64,000 nucleotides of DNA from Medicago truncatula (lineage: Eukaryota; Streptophyta; Magnoliopsida; Fabales; Fabaceae): NCBI RefSeq assembly GCF_003473485.1, contig NC_053048.1:28020755-28084754 (forward strand), read 5' to 3'. Both the position numbers and the translations under genes were made by a program. Below, in pieces: positions 1-64,000 of this stretch. The notes under the pieces were generated by a model. The model did no database searches, had not been told where the DNA came from, and worked only from the letters and a program-made list of their open reading frames with translations. Position 1 is the stretch's first letter, and each line of letters begins with the position of its first letter.

Positions 1-780
1 TTTCTCAAAATTCTTAAACATGCCGTTCATTTTTAGTTATTATTATATGAATTTACACATACCAAGACAACCGTTAAAATTTTATTATATAAATAAGATT
101 ATTTAAATTTTTTTCTATAATATCCTTAATCAATTTGATTGTATTGGGTCCGAGTATCCCTTGTGCTCCTTTCAATAGATTCATTTTACTTATTAAAAAA
201 ATTAAAACTTAGGTGCATTTTCTTTAGATAATTTTCTATGGTTCTTAACTAAATTCATCATGATTTTTTTAAATCCATGATTTTTGCAAAGTTTTTTTAT
301 ATCTAAAAATATATGATTTTAGTTAAAAAAAACATACGAAAAGCACCTAGAAAATTGCACAGAAGTTTTATCCTTAAAAAATTATTTATTATCCCAATTC
401 AATTATTTCACTTATAGTACTAACAAAGGTAAATAATAATTGATTGTACAATTTTTTTGTTGAAAATAACAAACTCACTTCAATTCTCTCATACCAATTT
501 CGGTAGGCTTTTTTTATTCTTAAAAAAAATGAAAAGTACAAAACAAATTGAAACAATTTATTTTACAAATGTGATAATTAGAAAGATAAAACTTAATTGC
601 CTTTTTTTAGGTGTTTTCCGTGTGATTTTTTTTACATAAAATATACATACCTAGCAATAATTTCTCAAATACACAAATTTCTAAAAGTTTATTATAAGCA
701 CAAAAGGTGGATTTTATGTAAAAAACCACACAAAAAGCATCTATGATATACATCTATTTTCTTAATTAAAAAGACAGTAT
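1..780. other. AT-rich upstream flank of peptide gene A
   Basis: No gene is seen. Bases about 25-250 match, in inverted orientation, about 14250-14450 upstream of peptide gene C. Bases about 705-750 (AAAAACCACACAAAAAGCAT) match about 13905-13945 on the same strand. Short ORFs here are chance frames in AT-rich DNA. Confidence 0.5.
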
Positions 781-791
781 CATATGTGCAC

Positions 792-798
792 TATATAA
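792..798 (+). promoter_or_regulatory. TATA box of peptide gene A
   Basis: TATATAA lies 91-97 nt before the ATG at 889. It is followed by a leader with AACTTGAAGTTTGC and GATAATAGAGTTCTAAGATA. The same TATA-plus-leader block precedes the other five peptide genes, which is the main support. Confidence 0.6.
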
Positions 799-888
799 TG
801 AACTTGAAGTTTGCTATATGAATAATACAAGAACAAAAGATAATAGAGTTCTAAGATAAAATCTATAACAAAAAAAAAAAGGTAGAAA

Positions 889-1359
889 ATGGCAAAACAT
901 ATTTCCCAATATTTTCTCGTGGGACTTTTGTTCATTGCGTTGGCCCTAACTTTGGGTAAGAAATATATGAACTTTGATTCTTACGTTCTATTTCTTCTAA
1001 CATGTAACTATTTTCTTATTTATTTTGCTTGCATGTCGGTTTTTGTAACTTTTCTTACAAAAATATTTTCTTATCAATAGTTTGTTATCTTTGATAATAA
1101 ATAGTTTGATATAATCTTGTAGGTCGTTGTTAACTAAATATGTTGCCTTCCTTAAAATAAACCTAAATCTGTAGCTTAAAAAATGGATTTTAAATTTTTG
1201 AATTTTATTTTTGTAACAGGTCCAACACCAGGTTTGAGTTCATGCTTTCCTTCAGATTGTACAGAGCCAAGTAAATGCACATTAATTTGTGGATATAAAA
1301 GTGGATCATGTTTTGGGAATACATGTTGCTGTGAGTCTAGTACATTATCATATCCTTAA
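889..1359 (+). CDS. Secreted defensin-like cysteine-rich peptide A
   Basis: The gene has two exons, 889-955 and 1220-1359, with a 264-nt GT-AG intron in phase 1, giving 68 residues. Exon 1 encodes a hydrophobic signal peptide starting MAKHISQYFLVGLL, so secretion is expected. The mature part starts GPTPGLSS and has eight cysteines with spacing C-x4-C-x5-C-x3-C-x6-C-x4-CCC. The C-x5-C-x3-C core and a GSC before the last cysteines fit the plant defensin-like (CS-alpha-beta) plan, but the C4-C5 loop is short and the ending CCC replaces C-x-C. The start is the first ATG after the TATA box, and all six copies share it. A signalling, antimicrobial or symbiotic role is possible from the family only. 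A pseudogene is unlikely because the splice sites and cysteines are intact. Confidence 0.8.
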
Positions 1360-2160
1360 AATAAATTACATTATTATAAATCTTAATTATGTATTTTTAG
1401 TTTTACTAAAGATCCATATCCGGTTCACAACAAAAAGAATAAACAATCTTGTAAAAAAAAAAAAAAAAAATCGATTATACTAAATAAAGAACATCTTCGT
1501 CTAAAGTTTTTAATTTCATGTTTGAAGTATATATATAGTAATAGTAATTCACTTATATTCTCTTACTAGTCGTTTCTTGTTTTGATATTGCGAATTGCCT
1601 TAACTGGACGTGTTAGACTAACAATATCAGCCTTAACTAATGATGAGTTCTTCGGCACTTAGAGTTTTTTCTTTTTTTCCTCGGCTGTTAACTGCCGTAG
1701 GAACTTCGGAGTTAACTGCAGCCGGTTCCTACTTCGGTAGTTAATTGTTGCAGGAGAATTTTTCGTCTTTTACATGTGTTTTTCAGCCCTAACATATGTG
1801 TCAACAGCAATTTTCATCTTAACCGGTGACAATTTCGGAAACTCCACCAAATCATTTAAAGTAAAAAAAGTAGTAAATTATAATCAGGAGGAGATCTTCT
1901 CCGTGAATTTATCATCCAATGAAGTCCTTGTCTTTTATTTTTTTCTTGTCATTATAGTTGCAATAATTAAGAATAAAAGAGGAACGTTTTAGATGCACAC
2001 TGGACCTCTTCCAATGAAAAACTCATGGGAGAGGATCCAAGTTCCTTATTGTCTTCACATGGATTATTATTTTTTTATTAGACAATTAACTAAATTTTTA
2101 ATAAAAGTAGTAAACTGGATGAATTTGCAAGACTAATTGGTTCACAAATAGGAGATGATC
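1360..2160. other. 3' flank of gene A, no gene seen
   Basis: Bases 1360-1530 match the 3' flanks of peptide genes D, E and F (AATAAACAAT, ACTAAATAAGAAACATC, TTTTATTTTCA). Bases 1560-1760 hold odd short repeats of TTAACTGC and CTTCGG type. The 1774-1992 frame has no recognisable family. Confidence 0.5.
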
Positions 2161-3600
2161 CAGGAATCCAATAAACGAGGGGCTAAAAAAATTTATTGAC
2201 AAACATTACTCCTCTTAATGGGTAGGATTAGATTTTTCCTCTTAATGAACATATAACATATTATTGCCGGAATGCATATTTTTTATTTATTGACAAACAT
2301 TACTCCTCTTAATGGGTAGGATTAGATTTGAGGCGATTTCTTAGCATAGAAGATTTAGGAACGGTTGGATTCTTAAATTGAAGGAATCTTTGTAATTTAC
2401 TCAATAATTTCACAACATATTAGTGGAAAACAGTAGATATTTTCTATACGTAAAAAGGATGTACCCTATAGCGAGGACGATTGGAGGACCTCTATAAATC
2501 CAATGTTTATTCTCATTTTCTTTATTTCTTGAAATTTAAGGGTTTGACTCTAAAATTCTCATTAAAGGGATAAACGACACAAGACCTTGACAAATGTGTC
2601 AATTTTATAATTCGATCAATGATACCCAGATTTTATGTGTGAGTTATGCACATTTGTTCTAATGAAGGATCTTGGTGGAGCATCAAAGATCTAAAACAAA
2701 TGTAGGTTCTTTTAACCTCCAAAAGTTTGTGGGGTTGTTTCTCAAGGAATGCTCAAGGGGATTGAAACCAGGATAGCAAAGAAGATTTATTAGGCATGAA
2801 GATCAAAGTATTGCAAATTAGCTTGAGATTCTAAGACCTTGGAATCATCTAATTTCAATAGAGTTTGAAGATTTGAGGCTTTGAGGCGATTTCGTAGCAT
2901 AGAAGATTTAGGAACGCTTGGATTCTTAAATTGAAGGAATCTTTGTAATTTACTCAATAATTTCTCAACATACTAGTGGAAGTCAGTAGATATTTTCTAT
3001 ACGAAAATAGGATGTACCGTATAGCGAGGACGATTGGAGGATCTCTATAAATCCAATGTTTATTCTCCTTCTCTTTATTTCTTGAAATTTTAAAAAAAAA
3101 ATTAAAGGGTTAGACTATAAAATTGTGATTAAAGGGATAAACGACACATGACCTTGACAAATGTGTCAATGTTACCAAGATTTTATGTGTGAGTTATGCC
3201 CATTTGTTCTAATGAAGGATCTTGGTGGAGTATCACTGATCTAAAACAAAAGTAGGTTCTTTTAACCTCCAAAGGTAATTGTGGGGTTGTTTCTCAAGGA
3301 ATGTTCAAGGGGATTGAAATCAGGATCATAGCAAAGAAGATTTATTGGACATGAAGATCGAAGTATTGCAAGCTAGCTTGAGATTCTAAAACCTTGGAAT
3401 TATCTAATTTCAATAGAGTTTGAAGATTTGAGGCGATTTCTTAGCATAGAAGATTTAGGAACGTTTGGAAGACAATAGATATTTTCTCTACGAAAATAGG
3501 ATGTACCCTATAGCGAGGATGATTGGAGGACCTCTATAAATCCAATGTTTATATTCTTTTTCTCTTTATTTCTTGCAATTTAAAAAAAAAAAAAACAAAT
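2160..3600. repeat. Three direct repeats, about 550-bp period
   Basis: A unit beginning GAGGCGATTTCTTAGCATAG and including GGATGTACCCTATAGCGAGG starts near 2331, 2883 and 3430; the third copy is partial. Within it CTCTATAAATCCAATGTTTA looks like a TATA region, so the units may derive from an LTR-type repeat. A shorter direct repeat (TTTATTGACAAACATTACTC) occurs at about 2196 and 2285. No coding sequence is seen. Confidence 0.7.
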
Positions 3601-4275
3601 TTTAAGGATAATTAAAGTTTTTTGAACTTAGAAGAAAATAAAACTACGTATTGAAAATTTTTCTAGGAACGTAATTCCACATTTATTTATGAAGACGAAA
3701 AGAAAATTTTGATATATTTATATAGATAAAAAACATGCATAACAATAATACATATCAAATTCTTGTAAAAAAAAAAATACATATCAAATTTTTTAATTTG
3801 TATGCATATGAGATTATGCCCTCTAATCCACGAGCTGTGAACTTAATGCTAAAAGTTTGAACTTTATAAAGTTCAAGGGACAATGATCAAATTTCCTCAA
3901 AGGTAATTATAGAATAACTATTAGTGTCATTTAATAAATAATAATTTCTTCTACTTTTTAAATTTTTATTTGAAAAAATAAATTAGCTACTCTAATTGAA
4001 CGATATAGTTTATAAAGGAACTAATCTCAAACTATTGAAAATTATTGGTTGTTATTCCACCATTCATAATACATTTAGCATCAAAAGCCAATTTATTCGT
4101 CTACAAAACTCAGATTACTTATTTTAGTCTTAAGAAAAATCAACAAATATGGTTGTAGATAGCAATAATGTCAGTAAAAAAAGAGTTATAAAGAAACATC
4201 AATGGAAAAATGTATTTATATTATTTTTTGATAACCAAAATTTATTTTAAATATGAAGATATAGAGTGTGTTAGA
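3600..4275. other. AT-rich spacer
   Basis: Nothing recognisable: no long ORF, no clear terminal repeats and no RNA gene. Confidence 0.5.
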
Positions 4276-5230
4276 GGGGGGGGGGGGGGGGGGGGGAATA
4301 ACGCTTTTCAATTTTAAAAGAGTTTGTGAAAGCGTGAGTTAAAACACGATTATGACTATCATATTGTGTTTGATTATGATGATATGAATAAAGCAATGAA
4401 AGGAAATAAATATTCAAAGATGAATGAGAAGTTCACTGTTGAATCTTATTATACAATTCAACAATCAATACATACGTTCAAGTCACAAAACTAAACTATC
4501 TAAAACCAAACCTATTAACAATAAATCACACTCACAACTAACGAACACAAGGTATATCAAGTAATTGTTTGAAGTTAATTTCAACTTTGATTGTGAGAAA
4601 ATTAAATTGACGAAGTCTCATTAAGAAAATTGAGATTAGGTTTTGGTAAATTGTAAACTCACAATCATATAATGATCACTTCACACAATGAATTCATATA
4701 CACAAATATAATATGGTTACCTTTATGACATAAATAAGATTAGGAGATTGAAAAATAATAGGAGAACCCCAACACTTAACCGTACAAACTAATTTAGATG
4801 AAGGTACTAGTATTGTAGTAGGCCAAAACTTCCCAACAATTTTCTCTTCCTTTATTTATGACATTAGGAGATTGAAAAATAATAAGAGAACCCCAAAACT
4901 TAACCATACAAACTAATTTAGACATGATTGCACCAATATGGAATAATCGAAAGCAAGTGCACACGCCAAAGTTTTGACAAAGCACTATAACGATGTCTTG
5001 AGACATCTAAAACTTGCTAAGCATGCATGGCAAAGTGAAAGCAAGCCTGAAAAGAGAGTTATATCAGATGGGATGGGATATGAAGAGAGTTGTGTACATG
5101 TAGTGGAGGAGTAAATGTTCTGTAGTGGATTAGAATTTGAATTTCAAATTCAGCAGTTAATGCACAAAGGTTAAGCAAATCCCGCCCTCGGGATTAGGGT
5201 TTAGGCAAAAGGAGCATGCATTATGAACCT
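4276..5230. repeat. G21 run and possible LTR-like remnant
   Basis: A run of 21 G at 4276-4296 is followed by AATAACGCTTTTCAATTTTA, which resembles the edge of plant LTR elements, but no paired end is seen. A direct repeat containing TTAGGAGATTGAAAAATAAT occurs at about 4740 and 4862. The minus-strand 4794-5006 frame overlaps this repeat and has no family resemblance. Confidence 0.35.
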
Positions 5231-5704
5231 TAGTATTATATATTAAGATAAATATTTCAAGACAACTATAATAACATTAATAGTAAGAGAATATAAATGG
5301 ATGTATTTAATTGGATACAACTTAAGTTTGGGGCACCCTCCCACCATTATTTAAATCAAAACAACTTTCACCCCAATTCTTGAATGCATAATCCTATGCT
5401 ACATTGAGTTTTTTTCCTCTTTCACATCGAGGATTTGGAGACATCTTGCTTTCTTTATCTGGCCCCTACTTCCAGTTCTCCATTTTTTCTTTTGCTGACA
5501 TTGGACATCATAATATCTTCAAACATGAAATTACAACCTTTGGAGGAAGATGTTTCTTATTTAGTATAATGGATCTTTATTTATGAGATTGTTTATTCTT
5601 TTTGTTGTGAACCAGGTATCAATCTTTAGTAAAACATATATAAATATTTATAATAATGTAATATTTTTAAGGATATTATAATGTAATTTGTTTCAACAGC
5701 AGCA

Positions 5705-6201
5705 CTAATCACAGCAACATTCATTGTCAGAACAATTTGCTTTTTTAGACCCGATATAAGCGCAAAATTCTTTGCATCTAGTAGGATCACTACAATCCCC
5801 ATGATAGCAGAGTCCTGTTACAAAAATAACATTCACAAATTAAAAATTCATTTTATAAGCTAGATTCTCTCGTCCCTATTATAAACAAAAATCAATATTT
5901 TAGATTCATTTATTCAATGATGTATGTGGTCTATAATAAAGATCATATACATCATTAATTGAATGAATCTAAAATATTGATTTTTACTTATAATAGAGAC
6001 CGAAGGGTGTATATCAACATATAATGTTCTTTAAAAAAAACTTATATAATGTTAAATCTCTAAAAAATATTAAAATTCAGACAAGGTTATATCAAACTAT
6101 TTTTTTTTATTATCAAATATCACAAACTATTGATCTAAGAAAATATTATCGTAAGAAAAGTTACAAAAACCGACCTGCAAGCAAAAGAAATAAGAAAATA
6201 C

Positions 6202-6236
<35 letters not shown>

Positions 6237-6354
6237 TTTGTTAATTACATGTTAGAACGTACGATTAAAAATTCATATGTTTCTTACCCGATGCTAGAAC
6301 CAACGGAATGAACAAAAGTGCCAAGAAAAGATATTTGAGAATATGTTTTCCCAT
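5705..6354 (-). CDS. Secreted defensin-like cysteine-rich peptide B
   Basis: Minus-strand gene of two exons, 6354-6288 (67 nt) and 5814-5705 (110 nt), phase-1 GT-AG intron, 58 residues. The signal peptide begins MGKHILKYLFLALL and ends near ASG. The mature peptide begins GLCYHGDC and has eight cysteines spaced C-x4-C-x5-C-x3-C-x9-C-x4-CCC, then Asp and stop. The defensin-like C-x5-C-x3-C core is clear. With gene C it forms a subfamily with signal peptide ending LALLFI-LVLAS, and both lie on the minus strand. The 473-nt intron holds a foldback MITE and an ATT microsatellite that are absent from gene C's intron. Function is not known beyond likely secretion. Confidence 0.8.
5865..6010. mobile_element. 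Foldback MITE in intron of gene B
   Basis: The arms AATCAATATTTTAGATTCAT and its reverse complement flank a short centre, and the ends are CTCGTCCCTATTATAA and TTATAATAGAGACCGAAG. The matching intron of gene C lacks it, so it inserted after the duplication. Family is probably Stowaway-like. Confidence 0.6.
6200..6236 (+). repeat. ATT microsatellite
   Basis: About twelve ATT units lie in the intron of gene B. The corresponding part of gene C's intron has only TATTATCATATT. Confidence 0.8.
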
Positions 6355-6427
6355 TTTTCTTTTAGATTTTATCTTAGAACTCTATTATCTTTTGTTCTTG
6401 CATTATGCATTGCAAACTTCTAGTTGA

Positions 6428-6434
6428 TTATATA
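6428..6434 (-). promoter_or_regulatory. TATA box of peptide gene B
   Basis: TATATAA on the minus strand lies about 75-80 nt before the ATG at 6354. The shared leader ACAAAAGATAATAGAGTTCT follows. Confidence 0.55.
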
Positions 6435-6880
6435 GTACGCATAACGTAGTGTCTCCATTACTTTTTACTACTTTGTCCTTAATTATAAGATTTTTTTTTT
6501 TGAGAATTTTTTGTCCTTTCTTATAAGAAAATTTTGCTATTTTCAACTAGAATAATTATTTCTTTACCTAAATACCTTTATTTTTTTCTTCAATCAACAA
6601 TAAATAACATGTTGAAAACATAAACAAATTCTCTCTTTTAAAAAATAAAATTGTAAAAACAATAGTAATTGCAAACAAATTTAATATAAATATCAATTTT
6701 CTTAATTTCTATGATTTTGCCAAAAGAGTCTAATAAATAGGGACAAAGGTACTAATTATGATAAAACTTGGATGTATTTTTTATATATATTTTTTTTGTG
6801 TGGTTCTTCACATATTATTCATTTTTGTGCTTATAGCAAACTTTTAGAAATGTTATTATTTGTGAAATCATTCGCAAATA

Positions 6881-6985
6881 TTCCATCCGGTCACTATTAT
6901 AAGCAAAACTTCACTTTCAAGATGCATTAAATAATTAATGTATCTAAAAGTGAAATTTTTCTTATAATAGTGACCGGAAGGAGTA
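6881..6985. mobile_element. Stowaway-like MITE
   Basis: Inverted ends CCATCCGGTCACTATTATAA and TTATAATAGTGACCGGAAGG are flanked by TA. The internal arms ATGCATTAAATAATTAATGT are also self-complementary. It is absent at the corresponding place in copy 2. Confidence 0.65.
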
Positions 6986-7088
6986 TAGCTAAGGTTTTCC
7001 CTTCTAATTATCACATTTGTAAAACAAATTGCTTCGATTTTTTGTCTTTCAAATTTTAATGTACAATCATTTCTTGTTTTGCTAATAA

Positions 7089-7540
7089 TCCTGATTGTTT
7101 GAGGGAAAGTAACTTATATCATTTCATTAAAAATTAAATCAGGAATATATATTGGAATTTCATCAAAGATACAAAAGCTAGTACTAGATGTGGCTGCGTT
7201 AGCTAATTCATGTGCAACCTCATTTGATTGCCTCCTAATAAACTCGACATGAGAGTTTGTTAAATAGGAACTATAGAATTGGATACTACTGTCCATAATG
7301 GAACCAAATTCGGTAACATCTCCTCAACCTTTGTTGAAATAATCAGCTATTATTTTCGAATCAACCTCAAAATCAACGATTGCAAGTTGAAGTTCATGAA
7401 TCCACCGAATTGCATGATATAGAACCAGGGCCTCCCCAATGTCAACAGAGCACAATGGAGTGAACCATATGGTTTTTGAGCGAACATGGTTTCCTGCTGA
7501 ATCTCGGATGCATATGTCCAATCTTACCTTATTGCCGAAT
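7089..7540 (-). mobile_element. 5'-truncated LINE tail with RNase H-like fragment
   Basis: Minus-strand frames 7521-7324 and 7296-7114 encode parts of a plant RNase H-like domain of the type at the C-terminus of plant LINE ORF2. The first has DSAGNHV and GEALVLYHAIRWIHEL followed by VDSKIIADYF. The second has HVEFIRRQSNEVAHELA. The two frames are not continuous, so the copy is dead. It interrupts the duplication: copy 2 reads TTTTGCCCAATAATA, and here GCTAATAAT and GCCGAATAAT flank the insert as an imperfect target duplication. A host RNase H-like gene fragment is the alternative. Confidence 0.6.
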
Positions 7541-7861
7541 AATACTGTTTGTTATTATTGCATAGAGTGAAATAATTGAATTGGGATGATAATAGATTTT
7601 TTAAGGGTAAAATTTAGATGCATTTCTTGAATGGAGTCATTAAGAATCTTGAGAAATCCTTAAAAAAAAGAGAAATAAAACTAAGGAAAATTAGATAGAA
7701 AATTACAATAAATAAAATGTTTTGATATGAGATAGAAATATTCAAAATTCATATTTTTCTTTTTCTTTAAAAGGTAGTTGGATTAACGTGTCAATAGAAG
7801 AATAATTTGTTTTGATAAAAATATATTTGAAGATTAATTTCAGGACACGTATTATACGGTC

Positions 7862-8050
7862 ACTAGCAATGATATTTGAACAACCATGTGCTAACAACTT
7901 CTATGACAACCTCCTTTTTCTCTCTTCTCATTGGTCAAAAACAATGGAGAGAAAAAGGAAGAGAGAGAGTAAAAATATAATGTAAGTATGAGAGAGAAAA
8001 TTATCTAAAAGTTATTAAAAAATAATTGTACAAATATCATATATATATTT
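7862..8050. mobile_element. Mutator-like MITE
   Basis: The ends AATGATATTTGAACAA and AATTGTACAAATATCAT are inverted. The flanks CGGTCACTA and AAGTCACCT look like a diverged 9-bp target duplication, and copy 2 has a single CCGTCACCT there. It contains no ORF. Confidence 0.5.
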
Positions 8051-8577
8051 TTTTACTGAAGTCACCTGTTTAGGTTAAATCAATAATAAAATGACATTTT
8101 TATATTTCACTTTGCATTAATTTATGATGGTGAAAGAAACAGTTATAGTGAATAATGTTAGTTTTCTAAAATATCATATTTTTTATAATTTTATTTGTTT
8201 TCTTACACTATACGTAAAAATTTACACAACCGTACTGATGAGGATATCTCAATTGTTAGGTGCAATGCACGATCATAATCATCCATTAAGTTATTTGATA
8301 AAAGAAATTTCTTAGAAGGAAATCATTTTAAAACGTATAAGGAGTATTATTTATTACGTAATTTATCATCCATGTGTGGAAAAAAGTTATAGTATCATTT
8401 ATTTCAATCAAAATTTAATTCAATCAAAATTTAAATAGGAAGACTCACTCTTACCACGTAAAAACCCAAAAGTTAGAGAAACAGGATGGAGAAAGGAATA
8501 GGCTGATTTTAATCTTACATGTAGAAGAGGAATCATCGATCAATGCACGATGCTATTACTCATGCAATTTATTTTTC

Positions 8578-8880
8578 AATAAAGATGTAGACACCTTTGT
8601 GTACATTTTTTGTACCATTATCAAAATTTTAGTCAATCAAATATATTGTCTATGTGACCATATTTTTTCAGTTGTGTGATCACTATTTAGAAGCTGAAAA
8701 ATGTGGTCATGCAACTAAAATGCGTGTGACCACTATTTTTCCACTTAATTAATCAAATAAGTTCTGGAAAAATAGTGGTCATGCAACTAAAAAAATGTGG
8801 TCACACAGACCATATATTTGGATAACTGAAATTTTTTAGAGTGGTATAAACGGATGTACACATTAAGGGTGTTTAGCTAT
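8578..8880. mobile_element. Foldback MITE with GTGGTCA arms
   Basis: TTGTGTACATTTTTTGTACC near the left edge pairs with GGATGTACACATTA near the right edge. The inner arms carrying ATGTGACCATATTTTTTC and AAAAAAATGTGGTCACACAG also pair. Copy 2 (about 15385) passes straight from one flank to the other. Confidence 0.6.
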
Positions 8881-8984
8881 TATTGCTCTTTATTTTATAA
8901 TGTAAAAGTCAAACATTACTATAAATGTATATTTTCCCGTTTCTTGATAAACGTCTCACCTATCATTACCAAAAAAATTAAGAG

Positions 8985-10265
8985 AAATGATATCTGTACA
9001 ATTATTTTTGTACAACTTTTTCTTTCATACTCACATTATCTTATTCTCTCTCTTCCTTTTTATCTCTCTATTGTTTTTTACCAATGAGAAGGGAGAACGA
9101 CAAGGTTGTTCCAAACATCTCTCTGTCCTCTCTCTAGATCTCCATTGTCACCCTCCTCCCTTCCAATCCAACCTATATCCGCTGCTGATGTAGATTCAAT
9201 CGTTGGTGGTGCGATGACTGGCTTGGGCTGTTCGCATCACTCGGCCATCAGTTTTTCTCAGCGGTTGTTTTCTCCATCTTTAGCGTTCATGGTGGTGTTA
9301 GTTTGCTGCGTTTTTGTGGTGATTTGTGATGGTTGGTGGTTCTCGGCATAGTTCATGGTGGGTTCCAATTCTATCATGAACCACTGTTGTTACTGCCATT
9401 AAAAACTCTAGCCATCAATTAGGAAGTATTGCAAGGGGCGGTTAATTCATACAACCTTGAGTAATTTTTATTTTATTTTTATGTAGTGGTGATTTTTGTT
9501 TGTGGTGATGATGTTGAGGAGCTCGTAGGTTGTTTTTCGGTTGTGTTTGTCTGTGGTGTTTTGTGGTAGTTTCTATGGTGGTGCTGATATTGGGTCTTTT
9601 GTGGTGGGGCTCGTGGTGGTTTTTGATGGTGACGCTTGTGGTGGCTGATGTTGGTTTTTTGTGGTGATGCTCGTGGTGACTGGTGTTGGTTTTTTTTGAG
9701 AACTAATGGTGGTTTTTTGTGGTGGTTAATGATAGTTTTGGTGGTCGTGGTGCTTGTGATGGCTTGTGGTGGTTGTGCTTTTTGTGGGTTTTCTTCTATG
9801 AGTTTGTTGATGATGGAGTTTTCAAATACATGGATGTTAAACGGCGTGACTTGTTTAAGGTGCGGTTAGATGGATTTTTGGTAGGTTTGTTGGTTATTTT
9901 GGAGAGATTTTTCTACGGTTTGGCACAAGATTTGTTTCTGCTATTGCACAAACGTTTAGAATTTGTTTTTTGGAGATGACTTCTTGATTTGGTGTTTAAT
10001 TTTTATTGGTTTCGAGGGCTTTCGGTGGAGGGTGTTTTTGGTTTGTTTGTAAAAGTTTGTATTTGATACATGGAGGTTTGTTTGGGTGTTCTGCATATAT
10101 ACGACACACTTTTCTCTTGTATGTTTTTTTAAGTCTCCTAACTTAGCATTCCTTGTGCTTGCTAGAATTCTTTGTGTTTTAAATAAATTTCATTTTAACT
10201 TTTTTTTAAAAAAAAAAAACAAAATTGTCCCAAAAATTGTACCATTATTCAAATATCATTACTCA
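8985..10265. mobile_element. Unclassified 1.3-kb insertion, maybe Mutator-like
   Basis: Copy 2 lacks this stretch. The ends AATGATATCTGTACAATT and AATTGTACC...CAAATATCATTA are loosely inverted and resemble the 7862-8050 MITE, suggesting a longer relative. The interior (9100-10000) is rich in GGTGGT and TGGTGG words and is less AT-rich than its surroundings. Its overlapping frames are low-complexity and match no family I recognise. Confidence 0.4.
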
Positions 10266-11037
10266 AAAATTAAATCACACGTGAGATATATTTATTTCTT
10301 TTGGTTAAATGGAAAAGAAAAGTGACACCTGAGATCTAGTTATTGCTTTTCTTTAAATGTAGAATTAATTAATATGTTTCTTTTGCTAAATTATGGATTT
10401 AGGAAGTTTAGAGGTGTGGTTGGACTTAATCCATTTTCCGAGTCTTGCTTTTTTTAAAGAAATTTTATTAAAAGCACATTAGCATACGATCTGTATAGTT
10501 GCCAAAATAGCAATTGCTCTCAATTCTCATACACCAGCACAAATTGCAAACTAAATGAAATGTTACTAACTAGGAAGGGTAACACAGATTCAAAACACCA
10601 ACAATTGAGTCATACTAGTTGGATCCAACTTGCGACAACTAATGAGTGATATAGATAGCTCTTATATAACTATGGGTTGATGCTCTTACCAACAAGGTTG
10701 GACTATTAAAAATACCTTAGGTTCCCAAATGAAAAATTACATGTACACAAATATTTGTTAGTAAATAAATATTAGAAATGAAAAATTAATCTCGACTGTT
10801 AACTTCTTTTTTTGTGTTGTTATTACAACAATCTGGTTACCATTGCTTTGAAACAATTTGAAGATTCAATTCAAATATTAGTTGAGAGGTACGCAAATAA
10901 ATAATTATTTCAGTTAACACTAAATTTAGATTCTACCGATCCGTTCTTCTTTAACTAGAGCACATTAAACACTTGATATGATCACTTCAAATCAAGTGTG
11001 TGTTGGGTGGGGGTTGGAGGTTTTATGAGTGGCTTTC

Positions 11038-11830
11038 TGTTGCGAATTCGATGAGAAAACACGGCTATAACAAACTTGATGTGTGGAGCAAGTGATAATC
11101 AGACAACCAAAAAAAGTGTATGGAACAATTATAAACACAAGCCAAAAGTAGAAAACAGCGAGAGAGAAAAGAAGAGAGAACACAAAAGAATTTGTTGACC
11201 CAGTTCGGTCCAAATTGACCTAGTATGGGGGAGAGAGCAGCCCTCCGTTTCACTATATGATGAGTAACGTTACAAAAGAGATGTCAATGAGTTACAAGAA
11301 TAAGTCTCCCACCTAATTCTACCCAAAGTCCCAATCTCTTCGCGTAACCAAGAGACTAAATCCTAATAGTGCTTGCCAAGGTGAATCAACCCTCAAACCC
11401 TAGTGTTTGTTCCAAAGAGACAAACTCTATACAAATCCTACTTTTGTTGTTGCATTTCTAAACCTTTGTTTCAGCCCCCTCTATCTCAAAGTTTACACTG
11501 ATACAATGTTTGTACTTCTCTCAAATATAGGAAGATTTCTACACACAACAATACACTAGACATGAGCTACCAACCAAATGACACATTGAAACAAATATTT
11601 CTAGGTGCTTTAAGATGTTTCTAAGCTATAACTAACAATATATAAACATCATCAAATAAACCTATATAATGAACATCATCAAAACACAAACCTATAACTA
11701 AAAGAAACTTCATATTTGAGCTTAGCCACTTAACTCTTTCACAAAAAAGATCCCAAGAGAAAATCATGTCTGCTGATTCTAGTATTGGTTCTTGTTCTGG
11801 ACCGGCCAAAAGAATCTTTGGCCCATTCAC
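11038..11830 (-). mobile_element. Copia-type LTR fragment (fossil)
   Basis: The left edge TGTTGCGAATTCGATGA and the motif GTTGACCCAGTTCGGTCCAA with GGGGGAGAGAGCAGCCCTCC match the LTR at 59365-60180. The right end is uncertain. It joins the end of duplication copy 1, and no coding part is seen. Confidence 0.5.
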
Positions 11831-12235
11831 TTAGGCCCAATACCATCCAAAGTCCAAACACCATGTTTGGCTAAATTACTCGCGACACACCCCTTCCACG
11901 CGAGGGGGGGGTGCACGGAACGAAAGAGACTGGTTCAAACGAACCCCAACGTCTCTTTCCACGTTCCCGTAATAAGCTAACAGACGGTTACACTTCCCAC
12001 GATTTTGTAACCGTCAGAGTAAGGTGTGCCATTACAACGGCTCAGCAGCCCTCCACCTCTATAAATAGGGGACTCAATGCAGTCCCCAAGGTAGAAGCTT
12101 TCTTCCTCTAAAACCCTCACTCTCTGATCTCTACTGACTTGAGCTTCGGAGTGCCTGCAAGTACACACCCCCCCATCCGCTCCAAGAAGTATTCTGACTT
12201 ATTCAACCACCACCGGTAGTCACCTTCTGATAAGG
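11830..12235 (+). mobile_element. LTR fragment with TATA region, probably Ty3/Gypsy (fossil)
   Basis: The stretch is GC-richer than its flanks. CTCTATAAATAGGGGACTC at about 12058 is a strong TATA region, and CTTGAGCTTCGGAGTGCCTG resembles the R/U5 part of plant Gypsy LTRs. No internal genes are seen, and only a piece is present. Confidence 0.45.
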
Positions 12236-12291
12236 TACAATCAGTTATTATTATTTTTTATTTTTTTTGGTAAAGTAATATAGTGACCAGA

Positions 12292-12392
12292 AGTTAACCT
12301 CTTAGAACAAATAAGTGAGACGTACGAGATTCAAACCCCGATCTCTGTATATTTTATAGTATCTCTACCAGCTGAGTTAAACTCACGTGTTT
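12292..12392 (-). mobile_element. SINE-like tRNA-derived fragment
   Basis: On the minus strand the sequence has a tRNA-like A box (AACTCAGCTGGTAGAGATAC) followed by a B-box-like GGGGTTTGAATCTCG. It resembles the Pol III heads at 16728 and 35433. Confidence 0.4.
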
Positions 12393-12943
12393 TTTCCTAA
12401 TAAAATGGGTAAAATATTTAATTTAAATTAAAAGGGATACATACATACGCATTATCATAACAAGAAATAAATAATTCAAAGACAACTATAGTAACATTAA
12501 TAGTAAGAGAATATAATTTGATTTATTTAATTAGATACAACTCTGTGAGGGGTACCCTCTCACCATTATTTAATTCAAAACAACTTTCACCCCAATTCTT
12601 GAATGCGTAATCCTATGCTACATTGAGCTTTTTTATTTCACATTGAGGATTTGTAGACATCTTGCTTTCTTTATTTCACATCGAGCTTGGCCCTTACTTT
12701 TCAAGTTCTCCACTTTTTCTCATGCTGACATCAGACATCATAATATCTTCAAACATGAAATTAAAACCTTTGAAGGAAGATGTTTCTTATTTAGTATAAT
12801 CGATCCCTTTTTTTTTTTGAGATTGTTTATTCTTTTTGCTGTGAACCAGTATTATTTTTATTTTTTTTATCTTTAGTAAAACATATATAAAAGTTTATAA
12901 TTAATAATGTAATTTTTTTAAATATATAATAATGTAACTTATT

Positions 12944-13385
12944 TCAATCGTAGTCACAGCAACATATACCAAAAAAACAATATCCTTGTTTATTTCCCTT
13001 ACCGATAGCAATGCAACTTTCGTTGCATGTGCTAGGATCTTTACAATCCGAAGGAAAGCACTTTTGTCCTGTTACAAATTCAAAATTCATTTTATAAGCT
13101 ATATACTTCTATAATGTTAACAACAACGGACAAGATTATATCAAACTATTTGTTTTTATCAAATATAACAAACTATTGATCTAAGAAAATATTATCGTAA
13201 GAAAAGTTTAAAAAACGGACATGCAAGCAAAAGAAATAAGAAAATACTATTATCATATTTTGTTAATTATATGTTAGAAGAAATAGAACGTAAGATTAAA
13301 ATTTTATACGTTTCTTACCCGAAGCTAGAACCAACGCAATGAACAAAAGTGCCAAGAAAAAATATTGGGCTATATGTTTTGCCAT
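12944..13385 (-). CDS. Secreted defensin-like cysteine-rich peptide C
   Basis: Minus-strand gene of two exons, 13385-13319 (67 nt) and 13068-12944 (125 nt), phase-1 intron of 250 nt, 63 residues. The signal peptide begins MAKHIAQYFFLALL. The mature peptide begins GQKCFPSDCKDPSTC and has eight cysteines spaced C-x4-C-x5-C-x3-C-x11-C-x4-CCC before DYD and stop. It is the duplicate partner of gene B, yet the mature peptides differ far more than the signal peptides. The FPSDC string is shared with gene A. Splice sites and cysteines are intact. Likely a secreted defensin-like peptide; target unknown. Confidence 0.8.
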
Positions 13386-13458
13386 TTTTCTTGTAGATTT
13401 TATCTTAGAACTCTATTATATTTTGTTCTCGTATTATGCAATGCAAACTTCAAGCTCA

Positions 13459-13465
13459 TTATATA
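13459..13465 (-). promoter_or_regulatory. TATA box of peptide gene C
   Basis: TATATAA on the minus strand, about 75-80 nt before the ATG at 13385, in the leader shared by the family. Confidence 0.55.
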
Positions 13466-13528
13466 GTACGCATATGATGGTGTCTCCGTTACTTTTGAAT
13501 TAGGATAAAACTTAGATGCATTTTTTAT

Positions 13529-13785
13529 AGGTTAAATATATTTTTTGATCCTTTAAGTTTGACAAAAATATTGTATTAGTCCTTTAAGTTTTTTAAATTT
13601 TAAATATGTCATTTAAGTTGTTAATTTGATGCACTCTTACCATTTTAAGGACCTATTTGATACATAAAAACTTCAAAAAGGTGCATTAAATTAGCAACTT
13701 AAAATAATTATTTAAAATTTAAAAACTTAAAGGACTAACCCGGTTTTTTGTCAAACTTAAAGGATCAAAAAGAAGTATTTAACCT
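13529..13785. mobile_element. Foldback MITE private to copy 2
   Basis: Inverted ends carry AGGTTAAATATATTTTTTGA with CCTTTAAGTTTGACAAAA on the left, and TTTTGTCAAACTTAAAGGAT with AAGTATTTAACCT on the right. Copy 1 (about 6790) lacks it. It has no ORF. Confidence 0.65.
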
Positions 13786-16063
13786 TTTTTTTCTTCTTCA
13801 TGTTTTTGTGTGGTTCTTCACATATAATTCATCTTCTGTACATATAACAAACTTTGATAAATATGTTATTATTTGTAAAATCATCGACAATTATGAGTAT
13901 TTTATGTAAAAAAACCACACAAAAAGCATATAAGAAAATATAACTAAAGTTTTCCCTTCTAACTATCACATTTTAAAATAAATTGTTTCGATTTTTTGTC
14001 ATTCAAATTTTAATATACAATTTTTTTATTGTTTTGCCCAATAATATTGTTTGTTATTATTGCATAGAGTGAAATAATTGAATTGGGGTAATAAATGATT
14101 TTTTAAGGGTAAAATTTAGATGTATTTCTTTATATCTCTATCGTATGGTTTTTAACCAAAAACACATTTTTTTTATAACAAACTTTGAAAAAATTATGAA
14201 TTTAAAGAAATCATGGTAAACTTAGCTATGCATCATATAAAAAGTAGCGAAAAAAATGAACCTAAGTTTATTCTTTTTTTAATATGTAAATTGTAATTAA
14301 CGAAAGGAATACAAGGAATACTCGAACCCAATACAGTCAAATTGATTAGGAGTATCTTAGAAAAAAACTTAAATAGTTCTATCAAAATTAATAAAATTTT
14401 AAATTTGTCTAGGTATGTGTAAAATTTCAGAAAATAATAACTTAAAGTGAAAGGAGTGATTAAGAATCTTGAGAAATCGTTAAAAAAAAAAATTGAGAAA
14501 TAAAGCCAGGAAACATCTTTAAAAAAATCCTGGGAAACATAGATAGAAAATTACAATAAATAGAATGTTTTTATATGAGATGGAAATATTCAAGATTAAT
14601 TTTTTTTTCTTTAAAAAGGTAGTTGGATTTTTTGAAGGAAAAAAGGTAGTTGGATTAACCGTTAAAAAAATTGAGAAATAAAACCAGGAAACATCTTTCA
14701 AAAAAACCTGGGAAACATAGACAAGAAAATTACAATAAATAGAATGTTTTGATATGAGATGGAAATATTCAAAATTAATTTTTTCTTTCTTTAAAAAGGT
14801 TGTTGGATTAACTATCAATAGAAGAATAATTTGTTTTGATGAAAATATGTTTGAAGATTAATTTTTGGACACGTGTTACACCGTCACCTATTTAGATTAG
14901 ATCAATAAATATGACATATTTTTTATATTTCAGTTTCAATTAATTTAGGATGGTGAATGAAACACTAATATACAGTGAATAATGCTAGTTTTCTTAAATG
15001 TCATATTTTTTTTTTATAATTTTGTTTGTTTTCTTAATTAATGGGTAAAAATTTTCACGACAGTCTTAATAAGCATAACTCAATTGTTAAGGACAATGCA
15101 TTGTCACGCTCATTCATTAGGTGATTTGATAAAAGAAATTTCTTGGAAGGAAATCATTTTAAAACATGTAAGGTGTATTATTTATTACGTAATTTATCAT
15201 TCATGTGTGGAAAAAGTTATAGTATCATTTATTTCAATCAAAATTTAAGTAGAAAAACTCACTCTTACCCACGTAAAAACAAAAGTTAGAGAAAGATTAT
15301 GGAGAAAGGAATAGGCTGATTTTAGACTTACATGTAGAAGAGGAATCATCTATCAATGCACGATACTATTACTCATGCAATTTATTTTATGATGGAAAAG
15401 TCAGTAACATTACTACAAATGCATATTTTTCCCGTTTTTTGTTAAACGTTTCAACTATCATTACCAAAAAAATTAAATAGAAACAAGTGAGATATATTTA
15501 TTTCTTTTGGTTAAATGGAAAAGAAAAGTGACACATGAGATCTATTTATTAATTTTATTTAAAAGTAGGAATTAATTAATTAATTACTATATATGTTTCT
15601 TTTGTTACATTATGGATTTAGGAAGTTTAGATGTGTGTGGTTGGAATTAATCCATTTTCCGAGTCATTCTTTTTTAAAGAAATTTTATTAAAAGCATATT
15701 AGCATAAGATCTATATAGTTACCAAAATAGCAATTGTTCACAATTCTAATAGGAAGGGTAATACAGATTCAAAACACCAACAATTGAGTCATACTAGTTG
15801 GATCCAAACTGCGAGAACTAATGAGTGATAGATAGCTCTCATATAACTATAGATTGATGCTCTTACCAACAAGGTTGGACTATTAAAAATGCATTAGGTT
15901 CCGAAATATTAGTCGAGATCATAAGCAAAATCTGACAAATAATTATTTCAGTTAGCACTAAACTCAGATTCTACCGACTCGTTGATCTTTAACTAGAGCA
16001 CATTAAACACTTGATATGATCACTTCAAATCAAGTGTGTGTTGGAGGTTTTATGAGTGGTTTT

Positions 16064-16727
16064 CAAATCCTTTTCTTTGTCTAGACCGGATTTTTCGGTT
16101 TTTTCTTTTGTTTTTGTTTCTTTAGGTGATTCGAACACTCCTTTTACTTTTTTCTTATTGATGGATCAAGTATTAATTGTACTTCTCTCATTATTCTCTA
16201 ATAAAATTCATTTTTTGCTGTAAAAAATACATTGAACACTTGAACTTAATCATAATGTTAAGTTTTAATGGCTTTATAACACATAGCAATAAACTTAGAC
16301 ACATCCTAAGTTTATTTCAGCGAACACACTCACATTAGCATAAACTGAGATACAAATGAAGTTTGAGATTTATGGTTCACTGTATATGATTGGGTGATGC
16401 TATATATCACGACAAAATTATCCCGAATTTATCACGAGCGGTCATTTTTATGGTACTAAAAAAAAAAAAAACCTCCACAAGCATATGGCGGTTGCCAACA
16501 ATACAGGAATTGGTGTTTTACATGTATCAGGAAGCTTTCAGGAAATTATTATTCGTTGTATAAAGCATTTCCCTATATGATTTTAGAAGGGGGGAGAGAA
16601 CTCACTTAAATTAAATCTATTAAAGTGGATTTTGGAGACAATAAATTTAATAGGTGTTATGCATCGCATAACACACCTATTAAATTTGAGCATTTAAACT
16701 AATCCTATATGTGTGCAAAGTTGTCAT
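16064..16727. other. Spacer, no gene seen
   Basis: AT-rich sequence between the duplication edge and a SINE-like fragment. A short inverted pair, AATTTAATAGGTGTTATGC and GCATAACACACCTATTAAAT, lies at about 16645-16685. Nothing else is recognised. Confidence 0.4.
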
Positions 16728-16810
16728 CGTGAGCTTATCTCAGTTGATATGGACAATGCATAATATATGTAAGTTTCAGAGTTTAAACCCTGACCACAAA
16801 AAAAAAAATG
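16728..16810 (+). mobile_element. tRNA-derived SINE fragment
   Basis: GAGCTTATCTCAGTTGATAT (A-box-like) and AGAGTTTAAACCCTGACC (B-box-like), followed by an A-run, form a Pol III head plus tail. A similar unit is at 35433-35515. Confidence 0.5.
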
Positions 16811-17339
16811 TGTGCCAAGTTAAATATTGAAATATATCGACACATTAACCCAACTTGCTTTTAAGGTAGAAATTTTGATTTTGAAATAAAAAGTGATGGA
16901 AAGTCTAATTTTGAATATTTCCAAACACATATCCAAACATGTCATACATTATCATTTTGTTTATCTAATTCTCTTTTGTTTTATTTCTCGAAACTAGTTC
17001 CAAACCCGTGCTTCGCACGGGTTGAATAACATATATATATATATTTTTTTTAATTTAATTTCGAAGGAGAAATCTTATAAATTACAGAAAATTGTTGTCC
17101 TTTATAAATGTGAAAATCAATGTTGCTTAAACCAAAATTTTGCAACACAGAGTCTAAAACACTACATAAAAAATAACATAACAACTATTATATATCTTAT
17201 CTTATTATTCCTTAACGATAACCCGAACGCAAAATTTTGTCCTAACCTAACTTCTTTGCTTAATTTTACTGTATTAACCCTATTAAATCATCCATATTTA
17301 ATTTAATCAAAATGTCAACGTTAATTGTTAGGGAAATCA

Positions 17340-18345
17340 AAATAAACAAATCGCTTCTAATTTTTCTCCATAATTTTACTAAACAAATTATATTAACCCT
17401 AGATTTAATTTATGCAAAATGTCATCTCTTATCTCTTATTTATAAACATTAACCCGTGACGCAATATTAACCCTAAATTTAACCTAATTTTTTCGTGTGA
17501 CTTTACTATATTAACCCTAGATTTAATTTATGCAAAATGTCATATCTTATTTTTAAATGTTAACCCGTGACGCAATATTAACCCTAGATTTAACCTAACT
17601 TTTGCGTGTGACTTTACTATATTAACCCTAGATTTAATTTATGCAAAATATCATCTTTTATTTCTAAATGTTAACCCGTGATGCAATATTAACCCTAGAT
17701 TTAACTTATTTTTTCGCGTGACTTTACTATATTAACCCTAAATTTAATTTATGCAAAATGTCATCTCTAATTTTAACCTAATTTTTCCCTCCACACTTTT
17801 GCATTTAATGTTTATCTAAAGTAAAATAAAAGTATGTTCCCAATTATATGTTGTTTTTTTGGAAAGAAATAACCGTTAACCCGTGTCGCTATACTTAACA
17901 TAATCTGTTACTTATAAATGTTAACCCGTCTTGCTATACTTAACCTATTTTATTTCTTAAAGTAAACCCGAATGCAAAATTTTGCCCTAGATTTAACCTA
18001 ACTCCTTTGCTTAATTTTACTGTATTAACCCTATTTAATTAACCCTGTTTAATTTAATCAAAATGTTAACGTTAATTGTTAGGGAAATCAAAATAAACAA
18101 ATCGCTCCTAATTTTTCTCTTTAAATTTACTAAACAAATTATATTAACCCTAGATTTAATTTATGCAAAATATCATCTCTTATTTCTAAATGTTAACCTG
18201 TGACGCAATATTAACCCTATATTTAATGTATTTTTTCGCGTGACTTTACTATATTAACCTTAGATTTAATTTATGCAAAATGTCAGCTCTAATTTTAACC
18301 TAATTTTTCCCTCCAGACTTTTACATTTAATGTTTTTCTAAGGTA
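17340..18345. repeat. Tandem repeats inside the Helitron
   Basis: Units of roughly 115-120 bp repeat TTAACCCTAGATTTAATTTA, GCAAAATGTCATCTCTTATT, GTTAACCCGTGACGCAATAT and GTGACTTTACTATATTAACC. They also recur in degraded form upstream from 17215. They are AT-rich and non-coding. Confidence 0.7.
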
Positions 18346-19032
18346 AAATAATAACCTTAGATAATCACGGCATAAAATAAATTCTTCGAAAGAAAAGATG
18401 TTAAAACAACGGAACATTGTGATTCATCATAAAATATGTATGGGCTACTAAGTTTATAAATTCAACAATTGGCCTAACTTGAGACAGATTGGAAAAATCG
18501 TTGTACGAAGTACATTGAGAAGATGCCGAACTCTGACTTAAGTTATGACTGATGCTTTGCTTACTAAGTCTTAAACTTCTCAACAACCGGATAATGTAGG
18601 TTGATGAGCAGCCTCGAACCTGACCAATTGTTACATATATTTGGGTTGTCATTGACTACAAAATGGAAGCAAAGAACTCAAGGTAATTATAGATGGTAAA
18701 TGATAAAGCTACGAAATATTTTTCCCATAGTGTTACATAAACTATATTCTCACTGCATAAGACATCTTTCAGGTCATTATCAAACTTATACAAAATTTAT
18801 CATCTTATGCTGACAAATAAGAAAATATTACATTTTATCTTTCAACACAATGTTCGTACACAGTTTCTTTCTAGTCCCAATTGGAATTGTCTTGACAATC
18901 TCATGAAGAAGCCCGATGATTTCTCAAAAAAATTACTATTATAAATGTTGGAATTTATACTATATGATATTATATTTGTTGGTGTCATAGAAACATATAT
19001 GTTTAGTTTTTTTGAATAAGAAAAAGATATTG

Positions 19033-19965
19033 AAATATAATATTAAAAAATAAAGAAAAGGTTCCCAGCGTGAGTTGAAAAGAGGTGTTTGTGAAATAAA
19101 TTGTGGAGAAGTAGTTTTTTAAAGTAATATTCAACAACTTCTGGTCAAATCTCATTCCATTCAATTTTATGCGTTCAAAAAATATTCTTTTTTTAGTAAG
19201 TACCTAATTGATATTGTGTTTGGCCTAACTTCTCCTTAAAAATGTAGAGAAATTTGAAAAAAGTCGGGTCAAACGATACCTTAATCTCCCACAACGGCAA
19301 TGTAGAAACAACTGAATTTGAGAGAAAAAATTGAAAAATAGTTAAAAATATAAAAATTGGAAAATAATTAAAAATATAAAAATTAGAAAATAATTAAAAA
19401 AATTGGTTAGGATATTTGTGAGGTTGTGATGACTAAACGATATTGAAATTAAATATATAAGTGATAAAAAGATAATAAAATTTCTTTGAAAAAAAGATAA
19501 AATTAAATGGAACCTCCTTAAAAAATAAAATGGAACTATTGAAAAAATAAAGTTAAATGGCAGAAAAAAACATATTGAAATATAATATTAAAAAATAAAG
19601 AAAAGGTTATCAGCGTGAGTTGAAAAGAGGTGTTTGTGAAATAAGTTGTCGAGAAGTAGTTTTTTAAAGTAACATTCAACAGCTTCTGGTCAAAGCTCAT
19701 TTCATTCAATTTTATGCGTTCAAAAAATGTTCTTTTTTTAGTAAGTACTTAATTGATATTGTGTTTGACATAACTTCTCCTTAAAAATGTAGAGAAGTTT
19801 GAAAAAAGTCGGGTCAAACCATACCTTAATCTCCCACAACGGCAATGTAGAAGCAATTGAGTTTGGGAGAAAAAAAAATTGAAAAATAGTTAAAAATATA
19901 AAAATTGGAAAATAATTAAAAATATAAAAATTAGAAAATAATTAAAAAAATTGGTTAGGGGCAAA
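19033..19965. repeat. 390-bp direct duplication inside the Helitron
   Basis: The stretch from 19033 (GAAATATAATATTAAAAAAT, then AGCGTGAGTTGAAAAGAGGT) to about 19420 repeats from 19575 to about 19960 with few differences. No coding content. Confidence 0.75.
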
Positions 19966-20415
19966 AATGGAAATTCATAGGCAACCTTCAAAAAAAAAAC
20001 TCAACCAATTAATAATTTACCAAATTGCCCCTTATAGGGGCAAAATGGTAAATTCAATGGACATTTCTTTTAATAGAAGTATATAGATTCTTAATACATC
20101 TTGTTTTTAGTAGTTGTTGTTTTATGATTCATTTTAATTATTTATTATTTCATTTCAACTAGTTACTCTTGGTCGTATATAGTTTATTGACAAAGCAAAC
20201 ATTAAAATTACATTAAACTTTAAAAACGGCAAATAAATAAAAATAATTATAATTTAGTGTATGGATGACATCACATACTCACAATGAATATGTCAAAATC
20301 ACGATGACCAACCGTGATTTTTTGAAAGATACACTTTGTTGCTTCTGTAAATTAAATCACGGTGGACCACCACCATGATACCAAATATGGGCATAATCAT
20401 ATATCATGATTACTA

Positions 20416-20422
20416 TATATAA
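20416..20422 (+). promoter_or_regulatory. TATA box of peptide gene D
   Basis: TATATAA about 80 nt before the ATG at 20499, followed by the shared leader (GAAGTTTGCTATGCATAT). Confidence 0.55.
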
Positions 20423-20498
20423 TGGACTTTGAAGTTTGCTATGCATATATTGCAAAAACAAAAGATAATAGAGCTTTAAGATACAATCTTCACAAGAA

Positions 20499-20824
20499 AT
20501 GGCAAAATATATTTCTCAATATTTTCTCTTGGGACTTTTATGCATTGCGTTGGTTCTGGCTTCGGGTAAGCATCTGAACTTTGAACCTTAAGTTCTATTA
20601 TATATATATATATAGCTTAAAAAATGAGTTTTAAAGTTGTGAATTATTTTTTTGTAGCAGGTCCAACACCCAGTTTGAGCAATGATCCACATATTGATCA
20701 AACTGACAGACCATGCATTGCTGCTTATCATTGTTCTGAGAATGGAAATTGCGACAAGTTGTGCCGTGAGATCGGATATAAAGGAGGAGACTGTAATCCA
20801 GGGTATTGTTGCTGTGATGTATAA
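20499..20824 (+). CDS. Secreted defensin-like cysteine-rich peptide D
   Basis: Two exons, 20499-20565 and 20661-20824, with a short 95-nt phase-1 intron, 76 residues, the longest of the six. The signal peptide begins MAKYISQYFLLGLLCIAL. The mature part begins GPTPSLSNDPHIDQTD, an acidic N-terminal stretch, then eight cysteines spaced C-x5-C-x5-C-x3-C-x9-C-x4-CCC, ending DV. A GGDC motif before the last cysteine group resembles the gamma-core GXC of defensins. Its promoter starts about 330 bp from the Helitron edge. The lone exon-2 frame starting at 20624 runs through the intron end and is not a separate gene. Confidence 0.82.
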
Positions 20825-21089
20825 TCAGAATTGAATTACATGATTATAAATATTTATGTGTTTTACTAATTATCGAATAAACAATCATATCAAGAAGATG
20901 ATTGAATAAACTAAATAAGAAACATCATCCTCAAAACTTTTATTTTCACGTTGAAGAAGGTTATATATATCAAGTATACATGTTCATCTCAACAAAAGCA
21001 AAAAGTGGACTACATGAAAGCAGTGACCAAACCCAATGTGAAATAAAGAAAGCAAGAGGTATAGACAAGTTACTGTTTTGATGTTGCAA

Positions 21090-22150
21090 ATGTACACTTT
21101 TTTAAATAAATAATCCCCAATATTGCTTTTAGCGGCATCAAAATTTAGTATTCCAAGTTATCGTATCCACAAGGACTCGTGCGAAACTAGAACCGTTTAA
21201 TAAATATTATTGTTTTAAGTAAAAAAAAATGGTTGTTTAAACATGTGGTATGTGCAGTGTAAGAGATGAAACAAAAATAGAGATTGTATTGTCGTGATTA
21301 AGCTTCATTAACTGAGCTTCTAATGCCCTTCGATTATATACTCCTTATGTTTAAATTATACCTCCATCTATCCCTATTCATATGTTGACATGTATGCATA
21401 ATGAAGCGAAATCCATTGTATCAATCAACTTCCGTTGCTGAGCAAAATAGATTATTGATTCCATGGCATATGACCGGATAATTAATATGATTGCAAACCT
21501 AACCCTATGTTTAGGCAGTATCTAGACATGATTTAAAATAGATCATTTAGATAAAAATCTTATATCTCTCACTTTCTAAATCAAATAATTATTTTCGAAG
21601 TGCACGTCGAAAAAAATATTAAGTAAAAAGTAAACCAAATATATAACGAAATAGAATTCATATATAAAAATGCAGATTAAATATCTAGATCAGATTCCTA
21701 GCAGGTTTACCTAATCCTAACAATAGAAAGGATTAGTTTACATAACAATAACCTTACAATGATAAAGTGGTGACCTCTATTTATGGTAAGTGTAATTTCT
21801 CTAGGCGAAATGTGTCTCACCTAGCGAATCTGATATTTCTTCATATGGAGGACAACGACCGCTCAACCTCGAAGGTCACTAGTCCGCCTTACTTCGTTGG
21901 GCAGATTGATGTTTGCCCAACGAATTTGCTCTTGAATCTCCTTGAAAACCTATCCGCAACTCCTTACTACTAGCTCATCTTGGCTCGCTCACTAAAGGTA
22001 CTCCGCCTCATATCCTTGTGAGGAACCTCACGACCAAGTTACATTCTTAGCTAACTTTCCTACATGTTAAGTTGCTTCATGGTTAATCTTCCTTGACTAA
22101 ATTTTCTTGGTGGCTAAGTTTACTTTCTTTGATTTCTTCATAATTATGTA
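21090..22150. mobile_element. Degraded LTR fragment (fossil)
   Basis: ATCGTATCCACAAGGACT near 21163 and the following AT-rich stretch match in layout the LTR-like insertion at 62234 (ATCGTCTCCTCAGGGACAAG). The interior is GC-richer at about 21770-22000. Ends are not resolved, no coding part is present, and it is broken. The frame 21767-21973 lies inside and is not a gene. Confidence 0.4.
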
Positions 22151-22384
22151 AATTTACTAGCTTTTTCAAAAAAAAAAAAAAAAAAAGTAAATTTACTAGC
22201 TTAGTTTCATCATTGCATTCTTTACTTTTTCATTTAGATAAAAAAAAACCTAAAAAATCAAATGGAATTGGGTGAAAGTAGCTTAACAAGTATTAAAACA
22301 ATAAATTCTTTTAAAATAAAAATATTAAAACAATAAATATTACTCTCTTCGGTCTCACTTTTTATTAATAAGTATTAAAACAAT

Positions 22385-22975
22385 AAATTCTTTAAAAAAA
22401 AAGTCTTCTTCTCTCCTTCTCAAACCCTAGCCGTCACCCCTTTCTTCTTCTTCTTCTTCTTCTTTGTTTTAGAGGGGTGATTTAGGGTCAATTTTGACCA
22501 AAAAGCACCCCTCTGAATTGTTTTTCCTTCTATCCTAATTGAATAAGTGATTTCACATATTCTCTGTTTTCTTTCCTTTGTTTTTGTGATTTTGTCGTCT
22601 CTGAACATCTATTTGTTTTGATTTCCCGTCATTGTGCGGTGTGTTTTTGATTTCCCGTCTTAGTGCGGTGTTTATTTGATTCAGGTTGAAAGATTAACTT
22701 TGAGAAAGTGCAGATCCGATCAATGACAATGACTTTAACGTCGTCAACGTTGCAGATCCGGAAACAAATATTCCGGAGACATAAATGTAGTCATATTAGT
22801 CATATTTGTAGGCATAGGTATTTTGCCGTTTTACGCTATTAACATGGATGTTGTGAGTTTGTTCACAGATTCACCCTTTTTCTTTTTAATGAATTTGAAT
22901 TTGTATTGTATTGATGTACTCTATCAATTTGAATGAATGAATATCGTTAATTTTTGTAAAGAAAAAAAAAACAAA
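22385..22975 (+). repeat. Retroposed-looking repeat with A-tail
   Basis: It starts in a pyrimidine-rich stretch with TTC repeats, includes GTGCAGATCCGATCAATGAC and TCATATTTGTAGGCATAGGT, and ends near an A-run at about 22962. Related copies are at about 27640-27890 (+) and 28490-28630 (inverted). Short frames on the minus strand are by-products of the TTC repeat. Confidence 0.4.
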
Positions 22976-23340
22976 GGGGAAAACTATGCACTTGTAGTAA
23001 TGTTATTGTCACTTTTTCATGCATATAATAAATTGTATGGGTATCGTATCACACATTCATACATGATACTTCTTCTACATGTAACTCAACCAATCTGATA
23101 AAAGCAAATTTTTTATTTCTACCTTTCATATTAATGAACCATAACCAAGATATTTTTTTGATTGTCAATCACCTCCTTCAAGTTTGTCATCTTCCCATTA
23201 AATAGGACATTGTGTCTCTCCAATTTAATGCTCCACGACTTTGCTAATTGTTGGGTTTTAAGTGTGAGTGGTTAAGTTCAACATCGTCTATGAATAAATA
23301 AATTCTTATATAGATATATAAAAGAGATAATTCATACCTA
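22976..23340. other. Spacer, no gene seen
   Basis: AT-rich, with no frame, repeat or signal I can name. Confidence 0.4.
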
Positions 23341-23610
23341 ACGTCTTAAGGTTTTGAGTGAAAATATAACATCCCGAACTTTTCGATGTTAGCCAAATTA
23401 AATAAGACAATTTCTTAACATTTTTACTTCTAAATGGAAAACAAAGCTTAAAATTTCCCCACTATCGATCAATCCCCCAACATCATGGGTAACTTCTGAG
23501 CCATGAAAAAATAGCCTTCGAAATTTCTTTAACCTTGGCGCATGTGAAAAACAAATGGCTTGTGACATGTGTTTATATTTCCGCAAAGCATACCACACAA
23601 CATTGTTGGT
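23341..23610 (-). pseudogene. Possible LINE ORF2 tail remnant
   Basis: Minus-strand translation gives fragments such as CGNINTCHKPF and THDVGGLIDSGE in different frames. They faintly resemble the zinc-binding C-terminal region of plant LINE ORF2 (C-x2-C plus H/C spacing). No long frame is present. A host gene fragment cannot be excluded. Confidence 0.25.
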
Positions 23611-23943
23611 ATTTTTATTTTATTTTTTGACAAATTGTTGGTATTTTTATTTAAATTTTGATATAAATAAATGGTTACTTTTTTCTATGCATGAATAATA
23701 AATTACCAAAATAATAAATACCACTCCTTCAATTTTAAAATGTTTGCCGTGTAAGATTATTACAAACATATTAATAAAAGAAATATATTATCAAGCTAAA
23801 CTAGTCCACCAAAACTGATATCAAAGAGAATTGAATTTTTTATCTTAAGATAAACACGTTCCAAAGTCTCAAGTCAACATCACTAGAAAACCCAAGTGGA
23901 TTAGTTCCATACTTTTTTTTTTAGGGATGGATTAGTTCCATAC

Positions 23944-23950
23944 TATATAA
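23944..23950 (+). promoter_or_regulatory. TATA box of peptide gene E
   Basis: TATATAA about 85 nt before the ATG at 24035, followed by the shared leader (ACAAAAGATAGTAGCAAGAG). Confidence 0.55.
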
Positions 23951-24034
23951 TGATCTTGAAGGTTACTACTATGTATGCATATTTCGAAAACAAAAGATAG
24001 TAGCAAGAGTTCAAAGATAAAATCTTCACAAAAA

Positions 24035-24577
24035 ATGGCAAACCACATTTCCCAATATTTTCTCTTGGGACTTTTGTGCATTGCGTTGGTTCAAGCTTCA
24101 GGTAAGAAACATATTAATTTTGAACCTTAAGTTCTATTTCTTTTAACATACAATTAACAAGATTTTTTTTTTGTTAGCCTAAAGAAAACAAAGAAAAATA
24201 TATCCTTTTGGTTATAACTAACACTATATAATACTATTATTTTCTTATTTCTTTCTCTTGCATGTAGGTTTTTATAACCTTTCTTATGAAAATATTAGCT
24301 TAAATCGATAGTTTGTTATATTTGATCAAAAATAAAGTTTGATACAATCTTGCTCACATCCTTGTTAACATATAAAAGTCTTTAGCTTAAAAAATGAGTA
24401 TTCAATTTGTGAATTTTTATTTTTGTAGGAGGACCAATGCCATATTTGGTTGATGGGTGCTATAGCTATCTTTCAAGATATTGTGATAGTCCTAGTAGTT
24501 GCGAGGCAACGTGCACTCATGAGGGATTTGACAAAGGAGTATGTTTTGGAACTATTTGTTGCTGTCAGTATAATTGA
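24035..24577 (+). CDS. Secreted defensin-like cysteine-rich peptide E
   Basis: Two exons, 24035-24101 and 24429-24577, phase-1 intron of 327 nt, 71 residues. The signal peptide begins MANHISQYFLLGLLCIAL. The mature peptide has eight cysteines spaced C-x7-C-x5-C-x3-C-x9-C-x4-CCC and ends QYN. The acceptor reads TTTTTGTAGGAG, so two AG sites 3 nt apart are possible; the second (exon from 24432) gives the GPMP start that matches GPTP in genes A and D, and the first adds one Gly. Both keep frame. The mature domain differs strongly from its neighbours, while the 3' flank is shared with A, D and F. Confidence 0.8.
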
Positions 24578-25250
24578 AATAAATCACATAATCATATAAT
24601 TTATATATGTGTTATTACTCAATATCAAATAAACAATCTCATAAAAAAAAAGAGATCCAATACACTAAATAAAAAACATCTTCCTCCGAAGCTTTTATTT
24701 TCACATTTGAAGCATGGAGAACTTGATAGCAGTGGACAAGCTCAATATGAAATAAAGAAGCAAGAGGTAGAGAGAAGTGGGACATGTGCAACTCAAAGAC
24801 AGGGCAAAGAATTATGCACTCAAGCTACCTTAATTGTCTTAGTTATGTCTTGTTTTGTTATTGCAAATGTACCCTTTTTAAAATAATAATGTATCCTATT
24901 TTAATTAAATAATAAAGATTTCTATGAGAATATGTGTTGAGTATGCTACATGTGTTGATCATGATGGGTTTTTTAAGACTAGCTGAGCATTTTCACTTCT
25001 ATCTTCTTTAAACTAAAAATTCAAAACCCCAATCTCAATAAACCTTGAATTTACAAAAACCAACAAATCCCTAAATTGATTTTGAGATTCAGTTGACACA
25101 AATTAGGAAATGTCAATTATTATTTAGAATATAATGAATTATGTTTTGGAGTTTTTATTGTTGTTCATCATTCTCTTTTTAAATCATTTATAATGATGAT
25201 GCTGAATGAGGACGAGGAGCGAAGGAGAAACAAGACCGTGGGAAACAAAC
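24578..25250. other. 3' flank of gene E and spacer
   Basis: Bases 24578-24800 match the 3' flanks of genes A, D and F. Beyond that the sequence is AT-rich with no feature I can support. Confidence 0.5.
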
Positions 25251-25251
25251 A

Positions 25252-26370
25252 GTGGTGGACGTAGAACCCCCTAGGCACGCATGTGTCCAACATGGTGATG
25301 TTGGTGCTTCCTCTTCAGTCGTTGGAGGTAGTATGACTTGGGTTCCGATTGTTGTTGCTACTACTTCCATGGTGACTCAGATGGTTGATGCCGAATCCAT
25401 CCCAACTTTGTCATCTAACTCTTTCAACTTTGCTCTGGATAATGTTACTGATCATGTATCTCAAGGAGAGTTGCCCCGTCCGTCTAGCCCGGTGTTGGAA
25501 TTTGTTTCCCCTGTAGCGCATGATGACATGCATTATGTGGAAGAGGAGCAGTTGCAAATGGAACTGCGTGAGGTGGTGGAGAACCCCAACGTTTATGATG
25601 CAACTACTGCTCTTTCTGATGTCGCGAAGCAGGAACAGTCAAGACAGCGGGAGCTGGTGGAGAGTCCTAAGGTTTTTGATGCAACTGCGACACTTACATA
25701 CCATGTAGCGCACGATGATGTGCAAGAAAGGTCTGCTGAATTGGTTTCTTCTGCTTCTTTTAGGGAAGTTTCATAGATTCTTCAAGATCATCATTTTGTA
25801 GAGCACGATGACATGCAATTAAATTCCCATGTTGATCCTCTTGCAGTTCGGCCCATCCTTGTTAAAGCAGATATTGTCACCAATATTGAGGCTCGACCAT
25901 TGGAGGTTTTCACCGCTTTTGAGTCATTTGCAGCGACATCAGGCAATTTGATTTCAAAAGCTTCAGTAGTAATTTACAGTAACCCAAGGATTCAGCAAGA
26001 TATGGAATTATGGCACAATATCCGTGAATATGATAAAAAGTGCACTGAGGGGCCTTTCACGTAGGTTTTAACAAAGAAACAGAAGCAATATCCTGTTTCT
26101 TGACTTCATCATTGTTGGCGTTGCGGTGGACTAGTCGGGAGTTAACCCTCTTATTTGCGAGAGGAGATTTTTTCTAGGGTTTGTTCCTCAGAGAAGTCAC
26201 CACCGATCCTTCCAGACCTAATAAAGATGGTTTGAAAGTTGGTTGCTACTGCAATAAAGAAGGAATTTTTTGTTGGTCCACCGCGGTCTGTCATGACTTC
26301 TTTTCCACTAGAGGGGTGGTGGTGGTGTGGCTACACGTGCTCCTACGCTCAAGTCATGAATGGGAAAGAT
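25252..26370 (+). pseudogene. Broken ORF, possibly LINE ORF1-type
   Basis: Two in-frame pieces, 25252-25776 and 25813-26064, are split by a TAG, and the frame breaks again afterwards. The composition is more GC-rich and codon-like than the surroundings. The residues near 26000-26090 (EYDKKCTEGPFT, then VLTKKQKQ after a stop) resemble the end of the N-terminal part of plant LINE proteins. ATG-like starts are uncertain; the first codon here is GTG. Internal near-repeats around VAHDD and VENPNVYDATT/VESPKVFDATA suggest local duplication. Function is not recognised with confidence. Confidence 0.35.
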
Positions 26371-26785
26371 AGTTAGACAAATGTTAAGATACATAGTGAG
26401 ACACCTCACCCAATGATATGCATTGGTATTTATTGTGGATAAAAATGACTTTTGGTTGTTAGGCCTTCACCTAAAAAGTCGTCCTCAAAGGACACTTGTA
26501 ATGATCTATGGACAATCACCACATTGGATCCAGAGTGGACGGTCTAGATCAACGGGTCGGACCGCGATCCAGTGGGATCTAGCGTGTGTTCAGGATATGG
26601 GTCCGCCCTGCGTGGGATTCTAGTTAGGCTTGAATCCTAACTTGGATTGGGCCCTGACCCAATCTTGAATTATATATATTAACCTATTAATTTACACCCA
26701 CCTAAAAATGTTACGGTGTAAATTAACAAGTGTGCACTTTTTCATTTTGATAAAAAAATCATTCAACTTTATTATATAAAACTAG
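26371..26785. other. GC-richer islet, no gene seen
   Basis: Bases 26490-26670 contain GATCCAGAGTGGACGGTCTA and GATTGGGCCCTGACCCAATC, the latter a near palindrome. The frame 26423-26623 has no recognisable family. Confidence 0.35.
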
Positions 26786-26787
26786 TA

Positions 26788-27184
26788 ACTAAGATTTCGT
26801 TTTTTTTTTTGTTTTTGAAGAAACTAAGAGAAATATATAAAAGAGATAATCAGTCCCTCAAGCACAAGGTGTTGCAAAGGGAGCTGAAAAGAGTTAATTA
26901 CATTACAGTAAGGCTAAAATAGCCATAAATCAAAAACCAAAACAGACTTTACAAGACAGACTGTAAACAACATAAAGGTTTTTGTCTCCAAAAGGGATAA
27001 TCAAAAGCGAACGTGATGTAGTTAGCTTTCAACCACCAAAACGTTTGAAGTTTAACCCTTTCAAAAAGAGCTTCCAAATGATCAATTTGGTTTTGGAAAA
27101 TCCTCAATTTGCGATCTTTTCATATAATAAATAAGACCGAAATCCAAATAATAGTAAAAGCTTTCATACTAAGATTTCGTTTTT
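26788..27184 (-). mobile_element. 5'-truncated LINE with target duplication
   Basis: ACTAAGATTTCGTTTTT flanks the insert on both sides (26788 and 27168), a target duplication of about 17 bp. The left side carries the T-run expected of a minus-strand poly-A tail. On the minus strand the right part encodes VKLQTFWWLKANYITFAFDY, the conserved C-terminus of plant LINE ORF2. Only about 380 bp of the 3' end is present, so it is dead on arrival. Confidence 0.8.
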
Positions 27185-27890
27185 ATAACTTTCATTTAAA
27201 TGTTGTTAATTTTCATCCACTTTGCTAATCTACACTCACATTATTAAAACATTGTAAACGTTAAACAACATACAAAAAATATAAGTTGGCTTATAAACAA
27301 AAACAAAGAAGAAAAACTTCCTTGCAATTATAAATATCCAATTTAATTTACACCTACCTTACTAATTTACATCTACTTTGATCAAAACTTACAAAATTAT
27401 CATAGATTCCATAGTGACTTAAAATAGTAAAAAATGGTTTTGTTGTCCAAATAAAAATATGCACACTTATTAATTTACACCTTAATGTTTTCAATGACAC
27501 ATGTCTTCAATGCCTTCCGCGAAAACTCATCATCAAACATGTTGATGGTCAACCTGAGATACGAAAACATCATGTTGATGATCACGTGAGAGTGTTCTTC
27601 GGTTTAGCTGGACAAAAGCTTTGATATAATGCAGATCAAATCAATAATTTTAACATTTTTAACGTTGCAAATACGGAGGTATTAATATTTGAAACACTTT
27701 AATCTCGCCATATATTTAAGCGTTGTCATATTTGTAGACATTTTGTCGATCTATATACTATTAATCAATATGTTGTGAGTATGTTTAGTAGATTGATCCA
27801 TTTTGATTTTAGCAATTTTTAGTTTGTATTGCTCAATCGATGTATTCTATCCATTTAAATGAATGAATGTCATTGTTTTCGTAAAACAAT
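27185..27890. other. Spacer with one repeat copy
   Basis: No gene. Bases 27640-27890 are a diverged copy of the repeat at 22690-22960 (TGCAGATCAAATCAATAATT, CATATTTGTAGACATTTTGT). Confidence 0.4.
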
Positions 27891-28982
27891 AATAATTTGG
27901 CAACTATCCATATATTGGAAGAAAGAACTACTATCCATATATTGGGTTAGCGTGCTTTAAATAAAATTTCCTTATAAAAAAAAACTCTTAAAATGGATTA
28001 ATTCCAACCACACGAAATCCATTACCCTTTATTTTCTTTGTTTTTTGGTAGATAATCCATTACACTTCTCAGTTAGTGTTATTTCATTTTTTTTGGTTAC
28101 ATCAGTGTTATTTCATTTAGCTTGTAAGTTATGCTTGTGTATGAGAACAATTTCAATTTTTGACAACTATGCATATAATGTGCTAACGTGCTTTTAATAA
28201 GATTTGCTTATAAAATAAAAATTACTCAAAAAATGGATTCATTCCAACCACACCTCTAAGGAAGGAAATCCATCACACTTTCTTTTCTTTGTTTTTTGGT
28301 AGATAATCCAAAAGAAACGTATAATGTAAACAGAAAAAAAAAAAAAAAGTATATATAGTAAGGAATTCTTACTTTTAAAGAAAATAAATAGATCTCACGT
28401 GTCACTTTCTTTGGTAACAAATTTTCTTGACATGGTTGTTGAAACGTTTAACAAGAAAAGGAAAAACAATGCACTTATCCAAAAATAATATTTATTCATT
28501 TAAATAGATAGAGTATATCATTCAACATCGATAAAAGCGTAAATATGATAAAACAACAAACAAACTCACATTATCAAAAGTAAACGAAATATTCATGTCT
28601 TCAGATTTGCAATGTTAACGTTCAAATCATTGAGTGAATAACAAATTTTTCAATATAACCAAATGAGCACCACAACAAAACAATAAATTAAACAATGCCA
28701 ACACAATGCTACATTTAGACAACGAAATCACGAAGAAAAAATACGATGAAATAATGAAGCAAAACGTAGATCTACATGAAAATCACTTACTTTAATTGAA
28801 ATAGAGTGAAAAGGATAAAAATGACTAATTTGGGATAAGAAATTGACTCAAAACCACTCTCTCAATCGAAAAACTATAATAATTTTACTAAACTTCCATC
28901 ATAAATTAATGCCAACTGATTTATAAAAAAAAAAAATATATGACACTTTTACTCAACTAATCTAAATAGTTGACAGTGTAAT
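27891..28982. repeat. Inverted third copy of the peptide-gene upstream flank
   Basis: AAAATGGATTAATTCCAACC, TCTCACGTGTCACTTTCTTT and CTAATCTAAATAGTTGACAG are reverse complements of landmarks at 10310-10600 and 14890-15680. They lie upstream of gene F as the originals lie upstream of genes B and C. The block near 27990 is partly repeated at 28220. No gene. Confidence 0.6.
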
Positions 28983-29696
28983 CACTACAAGAAATTGTGT
29001 TTTAGAATCAACAGAAAAATGGATGCTAATAAGCAAATTGCAGACGCTAATTGCTGTTTGCGTCAGTGTAGACTCCAAAAAGTTGAGGACAATAATAGCT
29101 TTAATTTTTTTTTTTGAGAGAGACAATAATAGCTTTAATGCTAAACACTAGCTTCCATTTGACGCTAAATAGCATCTATAAAGTGGACACTAAAACGGCG
29201 CTACACTAGTTAACATTCACTAATTATGGACGCTAAATCAATGACACGGATACATTTTTAACCGACTTAAAATGTCTCATTCATTAAAAAAAATAATTCG
29301 ATAAACGATAAACATTTTACTAAAAACCATCATTAAAATTCCAAATAAAATGAAGTAACAAGCATTCACAAACCAATGACTTAATAGTTATTACTTATCA
29401 CCTCAAAAGACATCTACCTATTAGAGTAACATATTACTTGTTAAATTGAATTAAACAACTCCAACAAACCTTATTTATCATTCCAAATATAGAAAAATAT
29501 AATAGGATGACCATAGTTACTTGTGAATACATGAATTTTCGTTCTGTATACAAAATCTATTCTCAACAAGATAAAATAACAAGAAGCATCATTGCAGGAT
29601 AATCTAGAAAACACTATAATCCAAAGTAGGATTATAGTATTTTCATGCCCTGGTATTTTATCTCGTTGGATGGTCTGAGAAGGGGTAAAAAAAATA
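28983..29696. mobile_element. CACTA-type DNA transposon fragment
   Basis: CACTACAAGAAATTGTG at 28983 is the typical CACTA terminus. Repeated GACGCTAA and GCGTC words in direct and inverted order follow to 29230. It interrupts the duplicated flank, which resumes near 29697 (AATCTTCAAACATTTTGAC). The other terminus is not visible, so it is truncated. An ACTATAATCC hairpin lies at about 29611. Confidence 0.5.
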
Positions 29697-30200
29697 ATCT
29701 TCAAACATTTTGACAAATAGTTATTTAAAATTTTCTCTATCGTTTGTTATTTCAAAAAGGAATTATCTATTAAAAAAATTGGTTACAAAAATTAGACGAG
29801 CTCCTGGTGCTCACCAAGGTCGGGGTTAAGACCTCAAACTCAAAAAGAGCGTTTATGAAGATACTTATAGATCACTCACCAATGATGTTTCCACATTGAC
29901 AACGACAATTTAACACATGAAATTGCGTGAGTCAAATCTATATATCAATTGAGTCAACATATATTGATAATTATCTATTAAATTTGATAAATGCTATTGT
30001 GAGTTTGATATAATTTAAACTGAAGTTAATGAAGGATAAAAATGAGAAAGAAATAAATAATTATAATTAAAATGTATGATTATATTTAAAAAGACCTTAC
30101 TTTATGTATATATTTGGCCTCTTAAAAAAATTGACAAAATAATAATTAAATTTACATTGAAATTTGAAAAGAAACGGATACAGTATCATATGCATACTAG
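29697..30200. other. Upstream flank of gene F
   Basis: AT-rich, no gene. The minus-strand frames 29471-29716 and 30097-30291 are chance frames; the second overlaps the promoter of gene F. Confidence 0.5.
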
Positions 30201-30204
30201 TATA

Positions 30205-30211
30205 TATATAA
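30205..30211 (+). promoter_or_regulatory. TATA box of peptide gene F
   Basis: TATATAA ends a TA run about 75-80 nt before the ATG at 30285. The shared leader (GAACTTGAAGTATGCTATG) follows. Confidence 0.55.
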
Positions 30212-30284
30212 TGAACTTGAAGTATGCTATGTATTGCGAGAGCAAAATATAACAGAGTTCTAAGATAAAATCTAAACAAAAAAA

Positions 30285-30398
30285 ATGGCAAAACACATTT
30301 TCCAATATTTTCTCTTGGGAGTTTTGTGCATTGTGTTTCTCCTATCTTCAGGTAAGAAACAACAAACTTTTTCTCTTTTTCTTTTTGCTAATAAGAAA

Positions 30399-30445
<47 letters not shown>

Positions 30446-30949
30446 ATGCTAATGAGAAATATATGAGCTTTGAACCTTTAAGTTCTATATTTTTTATAAT
30501 ATACTTTAACAAAAAATAATAATAACGTTTTCTTCTTTTCTTTCATGTCAGTTTTCGTAACTTAGGGAAATATTTGCTAAGGTCAATAGTTTGTTATATT
30601 TGATAAAAAAAATAAAAAAATAAGTTTGATACATTTTGTACGTCGTTCAATTTTTTTAATAAACAATTATATTAGTAGGGAGTACAAGGGATACTCCAAC
30701 TCGATACAAAAAAAGGTGTTAAACAATTACATGTTTTGAAGACGATCGTGTAAGTCGTTGTTAACATTATATAAATCTATATCTTATAAATCGAGTTTTA
30801 AATTTGTGAGCTTTATTTTTGTTGCAGGATCAACCCAAGATGTGAATTACTGCTCTAAACCTTGCCCTAATACTTGGGAATGCGACGCAAAATGCCGTAG
30901 TCAGGGTCAGGGAGGAAGCTGTATGGGAAACTTTTGTTGCTGTCAGTAA
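30285..30949 (+). CDS. Secreted defensin-like cysteine-rich peptide F
   Basis: Two exons, 30285-30351 and 30828-30949, phase-1 intron of 476 nt, 62 residues. The signal peptide begins MAKHIFQYFLLGVLCIVF. The mature peptide begins GSTQDVNYCSKPC and has eight cysteines spaced C-x3-C-x5-C-x3-C-x8-C-x4-CCC, ending with Gln and stop. A GGSC motif precedes the terminal cysteine group. The 3' flank matches genes A, D and E. The intron is enlarged by a 41-bp T-run with direct repeats at its sides. No break is seen. Role beyond secretion is unknown. Confidence 0.8.
30401..30441 (+). repeat. T41 run in intron of gene F
   Basis: GCTAATAAGAAA (30387-30398) and GCTAATGAGAAA (30448-30459) flank the run. 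This suggests a retro-inserted poly-A (read on the minus strand) with its target duplication. The other family introns read GGTAAGAAACATATT here without it. Confidence 0.7.
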
Positions 30950-31975
30950 TAATTGAAGTAAATTACAATATTATGAATATTTATAAGTATGTTTTCCTAT
31001 GGAGAGAATAAATAACTCATTAAAAAAGAAGAATAATAAACTAAATAAGAAACATCTTTTTGCAAAGCTTTTATTTTCATGTTTGAACCATATATATCAG
31101 TCATACATATTGTGATGTCTAATCTCAGCAGAAGAAAAAGAAAACAGTGCACAAACTCAATGTGAAATAAAGAAAGCAAGAATTAGAAAGAAGATGGATC
31201 TGTTCAACTTAAAATTAACAGGATATTTCTTGTTTTTTTTTTTAAGAACGGATATTTCTTGTTTTGATACTGCTAATATACCCATTTTCATTAAATAAAT
31301 GTACCTCATTGTAAACTTATAATTTGTGTACAATAAAATAAACTTATAATTCAATAATAAATATTTGTATATGAATTTCGGTTGAGTCTAATTGAAATCC
31401 TTCGACCAACACAACATGCTACTATGATATGTTGATCATATGTTTTTTTTTTACGGACCGGCTAAGTTGTTGATTAGCTATTATATTTATAAATCTAACG
31501 TTAAATTGTACTTCCCCGTTTTTACGATAAGAAACAATAAATTTTTTAAGTTCATTAAATAACTGATGTACATAGTCTATGTTTTAAACTAAATACATCA
31601 GTCATTGAATATCAAAAAGTGAATTGTCTCTTATGATAAAGACCGACTAAGTTTTTTCAAAAATTCCCATTTGAATTTTTTTTATTTGGGATGTTTTTTA
31701 CCCAAGAGAATATCAAAAATCATTTCGAAATTGATATATTTATCATTTCTCATTTTCACTCGATAATTTCTTTTAACAAGCAAAATGAATTATTGAAATA
31801 CATGGATTACTCTAACCCATATATAACAAGAAGAGTACACATGAAGTGAAAGGCAAACAACATATTACAATTCAAATCGAAAAAACAGTAGCCTACTTCT
31901 ATCCCTCCCTCAATACAAACTGAACCCTCTTTTCCTTAAAAAAATGCATCACGCAGCACGAATGTTACACATAAA
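30950..31975. other. 3' flank of gene F and spacer
   Basis: Bases 30950-31290 match the family 3' flank. Bases 31500-31650 hold a foldback stretch (TACATAGTCTATGTTTTAAA, AATACATCAGTCATTGAATA against AATAACTGATGTA), probably a MITE. No gene. Confidence 0.45.
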
Positions 31976-32724
31976 GCTCATATGAGATTTTAGATTTCTG
32001 CTCTTCGCCCTGTACTTTTCTCTCGCATCCAGTTGAAAAGACATTAATGCCCTTGTGCTAGTTAAGTCACGCACCATTGGCATGTGCGCGAGTTAACTCA
32101 CGCAGCTTGACCGGTGGTCAGAACTGAAGAACTCACGTTTTTGGACCGTGTTCAAAGCATTTTAATTGGTTTTGCACGTTTTTGTTAAGTTATTTCACGT
32201 TTTTTTACTATATTTATGGTAGATATAACCTATGTTACAATCTCCCCCTATAAATACACCTCTAAACTTCCCCTTTTCCACACCATCTCACATTCTCACT
32301 CTCTTCCTCACTCTCTCCCCCTATGAATCTTCTTCCTTTCCTTGCTTTTCTTCTTCTTTATTTTGGTGTAAAAAGAGAAAGAATGATAAGTAGTGGGAAT
32401 GCTAGGGAAAAGATAAGTAGTGAGCAGCTTTCTTGGGGAAAAGAACCAGATTGGGTAAAACTAAATGTGCAGATTTAGTTTTACCCTAAGAAAGCTGGTT
32501 TTCTTGTGGATTTCTTTTAGTTTTACCACCAGAAGCTAGGTTTTCTGGTGGTTTTTTTTTTTTTTAGTTTTACTCCAGGGAAGTCGGTTTTCTGGTGGTT
32601 TTTATTTTTTCGCAGATTTAGTTTTACCCTATTGTAAATGTAATAAGAATTATATTAATAAAATGTAATTTATATCTATTATTCTTGTTTCTTTATTTTC
32701 GTTAATTCTTGCATTTATTTTATG

Positions 32725-32998
32725 ATTGCGTATTGAATTAATAAATTCAAATAAAGTAAATAAATGAATTAGAATAAATTCAGCGTGAATTAGAATAAAA
32801 ATTGTGTATTGAATAAATTCGAATAAAGTTACGTATTAAAAAATCGAAGAAATGCCTAATTAAATTCAGCGTGAATTCGTATAAAGTTGCGTATTGAATA
32901 AATTTGAATAAAGTTACGTATTAAAAAAATCGAAAAAATGTCTAATTAAACTCAGCGTGAATTCGAATAAAGTTGCGTATTGAATAAATTCGAATAAA
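32725..32998. repeat. Tandem repeat in the MULE, about 93-bp unit
   Basis: CAGCGTGAATTCGAATAAAG, TTGCGTATTGAATAAATTCG and AAGTTACGTATTAAAAAAAT recur about three times. AT-rich, non-coding. Confidence 0.65.
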
Positions 32999-33148
32999 AC
33001 TTACATTACTTTACATAAACAACATGTATATCAACTATATATGTTATCACATCAAATTCCTTCATATAAGACGAGTCATCACATAATACATGTTTATAAA
33101 TATGCTCTATCATTACATTATATTACATCACATTACATTCGGGAATGT

Positions 33149-33472
33149 ACCTTCCACCTACAACAATTATCATACCTTTGAATGGGGTAAATTCAAACTT
33201 GCTAAACAGCAGGACTCCAACATGCGTCCGACATTCCCATTGTTCCATTCAAAAGATTAAATTATTGTTAAGTTTGGTTCAAATGACGATATTCAAGTGT
33301 CAAAAGAATGAGGTCCATTCCTTGACACTTCAATACCTTCATTTAAACCGGCATAACAAGAATTTGATCTCTTGAAAGGAACAATAGAAATGTCGGATGA
33401 ATGTTTGAGTCTTGCCGTTTAACAAGTTTGAATTACCCCATCTAGAGGAAGACAATTGTTGTAGTTGGAAGG
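33149..33472. ncRNA. Long hairpin 1 in the MULE
   Basis: The left arm (CTTCCACCTACAACAATT through TTCAAGTGTCAAAAGAATG) pairs with the right arm (CATTCCTTGACACTTCAATA through CAATTGTTGTAGTTGGAAGG) over about 155 bases with scattered mismatches and a loop of about five bases. If transcribed it would fold into a hairpin precursor of the kind plants cut into small RNAs. Expression is not shown by the sequence, and no known miRNA is recognised. Confidence 0.5.
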
Positions 33473-33474
33473 CA

Positions 33475-33775
33475 CCTTCCAACTACAACAATTATCTTAC
33501 CTTTGAATGAGGTAAATTCAAACTTGTCAAACAACAGCTATCAAGCATTCATCTGGAAGTTTTATTGTTTCATTCAAAAGATTAAATTCTTGTTAGGCTT
33601 GGTTTAAATGATGGTATTCAAGTGTCAAAAGAATGAGGTGCATTCCTTGACACTTCAATACCTTCATTTAAACCAGCCTAACAAGAATTTAATCTTCTGG
33701 TGAATGCTTGGGAACTGTCGTTTGATAATTTTGAATTACCTCATTCAAAGGAAGACAATTGTTGTAGTTGAAAGG
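33475..33775. ncRNA. Long hairpin 2 in the MULE
   Basis: Second hairpin of about 300 nt, two bases after the first, related to it in sequence (arms CCTTCCAACTACAACAATTA and ACAATTGTTGTAGTTGAAAGG, core CAAGTGTCAAAAGAATGAGG). The two hairpins are tandem copies that have diverged but kept their pairing. Strand and transcription are unknown. Confidence 0.5.
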
Positions 33776-33788
33776 TGCATTTCCCTAC

Positions 33789-34136
33789 CTAATCACGAAC
33801 TTCTGGCGGAATCAAAATTTTGATGATATCTTCAGTTGATCTCAGCAACGTTACCCGCATATCGATCCACTAGAACATGATGTGCTCCCAAAACATGCTC
33901 GTCGCGTTTTCGTCGTTCGTTAATTCCACCCAAATGAATGATACTCTTCCCTCGTCGAGCGTTGAACGTTTATATCGAACGTGTTCCACCCTCCTTGTGT
34001 CTCCGAGGTTGACTCCCTAGTTGAATTCATTCAGTTCATCATTGAGACCTCTTAACGATACACCAAGGCACCGAACCTTCAACCTCTGAGGTTCTCCGTC
34101 GTTGAATTGTGCATGAACGTCGATCCACCCGACCAT
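33789..34136 (-). pseudogene. Decayed MULE-borne ORF
   Basis: An ATG at 34136 opens a 116-codon minus-strand frame to the TAG at 33789. It starts MVGWIDVHAQFNDGEPQRL and includes RRVEHVRYKRSTLDEGRVSF and WVELTNDENATSMFWEH. It is interrupted by two internal TAG codons, both where Gln (CAG) would be natural, as expected of C-to-T decay at methylated DNA. It is GC-richer than its surroundings. It may be the N-terminal part of a Mutator-associated protein or a captured host gene; I do not recognise it firmly. Confidence 0.5.
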
Positions 34137-34229
34137 TGCTTCAAATCTACACAATAAGAAATTAAAAACAATCAATGAAAAACTCATTCAAACAATGAGC
34201 CAAACACTTGGAGTGCAAATTATACATAA

Positions 34230-34495
34230 ACCCTAAAACTCATAACTACAACATTAACATGCAAACATCCAAACACAATTAAGCAATATAAATCATTTAC
34301 ATGTAACATTTTATCAATTCTTGCAAAAAAATCAAAATTTAAACAAACCTTAATTCTAAAACAAATCTCTAAAACTCAAAACTACAACTTAAACATGCAA
34401 ACATCTAAACATTTAAGCAACACAAGTCATTTACATGTAAACATTGTATGATTTCTTGCCAAAAACATCAAAATTTAAACAAACTCTAAATCTAA
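34230..34495. repeat. Tandem duplication, about 145-bp unit
   Basis: AAACTCATAACTACAACATT, AACATGCAAACATCCAAACA and TCATTTACATGTAACATT recur about 145 bp later (34375-34490). Inside the MULE, non-coding. Confidence 0.6.
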
Positions 34496-34848
34496 AATTT
34501 TTATAATTTAAGAGAAAAAATCTAACATATAAACATACAAGGTTAATGGTGTTTGATTATGAAAACTTACTTGTTATTGAAGTGTTGTTTGATTTGAACT
34601 TTGGATTTGGGTGATTTGAGAGAGATTTTTGAGATTTTAGATGAGAAATGAGGAAATGAGGTGTTCTACCTTGTTTAAAACAACACTTAGCGTGAGTTAA
34701 CTAACGCGGCGTTAGTTAACTTACGCAGCGTTAGTTAAGATGCATAGAGATTAACACTTGCGCTACTTAACTAGCGCAAGGGCATTTTAGGTATGGCTAC
34801 AGGGCGCGTGTGTTTTGTGCATGGGGAAGAGCAGAAATCGAGATTTTA

Positions 34849-36100
34849 ATATGTTCCACCAGTTCTACAACGAATAACCAACGTAATTGTGCAACTTTGT
34901 GAAAAACTGTTATTTGCCACAACACTTTAACTGGTAGAGGTTTGAAATTGATGGTTGATGAGATTGAAAAATAGAGGTTTATCAGTAGAATTAGCGACAA
35001 TATATATACTCATGAAACTCAAATTGTTTTATGTGTAAATTAAATCCCATTTGTAGTTTAGTCCCCAAGATGTTGCACTGAGTTGGACTACACATAGACT
35101 TCTTACATGTGTAATAACTAAAAAATTTCTCGATAAAAATATTAGGTGTTGTTCTTGTAAGGTAAACATTTTAAATTTAATGTTCTGTTAATTTTACTCA
35201 GCTATATGAAAATTTCATAATATATGTAAGTTTTATGGTTTAAACCCCATACATCTCATTTATACATCGTAAGAGGTGAATTTTTAGCTAATAAATTACT
35301 TGATAAAAAAAATATCATAATAAATTGCAAGAGATAAATGAGATGATTAGTTAGTAATTTCTTTTTTTAAAAATAATTGGTAATAATTTAATCATCTCAT
35401 TTATTATGGTGAATAGTCATACAACTTATCTTTGTGAGTTTAACTCATCAGTTGATAGGAATAATACATAATATATTTATGGTTTGGAGTTCAAACCTCG
35501 ACAACAACAGAAAGAAAATGTCACACAACTTTAGCGCAATTTAATGCATTTTACGAAAGAAAAAAAAAAGATGAAATAGAAATTTTAAATATTATGATAA
35601 ATTGTAAGTAGCACCGAGGAGTAGATAGAGACAAAGACATGTTGCCTACCTTTGAGGTAGACTATCCAAATCCATAATTCAAATAACAGGTGTAGGCGAT
35701 GTTAAAGTTTTCATGAGTGTGTACAATTCACAATCTCAACCATTAAAAAGATAGTGAACACTTGAGGACTCTAAAATTTTGTTTGATTATTTGATACATA
35801 TTTATCATCCAATTATTTAATATCATTTTTTGTATTTAATTGTTTTAAAATAATTTTTTTTTAAAAGGTATTGGTATCAAACAAAACTCCTAGTTACCAA
35901 ATAATTCTCCTAAAATGATTCAATCATTTTATAAAAAAAATAAAATAAAATCAATCATATATCCTAAAATAAACTTGAAAATAAATTTTATTCAAATGGA
36001 GAGCCAAATTTAATTTTATCCTAGAGAACTATATTCAAGGTCAAAGAAAGAAGACTAAAAAGATAATAAAAGTTGTGTGGTGGTGGTATTTGCCATGTGA
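34849..36100. other. Upstream region of the MIF-like gene
   Basis: AT-rich. A SINE-like unit lies at 35433-35515, and a more degraded one may lie at 35195-35330 (GTTTAAACCCCATACATCTC). The frame 34797-35000 (-) straddles the MULE edge and is not a gene. Confidence 0.5.
35433..35515 (+). mobile_element. tRNA-derived SINE fragment
   Basis: GTGAGTTTAACTCATCAGTT (A-box region) and GGAGTTCAAACCTCGACAAC (B-box region) match the head at 16728. Confidence 0.45.
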
Positions 36101-36139
36101 GTGAGATAAAAAAGAAGCAAAGAGTGAAGTGAAGTGAAG

Positions 36140-37276
36140 ATGCCTTGTCTCACCCTTTCAACAAACGTTAGCTTTGATGGTGTAGATATATCTTCCATAC
36201 TCTCTCAACTCAACTCTACAATTGCCAACATCTTGGGTTACCCCAAATCTGTATGAACACTTTTCCTTCTCTCTCTTAAGCCTCCCTATTTGCATGAATG
36301 TATGCATAAATTATTGATTAGTTTTATGGTCAAATTATGGCCTTGTGAAAATATGGATAAAAATTTCATATATAAAAAATTGGAAAGTTTGTGAATCAGT
36401 TTTATTTTTATAGACAAATGTTACTAGTAACCAAAGTGGTTAAAATAACTAAATTTAAAGATGAAATTTTTGAAAGAATCTGAGTTCAAATCTTGATTGA
36501 AACAATTTTTAGTTAGCTTTTGTTTACCTACCTCCCTCTTGAATTATAGATTATTATATAATACTCTCACTTAAGAATCGAAGAATCGGAGGGTTAAAAC
36601 AAAATCTCTAGTATATAAGTTATTTTTCCTTCAATTTGAACCTTAGCTATTTAAATCATTTGGCTACTTCGATTCATTTAACTTAAAATTATATTAACTT
36701 AGTTAATGAATATTTAACCCCATTTTTATCTCATTTTAAACTAATCCCGGGTTCAAATACAAGGGAGCATTATTATCACACTTATTATAACAATTTCAGA
36801 TTATATCTTTAAATGTTAATTTTTTAAAGCTGAAATAATGTTTTTTTAAGTGTGCTATTTCTTTGTTCTATACACGTGATATGAAGTCTATCTTCAATTT
36901 TCATTTATAGATATTAATTTGCAGTATGTGACGGTTTCATTAGAAGGATCAATACCAATATGTTTTGGTGAAACTGAGGAGCCAGCAGCATATGGTGAAT
37001 TTGTGGCTATTGGTATTCTCAATCCAGATTTGAACAAGAAACTAAGTGCTGAAATTGCCTTAGTTCTTCACACCATGTTGTTGGTGCCTAAGTCACGTTT
37101 CTACTTAAAATTCTATGACATTGAGGTTCCCAAATTTACAGTCTTGAATTGTTTCTAACTTTTAAACAATGCAACGCTCTCAACTTTATAGTATAAGAGA
37201 GCTTCATTTGTTTGTTAATGTGCAGGGCTATAATTGTGGACTGAATGGGGGTCTCATGGTGGTTGAAACCAAATGA
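36140..37276 (+). CDS. MIF/D-dopachrome tautomerase-like protein (MDL type)
   Basis: Three exons, 36140-36250, 36925-37125 and 37226-37276, all joined in phase 0 with GT-AG introns, give 120 residues. The start MPCLTLSTNVSFDGVD puts Pro at position 2, which becomes the N-terminal catalytic Pro of the MIF tautomerase fold once Met is removed. SILSQLNSTIANILGYPKS, SLEGSIPICFGETEEPAAYG, LNPDLNKKLSAEIA and VPKSRFYLKFYDIE follow the plant MDL pattern closely. Plant MDL proteins are about 112-125 residues, cytosolic or peroxisomal, and their tautomerase activity is weak or debated. The C-terminus (GYNCGLNGGLMVVETK) departs from the usual GWNG ending, so exon 3 could be mispredicted. The gene looks intact and unrelated to its neighbours. 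Confidence 0.85.
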
Positions 37277-37679
37277 TTCGGACAAACTTGTGGACAGATT
37301 GACTCGCTAAATTGAGTGCTTTACTTTTTCATGAGTTCATGATCATGGTGGTTGATCTTTTCCGAGTGTTTGGGAGAAATTTTGGAAACCTAAAGAGCAA
37401 TTTCCAACTTATTTTATTCATGTGAAACTTTTGCTTTTTGTCCACAAGCACTGCTCTGTTCAGTTCTTCATAATTTGATCCATATTGTGAGAGGAAACTT
37501 CAGTTGCTTGTATTTACACTCTCATTTTTCTAATACAAAAATTTATTTACTGAAGGATAATTTATTTGATAATTTCTCAATCCGCCCCCTATATTCTCAT
37601 ATGCCTTTCAAATACACTATCAGAAGGGTCCTCCCGTTTCGATAGCTAATGAGGAACAAACTGAGAAATTATTAATTAA
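37277..37679. other. 3' flank of the MIF-like gene
   Basis: Probable 3' UTR to about 37540 (TTTTTCTAATACAAAAATTT near its end). No other feature seen. Confidence 0.5.
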
Positions 37680-38065
37680 TTTTATGGGAAAATAAGTACG
37701 AAATATATCCAATAGGAAAAATCAGACTTCATACATTACAATAAACATACTTCTAAATCTAATCAACTTTCACTAGAAGAGAAAGTGATAGTTTAAGGAA
37801 TCGACATAACTCGAGTGTTTCAATCTTTTGACTATTGCAACAATTCTAAGGGTCAACAAATTTCACATCAGACTAATTTGCTCAGTGGATTAAGTATAAG
37901 AATGCCTTAATGGCCATCGAGTGTTGCTAAGGACTCGCTAAGAAGTCTTCAAGTTACTACTCTCCTCCTGAAATGTAAAGGTTGGTCAGGAAAGACTAAT
38001 GACAAGAATGTAATAAAACTTCATATTGATTATATAAGACGCAATATCTGCCTATTGTTTCCAAG
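37680..38065. repeat. Duplicated block, partner of 43845-44185
   Basis: GATTAAGTATAAGAATGCC, ATCGAGTGTTGCTAAGGACT and CTCCTCCTGAAATGTAAAGG occur in both blocks in the same order. It marks the left part of the duplication that also produced the two DUF247 copies. Confidence 0.75.
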
Positions 38066-38640
38066 GAGAGCCCAGAGGACCATCCGCATTGGATCCAGAG
38101 CAACCATACAAGTGAAAGATACACCACACTTTTACCCAAAACCTTAAGACAATGGGTTTATGGGTCTTCTGTGATCTACCTCCACTTTTCTAAGTAGTGT
38201 GGTACTTTTAACCCACAGTTACTACACAAAACAAAAATACATTTACAGAAGTGGAGTAATATGGAAAAATAGCATACTTTCATAGTGTATACAATGACAA
38301 TGCATATCCATAGGTCTTTGTTAAATAAACATCTAATTTGCAGCTTATAGCACAAGCACTTATCATGATAAGCACTTATCTCTAAGCTATTTCTATAATA
38401 AATATGTTTTGAACAAGTTGAAACACTTTAGGTCTTGGAGAACTTAAAAAAATAAGTTGAAATAGCTTTTGAACAAAACTGTCATAAGCCGCTTTCATAA
38501 GTTATCCCAATTAGTGTCACAAAACTTATGTCGTACAAATAAATTCAAATAAGTCAATCAACAAATACCCTAAATGGCTAAATCCAACTATAAATCACAA
38601 GGGCCATAGAATAATCAAAATCATAAGGTTAAAAAAAAAT
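38066..38640. other. Spacer, no gene seen
   Basis: Contains GGATCCAGAGCAACCATACA and a stretch around ACCTTAAGACAATGGGTTTA that looks like LTR-derived repeat, but ends are not visible. Confidence 0.3.
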
Positions 38641-38646
38641 CCTCAC

Positions 38647-38781
38647 TGTGTAATTTCCATCAAAACAAATATAAGTCCCTTCAATTGGCGGTGGAGGCTC
38701 CGGAGAATATTCAGAATCTTTCAAATAATGTTTGTAATGTCTATAATAAGGTGGTGGTGGTGGGTATGTTGCTGTTGCCAT
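38647..38781 (-). pseudogene. MED7 5' fragment (Mediator subunit 7)
   Basis: On the minus strand 45 codons begin MATATYPPPPPYYRHYKHY and continue SPEPPPPIEGTYICFDGNYT, the highly conserved N-terminus of plant Mediator subunit 7. The family is about 168 residues; here homology stops at GNYT and runs into GTGAGG and a stop-rich AT stretch. None of the rest (such as the VLPSLEEQG part) is seen on the minus strand down to 37.5 kb. An upstream GT at 38897 and an AG near 38816 suggest the original 5' UTR intron is included, so this looks like a genomic rather than cDNA-derived piece. If GTGAGG is a real splice donor, a distant exon is possible but not visible. Confidence 0.75.
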
Positions 38782-38799
38782 AGCAAAAATCTTATAGCA

Positions 38800-39023
38800 A
38801 TTTTAATTTCAAAAGCTGCATCATTCAATAGAAACATAAAAAAATTAAGATATCCGTCTATAGATTTAATTTGATCAAAAAATAACGTCCATTGTACCTG
38901 AGCGCAAAGAACATGTTTGGAAGGCTACGCAATATGAAACCCAATTTTTTAACACCATTACGAGTAAAATAGACAACAAACTAATATATAACAATAAATA
39001 AATAAATATATAACCATATATCC

Positions 39024-39064
<41 letters not shown>

Positions 39065-39869
39065 TGTATAAATAGATTCTTTATATCTAATCCTAGCTAA
39101 CCTGAAAACCTTACTTCAAAAACCCTAATCCTTAAAATCTGGCGCCATCAAATTCAAATTTGAATATTAAATTTCTCTCTCATGCCACAACCTACTAACC
39201 TGCATCCAAAAAGCAATGCATTTATTGTAATATGTTTTCAAAAAAATATGTTGCATAGATCAATGGAAAAAATATGTTAAAACAGTGCAGAACAGTGCTC
39301 AATGTGCAAGGTATATTTTTAATGAAACATCATTTTCGTATGTGCTTTTCTCATACCTTTCTTCTATTCCATCGCTCATTCTTTTTTTTTTTTTACAATC
39401 CATAGCTCATTCCTTCTTCTTTTCTTGCAAGAGTTTTATGAATGAAAATAAGATCTCATCTCTATGCTCACTCACAACACTGAACCAATTTTTTTCATTT
39501 TCCTCTCTTTCATTTCCCAATGGTCTACTTCCTCTGATAATTTCGGCAACGTTGTATTGTTCTATGGCTATCCCTGTAACCTCTGATGTCTAAATCAAAC
39601 CAATCAATACCAGAAACCACCATGAGAATAGTGAGACTGAGCGCAAGAATTATCAGATTGAGATGAGGACCTGAGCGGTTGAAGAAAAGTAACAAGACCT
39701 CTATCATTTTACAATTGCCCTTACTCTGTCAAATTATATAACACACAAATACTTAGAGAAATTCTTACAACTTTCAATCTTAGAATTTTTTAAGGATTCT
39801 AAAGTCATTTGCACTTTAACTTTCTTACACCTATGGTTGAATATCAAATGTAAACACAATCTTATTTAT
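38800..39869. other. Upstream of MED7 fragment, AT repeat
   Basis: A TA dinucleotide run lies at about 39031-39062. Bases about 39060-39140 contain AAAACCCTAATCC and TCTGGCGCCATC and may be the 5' UTR region of the MED7 source gene. The frame 39285-39593 is low-complexity and not recognised. Confidence 0.4.
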
Positions 39870-40680
39870 TTGTTTAACTCTGATTGCAGAAGTCTTTTAC
39901 TTGTGTGTTTGAGCAAATGGTGTATCTTACTTGTGTGTTTGAGCAAATTGTAATCTATTGAGATTATAGTGCAAGGGGACTTGACTTACCTGATCAGTTT
40001 GTTAGAGGAATCAGGAAAATCGCTTGTGTCGACTCTCTCTCTCTCTCTCTCTCTCCCTCCCTCTCCCTCCCTCCCCCCCCCCTCCCTCCCCCCTCCCCCC
40101 CTCCCTCCCTCCCTTTGTGTGTGTGTGTTCAGACCTTGATAAGAACTATGCTTCTAATAGATTATGAACTGTTTTTGATAAACACTCGTAAAAGTTTTTG
40201 AAAAAGCCACACAATCCAACACCATCTTCTTGTGTTTTTCTCACCTTCAATTGACATCAGATGGCATGGTCTGTTGCTTTACACTTAATTGTGTGACAAA
40301 TAAAAGATCATGAGAAAAAAAATCATGTCTACTTCTGGTACAACTTCAGGTACTAATAATCATGTTGTTAGTCATGATTACTGTAACAAAAATTCCCCTG
40401 ATGAAAACAATTACTCTGCTAAACCTCCATCCTTTAATGGAGGTTCTGCATAATTTTCTTGATGGAAAAACAAAATATACATTCATATGATTGGTGTTGA
40501 TGATAAGTTATGGAACATCATTGAAGATTGTGTCCGTTTTCAAGTGAACTCTGAGGGTATGATTCTTGGTAGAAAGAGCTTAATTGATGCTCAGAAAAAG
40601 ATTTATAGAAAGCATCATAAACTTCGTGGTATTTTGGTTGAAGTTCTTCCTCACTTAAGAGTACATTACAATTGTTGATT
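39870..40680 (+). mobile_element. Copia LTR end, PBS and gag fragment (fossil)
   Basis: The U5-like stretch (ACTTGTGTGTTTGAGCAAAT, CAAGGGGACTTGACTTACC) leads to a degraded tRNA-Met binding site and then a gag-like start (MSTSGTTSGTNN). A later gag piece reads MIGVDDKLWNIIEDCV. Broken, with only the 5' part of a Copia element present. Related pieces are at 44745-45045 and 53640-53940. Confidence 0.6.
40033..40116 (+). repeat. 84-nt pure pyrimidine tract plus GT run
   Basis: CT repeats grade into CCCT and poly-C blocks without a purine for 84 nt, followed by about six GT units. It sits inside the LTR-derived stretch. Confidence 0.85.
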
Positions 40681-41928
40681 GATCTACTGCTAAAAGATAA
40701 CCATGTTTATCTTTGAATTTGATTTTTGTTATTTCAATTATACCCTAACAATAAAGATATCTATATAAATGTTATATTTTTTGTGTTATTAAAAAAAAAG
40801 AAGTTTTTATTAAATTTGTGATAATGTTGGTAAAAGATAAACATATTTTATTACTATTTACATATAATTTTAATCAAATTTTAAATTTCAAAAAAAAATT
40901 CTTCATAATTTACACGTGTTAGCACAGTAAAAAAGATTGACACATTGAATGTCTATCTGAATGCTAATATAGAGTAAAAACAATATTTTGAACAAGAAAT
41001 TTTGTTGGATATTGTAATGTTCCTACCGGACCAAGATCCAATAGAGTAAACCCAGACTATCCATGCCGAGTATCTATATATATGGTGTGTCTCATCAAAA
41101 TCAAAAAAATTATATTGACTTTAGTGTTGGAGTGTCTTAATGTATATTTATAGGTACACCCATCACATTGGTGAATGATTTGCTCCAACAACAATAAAAA
41201 CTCAAGTTGAAATTTCATAATTTTCTAGTAACTTAATTTAGTCTGACTTAAATTTGATGTGTTGAGTTAAAGTGATGACATGCCAGTTATCAATGCCGAC
41301 TTAAAAATCAAATTAGCCAAAATTGAGTTAAAATGTCAGTATTTGACATGTTTTTGGTGTATATTACTTTATTTATAATATTTAGTAATAATTATTCCAA
41401 TTAGTAATTAGTTAAATTAATTTTTTTTTTTATGTTTCTTCTAAATAATAATAAGATTAACTATAATATAGCAATAATTTAATATAAAAAAATCATGCAC
41501 ATGTAAGATATTTATTATTTATAAACTTACATAATTTGTCACTGATGATAAAAAAAGAAGGGACTCCTTGACAAAAAAACCAAGCAAGATGTATAAAAAG
41601 AAAAATAATCCAAGCAAGAAATAAAAGGAGAAGCCGCATGGTACACATAGTTAAATTGTAGAACAGTGAAAGCAAAGATACTATTTCCATGAATTTTACT
41701 TTTCTTGTCCATCGAGTAAATTTGTTCTGAGGACAAGTTACTTTAGTAAAAAAGAGGACAGGTATAAAAAATCTATTAAAGTGAAGTGTGAGATTTTTTT
41801 AAAGGTTACTTATCTTGTTCATTAGGTAAAGGTTTGAGAGCATGAAAATCTAAAGCACTACACTGAGCCTATATTTTCGTTAAGTTTGAAAGATCAATAT
41901 ATCCCTCAACCATTATATTGAATGAATG
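40681..41928. other. Duplicated upstream region of DUF247 copy 1
   Basis: Bases 40980-41260 match 45060-45690, and 41600-41928 match 46620-47023 and 59003-59364. Conserved items are GGAGAAGCCGCATGG, CAGTGAAAGCAAAGATACTA, TTCTGAGGACAAGTTACTTT and TCATTAGGTAAAGGTTTGAG. The last 300 bp is the shared DUF247 promoter/leader. Confidence 0.7.
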
Positions 41929-43290
41929 ATGGCATCCCAAACTACCCTTGAAAGAGAAGTTGTGGAGCTACAAAGGTACATAGATACAAACACTACTAAA
42001 AAAACTAAATTTAGTGAGGGAAAACGTAAAATCCCTCTCTAATTCCATCACTAAATTTTGCGCCCAAGGAATTTGTGAGGAATTTCATTTTTTCCGTCAC
42101 TAATTTCCCTCGCTATTTTGCTTTTTCTAGTAGTGAAATCCAACACCCGAAAGTTCACGACCAAAGATACAAAGGGTGGCAGAGTATGTCGGATTCGGAA
42201 ATAGAAATTTTTTTGCCAAGCATTACTCACCCAAGTTGGTGTCAATAGGTCCTATCCATCATGGCAATACAAATCTGAAGTTAGGAGAGAAGTACAAGCT
42301 TATGTGGGCAGCAAAATACATCAAAAACACCAGAAAAGTTCAGAAGGATATGCACAACAAGATTGCTGATAATATTGATGAACTGAAGGGTCATTTTAGT
42401 GACGATGTTTTAACTTTAACCGGAAAGTCTCTTGAAGGCTTTGGTAGCATTAAAGAAAAGCTGTCGTGGATGTTGTTCGTGGATGGATGTTCTTTGCTGC
42501 ATATCATGGATACAGCCAAGCTTCATGAACCAGGGCAGATGAATATTAAGCTTGATCAACGGAATCTTGTGATGATTGATGTGGTTTTGTTGGAGAATCA
42601 ACTGCCTTATGAAGTACTCAAGCTATTGTGGAAAGATAACAACGAGAATGAATTGATAATGACCATGAAAAATTTCCTCGGCTGTCATCTTTGGGCCACA
42701 CCAGATAATAAGAGGAACCAGAGGTGGCGACGCAATCAAGAGACTAGCAATATGGTTCCAGACAGAAAAGGAAAAGAACAACATAGTGTATTAATAATGA
42801 ATGAATCAGAGACACCCACGCATCTTCTTGATATTACGCATCTTCTTGATCTTTATCGTAATATCATCCTCGGTACTTCTAAACCCAAGGTAGAATAGAA
42901 ATTAGAGAAAATGTAAAATTTGTTACAAAATTTTTTATTTTAAAAATAGAAACAGATTTTGCCTTTTTCTGTTTCTAAATTTGCTACGCGTTATTATAAT
43001 TACAAAGATAAAATAACACTAGTTTTAAAATATTTTTATTTGCAAAATGTAATATTTATTATTGTAAGAGGAAATAAATTTTGAAATTTTATTGTTATGA
43101 TCCAATCTATTTCCGATTAAATTATAGATTAAAAGCAATAAAGCTAACAAAGAGATATGGAGTATGAAGAGTTTAGATGAAAACGTCAAGATGACGACAT
43201 ACAGGAACATACAAAATCTAAGAACTGGAGGAATAAGACTTGGATCAAGCAAGACACGAAGTCCAAGAGACACGAAGCAAGACACGAAGT
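41929..43290 (+). pseudogene. DUF247 copy 1, disrupted by a MITE
   Basis: An ATG at 41929 starts MASQTTLEREVVELQRYIDT, as in copy 2, but at 41991 a 145-bp CACTA MITE plus a 3-bp duplication breaks the frame. After it the frame resumes to 42889. It contains SIGPIHHGNTNLKLGEKYK, MLFVDGCSLLHIM and LLENQLPYEVLKLLWK, the hallmark DUF247 (UPF0481) motifs. A GT donor at 42890 follows THLLDLYRN-type sequence, as in copy 2. The second exon is only a relic at about 43140-43290 (ACATACAGGAACATACAAAA) with the membrane-anchor part missing. Without the insert the first exon reads open. DUF247 proteins are plant-specific, usually 400-500 residues, with a C-terminal membrane segment; in grasses some control self-incompatibility. 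This copy is likely dead. Confidence 0.8.
41991..42135. mobile_element. CACTA MITE in DUF247 copy 1 exon
   Basis: CACTACTAAAAAAACTAAAT at the left and TTGCTTTTTCTAGTAGTG at the right are inverted CACTA termini. AAA at 41988-41990 and 42136-42138 is the 3-bp target duplication. No ORF. Confidence 0.85.
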
Positions 43291-43844
43291 CCAAGTCATC
43301 GACATCGCAGTAAATGAATAAGACAAGTATTCATGGAAATGGCAACACACGAAGTATTGGTTCCAAATTATCCTGACAACAACAACAACCATTTAAGATA
43401 ATTTTTGTGATAACTTCCTTTTTCTCTTTTTTTATTAGTAAAAAACAATAAAAGAGTGGCAGCCATGAAAAAACTCGCACATCTTAAAGGAGGAAGAAAA
43501 CATCTTAAAGAAGGGGGAAATGGAGTTGAAGGCAATGGAGGTCATCGTGTTAGACACGTCCATGATGAATGAGAGTCGACGTTAAGTTCATGAAAAATAT
43601 TGTAATAAGCTCAAAGAAAAGTAGGGTTTTAGTTAAGACAAGATGTTGAAGTATTATTAAAATTTAATTATATGTAGTATGAATTTATAAGATACATTAT
43701 TCAACTAGCTGTTATTCAACTAATTGTTAGTCAAACTAGCCGTTATTCAAATTAGTCGTCAGTAAGATACATTATTCTTAATCATTTTTAAGTCCGGAAA
43801 ATAAGAAGAAGAAAAATGACAAGTTAACAGATATTTCCTCCCAT
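43291..43844. other. 3' flank of DUF247 copy 1
   Basis: Bases 43291-43350 (CATCGACATCGCAGTAAATG) match 50627-50720 downstream of copy 2, showing that about 550 bp of the second exon and 3' region were lost. Bases 43680-43780 hold short repeats of TTATTCAACTAG type. Confidence 0.55.
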
Positions 43845-44185
43845 AATTCAAAGAATAATCAGACTTCATACATTGTAATAAACATACTTCTAAATCCAAT
43901 CAACTTTTCACTAAAAAAGAAAGTGATAGTTTAAGAATCCGCATAACTAAGTGTTTCAATCTTTTGACCATTGCAACAAATCTAGGGTCAATGAATTTCA
44001 GATTAGACTAATTTGCTCCGCGGATTAAGTATAAGAATGCCCTAATCGTCATCGAGTGTTGCTAAGGACTCGTTAAGAAGTCTTCGAGCTACTTCTCTCC
44101 TCCTGAAATGTAAAGGTAGGTAAGGAAAGACTAATGACGAGAATGTACAAGCATTATATAAAAGACGCAGTATCTGCCTATTGTT
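43845..44185. repeat. Duplicated block, partner of 37680-38065
   Basis: Same landmarks as the partner block, left of DUF247 copy 2. The copies differ at many scattered positions. Confidence 0.75.
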
Positions 44186-44744
44186 TCCAAAGCAAAACTA
44201 GAAAAACAGGGGAGAGAAAGGTTGCATCAGTCAACAAAAGTGCACCAACTATAAAATCTTACAAATTAGACCAATCAAGTTTCAAATGAAGGTTGTCAAG
44301 CTGGGAGGATTCTCTCACAAATGAAGGTTATTTGAAGGTGACATGTGTGTTGTAAAAGGAAATCAGTCTAAATAAAGCAGAAAATTATAAATTTTAATGA
44401 CATGCTTCTGTTTCAGTAACTTCTACTCTTACCTTAGTACACCCCGAAAGAATGAACTAGTTTAAGGATTCTGTAATCCATGAATGCCTCGTTTGGATTA
44501 GCTTCCATTTTATAGAAGTTTCTCAATTAAAATAAGTCAGCGGTTCTTGACTTACAGAAAAGTGCTTATATGCTTATAGACACATACAAAGAAGTAAAAT
44601 AAGAGAGCTTCTAAAAAAAAAATTAGATGCAGAAACTAATTTCGAATTATACGGAATGTTGTGGTTTAAAAAACTCAGGCATCATAAGATTCTTTTCATA
44701 GCTCTTTTCCCATAAGAGCTTCATGAGAATTCTATCTAAACCTG
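44186..44744. other. Spacer, no gene seen
   Basis: No counterpart between the blocks of copy 1 was recognised, and no frame of interest. Confidence 0.4.
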
Positions 44745-45045
44745 GTTCTATATCAGACTCTAATAAGAACTCTGCTTCTGAACTGTTTTTGATAAACACT
44801 TAGAAAAGTTTTAGAAAAAATCAACACAATCCAACATAAACTTCTTGTATTTTTCTCATCTTTAATTAACATCAGAGGACATGGTCTGTTGCTTTACACT
44901 TAACCGTGTGAGAAAAACAATCATGTCTACTTCTGGTACAACTTCAGGTACTAATAATTATGTTGTTAGTCATGATTAAAATAACGCAAATTCCCCTGAT
45001 AAAAACAATTACTCTACTAAACCTCCATTCTTTAATGGTAAATGT
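44745..45045 (+). mobile_element. Copia LTR/gag fragment, duplicate of 40130-40440 (fossil)
   Basis: AACTGTTTTTGATAAACACT, GGACATGGTCTGTTGCTTTA and CATGTCTACTTCTGGTACAA match the copy at 39870-40680, so this fossil was duplicated together with the DUF247 block. Confidence 0.6.
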
Positions 45046-47023
45046 TAGTCTTGATTACACTAATATAGAATAAAATAAATATTTGGTACAAGAAGATTTG
45101 TTGGGTATTGTAATGTTCCTACTAGACCATATCTAATGGAGTAAACCTAGAATATATCCACGTCGAGTGTCTATATATATGGTATTTATCATCAAAATCA
45201 AGAAAATTATATACTTTAGCGTTGGAGTGTCTTTAGTATGTATTTGTAGGTACATCCATTCAGTGAACTTCTAAAATAATACAACATATAACTTATATAT
45301 ATTTTGATAAATTGTAGTTTAATTTTTTTAATGATCGACTTTATGTATTATATAGTTTAAATTTGTAATAATCGACTTTATGTTTATTGCAATTAATAAG
45401 ATATTGTATATAATATGATTTATATATTTTAGTTTATTTTGATGACGTCCACCCCAAATTTTTTTGTCTGACTCCGCCACTGCACCATCACATTGATGAA
45501 GGATTTGCTCCAACAACCACAAAAACTTATGTTCGAACTTCATAATTTTCTAGTAACTTAATTTAGTCTCTTAAAAAAAACGGATAATCAGCCAAGTTAA
45601 AGTTGACTTAAATTTGATGCGTGGAGTTAAAGTGATGACATGGCAGTTATCAATGCCAACTTAAAAATCAAATTAGCCAAATTGAGTTAAATTGTCTGTA
45701 TTTTGAAATGTTTTTCGTCTATATCACTTTATAATTCTAGTAACACTATTCTAATTAGTAATTAGTTAAATTGATTTTTTTTATGTGTCTTCTAAATAAT
45801 TATAAGATTAATTATAAATCGTAGTGATAATTTAATATAAAAAATCATACACATGTAACATATTTATTATTTATAAACTTACATAATTTGTCATGGTGAT
45901 AAAAAATAAGGGTAAATTATACTTTTAGTCTTTTAACTTAATTTTAGGTAACAGTTTGGTTCTTTATCTTTTTTCATTTTAATTTGGTCCTTTTTGTCCA
46001 TTTTCATATACATTTTTAAGCTTAAAATTCATGATTTTATTTTCTTATTGTCTTTCAGCCTTCAAATCTATGATCATCGTCTATGTTTGCATAAGAATAT
46101 TAGATTTTCATATACGTTGATTAGGTTTCTAACCCTAAGGAGTTTTTTTTTTTTTTGAAAACTAATCCTAAGGAGTTAAAAGCTGGACCGTCATAAATAT
46201 TCCTAAGGGTTAAAAGCCCTCTAGAAGGGTTTAGGCGCCCTATAGAAGGGACGATGGAGGTCTAGGCGCGTCCTCCTCAGGACGCCGCCCACCTCGGCTT
46301 CTAGAAACCTCTAGAAGTCGCCCTAAACCGCCTAAGTGAGCTAAAAAGACTAAAAACCCTGCTTTCTTAGAGCTTAAGTCACGCAGGAAAAAGCCCATTA
46401 GCAGGCTATAAATAACCCCCTTGGGGTCATTCTAAAAGGATGGATTATTCAGTCTAAAAACCCTAGATTAGAACCCTAGTCTACGATTCTTAACCCTAGA
46501 ATCCTTACCGTACTTTTTCTGCAAGTACAAAAGCCAAGCAAGATTTTTTTTTTATTTGTGGGAAAAAGACAAGAAAGATGTTCACAAAAAAAAAAGCAAG
46601 CAAGATGTACCAAAAATAAAAAAATGCCAAGCAAGAAATAAAAGGAGAAGCCGCATAGCACACATATAAGTTAAATTCTAGAACAGTAAAAGCAACGATC
46701 GTCTAGACCAAAAAAAAGAAAAAAAGCAACGATCCTATTTCCATGAATTTTACTTTTCTTGTCCGTTGAGTAAAGTGATGGACATTATATAGTTTGTTCT
46801 GAGGACAAGTTACTTTAGCAGTGAAGAGGACAGGTATAAAAATTGATTAAAGTTGAAGTGTAAGATTTTGTTTTAAGCAAGCATATTTACTTATCTTGCT
46901 CATTAGGTAAAGGTTTGAGAGCATGAAAATCTAAAGCACTACACTGAGACCATATTATATAATATATGCATTTTCGGTAAGTTTGAAAGATCAATATTCC
47001 TCAACCATTATTATATTGAAAGA
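45046..47023. other. Duplicated upstream region of DUF247 copy 2
   Basis: Bases 45060-45900 match 40980-41530. Bases 46620-47023 are the shared DUF247 leader. Between them lies sequence absent from copy 1, including an LTR-like piece at 46140-46535. Confidence 0.65.
46140..46535 (+). mobile_element. LTR-like fragment with TATA region (fossil)
   Basis: It is much richer in GC than its flanks. Short inverted motifs (CTCTAGAAGGG, CTAGAAACCTCTAGAAG) and GGCTATAAATAACCCCCTTG near 46405 suggest an LTR promoter. Copy 1 lacks it. It is broken, and its family is probably Gypsy. Confidence 0.45.
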
Positions 47024-50000
47024 ATGATGGCATCCCAAACTATTAAAGAAAAATTTGTGGAGTTAAAAAATTCAAAGCAAACACCCCGAAATGCACGACC
47101 AAAGATACAAAGGGTGGCCGATCATCTCAGAAATAAAAAAGATTTTGGGAAGTATTACTCACCCAAGTTTGTGTCAATAGGTCCTATCCATCATGGCAGT
47201 ACAAATCTGAACATAGGAGAGAAGTACAAGCTTGTGTGGGCATCAAAATACATAGAAAACATTGGACTTATTCCAGAGGAACTACACAAAAAGATTGCTG
47301 ATAACATTGATGAACTGAAGGGTCGTTTTAGCGACGATGTTTTAAATTTAACGGGAAACTCTCTTCAAGGCTTTGGATGCCTTGAAGAAAAGCTGTCGTG
47401 GATGTTGTTCGTGGATGGATGCTCTTTGCTTTATATCTTGGAGAAAGTTACGTTGTTTAATGACCCAAGGCCTATGGATATTAAGCTTGATCAACTGGTT
47501 CTTGTGATGATGGATGTGCTTTTGTTGGAGAATCAACTTCCTTATGAAGTACTCAAGCTATTGTGGAAAGATAACAATGAGAATGAATTGATAAAATGCA
47601 TGACGAGTTTTCCCAACTATCTTGAGATCTTACCAGATGAGGATGAGTCACAGTCAGAGAAGGAGAAGGAAGGAGAAGGAGAACATAGTGTATTAATACC
47701 AGACGAGTTGCAATCAGAGATGGAGGAGGAAGGAGAAGGAGAACATAGTGTATCAATACCAGACGAGTTGCAATCAGAGATGGAGGAGGAAGGAGAAGGA
47801 GAACATAGTGTATTAATACCAGACGAGTTGCAATCAGAGATCGAGGAGGAAGGAGAAGGAGAACATAGTGTATCAATACCAGACGAGTTGCAATCAGAGA
47901 TGGAGGAGGAAGGAGAAGGAGAACATAGTGTATTAGTACCAGACGAGTTGCAATCAGAGATGGAGGAGGAAGGAGAAGGAGAACATAGTGTATCAATACC
48001 AGACGAGTTGCAATCAGAGATGGAGGAGGAAGGAGAAGGAGAACATAGTGTATCAATACCAGACGAGTTGCAATCAGAGATGGAGGAGGAAGGAGAAGGA
48101 GAACATAGTGTATCAATACCAGACGAGTTGCAATCAGAGATGGAGGAGGAAGGAGAAGGAGAACATAGTGTATCAATACCAGACGAGTTGCAATCAGAGA
48201 TGGAGGAGGAAGGAGAAGGAGAACATAGTGTATTAATACCAGACGAGTTGCAATCAGAGATGGAGGAGGAAGGAGAAGGAGAACATAGTGTATCAATACC
48301 AGACGAGTTGCAATCAGAGATGGAGGAGGAAGGAGAAGGAGAACATAGTGTATCAATACCAGACGAGTTGCAATCAGAGATGGAGGAGGAAGGAGAAGGA
48401 GAACATAGTGTATCAATACCAGACGAGTTGCAATCAGAGATGGAGGAGGAAGGAGAAGGAGAACATAGTGTATCAATACCAGACGAGTTGCAATCAGAGA
48501 TGGAGGAGGAAGGAGAAGGAGAACATAGTGTATTAATACCAGACGAGTTGCAATCAGAGATCGAGGAGGAAGGAGAAGGAGAACATAGTGTATCAATACC
48601 AGACGAGTTGCAATCAGAGATCGAGGAGGAAGGAGAAGGAGAACATAGTGCATGAGTTGCAATCAGAGATCGAAGAGGAAGGAGAAGGAGAACATTGTGT
48701 ATCAATACCAGACGAGTTGCAATCAGAGATCGAGGAGGAAGGAGAAGGAGAACATAGTGCATCAATACCAGACGAGTTGCAATCAGAGATGGAGGAGGAA
48801 GGAGAAGGAGAACATAGTGTATCAATACCAGACGAGTTGCAATCAGAGATGGAGGAGGAAGGAGAAGGAGAACATAGTGTATCAATACCAGACGAGTTGC
48901 AATCAGAGATGGAGGAGGAAGGAGAAGGAGAACATAGTGTATCAATACCAGACGAGTTGCAATCAGAGATGGAGGAGGAAGGAGAAGGAGAACATAGTGT
49001 ATCAATACCAGACGAGTTGCAATCAGAGATGGAGGAGGAAGGAGAAGGAGAACATAGTGTATTAATACCAGACGAGTTGCAATCAGAGATGGAGGAGGAA
49101 GGAGAAGGAGAACATAGTGTATCAATACCAGACGAGTTGCAATCAGAGATGGAGGAGGAAGGAGAAGGAGAACATAGTGTATTAATACCAGACGAGTTGC
49201 AATCAGAGATCGAGGAGGAAGGAGAAGGAGAACATAGTGTATCAATACCAGACGAGTTGCAATCAGAGATCGAGGAGGAAGGAGAAGGAGAACATAGTGC
49301 ATCAATACCAGTACCAAATGAGTCACAGTTAGAGAAACCAACTCATCTTCTTGATCTTCAACGCAAAGTCATCCTCACTACATCTAATTCCAAGGTACAA
49401 TAGAATTAACAATAAAAAGTACTAAAATAAATTGAAATAACAAAAGAAATTAGAGACAAAAAAAATATTTGGTTACAAAATTAAGGACAGAATTAGAAAC
49501 GGAGTAATTTGTCTTTTTTGGTTTCTAAATAATCTTTCCTTTGCAAAATGTGATATTTATTATAGTACAATACAAGCAATTAAGTATAATTTTGAAATTT
49601 TGTTATTATCATAAGTTAGATGATACAATCCATTGGAAATAAAAGCAATGAAGCTGCCGACATGAAATGGAGTCAGAAGCTTCTTCAAAAAATAAAGATA
49701 TGGAGTCGGAAGCTTCTTCAAAAAATAACGAATTGGAAATGGAAGCTTTATTATAAAATAATGAAATGGATTGGGAAGAAATCAAAGCGATATGTCGTAC
49801 CGTTCACATACAGGAACATACAAGATCTAAAAGCTGTAGGAATAAGACTTAAGACAAGCATGACACAAAGGCCAAGAGACATAGATTTCTGCGGAGGATG
49901 GTTCGCTGCAGAACTGACTCTTCCTATGATCATTGTGACCAACGGTTCAGCCCATATGTTCCTCAACCTGATAGCATATGAGATGTGTCCAGATTTTGAG

Positions 50001-50357
50001 AACGATTACGAAATTTGTTCTTTTCTAGCTTTCATGGACTCGCTCATCGACCATCCTGAAGACGTGAAGGAATTGAGATCAAATGGGATTTTGCTCAATA
50101 AACTTGGGAGTGATGAGGAAGTTGCCCATCTTTTCAATATCATAAGTACTGACTTGGTACGAAACACATACATATACCATGACGTTAAATGGAAAATAAA
50201 TGATCATTACTGTAATAAATACAAGACTTGGATAGCGCAGGGTTTTCACACTTACTTCAACAGTCCTTGGGCCATTATTGCATTCATTGCTGCGGTTGTC
50301 GTCCTTGTTCTTACTTTCATTCAGACATGGTTTACAATTCACCCGACTAGCAAATAA
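47024..50357 (+). CDS. DUF247 copy 2 with giant acidic repeat, frame broken in the repeat
   Basis: Exon 1 runs from the ATG at 47024 to 49394 and exon 2 from 49620 to 50357, joined in phase 0 (AAG|GTACAA and TTAG|ATG). The N-terminal part carries SIGPIHHGSTNLNIGEKYK, MLFVDGCSLLYIL and LLENQLPYEVLKLLWKDNNE. Exon 2 carries the usual C-terminal half (DLKAVGIRLKT, LPMIIVTNGSAHMFLNLIAY) and a membrane segment of about 20 residues before TIHPTSK. Between them lies a 60-bp coding minisatellite of about 27 units. An 11-bp deletion near 48653 creates an immediate TGA, giving a 543-residue protein without exon 2; the frame downstream stays open to the donor. It may be a recent pseudogene or a truncated soluble variant. 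Usual family length is 400-500 residues. Confidence 0.8.
47638..49310 (+). repeat. 60-bp coding minisatellite, about 27 units
   Basis: The unit encodes PDELQSEMEEEGEGEHSVSI, with eight acidic residues in 20. Sixteen units run from 47701 in one register, the sixteenth cut to 49 bp, then eleven more follow. A degenerate unit precedes and half a unit follows. Variants (ATGGAGG/ATCGAGG and TATCAATA/TATTAATA) fall in ordered blocks. DUF247 copy 1 has only one ancestral-like unit (EQHSVLIMNESE) in this place. Long frames on the minus strand are shadows of the repeat. Confidence 0.95.
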
Positions 50358-50725
50358 AAGTGATTCGTTATGACAATGTTGTTTTCATTATGGCACTCAA
50401 CACTTCTCTGTGGATTGTGTTGAATTTTTTTAATGAAATTTTTTTAGGTTAAGTTTGCGTGTACGTTTTAGCTATGAGTATTTCAAAAAGAAAGAGTGCC
50501 TTTATATTTCTACTGTGTGTTTGAATTGAAACTTGAATAAATTAATATTCTCACTGATGATCTACGTGTTTCTATATTGTTGAGATTATGTTGATTTTGT
50601 TTAGTTGAGTTATTTAATTGTGTTCATCGACATTGCAATAAGTGAATAGACTCAAGTGGGTTCATAAGACAAGTATATATTATAGGTTGGGTATTCATAG
50701 ACATGACAAAGCACAAAGTATTTTT
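50358..50725. other. 3' flank of DUF247 copy 2
   Basis: Probable 3' UTR to about 50550. Bases 50627-50720 match 43291-43350 after copy 1. Confidence 0.5.
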
Positions 50726-50730
50726 GTTTA

Positions 50731-53179
50731 TGTTATGAATCATGGAATCCTAGGGATAAAGATCATAGTGATCGATCAGCTAGAAAGAGAGCATAGGTCT
50801 ATTAATGTGGGAGATACACATAGTGACTCATAGTAGAGTAAACTAGATTAGATAAAAGAAGAATAGAGTACACTGGTGAGGGTTATTTATAGGGGTGAGT
50901 TAGTCTAACTAACTCCTAACCTACCAACTAACCATAGTTTACATATCAACTAACTATGGTTTACTCACTATACTCTAATAATCTCAGGGATAAAGATCAT
51001 ATTGATCAGCTAGAAAGAGAGCATAGGTGTATTAATGTGGGAGATACCCATAGTGACTCATAGTAGAGTAAACTAGATTTGATAAAAGATGAATAGAGTA
51101 CAATGGTGAGGGTTATTTATAGGGGTGAGTTAGTCTAACTAACTCCTAACCTACCAACTAACCATAGTTTACATATCAACTAACAATGGTTTACTCACTA
51201 TACTCTAATAGTCCCCCTCAAACTCAAAATGGGAAAATTCACCAATTTGAGTTTGAAAATACAGTGAAAATACTATGATGAACTATACTGTAGACCAAGT
51301 AAACTAGACGGTGAACTAAGTAAAACAAAAACTAATGGGAAATGATGCAGCCCAATGCAAAATTATAATCTGTCCATAGCCCATTTGCAAGGAATTTCCA
51401 GTAGGTACACATTGCCACTCCCATTGTGAAAGTTCCAAAACATCGTAATGAAGGAGAAACGCCATGTTGCTAACTGAACGTACTTTACCAAAATAGCTTG
51501 TACCAAACGTGCTTTTCAAAAATCGCTTTTCCATAATCTGTAAAGTGATTAGTCTTCTGTAAAGAGAAACAAGATAACGGGATAATCCTCTTGTGCAAAA
51601 CGTGCTTCTTCCAGAAATAGCTTTTCTGAATGAAAAATAACTTATGCCAAAAGCACTTTTCCAAAAAACAGCTTTTCTAAAAATCGAAATTCTGAAACGC
51701 ACTTTTGTGATTCTGTGATTGTCCAAACGCAAGTCTGAACGGAATCAAAACAACTCATACCAAACGCGTTCTTCCAATAAGCACTTCTCCAAAATCCGAT
51801 TTAAAATAACTTCTTCAAAACGTGCTTATGTAAAGCTTCTTTAAACTGGAATGATGAATCTGAGATGATTGAAACACGAATTTGCGATATCAGAGAACAA
51901 TACAAAGCCGCAAACAAGGAATCTCAGATCAGAGAGCTAATTTACGATGTAGAGAGGAAGAAGGAGACGAACGCCAAAAGGCTCAAATCTTGTTGTGTCG
52001 AGTATCAGAAAGAACGATACCTATGTCGAAAATGTGCCACCGTGAATAACCGTTTTCCTTCCTCTATCCCAAGGTATCCACCACAAACGGAAGGAACGAT
52101 ATCAGAGAACAATAAAAGCAGAGAACAGTGAAGACAAATGTGTTCTTCCGCCGGGATCGAATTCCACAATAAACTCGTCATGTAATGTGAAAAACAAAAG
52201 TTTATTGTTGTCTGAGGAAACCAGCGGTTCAGTCTGTTTTCCAATGAACAACCACAAAGCCAAAGGCTTCACGGCGGCGACGCCGTAAACAGAGCTCCTC
52301 AATCTCACCGGTAAAGTTGTGATGAACTCTTTCGACACTTCAGAAATAACGAAATCAGAGTCGCGATTCTTCAATTCAGGTTCAAGAACTTCCAATTTCT
52401 CATCTTCTTGCGATTCAATGAACACACAATCGTCTTCTTTGACGATGTTGCAGCAAGGATCGACGATTACGCAAGAAATCTCACCAATCTTGATGAAAAT
52501 CCATCAAATTTTGGTTTGATTGAAAGGTTAGAAACCGGTATGATTGGAGAATCAAAACTGCCGAAAAGGACGCAATCTTGAGAAGTTGAAGTATCCTAAA
52601 ATGCAGAAGTTGCGAAAACCGCATCATCAAATTCTTCATCTTCGTGGAAGCGGAAGCATCATCAACTTCATCCCTAGGGTATCACTCTGATACCATGTTA
52701 TGAATCATGGAATCCCATGGATAAAGATCACAGTGATCAGCTGAAAAGAGAGCATAGGTGTATTCATGTGGGAGATACACATAGTGACTCATAGTAGAAT
52801 AATCTATATTTGATAAAAGATGAATAGAGTACACGGGTGAGGGTTATTTATAGGGGTGAGATAGTCTAACTAACTCCTAACCTACCAACTAACCATAGTT
52901 TACATATCAACTAACTATGGTTTACTCATTATACTCTAATAATCCCAGGGATAAAGATCATAGTGATCAGCTAGAAAGAGAGCATAGATGTATTCATGTG
53001 GGAGATACTCATAGTGACCCATAGTAGAGTAAATTAGATTTCATAAAACATGAATAGAGTACAATGGTGATAGTTATTTATAGTGGTGAATTAGTATAAC
53101 TAACTCCTAACCACCTAACCTACCAACTAACCATAGTTTACATATCAACTAACAATGGTTTACTCACTATACTCTAATA
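50731..53179 (-). mobile_element. Short non-coding LTR retroelement (fossil)
   Basis: LTRs at 50731-51210 and 52696-53179 are flanked by GTTTA on both sides (50726-50730, 53180-53184). ACTCTGATACCA at 52684-52695 is a tRNA-Met binding site in minus orientation, and a purine-rich tract (GAGGGGGAC on the minus strand) adjoins the other LTR. Each LTR contains a duplicated unit of about 245 bp. The interior is about 1.5 kb without gag or pol, so it is a TRIM/LARD-like non-autonomous element. The ends look whole. By eye the LTRs differ at several percent of positions, suggesting an age of a few million years. Confidence 0.8.
51860..52680. other. Gene-like captured sequence inside the LTR element
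   Basis: The interior next to the primer site is GC-richer and has open frames on both strands. I do not recognise a retroviral protein here; a host gene fragment is the likeliest reading. Which strand was coding in the source is not certain. Confidence 0.35.
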
Positions 53180-53184
53180 GTTTA

Positions 53185-53639
53185 CGAAATAACCTACCAA
53201 CAAAATTCAACTGAAATCTAATCACTAGCTATGAAAATGACAAACTTGATGAATAATTTCTTTATCAACTTCAGCACAAACATTTTTTTAAGGAAACTTC
53301 AGCACAAGCTTTTTCACATTTAAGTGCAATAGAAAAGCGGAGAAATAGACACCTTAGTTCCCATCTTTGAACGAACTTAAAAACAAAAAAGTCCATTATT
53401 TTAAGGCTCAAGTTGTCAAAAGTAGTAAGGTAACAATGACATTTTATAGATTTGATGAAATTAAGAGACTTCATATATTTTACAAGAGTCAAAACTCTGT
53501 CAAATTCAAAAGCATTCGAACACCTAGAAAAATTCTTATAAATTTAGTATCTTAAAATTTCTTAAATGTCGGAAGTTTCTCATTCTTAAAGTTAGATTAC
53601 CACTCTTTGAGATCTGAAAGTGTAAACACATACATATTT
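53185..53639. other. Spacer, no gene seen
   Basis: AT-rich flank of the LTR element. The overlapping frames at 53271-53555 are not recognised. Confidence 0.4.
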
Positions 53640-53940
53640 ATTTGTAAACTCTAAGTGTAGAATTCATCTTGTTGAGGCAAAAAAGTCTTTGACTTGTGTG
53701 TTGGGGCAATTATGTGTTGGAGCAACTGTAATCTTCTGTGATTATAGTGAAAAAAATCTCTTATAAGTTCAAGGGGACTAGACTAACCTTGGATTCTGGG
53801 GTGAACCAGGATAATTTTATCTCTCTGTACTCTCTCTGATTATCTTGCTTTGCTATGTTTTGTTTAAACACTTTAAAAGATTTTCAGCAAAAATCAATAC
53901 AATTCAAACCCCATTCTTGTGTTTTTATCATCTTCATATA
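53640..53940 (+). mobile_element. Copia LTR fragment (fossil)
   Basis: CTCTAAGTGTAGAATTCATC, GTTGAGGCAAAAAAGTCTTT and AGTTCAAGGGGACTAGACTA form a recognisable U5 region, related to 39870-40230. Broken; only this piece is present. Confidence 0.55.
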
Positions 53941-55628
53941 TTATTACTGTTAATGAAATAGCATCAATGTTCGCAAAAAAAAAAACGGAAAACAACTTTA
54001 ATGTTGCTGCTATAATTATGTTTATGAAGTTTCTTTTGAATATAGAAAGACGATCTAAAGGTTGAATTTTTTTATGACATCTTACTGGCATATTTAGAAC
54101 TTTAAAATACAGTTTTCCACCAAAAAAATAGAAATTTTCCACAAAAGTATGATTAATTATGAATTTTCATTCCTTGTAATTAAGAATTTTTTAAACAATT
54201 TATAATTAATTCATTCCTCGTTTAAAAACTCTAAAATTTTATGGTGAAGATTCTTATGTTGTTATAACTATGCATAAATAATCAGGGAACAAAATTTAAC
54301 ACGTGCCTATATGCTTACTCAGAACGAAATTGTAATTTTACTCGGAACGAATTTTCATTACGAAATTGTAATTTTGTCGGTAAAATTTTGTAAACTCTGA
54401 TTGTAATGCTTACTCAGAACGAAATTTTGGTGTCATTAAAAAAAACATTTAGATTATATTTTTTGTTGTTGTTATATTACATTATTGTCGGTGTCGTTAA
54501 AATAGATAATCATGGTTAGTGTGATTTTTTATAACTTGAAAACAACAAACATTTATATTTTTTTAGTTTTAATCAAAATCAAAATTTCATAAAAAGAAAT
54601 TTGATGGGTGTTACTTTGTAATTTTCTTCTATCACTCTCCGTTGTGGTTTTTGTATTGGGATAATACTCTAAACTTCGTATTTTGGTGGGTGGTTCTCTT
54701 TTGCACGTTTTGTGTGAGATGAATCACCTTGTGTGATCTACATATTCCATTTTGATTTGTTCAAAAACAAAATTCATAAAAAGAACACCGTTCATAATAT
54801 TCAAATGTTAGCGCAATAAAAAGAGCGGAAAGACGAGCACATGAGTGCCAATCTTTTCGCTAGTATATATAAAGAAAACTACCTCTTTCAGCACTTTTGG
54901 GTTGGATTTTTCTATTCAAAAATACCCTTAATTTTCAATACAAATAACACATGTAACAAATAGATAAGAATAAATTTAAATATTAAAAAAATATAACAAA
55001 TACGATATGAATTTATAAATGTCCAATTTTTTCCTTTATCTTTTAAAAAGTGTAACAAACTGAATAAGTATATTTATACTAACTTTTTCATTATTCCAAT
55101 TATACCCTTAAACAATTTTTTTCTATAATAAAGATTGTTGTTAGTGTCATTAAAAAAATAATTTAGTTTAGTTTAGTTTGTTATAACTTGAAAACAATAA
55201 ACATTTATATTTTAATTTTAATCAAAATCAAAATTTAATAAAAAAATCACCGTTCATAATTTTCAAAACTTACCGCAATAAAAAGAGCGGAAGTGTCCGT
55301 CTTTTCGCTAATATATATATATATAGAGAGAGCGCAATTGTGCTTGTTTTCGCTAATGAAGTAAGGCAACAATACCATATATTTAAATCACATTCATCTC
55401 AAATTTTTATGTGTATCTTGTAACACTCTGTTTTCACGTTTCATGTATGTAGTTGCTGCACACTCTTGTTTATTTGTTTTAAGTATTTTAGAAATGCCCA
55501 TAGATAGTAAAACCCATGGGGAAAGTTTCTCTCGGAAAAACATGAACCTGAATCGTATTTTACAGTTGATTAGATGTGCATTAGATTTTTTTTTTTTTAT
55601 TTTTTTTTAATTTTTTTTATGAAACTAT
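53941..55628. repeat. AT-rich region with a duplicated repeat
   Basis: ATAACTTGAAAACAACAAAC with TTTTAATCAAAATCAAAATT near 54525 recurs near 55185. CAATAAAAAGAGCGGAA with CTTTTCGCTA recurs at about 54815 and 55275. The unit ends resemble a transposon family, but termini are not resolved. No gene. Confidence 0.45.
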
Positions 55629-55790
55629 AAGAGTGTGCTTGGATGGGAGAATATTTTGAGGTAATGTAATGTTTTGAGGGGATTCAATTATTTTGAGGTG
55701 GATTCAAACAATAGAATTCATCTCAAAGTAGTTAAATTCCTTCAAAACATTACATTCCCTCAAAACATTTCCCCATCCAAACATACCCTA
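55629..55790. mobile_element. Foldback MITE
   Basis: GTGTGCTTGGATGGG and CCCCATCCAAACATACCC are inverted ends. TTTTGAGGTAATGTAATGTT on the left pairs with AACATTACATTCCCTCAAAA on the right. No ORF. Confidence 0.7.
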
Positions 55791-58700
55791 ATGAAATATA
55801 TTAACCAAGGTTCTTAGCATTTCCCGCACAAGGAGTGCCAGAAGAGGATTAAGAGAGAAAATTATTTGTACATCAGAAAAACAAAAAAAAAAAAAAATCA
55901 AAGCGATACAACCACATAACTGACACACTAAAACACAAAGAATGAAGCTAAATATTAAGTCCCAAACACATAAGGAGATTAAGCTACCACATATGGTAGT
56001 TAAAAGCAAAATTAAGGTGATTTGCTTTTAACCACCACAAGGATTGAAGCTTAAATTTATCTAGAAGAAGTTGAAAAGGATCCCCTTTTTGTTGAAAAGC
56101 TCTAGCATTTATGTCTCGTAAAATAGTCCAAACACAAGAGAACCAAATCAAACGAAAAGCATGACAACTGTTTCTTGAGAAACCACCTAACGATCGAAAT
56201 TGAAGTAAGTGGTCCTTAACATGAGTTGGCTTGACTGAAACCCAACCCAGCTAATTGTAAATATCTAATCATATTTTACCAAAATAGTCGCAAGTCAAAA
56301 TCTCATGATCAATATTCTCTTCAGAGCCGCAATCACCCGAGCAAAAATGATTATTCGGTTGAAACACCCTTCTCCTGATTAAGTATATGTTGTTGGAAGA
56401 CGGTTACGCAATAAGCGTCAAGCATAAATGTTGAATTTTAAAAGGACCTCTTTGTGCCAAATGGTTTTTGGTTGATCGTTGTCTAAATGTTGATCTCGAT
56501 CCCTTGCTGTTAAATAGTTGTAAACACTAGTAACATTGTATCTTGAAGAGGCATGAAATTGCCAAATCCACATATTATTCACATCAGCATGCAAAGCAGT
56601 GGGTGATAAAAGCACACAACACTCGCTCTCTAGTTCCTCCTCCCAAGACAACAATCTCCACTATCATTTCCAAGCCACACCACCCTCCCCCAACCTATTC
56701 TTCATAAAACAACCTACTTATTCAGCAAGGTCAAAAATGCGACTGAATCTATTCTTCAATCCTCCCTCCATCCAAGTATCCCACCAAAACAAAGTACATA
56801 TTCCATCTCCCACGTAATGTCGTAAGTAATCGATAAACAACCTACTTACCCCCTCTGCGCCACCCTTAATACTAATCAAATTTTCCACCACACTGAAGCT
56901 ACTTTTCCTCCATCACTGATAGTTCCACTTTCCTCACCATACCTCGTTGTTGAGATTCGATACCACAAACAACCTTTTTTTCTCGCTCAACCTCCAACAC
57001 CACTTAGTGAGTAAAGACAAATTAATCTATCTAATCCTTCTGACCCTCAGACCTCCATCCTCCATTTTTAAGAAATAATATCTCAATTCATCCAAGATAT
57101 TTTCCTAGAATCCTCACTCCCCAACCCCCCAAAAAAATCAATTAAAAATATATTAAGGAGAATAAATCATACATGCGGGAGCATTGAATAAGAAAATAAA
57201 ATAGACAAGTAGAGATGACATAATAGACTTCAAAAGAACCAAACAGCCACCCAAAGTTAAATATCTACTCTTCCACCCAATAGTTTATAATTAACTCACT
57301 CAAACAAGGGATTCCAAAAGTTAAATTTATGGGACTCACCACCAATAGGGAGACCCAAATAAAAGAAAGGTACACGACTAGTTTTATAATTTAACACTAT
57401 TGAAGCCTCAGTGAACCAGGTATCTGACACATTAATCCAACAAGCACGCTTTTATGAAATCTGACCTTGAGGCCTGAAGTCACTTCAAAAAATATGAGCA
57501 AAGCCTTTAAAGATCGGATATTTGCCAAATTTTTATTTCCTACTAGTAAAGTGTCATCGACAAACTGCAAGTGAGAAATAATAACATTGTATGTCTGGCC
57601 AACCTTGTAACTTAAGAATAAACCAGCACGAAGTAAAGCATTCATCATAAAATTAAGGCCTTCCACCACAATTAATAAGAGAAACAGAGAAAGTAGGTCA
57701 CCTTAGCGCATACCTCGTTCTAGCTGTAACTCGTTTGTTGGCAGTCGCTCACTAGCACAAATGCAGACATTGTAGTTACACACTCCATGATCCATTTGCA
57801 CCATAAAACAGGGAAATTCAGTTTGGTCATAAGATCATTAACGTAACGTGAATCAACAAAATCAAAAGCCTTCTCAAAATCGACTTAAAAAGGATAAACT
57901 TGTTTTTCAAGCGGCAAGCACCGTCTACATTCTTGTTTGCAATTAAAATACCGTCTAGAATTTGTTTGCCATGAACAAAAGCTGGATGAGACTTTTAAAT
58001 GATGCTTTTGATGGCACAACGCAATCTATTAGATAGCACCTTAGCCAAAACTTTATACATACACCCGATCAAAGAGATCGGTCTGAAGTTTGACAAACGT
58101 TAAGGGTTTTCCATCTTAGGAATAAGAGCGATAAAAGTACTATTTATTCCTTTAGATAACTTCTCATTCCAATGAAATTTAGAGATGAAGCACATAATAT
58201 CATCTTTAAGCTCAACCCAAAAATCCTTAATGAAGCCAAAATTAATTTCATCAGCCCCCAGACTCTTAACTATCGCAGTCCCACAATGCCTGCTTCAGCT
58301 CTTCAATGCAAAATGGTTTTGTTAAAAGTCCACCTTGGTCCAGATTGAGAGTTTTGTAAGTAAGATTTTCCACAATAGGCCTGTCCAAGTTTGTATCGTG
58401 AAAGTGATTATCAAAATGATTAAAGATTGCACTTCTGATATCAGTCACTCCCCCGATTTGCAGCCCATTAACTGAGAGAGAGACAATTGAGTTTGATATT
58501 CTTCTAGATGACATAATACCATAAAAGAATTTGGAGTTAGCATCACCTTCTTTTTGCCAACTAATTTTAGATTTTTCATTGCATGCTTGTATTGAGCTTA
58601 GACAAAGAGAGCAAATTTTCCGAATATGAGTGAAGTTCCTTAACCTCTTTTGCCTCAAGAATAAAATCTTTACCTTTAGAATCAAGTATTTATATGCTTA

Positions 58701-58985
58701 TGTGAATATCATTGATTCTAGCATCTAAATTTTGAGTATGATTTTAATGCCAAACTTTGTGACTACCTTTGATCAGTTTTAATTTTTCCTTAAGCACATA
58801 CTCTCCCCAACCTGACACTTGCAAAGAATGCCACTTGTCTTGGACAAAAAGATGATAAACTGGAAGATCACCCCAACATTTTAACATACGTTGCAGTCCA
58901 GATCTATACTTCTAACAAATCAAACGGATCAGAACGGACTTATCAAGCATCCAAACGCCAAGGAGTTTGCTCAAAAGGGATTTTG
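55791..58985 (-). mobile_element. LINE (L1-type) ORF2 relic
   Basis: Read from 58985 down, the minus strand shows the linker before reverse transcriptase (ISWQKEGDANSKFFYGIMSS at about 58530), RT start motifs ([20 protein letters not shown] in broken frames near 58040), the catalytic FVDD with LQFVDDTLLVGNK (57397-57669), the zf-RVT region (IWQFHASSRYNVTSVYNYL, 56418-56654) and the C-terminal LWWLKANHLNFAF (about 56000). It has at least eight frameshifts or stops, so it is old and dead. ORF1 and the endonuclease are missing. It interrupts the upstream region of DUF247 copy 3, whose homology starts at about 59003. Confidence 0.85.
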
Positions 58986-59002
58986 CTCAATTCCCTTGGG
59001 TA

Positions 59003-59364
59003 TCTAAAGGAGAATCTGCATGGTAACAGAGGGAGGAAGTACGGTACTTAAATTCTAGAAACAGTAAAAGCAAAGATCCTTTTTTCATTAATTTTACTTA
59101 TTTTGTACATTGAGTAAAGTGGTGGACATATAGTTTGTTATGAGGACAAAATACTTTTAGTAGTCAAGATTAGGAATACAATTCAATTAAAGTGAGCTGT
59201 AAGATTTATTTTAAGCAAGCATATTTACTTATCTTGTTCATTAGGTAAAGTTTCAAGAGCATGAAAATTTAAAGCACTACACTGAGCCCATCTATATGTA
59301 ATACGCATTTTGATTTATGTTTTCGTTAAGTTTGAAAGATCAATATCCCTCAACCATTACATTG
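59003..59364 (+). promoter_or_regulatory. Upstream region of a third DUF247 copy
   Basis: AAAGGAGAATCTGCATGGTA, TTATGAGGACAAAATACTTT, TCATTAGGTAAAGTTTCAAG and TCAATATCCCTCAACCATTA match the last 350 bp before the ATG of DUF247 copies 1 and 2 in order. It ends at ACCATTACATTG, where the others read on to GAATGATGGCATCCC. A Copia element starts exactly there, so its coding part would lie beyond the right edge of the window if it exists. Confidence 0.8.
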
Positions 59365-59937
59365 TGTTGTGAATCCGATTAAAACTCACATCAATGTAAA
59401 CAAAGATGTGTGGAGCAAAAGGGAGTGGTAATCTATGAGTAAAGTGTCTCCAAGCAACAACAACAAAAACAGCCCTAGTCTAGTGTAGAGCAACACCACA
59501 AGAGAATACAAAGCAAACAAGATAAGCAAGAAAGGAAGAACAAACACACCAAAAAGATTGTTGACCCAGTTCAGCCAATATGGCCTAATCTGGGGGAGAG
59601 AGCAGCTCTCCAATCCACTATAATGAAAGTGTTACAAAGGGTTACAAGAAAAATAGCTTGCAAGCTTACACAAGAACAAGACCTAGATTCTACCCATTTG
59701 TGTTTCCCCACTCTCACAATATGAACCCTAAAAGAGAAGATACTAGAGGAAGCTTTAGATCCTTCCAATGGTGAAATCTCACTACCCAAGGTGTTTACAT
59801 TGTTTTTCCCAACCCAAGAGATCCTCTCTACAAAGACACTCAACCCTAGAGTTCCCTCCTTTGTAATCCAAGTTTCTCTCTCTAAGTTCTTCTCCAAAAT
59901 CTGCACAAGAACACTTAAATACTAGCCTTCCTCTGAT

Positions 59938-60140
59938 AAAATCGTGTCACGATTTCCAGATCGTGTCACGATTTGAACGTACGTCCCAAGGTATGACCAG
60001 TTCTTATCAAGGATACTTAACGAGCAAGTTTGAAAATCGTGTCACGATCTCCCAAGATCGTGTCACAATTTGGCACCCTGAAAACCAGCTCACGGCATCA
60101 CGAAATCGTGTCACGATGCCAAATTCATGTCACGATTTCT
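59938..60140. repeat. Cluster of ATCGTGTCACGAT near-palindromes in the Copia LTR
   Basis: About six copies of ATCGTGTCACGATTT-like motifs at irregular spacing. They lie inside the LTR and not in coding sequence. Confidence 0.8.
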
Positions 60141-60307
60141 CTGTTCTTCCAAACCACAAATTTGAAGCCAAATCTCAACATTTCTCCACCTTGACTTCTA
60201 ATTTGGTGGTGATGTCAGTTTAACCATCAGCCACCATGCTGCTCTCTCCAAAAGGGAATTACTCTTCGACAAATTTGATCAAGTCCAAGCAATGCTTGAA
60301 CCTTGAT

Positions 60308-61975
60308 CTAGTCCAAGCAATGCTTGAACCTTGATCTAGGCAATGACTTGGTGAACACATCCGTTGGATTCTCTTCCGATGCCACTTTTTCAACCACAAT
60401 CTCTTTTGATTCAATCATGTCTCTAACAAAGTGTAAGCGAATGTCAATGTGCTTTGTCCTCTCATGATACACTTGATGATTTTCCAAGTGAATGGCACTT
60501 TGACTATCACAATGTATCTTCACACATTCTTGAGTAATTCCTAACTCACCCATCATCCCTTTCAACCATATGGCCTCTTTCACACCTTCAACAAGTGTGA
60601 TGTACTCCGCTTGAGTTGTAGATAAGGCCACCACGGATTGTTGATTTGCCTTCCAACTAATAGTCGTGCCATAAAGAGTAAACACAAAACCCGATAAGGA
60701 TTTTCTAGTGTCCACATTGCCCGCATAGTCCGCATCAACATACCCCTCCAAAGCGTCTTCATCTTGAGCTGCTCTTGTGTACTTCAAACCGCCCTTCAAA
60801 GACCCATTCAAATACCTCAATACCCACGTCAATGCTTGCCAATGCACAATACCCAGATTCTCCATAAACCGACTCACAATGCTAACCGCATAAGCTAAGT
60901 CCGGTCTACTACAAACCATTCCATACATGATGCTTCCAACCCCACTTGCATAGGGAGTACCTTCCATCAATTGCTTCTCATCCTCGGATTGAGGACATTG
61001 TTGTATGGATAACTTTGTGTGGTGCCCCAAGGGAGTGCTCACGGTTTTAGAGTTTGACATTCTAAAACGCTCCACCACCTTCTTCAAATAACTAAGTTGA
61101 GATAAGAAAAGTTCGCCTTTGTCACGATTCCTCAAGATATCATTTCCAAGAACTCTCTTTGCCGGACCAAGATCTTTCATCTCAAATTCACCATTTAACT
61201 TTTCTTTGAGCTTCATAATCTCATCCTTGCTAGAGCTCGCCATCAAGATATCATCAACATATAAAAGAAGGTAGAGAATGACTTTCTCACTCTTCTTCAA
61301 CATGTACACACAAGAATCATATCCGCTTCTCACAAAGCCGGTCTTCAAAAGAAATTCATCAAACCGACGATACCATTGCCTAGGGCTTTGCTTCAACCCA
61401 TACAAAGATTTCTTCAAAAGACACACCTTAGATTTGTCCTCCACAAAACCTTCCGGTTGCTCCATGTAGATTGTCTCTTCAAGGTCACCATGTAAGAAAG
61501 CGGTCTTCACATCCATTTGTTCCAACTCAAGATTGAATTGATTCACGATAGTCATAAGTATCCTTATGGAACAATGTTTCACCACCGGTGAAAAGATCTC
61601 GTTGTAGTCGATCCCCTCCACTTGAGTGAAACCCTTGGCCACAAGTCTTGCTTTGTACCTTGGACCTTCAACACTCGGAATACCTTCCTTTTTCTTGAAG
61701 ATCCACTTGCATCCAACTACCCTTTGGTGATTAGGTAGCTTCACAAGTTTTGAAGTTTGGTTCCTTACCAATGAATCAATCTCTTCATTCACCGCCTTCA
61801 ACCAATATTTGCTCTCTTTGCTCTCAAATGCCTCCTTGAAGTTTCTAGGCTCCAAGTCATGCACATCTTCAGCCGCATTTAGAGAAAAACACACCAAGTC
61901 CGCATAACCATATCTCCTAGGAGCCGTAATGGTCCTTCTTTCTCTATCTCTAGCCAAGAGATAATCCGGATTCAC
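60308..61975 (-). other. Copia reverse transcriptase/RNase H part (fossil)
   Basis: The frame includes the RVT_2 start (VVGCKWIFKKKEG), the catalytic LLYVDDILMA region and the RNase H end (WKANQQSVVALSTTQAEYI, HCDSQSAIHL). It belongs to the element at 59365. Domain order is normal for Copia. Confidence 0.9.
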
Positions 61976-62233
61976 TACCGGTTGAGTTTCATTTGTATCG
62001 ATGTTGAAGCTTCATCTTCTACATCTTCTTCTTCTTCATTTGGAAGCTCCACCTCAAACTGAGTTTTCTCCACCATTTTCCGGTACTAAAGTCTCTAGGT
62101 CTTTACACATCATCCCCATACGGGTCTCATCGAAGGTAACATCCCTACTAATCAAGACTTTTGATCCTCCAATAGATTCCAATTTCCACAACTTGTACCC
62201 CTTCACACCTTCCGGATAACCAATGAAGACACA

Positions 62234-63578
62234 TGATGTAGTATTTTTGCATCAAACAATTGTAAGTATTTATATCGTCTCCTCAGGGACAAGTGCGATA
62301 TCGCGGACCGTTCAACACCATCATTCTAAGTTAAACGATAATTTGTTGTTTGTTTTAGTAACTAAATTGCAAATGATAAAATTGAGATTAATAGGGCGTG
62401 AAACTTGTTAGGATTAGAGTTCCTTGATCAAGCATCACACATAACCTAATGACCATACATGGATTCTTGCTTTTCGTTGATATTATCACGTATCCCTCGA
62501 CAACACTATTCGTGTCCAAACAATATTGTGAAATCAATTATATCATTCAATCGTCGATGTCTCAAACTATTGAATGATTCAAGAGTCGATCTTATCGTTC
62601 AATCGATGATTTCTCAATCTATTGAATGATAAGAAAGCTTTAGGTTTGGATACACAAAGTGATTATCAAAACATCGATTCCATGTCTAGAACCTATGTTT
62701 CGATAGATGGTTATTCTAAACCTAGATTCAAAAGTATTTCTCAATCACAATTAAATCAAAGATAAAGATTAAAGTGCAAGAATAACATCAATATCAAATC
62801 AAATGCTAGAACCATATATTTATAGATCAAAAGATTACATGTTAAGCTAAGATCAAGTACCTCTAATGCCAACAAAGGAGATTTAGCTACTCATTGTCAT
62901 GGAAGCCTTGCAAGGATGAAGTGAAAGAGAAAGATCCATTACACACTTGTTATCTCTCAACAAAGTGATGTAGAATTCACTTTCTATCACTCCCACTCTA
63001 TAAAGCACAAGCCCTATCTCTCTCTCTAAGAATATTACAAGTGAAAAGTATGAAAAACTCAGAGAAAACTAAGTATATCAATGAAATGGTTGAGTGGGCT
63101 ATTTATAGAATTCTGACTCTGCATCAACTCGCCTCGCGAGCTCATTCATTCGCCATGGCGAGTTGAGGTTCCTTCGCCATTGGGTTTGTGCCACGTCAGC
63201 TGTGAGAGGCTAAACCGCCCTAGCTCGCCTCGCGAGAAATGCACTCGCCATGGCGAGTAAGCTCGCCTTCCACTAGCCATTGCGAGTTGGTGGCGTGTAA
63301 TCTTTGTTGCATTCTGGAATTGCTCGCCTTTGAAGCTCGCCATGGCGAGTTGGAGGCGAGTGATCTTCATTTTTCAGCCTCTTTGTACTTTTCTTCATTT
63401 TCTTCTCTTTGCTTGATGTCTTGAGTTCAAATCCTACACAAATGGGTGAAGTAAGATAGATAAAGCGTAAAAGGGCAATAATCACTTATTTCTCGGCTTT
63501 TCCCTCAATAACTTGCAAAACAAGTCACAAAAGTGCCTAAAATATATCATTTAAAATACAACTTTCTAGCACTTATCA
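62234..63578 (-). mobile_element. Solo-LTR-like insertion nested in the Copia element (fossil)
   Basis: It begins TGATGTAGTATT and ends GCACTTATCA, with ACACA at both sides (62229-62233, 63579-63583). ATCGTCTCCTCAGGGACAAG near the left edge is typical of a plant LTR family, probably Gypsy-type, here in minus orientation. It has no coding part. It is younger than its host element. A related degraded piece is at 21090-22150. Confidence 0.65.
63125..63365. repeat. CTCGCCATGGCGAG palindrome cluster
   Basis: About five copies of CTCGCCATGGCGAG or its variants (CTCGCCTCGCGAG, TTCGCCATTGGG) lie in 240 bp of the nested LTR-like insertion. Short frames here are by-products. Confidence 0.8.
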
Positions 63579-63585
63579 ACACATT

Positions 63586-63975
63586 TCAAAGCTCTAGGCT
63601 CAAGCTTGTCTTGCTTGATATGCCATATGCCAAAGCTCCGAAAACCTTCAAAGAGGAGTAATCTGCCGGTTTCCCACTCCATACCTCCATAGGTGTCTTG
63701 AAGTCTATGCCCGTTGATGGACATCTATTGATCAAATAAGCAGCCGTTGTCACTGCTTCACCCCAGAAACTCTTAGGTAACCTAGCTCCTAGAATCATGC
63801 ATCTCACACGCTCCAAAAGAGTCCTATTCATGCGTTCAGCAAGACCATTTTGTTGCGGTGTTTTCGGTACGGTCCTATGCCTCTTGATTCCTTTTAACCT
63901 GCAAAACTCATTAAATTGCTCTGAAACAAACTCCAGGCCATTGTCAGGTCTTAAACCTTTTAGTTTAGTTCCCAT
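63586..63975 (-). other. Copia integrase part (fossil)
   Basis: The frame includes LRPDNGLEFVSEQFNEFC, TPQQNGLAERMNRTLLE and a stretch of the integrase C-terminal side (YLINRCPSTGIDFKTP). It is the upstream part of the same Copia pol as 60308-61975, separated by the nested insertion. Confidence 0.85.
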
Positions 63976-64000
63976 TTGATTTTCTATGAGAGTGTGCCAT

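What the first reader, a model, noticed from the sequence alone, without database searches (positions are those of the whole stretch)
47638..49310. Twenty-seven-unit acidic minisatellite inside a DUF247 gene
Units of 60 bp encode a 20-residue acidic peptide (PDELQSEMEEEGEGEHSVSI) with almost no change, while the sister gene has a single equivalent unit. The array adds about 540 residues to the variable middle of a protein family usually 400-500 long. Such low divergence means the expansion is recent and probably polymorphic. I know of no DUF247 protein described with this.
Basis: partly seen in the sequence, partly recalled or inferred. Interest (0 to 1): 0.75.

Follow-up and report, generated by a model that had tools for sequence, protein, structure and literature searches.

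The report
Runaway repeat in a decaying gene
A plant gene of a large, fast-changing family has grown a run of 28 near-identical 60-base repeats out of a segment that most neighbouring sister genes carry once, but an 11-base loss inside the run breaks the reading frame, so this is most likely the relic of a decaying gene rather than a giant new protein.

Summary
The array is real: 28 units (27 of 60 bp, one of 49 bp) at 47654-49311, about 2% mean pairwise difference, in exon 1 of a DUF247 gene. The frame stops at TGA 48653-48655 after 17 units, leaving 543 residues without the C-terminal half of DUF247. A splice acceptor found in 16 of 21 other loci is also missing, and 5 of 5 gene pairs tested show no significant purifying selection.

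The genome is held. The gene lies in a cluster of about 20 DUF247 loci within 0.22 Mb. Of 18 paralogs read, 12 carry the acidic segment once. Ten have it between two imperfect copies of an 18-bp motif, exactly 60 bp apart in three one-unit paralogs. That spacing explains the unit length. One paralog lost exactly one spacing (78 bp). Another has two units, 97.5% identical to this gene's first two.

Best reading: tandem expansion by unequal exchange or slippage between built-in direct repeats, in a degenerating paralog. It is a coding minisatellite of a known kind. Polymorphism and expression could not be tested.

The parts
47024..47653 (+). DUF247 exon 1, 5' part (N-terminal half of the domain), intact
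   Evidence: ORF; PF03140 profile 1-199 over residues 28-223; 79-88% DNA identity to cluster paralogs over most of exon 1
47645..47662 (+). Left copy of the flanking 18-bp direct repeat GATGAGTCACAGTCAGAG (peptide DESQSE), the likely seed of the repeat register
   Evidence: exact copy in the window, next copies every 60 bp; paralogs carry the motif at both ends of the acidic segment
47654..49311 (+). Array of 28 acidic units, 60 bp each except unit 17
48614..48662 (+). Unit 17, 11 bp short (49 bp): frameshift, TGA stop at 48653-48655
49312..49394 (+). End of exon 1 (NESQLEKPTHLLDLQRKVILTTSNSK); right copy of the direct repeat, then AAG|GT donor
   Evidence: donor motif shared with paralogs
49395..49619 (+). 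Inferred intron; conserved acceptor (ACATAG|A in paralogs) missing; a possible substitute acceptor TTAG at 49616-49619 would keep the downstream frame
   Evidence: splicing inferred, no transcripts
49629..49650 (+). Place where the paralogs' acceptor should be; net loss of about 13 bp by comparison of the printed sequences
49620..50357 (+). DUF247 exon 2 (C-terminal half, hydrophobic C-terminal segment), open but out of frame with the start codon
   Evidence: PF03140 profile 220-401, E 2.6e-48
49664..49778 (+). Second, short coding repeat: 3.5 units of 33 bp, basic peptide (stretch pI 10.8)
   Evidence: related 33-bp repeat in paralog L055
41926..42889 (+). Sister DUF247 exon 1 with one acidic unit, interrupted by an insertion at 41991-42135; only a remnant of exon 2 downstream

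Best explanation
The array is a young coding minisatellite in a decaying member of a tandem DUF247 gene cluster. The cluster's genes carry a short acidic segment (KEKEGEGEHSVSIP) at the end of exon 1, between two imperfect 18-bp copies of GATGAGTCACAGTCAGAG. In the closest relatives the copies are exactly 60 bp apart. Unequal exchange or replication slippage between these copies first duplicated the segment as a 60-bp unit, then amplified it to 28, helped by perfect unit homology and perhaps by the GG-rich purine tract in each unit. Later an imprecise event removed 11 bp from unit 17 and broke the frame. The gene as assembled can encode at most a 543-residue N-terminal half with 17 acidic units and no C-terminal half. 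Shown: array, frameshift, flanking repeats, one-unit paralogs, a two-unit paralog and a paralog deleted by exactly one spacing. Inferred: exchange or slippage as the process, pseudogene status, splicing, and the order of events.
For: 28 units with a 49-bp unit 17 and stop at 48653. Flanking direct repeat in both copies in 10 of 18 paralogs examined, spacing exactly 60 bp in the one-unit paralogs L041, L045 and L046; L041 and L045 are also the window gene's neighbours in the exon 2 tree. L052 equals L051 minus exactly 78 bp, the repeat spacing of L051, with best breakpoints inside or next to the repeat. L040 has two units, its first two 97.5% identical over 119 bp to the window's first two, against 84.8% over the rest of exon 1 (P 5.5e-6). 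All 40 of 40 genome matches to the unit core with at most 2 mismatches lie in DUF247 loci on contig 7. Order of unit types is not random for one pair (type D after C in 3 of 3, 69 of 20000 shuffles). The window gene's 5 of 5 tested pairs show pN/pS not significantly below 1 (p 0.20-0.74), whereas 4 of 6 pairs between other paralogs do (p 0.005 or less). Conserved acceptor in 16 of 21 other loci, not in the window.
Against: 17 in-frame units remain and both flanking exons are otherwise open, so the lesion may be very recent, specific to this accession, or an assembly error. A substitute acceptor is available. Two of 6 control pairs also fail to show purifying selection, so the test is weak. The general test for repeated blocks in the unit order was not significant (1289 of 20000 shuffles). 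Eight of 18 paralogs lack one or both copies of the direct repeat at the threshold used. The L040 match falls to 5 mismatches in 118 bp with other ends (P 1.5e-4), and the P values assume independent sites in a low-complexity stretch.
Confidence: 0.75

Rival explanations
1. The array is functional: a long acidic, probably disordered loop in a working DUF247 protein, with the frameshift an assembly or sequencing error, or absent in other plants.
For: Units keep frame and are open in 27 of 28 cases; exon 2 is open. The segment sits where paralogs vary in length. Grass self-incompatibility DUF247 proteins have two hypervariable unstructured loops (passages of PMC9623065 and PMC13033167).
Against: The 11-bp loss is not a homopolymer-type error; the acceptor is lost too; no sign of purifying selection. 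The only paralog with the same unit twice (L040) is also broken, with a frameshift before the units and TAA after them. Distinct unit variants are 5 replacement to 1 silent among the 6 checked, against 80% replacement expected, as in neutral drift, though so few changes have little power.
Confidence: 0.13
2. A truncated protein is made and used: N-terminal DUF247 half plus 17 acidic units (543 residues, pI about 4), without the hydrophobic C-terminus.
For: The ORF 47024-48655 is long and starts at the usual ATGATGGCATCC start.
Against: Its stop lies well upstream of the inferred exon junction, which in plants usually exposes a transcript to nonsense-mediated decay (recalled). No transcript data. 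No constraint detected in exon 1 pairs.
Confidence: 0.05
3. Assembly artefact: the true array is much shorter or longer, or the units are collapsed or expanded.
For: Tandem repeats are a known source of assembly error (abstract of PMC6868369); no reads are held to check.
Against: Nine distinct unit sequences, single-copy variants at defined places, a two-unit version at another locus, and single units in most paralogs read. An exact unit count may still be wrong.
Confidence: 0.07

Closest known systems
Coding minisatellites / intragenic VNTRs
   Same: In-frame unit (60 bp = 20 codons), head-to-tail copies with low divergence, seeded by short direct repeats, with gain and loss among paralogs.
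   Different: Here the frame is broken by an 11-bp loss in one unit; variation between individuals untested.
DUF247 (PF03140) gene clusters, such as the very large block in valley oak
   Same: Dense local tandem duplication with many partial copies (oak: 34 complete and 22 partial in one block, passages of PMC9018854; here 31 matches within 0.22 Mb).
   Different: An internal minisatellite is not mentioned in the passages seen. The genes here are read as two exons.
Grass S/Z self-incompatibility DUF247 genes
   Same: Same domain; variable, probably unstructured stretches (passages of PMC9623065 and PMC13033167).
   Different: Those are intronless, pollen-expressed and linked to a small stigma-peptide gene; none of this is shown here, and whether the same loop is involved was not established.
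Podospora hnwd genes (WD-repeat instability in non-self recognition)
   Same: Repeats in a gene family that expand, contract and exchange between paralogs (abstract of PMC2873952).
   Different: Those repeats are folded WD40 units that set recognition; here the units are acidic low-complexity peptide in a probably dead gene.

Membership tests
DUF247 (PF03140) | Profile match above the curated cut-off, both halves | tested here: met
   99.2 and 165.8 bits against a cut-off of 24.8
DUF247 (PF03140) | One reading frame from start codon to the C-terminal hydrophobic segment | tested here: not met
   TGA at 48653-48655 inside the array; exon 2 out of frame with the start. So it is a DUF247 gene by descent, not shown to be a working member
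Coding minisatellite | Tandem unit of 7 bp or more, multiple of 3, inside a coding exon | tested here: met
   60 bp, 28 units, 17 of them in frame
Coding minisatellite / VNTR | Copy number varies between individuals | not testable with these tools
   One assembly only. Copy number varies between paralogs: 0, 1, 2 and 28
Grass-type S/Z self-incompatibility DUF247 | Intronless ORF of 508-559 residues | tested here: not met
   Inferred intron between profile positions about 217 and 218 across the cluster
Grass-type S/Z self-incompatibility DUF247 | Pollen expression and a linked small secreted stigma peptide | not tested
   No expression data; no peptide gene was looked for
Pseudogene | Disabling lesions and relaxed constraint | tested here: inconclusive
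   Frameshift and lost acceptor found; pN/pS not below 1 in 5 of 5 pairs, but 2 of 6 control pairs behave likewise; no transcripts, no second accession

The most novel reading that the evidence does not exclude
The DUF247 cluster has a built-in length switch. A pair of short direct repeats brackets an acidic loop, and exchange across them in either direction (0, 1, 2, 28 units), together with conversion between paralogs, keeps changing loop length and charge in a family of possible recognition proteins. The 28-unit allele would be the overshoot of a diversity generator rather than mere decay.
Probability: 0.12. Interest if true: 0.6.

Novelty: new member of a known kind. Interest (0 to 1): 0.35.

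Why it matters
It shows, within one genome, the whole path of a coding minisatellite: the bracketing direct repeats, the one-unit state, an exact deletion, a two-unit state, and a 28-unit array. It explains the unit length by the spacing of the repeats. It also corrects a likely annotation trap: a 540-residue acidic insertion would be predicted only if the frameshift were overlooked. If loop length proves variable among plants and in intact paralogs, the family becomes a test case for repeat-driven diversification of candidate receptors.

Tried and rejected
Idea that the array is one ORF: rejected. Idea that the sister is an intact one-unit gene: rejected, it is broken. Solved structures for exon 2: 0 distinct sequences at E up to 0.01. 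AlphaFold2 model of a paralog-family protein (L001, 8-sequence alignment) to see whether the array's place is an exposed loop: mean pLDDT 52.5, pTM 0.47, too poor to use; no fold search was run. Weak Pfam hits of the repeat to an exotoxin catalytic domain are below that family's cut-off (20.9 and 20.1 against 25.9 bits) and were set aside as low-complexity matches. Positive selection in exon 2 (pN/pS 1.69 window-L041, 1.60 L046-L048) was considered and dropped: p 0.25 and 0.59. Splicing round the frameshift inside the array was considered in thought only and not tested. Other DUF247 loci checked for similar arrays by TRF: 31 loci (L001-L008, L039-L061); none had a comparable one; that is a part of the 110 DUF247 matches. 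Literature: 'DUF247' alone 87 papers, 40 listed; with 'tandem repeat' 7; 'UPF0481' 38; with 'Medicago truncatula' 9; 'minisatellite'+'Medicago truncatula'+'coding' 34, 15 listed; four-term search 237, 8 listed. In the titles and abstract beginnings shown I saw no DUF247 internal repeat; the papers were not read through, so this is weak evidence of absence.

Full report
1. The observation. Tandem Repeats Finder gives one array at 47654-49311, period 60, 27.8 copies, 96% matches, score 3092, by far the strongest of the 57 rows in the window. Cutting at a unit motif gives 28 units of 9 distinct sequences; 27 are 60 bp and unit 17 is 49 bp. Mean pairwise difference is 2.0% among 26 full units, the divergent last one left out. 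Chance is not an issue.

2. Unit 17 (48614-48662) lacks 11 bp. The frame from ATG 47024 therefore ends at TGA 48653-48655: 543 residues, of which 333 are the 17 in-frame units (133 D+E, 2 K+R, pI about 4). Units 18-28 are open only in another frame, the one that leads on to the end of exon 1. Exon 2 (49620-50357, PF03140 profile 220-401, E 2.6e-48) is open but cannot be reached in frame from the start codon.

3. Gene structure. In the cluster, DUF247 matches break at profile position about 217/218, exon 1 ends in AAG|GTA and 16 of 21 other loci have an acceptor of the ACATAG|A kind where the script could find it; in 5 (L042, L043, L047, L048, L057) the script did not locate the stretch. In the window the stretch reads CCATTGGAAATAAAAGC: the acceptor is gone, about 13 bp net by comparison of the printed sequences. 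TTAG at 49616-49619 could replace it and would keep frame. Splicing is inferred throughout; no transcripts are held.

4. Where it is. The window is contig 7, 28020755-28084754, of a held genome of 430 Mb in 42 contigs. Size, contig lengths and eight large contigs recall Medicago truncatula A17; that is recalled, not a tool result. Of 110 DUF247 matches listed, 31 lie between 28.063 and 28.276 Mb, which I group as about 20 loci. I fetched 20 loci (L039-L058), 18 from the cluster and two from elsewhere on contig 7. Of these 20 with the sister and the window gene (22), 8 showed both exons without stop or frameshift in the stretches matched (L043-L046, L048, L049, L051, L054); in several others part of the gene lay outside the stretch fetched, so 8 is a lower bound.

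5. Origin of the unit. Reading the exon 1 ends of 18 paralogs (the sister and L039-L055), 12 have the acidic segment once, L040, L039 and L043 twice (the last two as old, diverged copies), L050 and L052 not at all, and L053 in part. An 18-bp motif, GATGAGTCACAGTCAGAG, with up to 5 mismatches, occurs on both sides of the segment in 10 of the 18, once in 6 and not in 2. Spacings are 60 (L041, L045, L046 and the first pair of L040), 63, 66, 69, 78 (twice), 84 and 52 bp. The unit length of the array is thus the spacing already present in one-unit relatives. L041 and L045 are the window gene's nearest neighbours in the exon 2 tree (support 0.962 for window+L041), and L046 in the exon 1 tree (0.886).

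6. Gain, loss and exchange. L052 is L051 minus exactly 78 bp, the spacing in L051; the best breakpoints fall in or beside the repeat (11 or 12 mismatches in all). L040, 24 kb away, has two units with the derived GACGAGTTGCAA junction that otherwise only the window array has; 119 bp match with 3 mismatches (97.5%) against 84.8% over 564 bp of exon 1 (P 5.5e-6). A differently bounded 118-bp comparison gave 5 mismatches and P 1.5e-4. Conversion between the two genes, or a shared two-unit ancestor, would explain it. In the genome, all 40 matches to the unit core with at most 2 mismatches are in DUF247 loci of contig 7 (28 in the array, 12 elsewhere); the 13 matches with 3 mismatches are mostly chance (the backward control gave 33). 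The order of unit types ABCDEBBBBCBBBBCDFGHBBBBCBCDI shows D always after C (69 of 20000 shuffles), but a general test of repeated blocks was not significant (1289 of 20000). Each unit carries a purine tract with GG runs: 47 two-G four-run motifs in 1.8 kb against 22 in the rest of the + strand, a possible aid to instability (inference).

7. Is the gene working? Window pairs with L041 and L045 (exon 2) and L046, L048 and L054 (exon 1) have pN/pS 0.69-1.69, none significantly different from 1 (p 0.20-0.74). Of 6 pairs between other paralogs, 4 are significantly below 1 (p 0.005 or less) and 2 are not. The window's mean dN/dS is the highest of 13 in exon 1 (0.60) and among the higher of 16 in exon 2 (0.85). 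Together with the frameshift and the lost acceptor this points to relaxed constraint, not proof.

8. Conclusion. The array is a young coding minisatellite that grew from bracketing direct repeats in a decaying DUF247 paralog. It works like other intragenic tandem repeats; nothing shows a new mechanism. The bolder reading, a length switch for a recognition loop, is kept at 12%: passages of PMC9623065 and PMC13033167 describe two hypervariable unstructured loops in grass self-incompatibility DUF247 proteins, but I could not show that the same loop is involved, and the structure prediction was too poor to use.

Noticed in passing
41991-42135: A 145-bp element with CACTACTA...TAGTAGTG ends and AAA on both sides sits in exon 1 of the sister DUF247 gene; the empty site was found in paralogs L050 and L045 (2 of 4 loci tested). 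It looks like a CACTA-type miniature transposon.
   Followed up: partly
49664-49778; L055 593-674; L045 1036-1134: A second repeat hot spot at the start of exon 2: 33-bp units, 3.5 in the window and 2.5 in L055 (basic peptide), and three identical 33-bp units of another sequence in L045.
   Followed up: partly
L042 78-169: A 21-bp repeat, 4.3 copies, in exon 1 of paralog L042 (ENTALNA-type peptide): a third place of length change in this cluster.
   Followed up: no
47553-48653 and 47617-49302, - strand: Long antisense ORFs of 366 and 561 residues over the array, hydrophobic and repetitive; most likely a by-product of a unit length divisible by three.
   Followed up: no
exon 1 and exon 2 trees of the cluster: Exons of one gene have different nearest relatives (window with L046 in exon 1; L046 with L048, support 0.999, in exon 2), which suggests exchange between paralogs.
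   Followed up: partly
50752-51210: A 230-bp unit repeated twice (95% matches) just downstream of the gene.
   Followed up: no
60308-61555, - strand: Copia-type reverse transcriptase ORF (RVT_2, E 3.2e-43).
   Followed up: no
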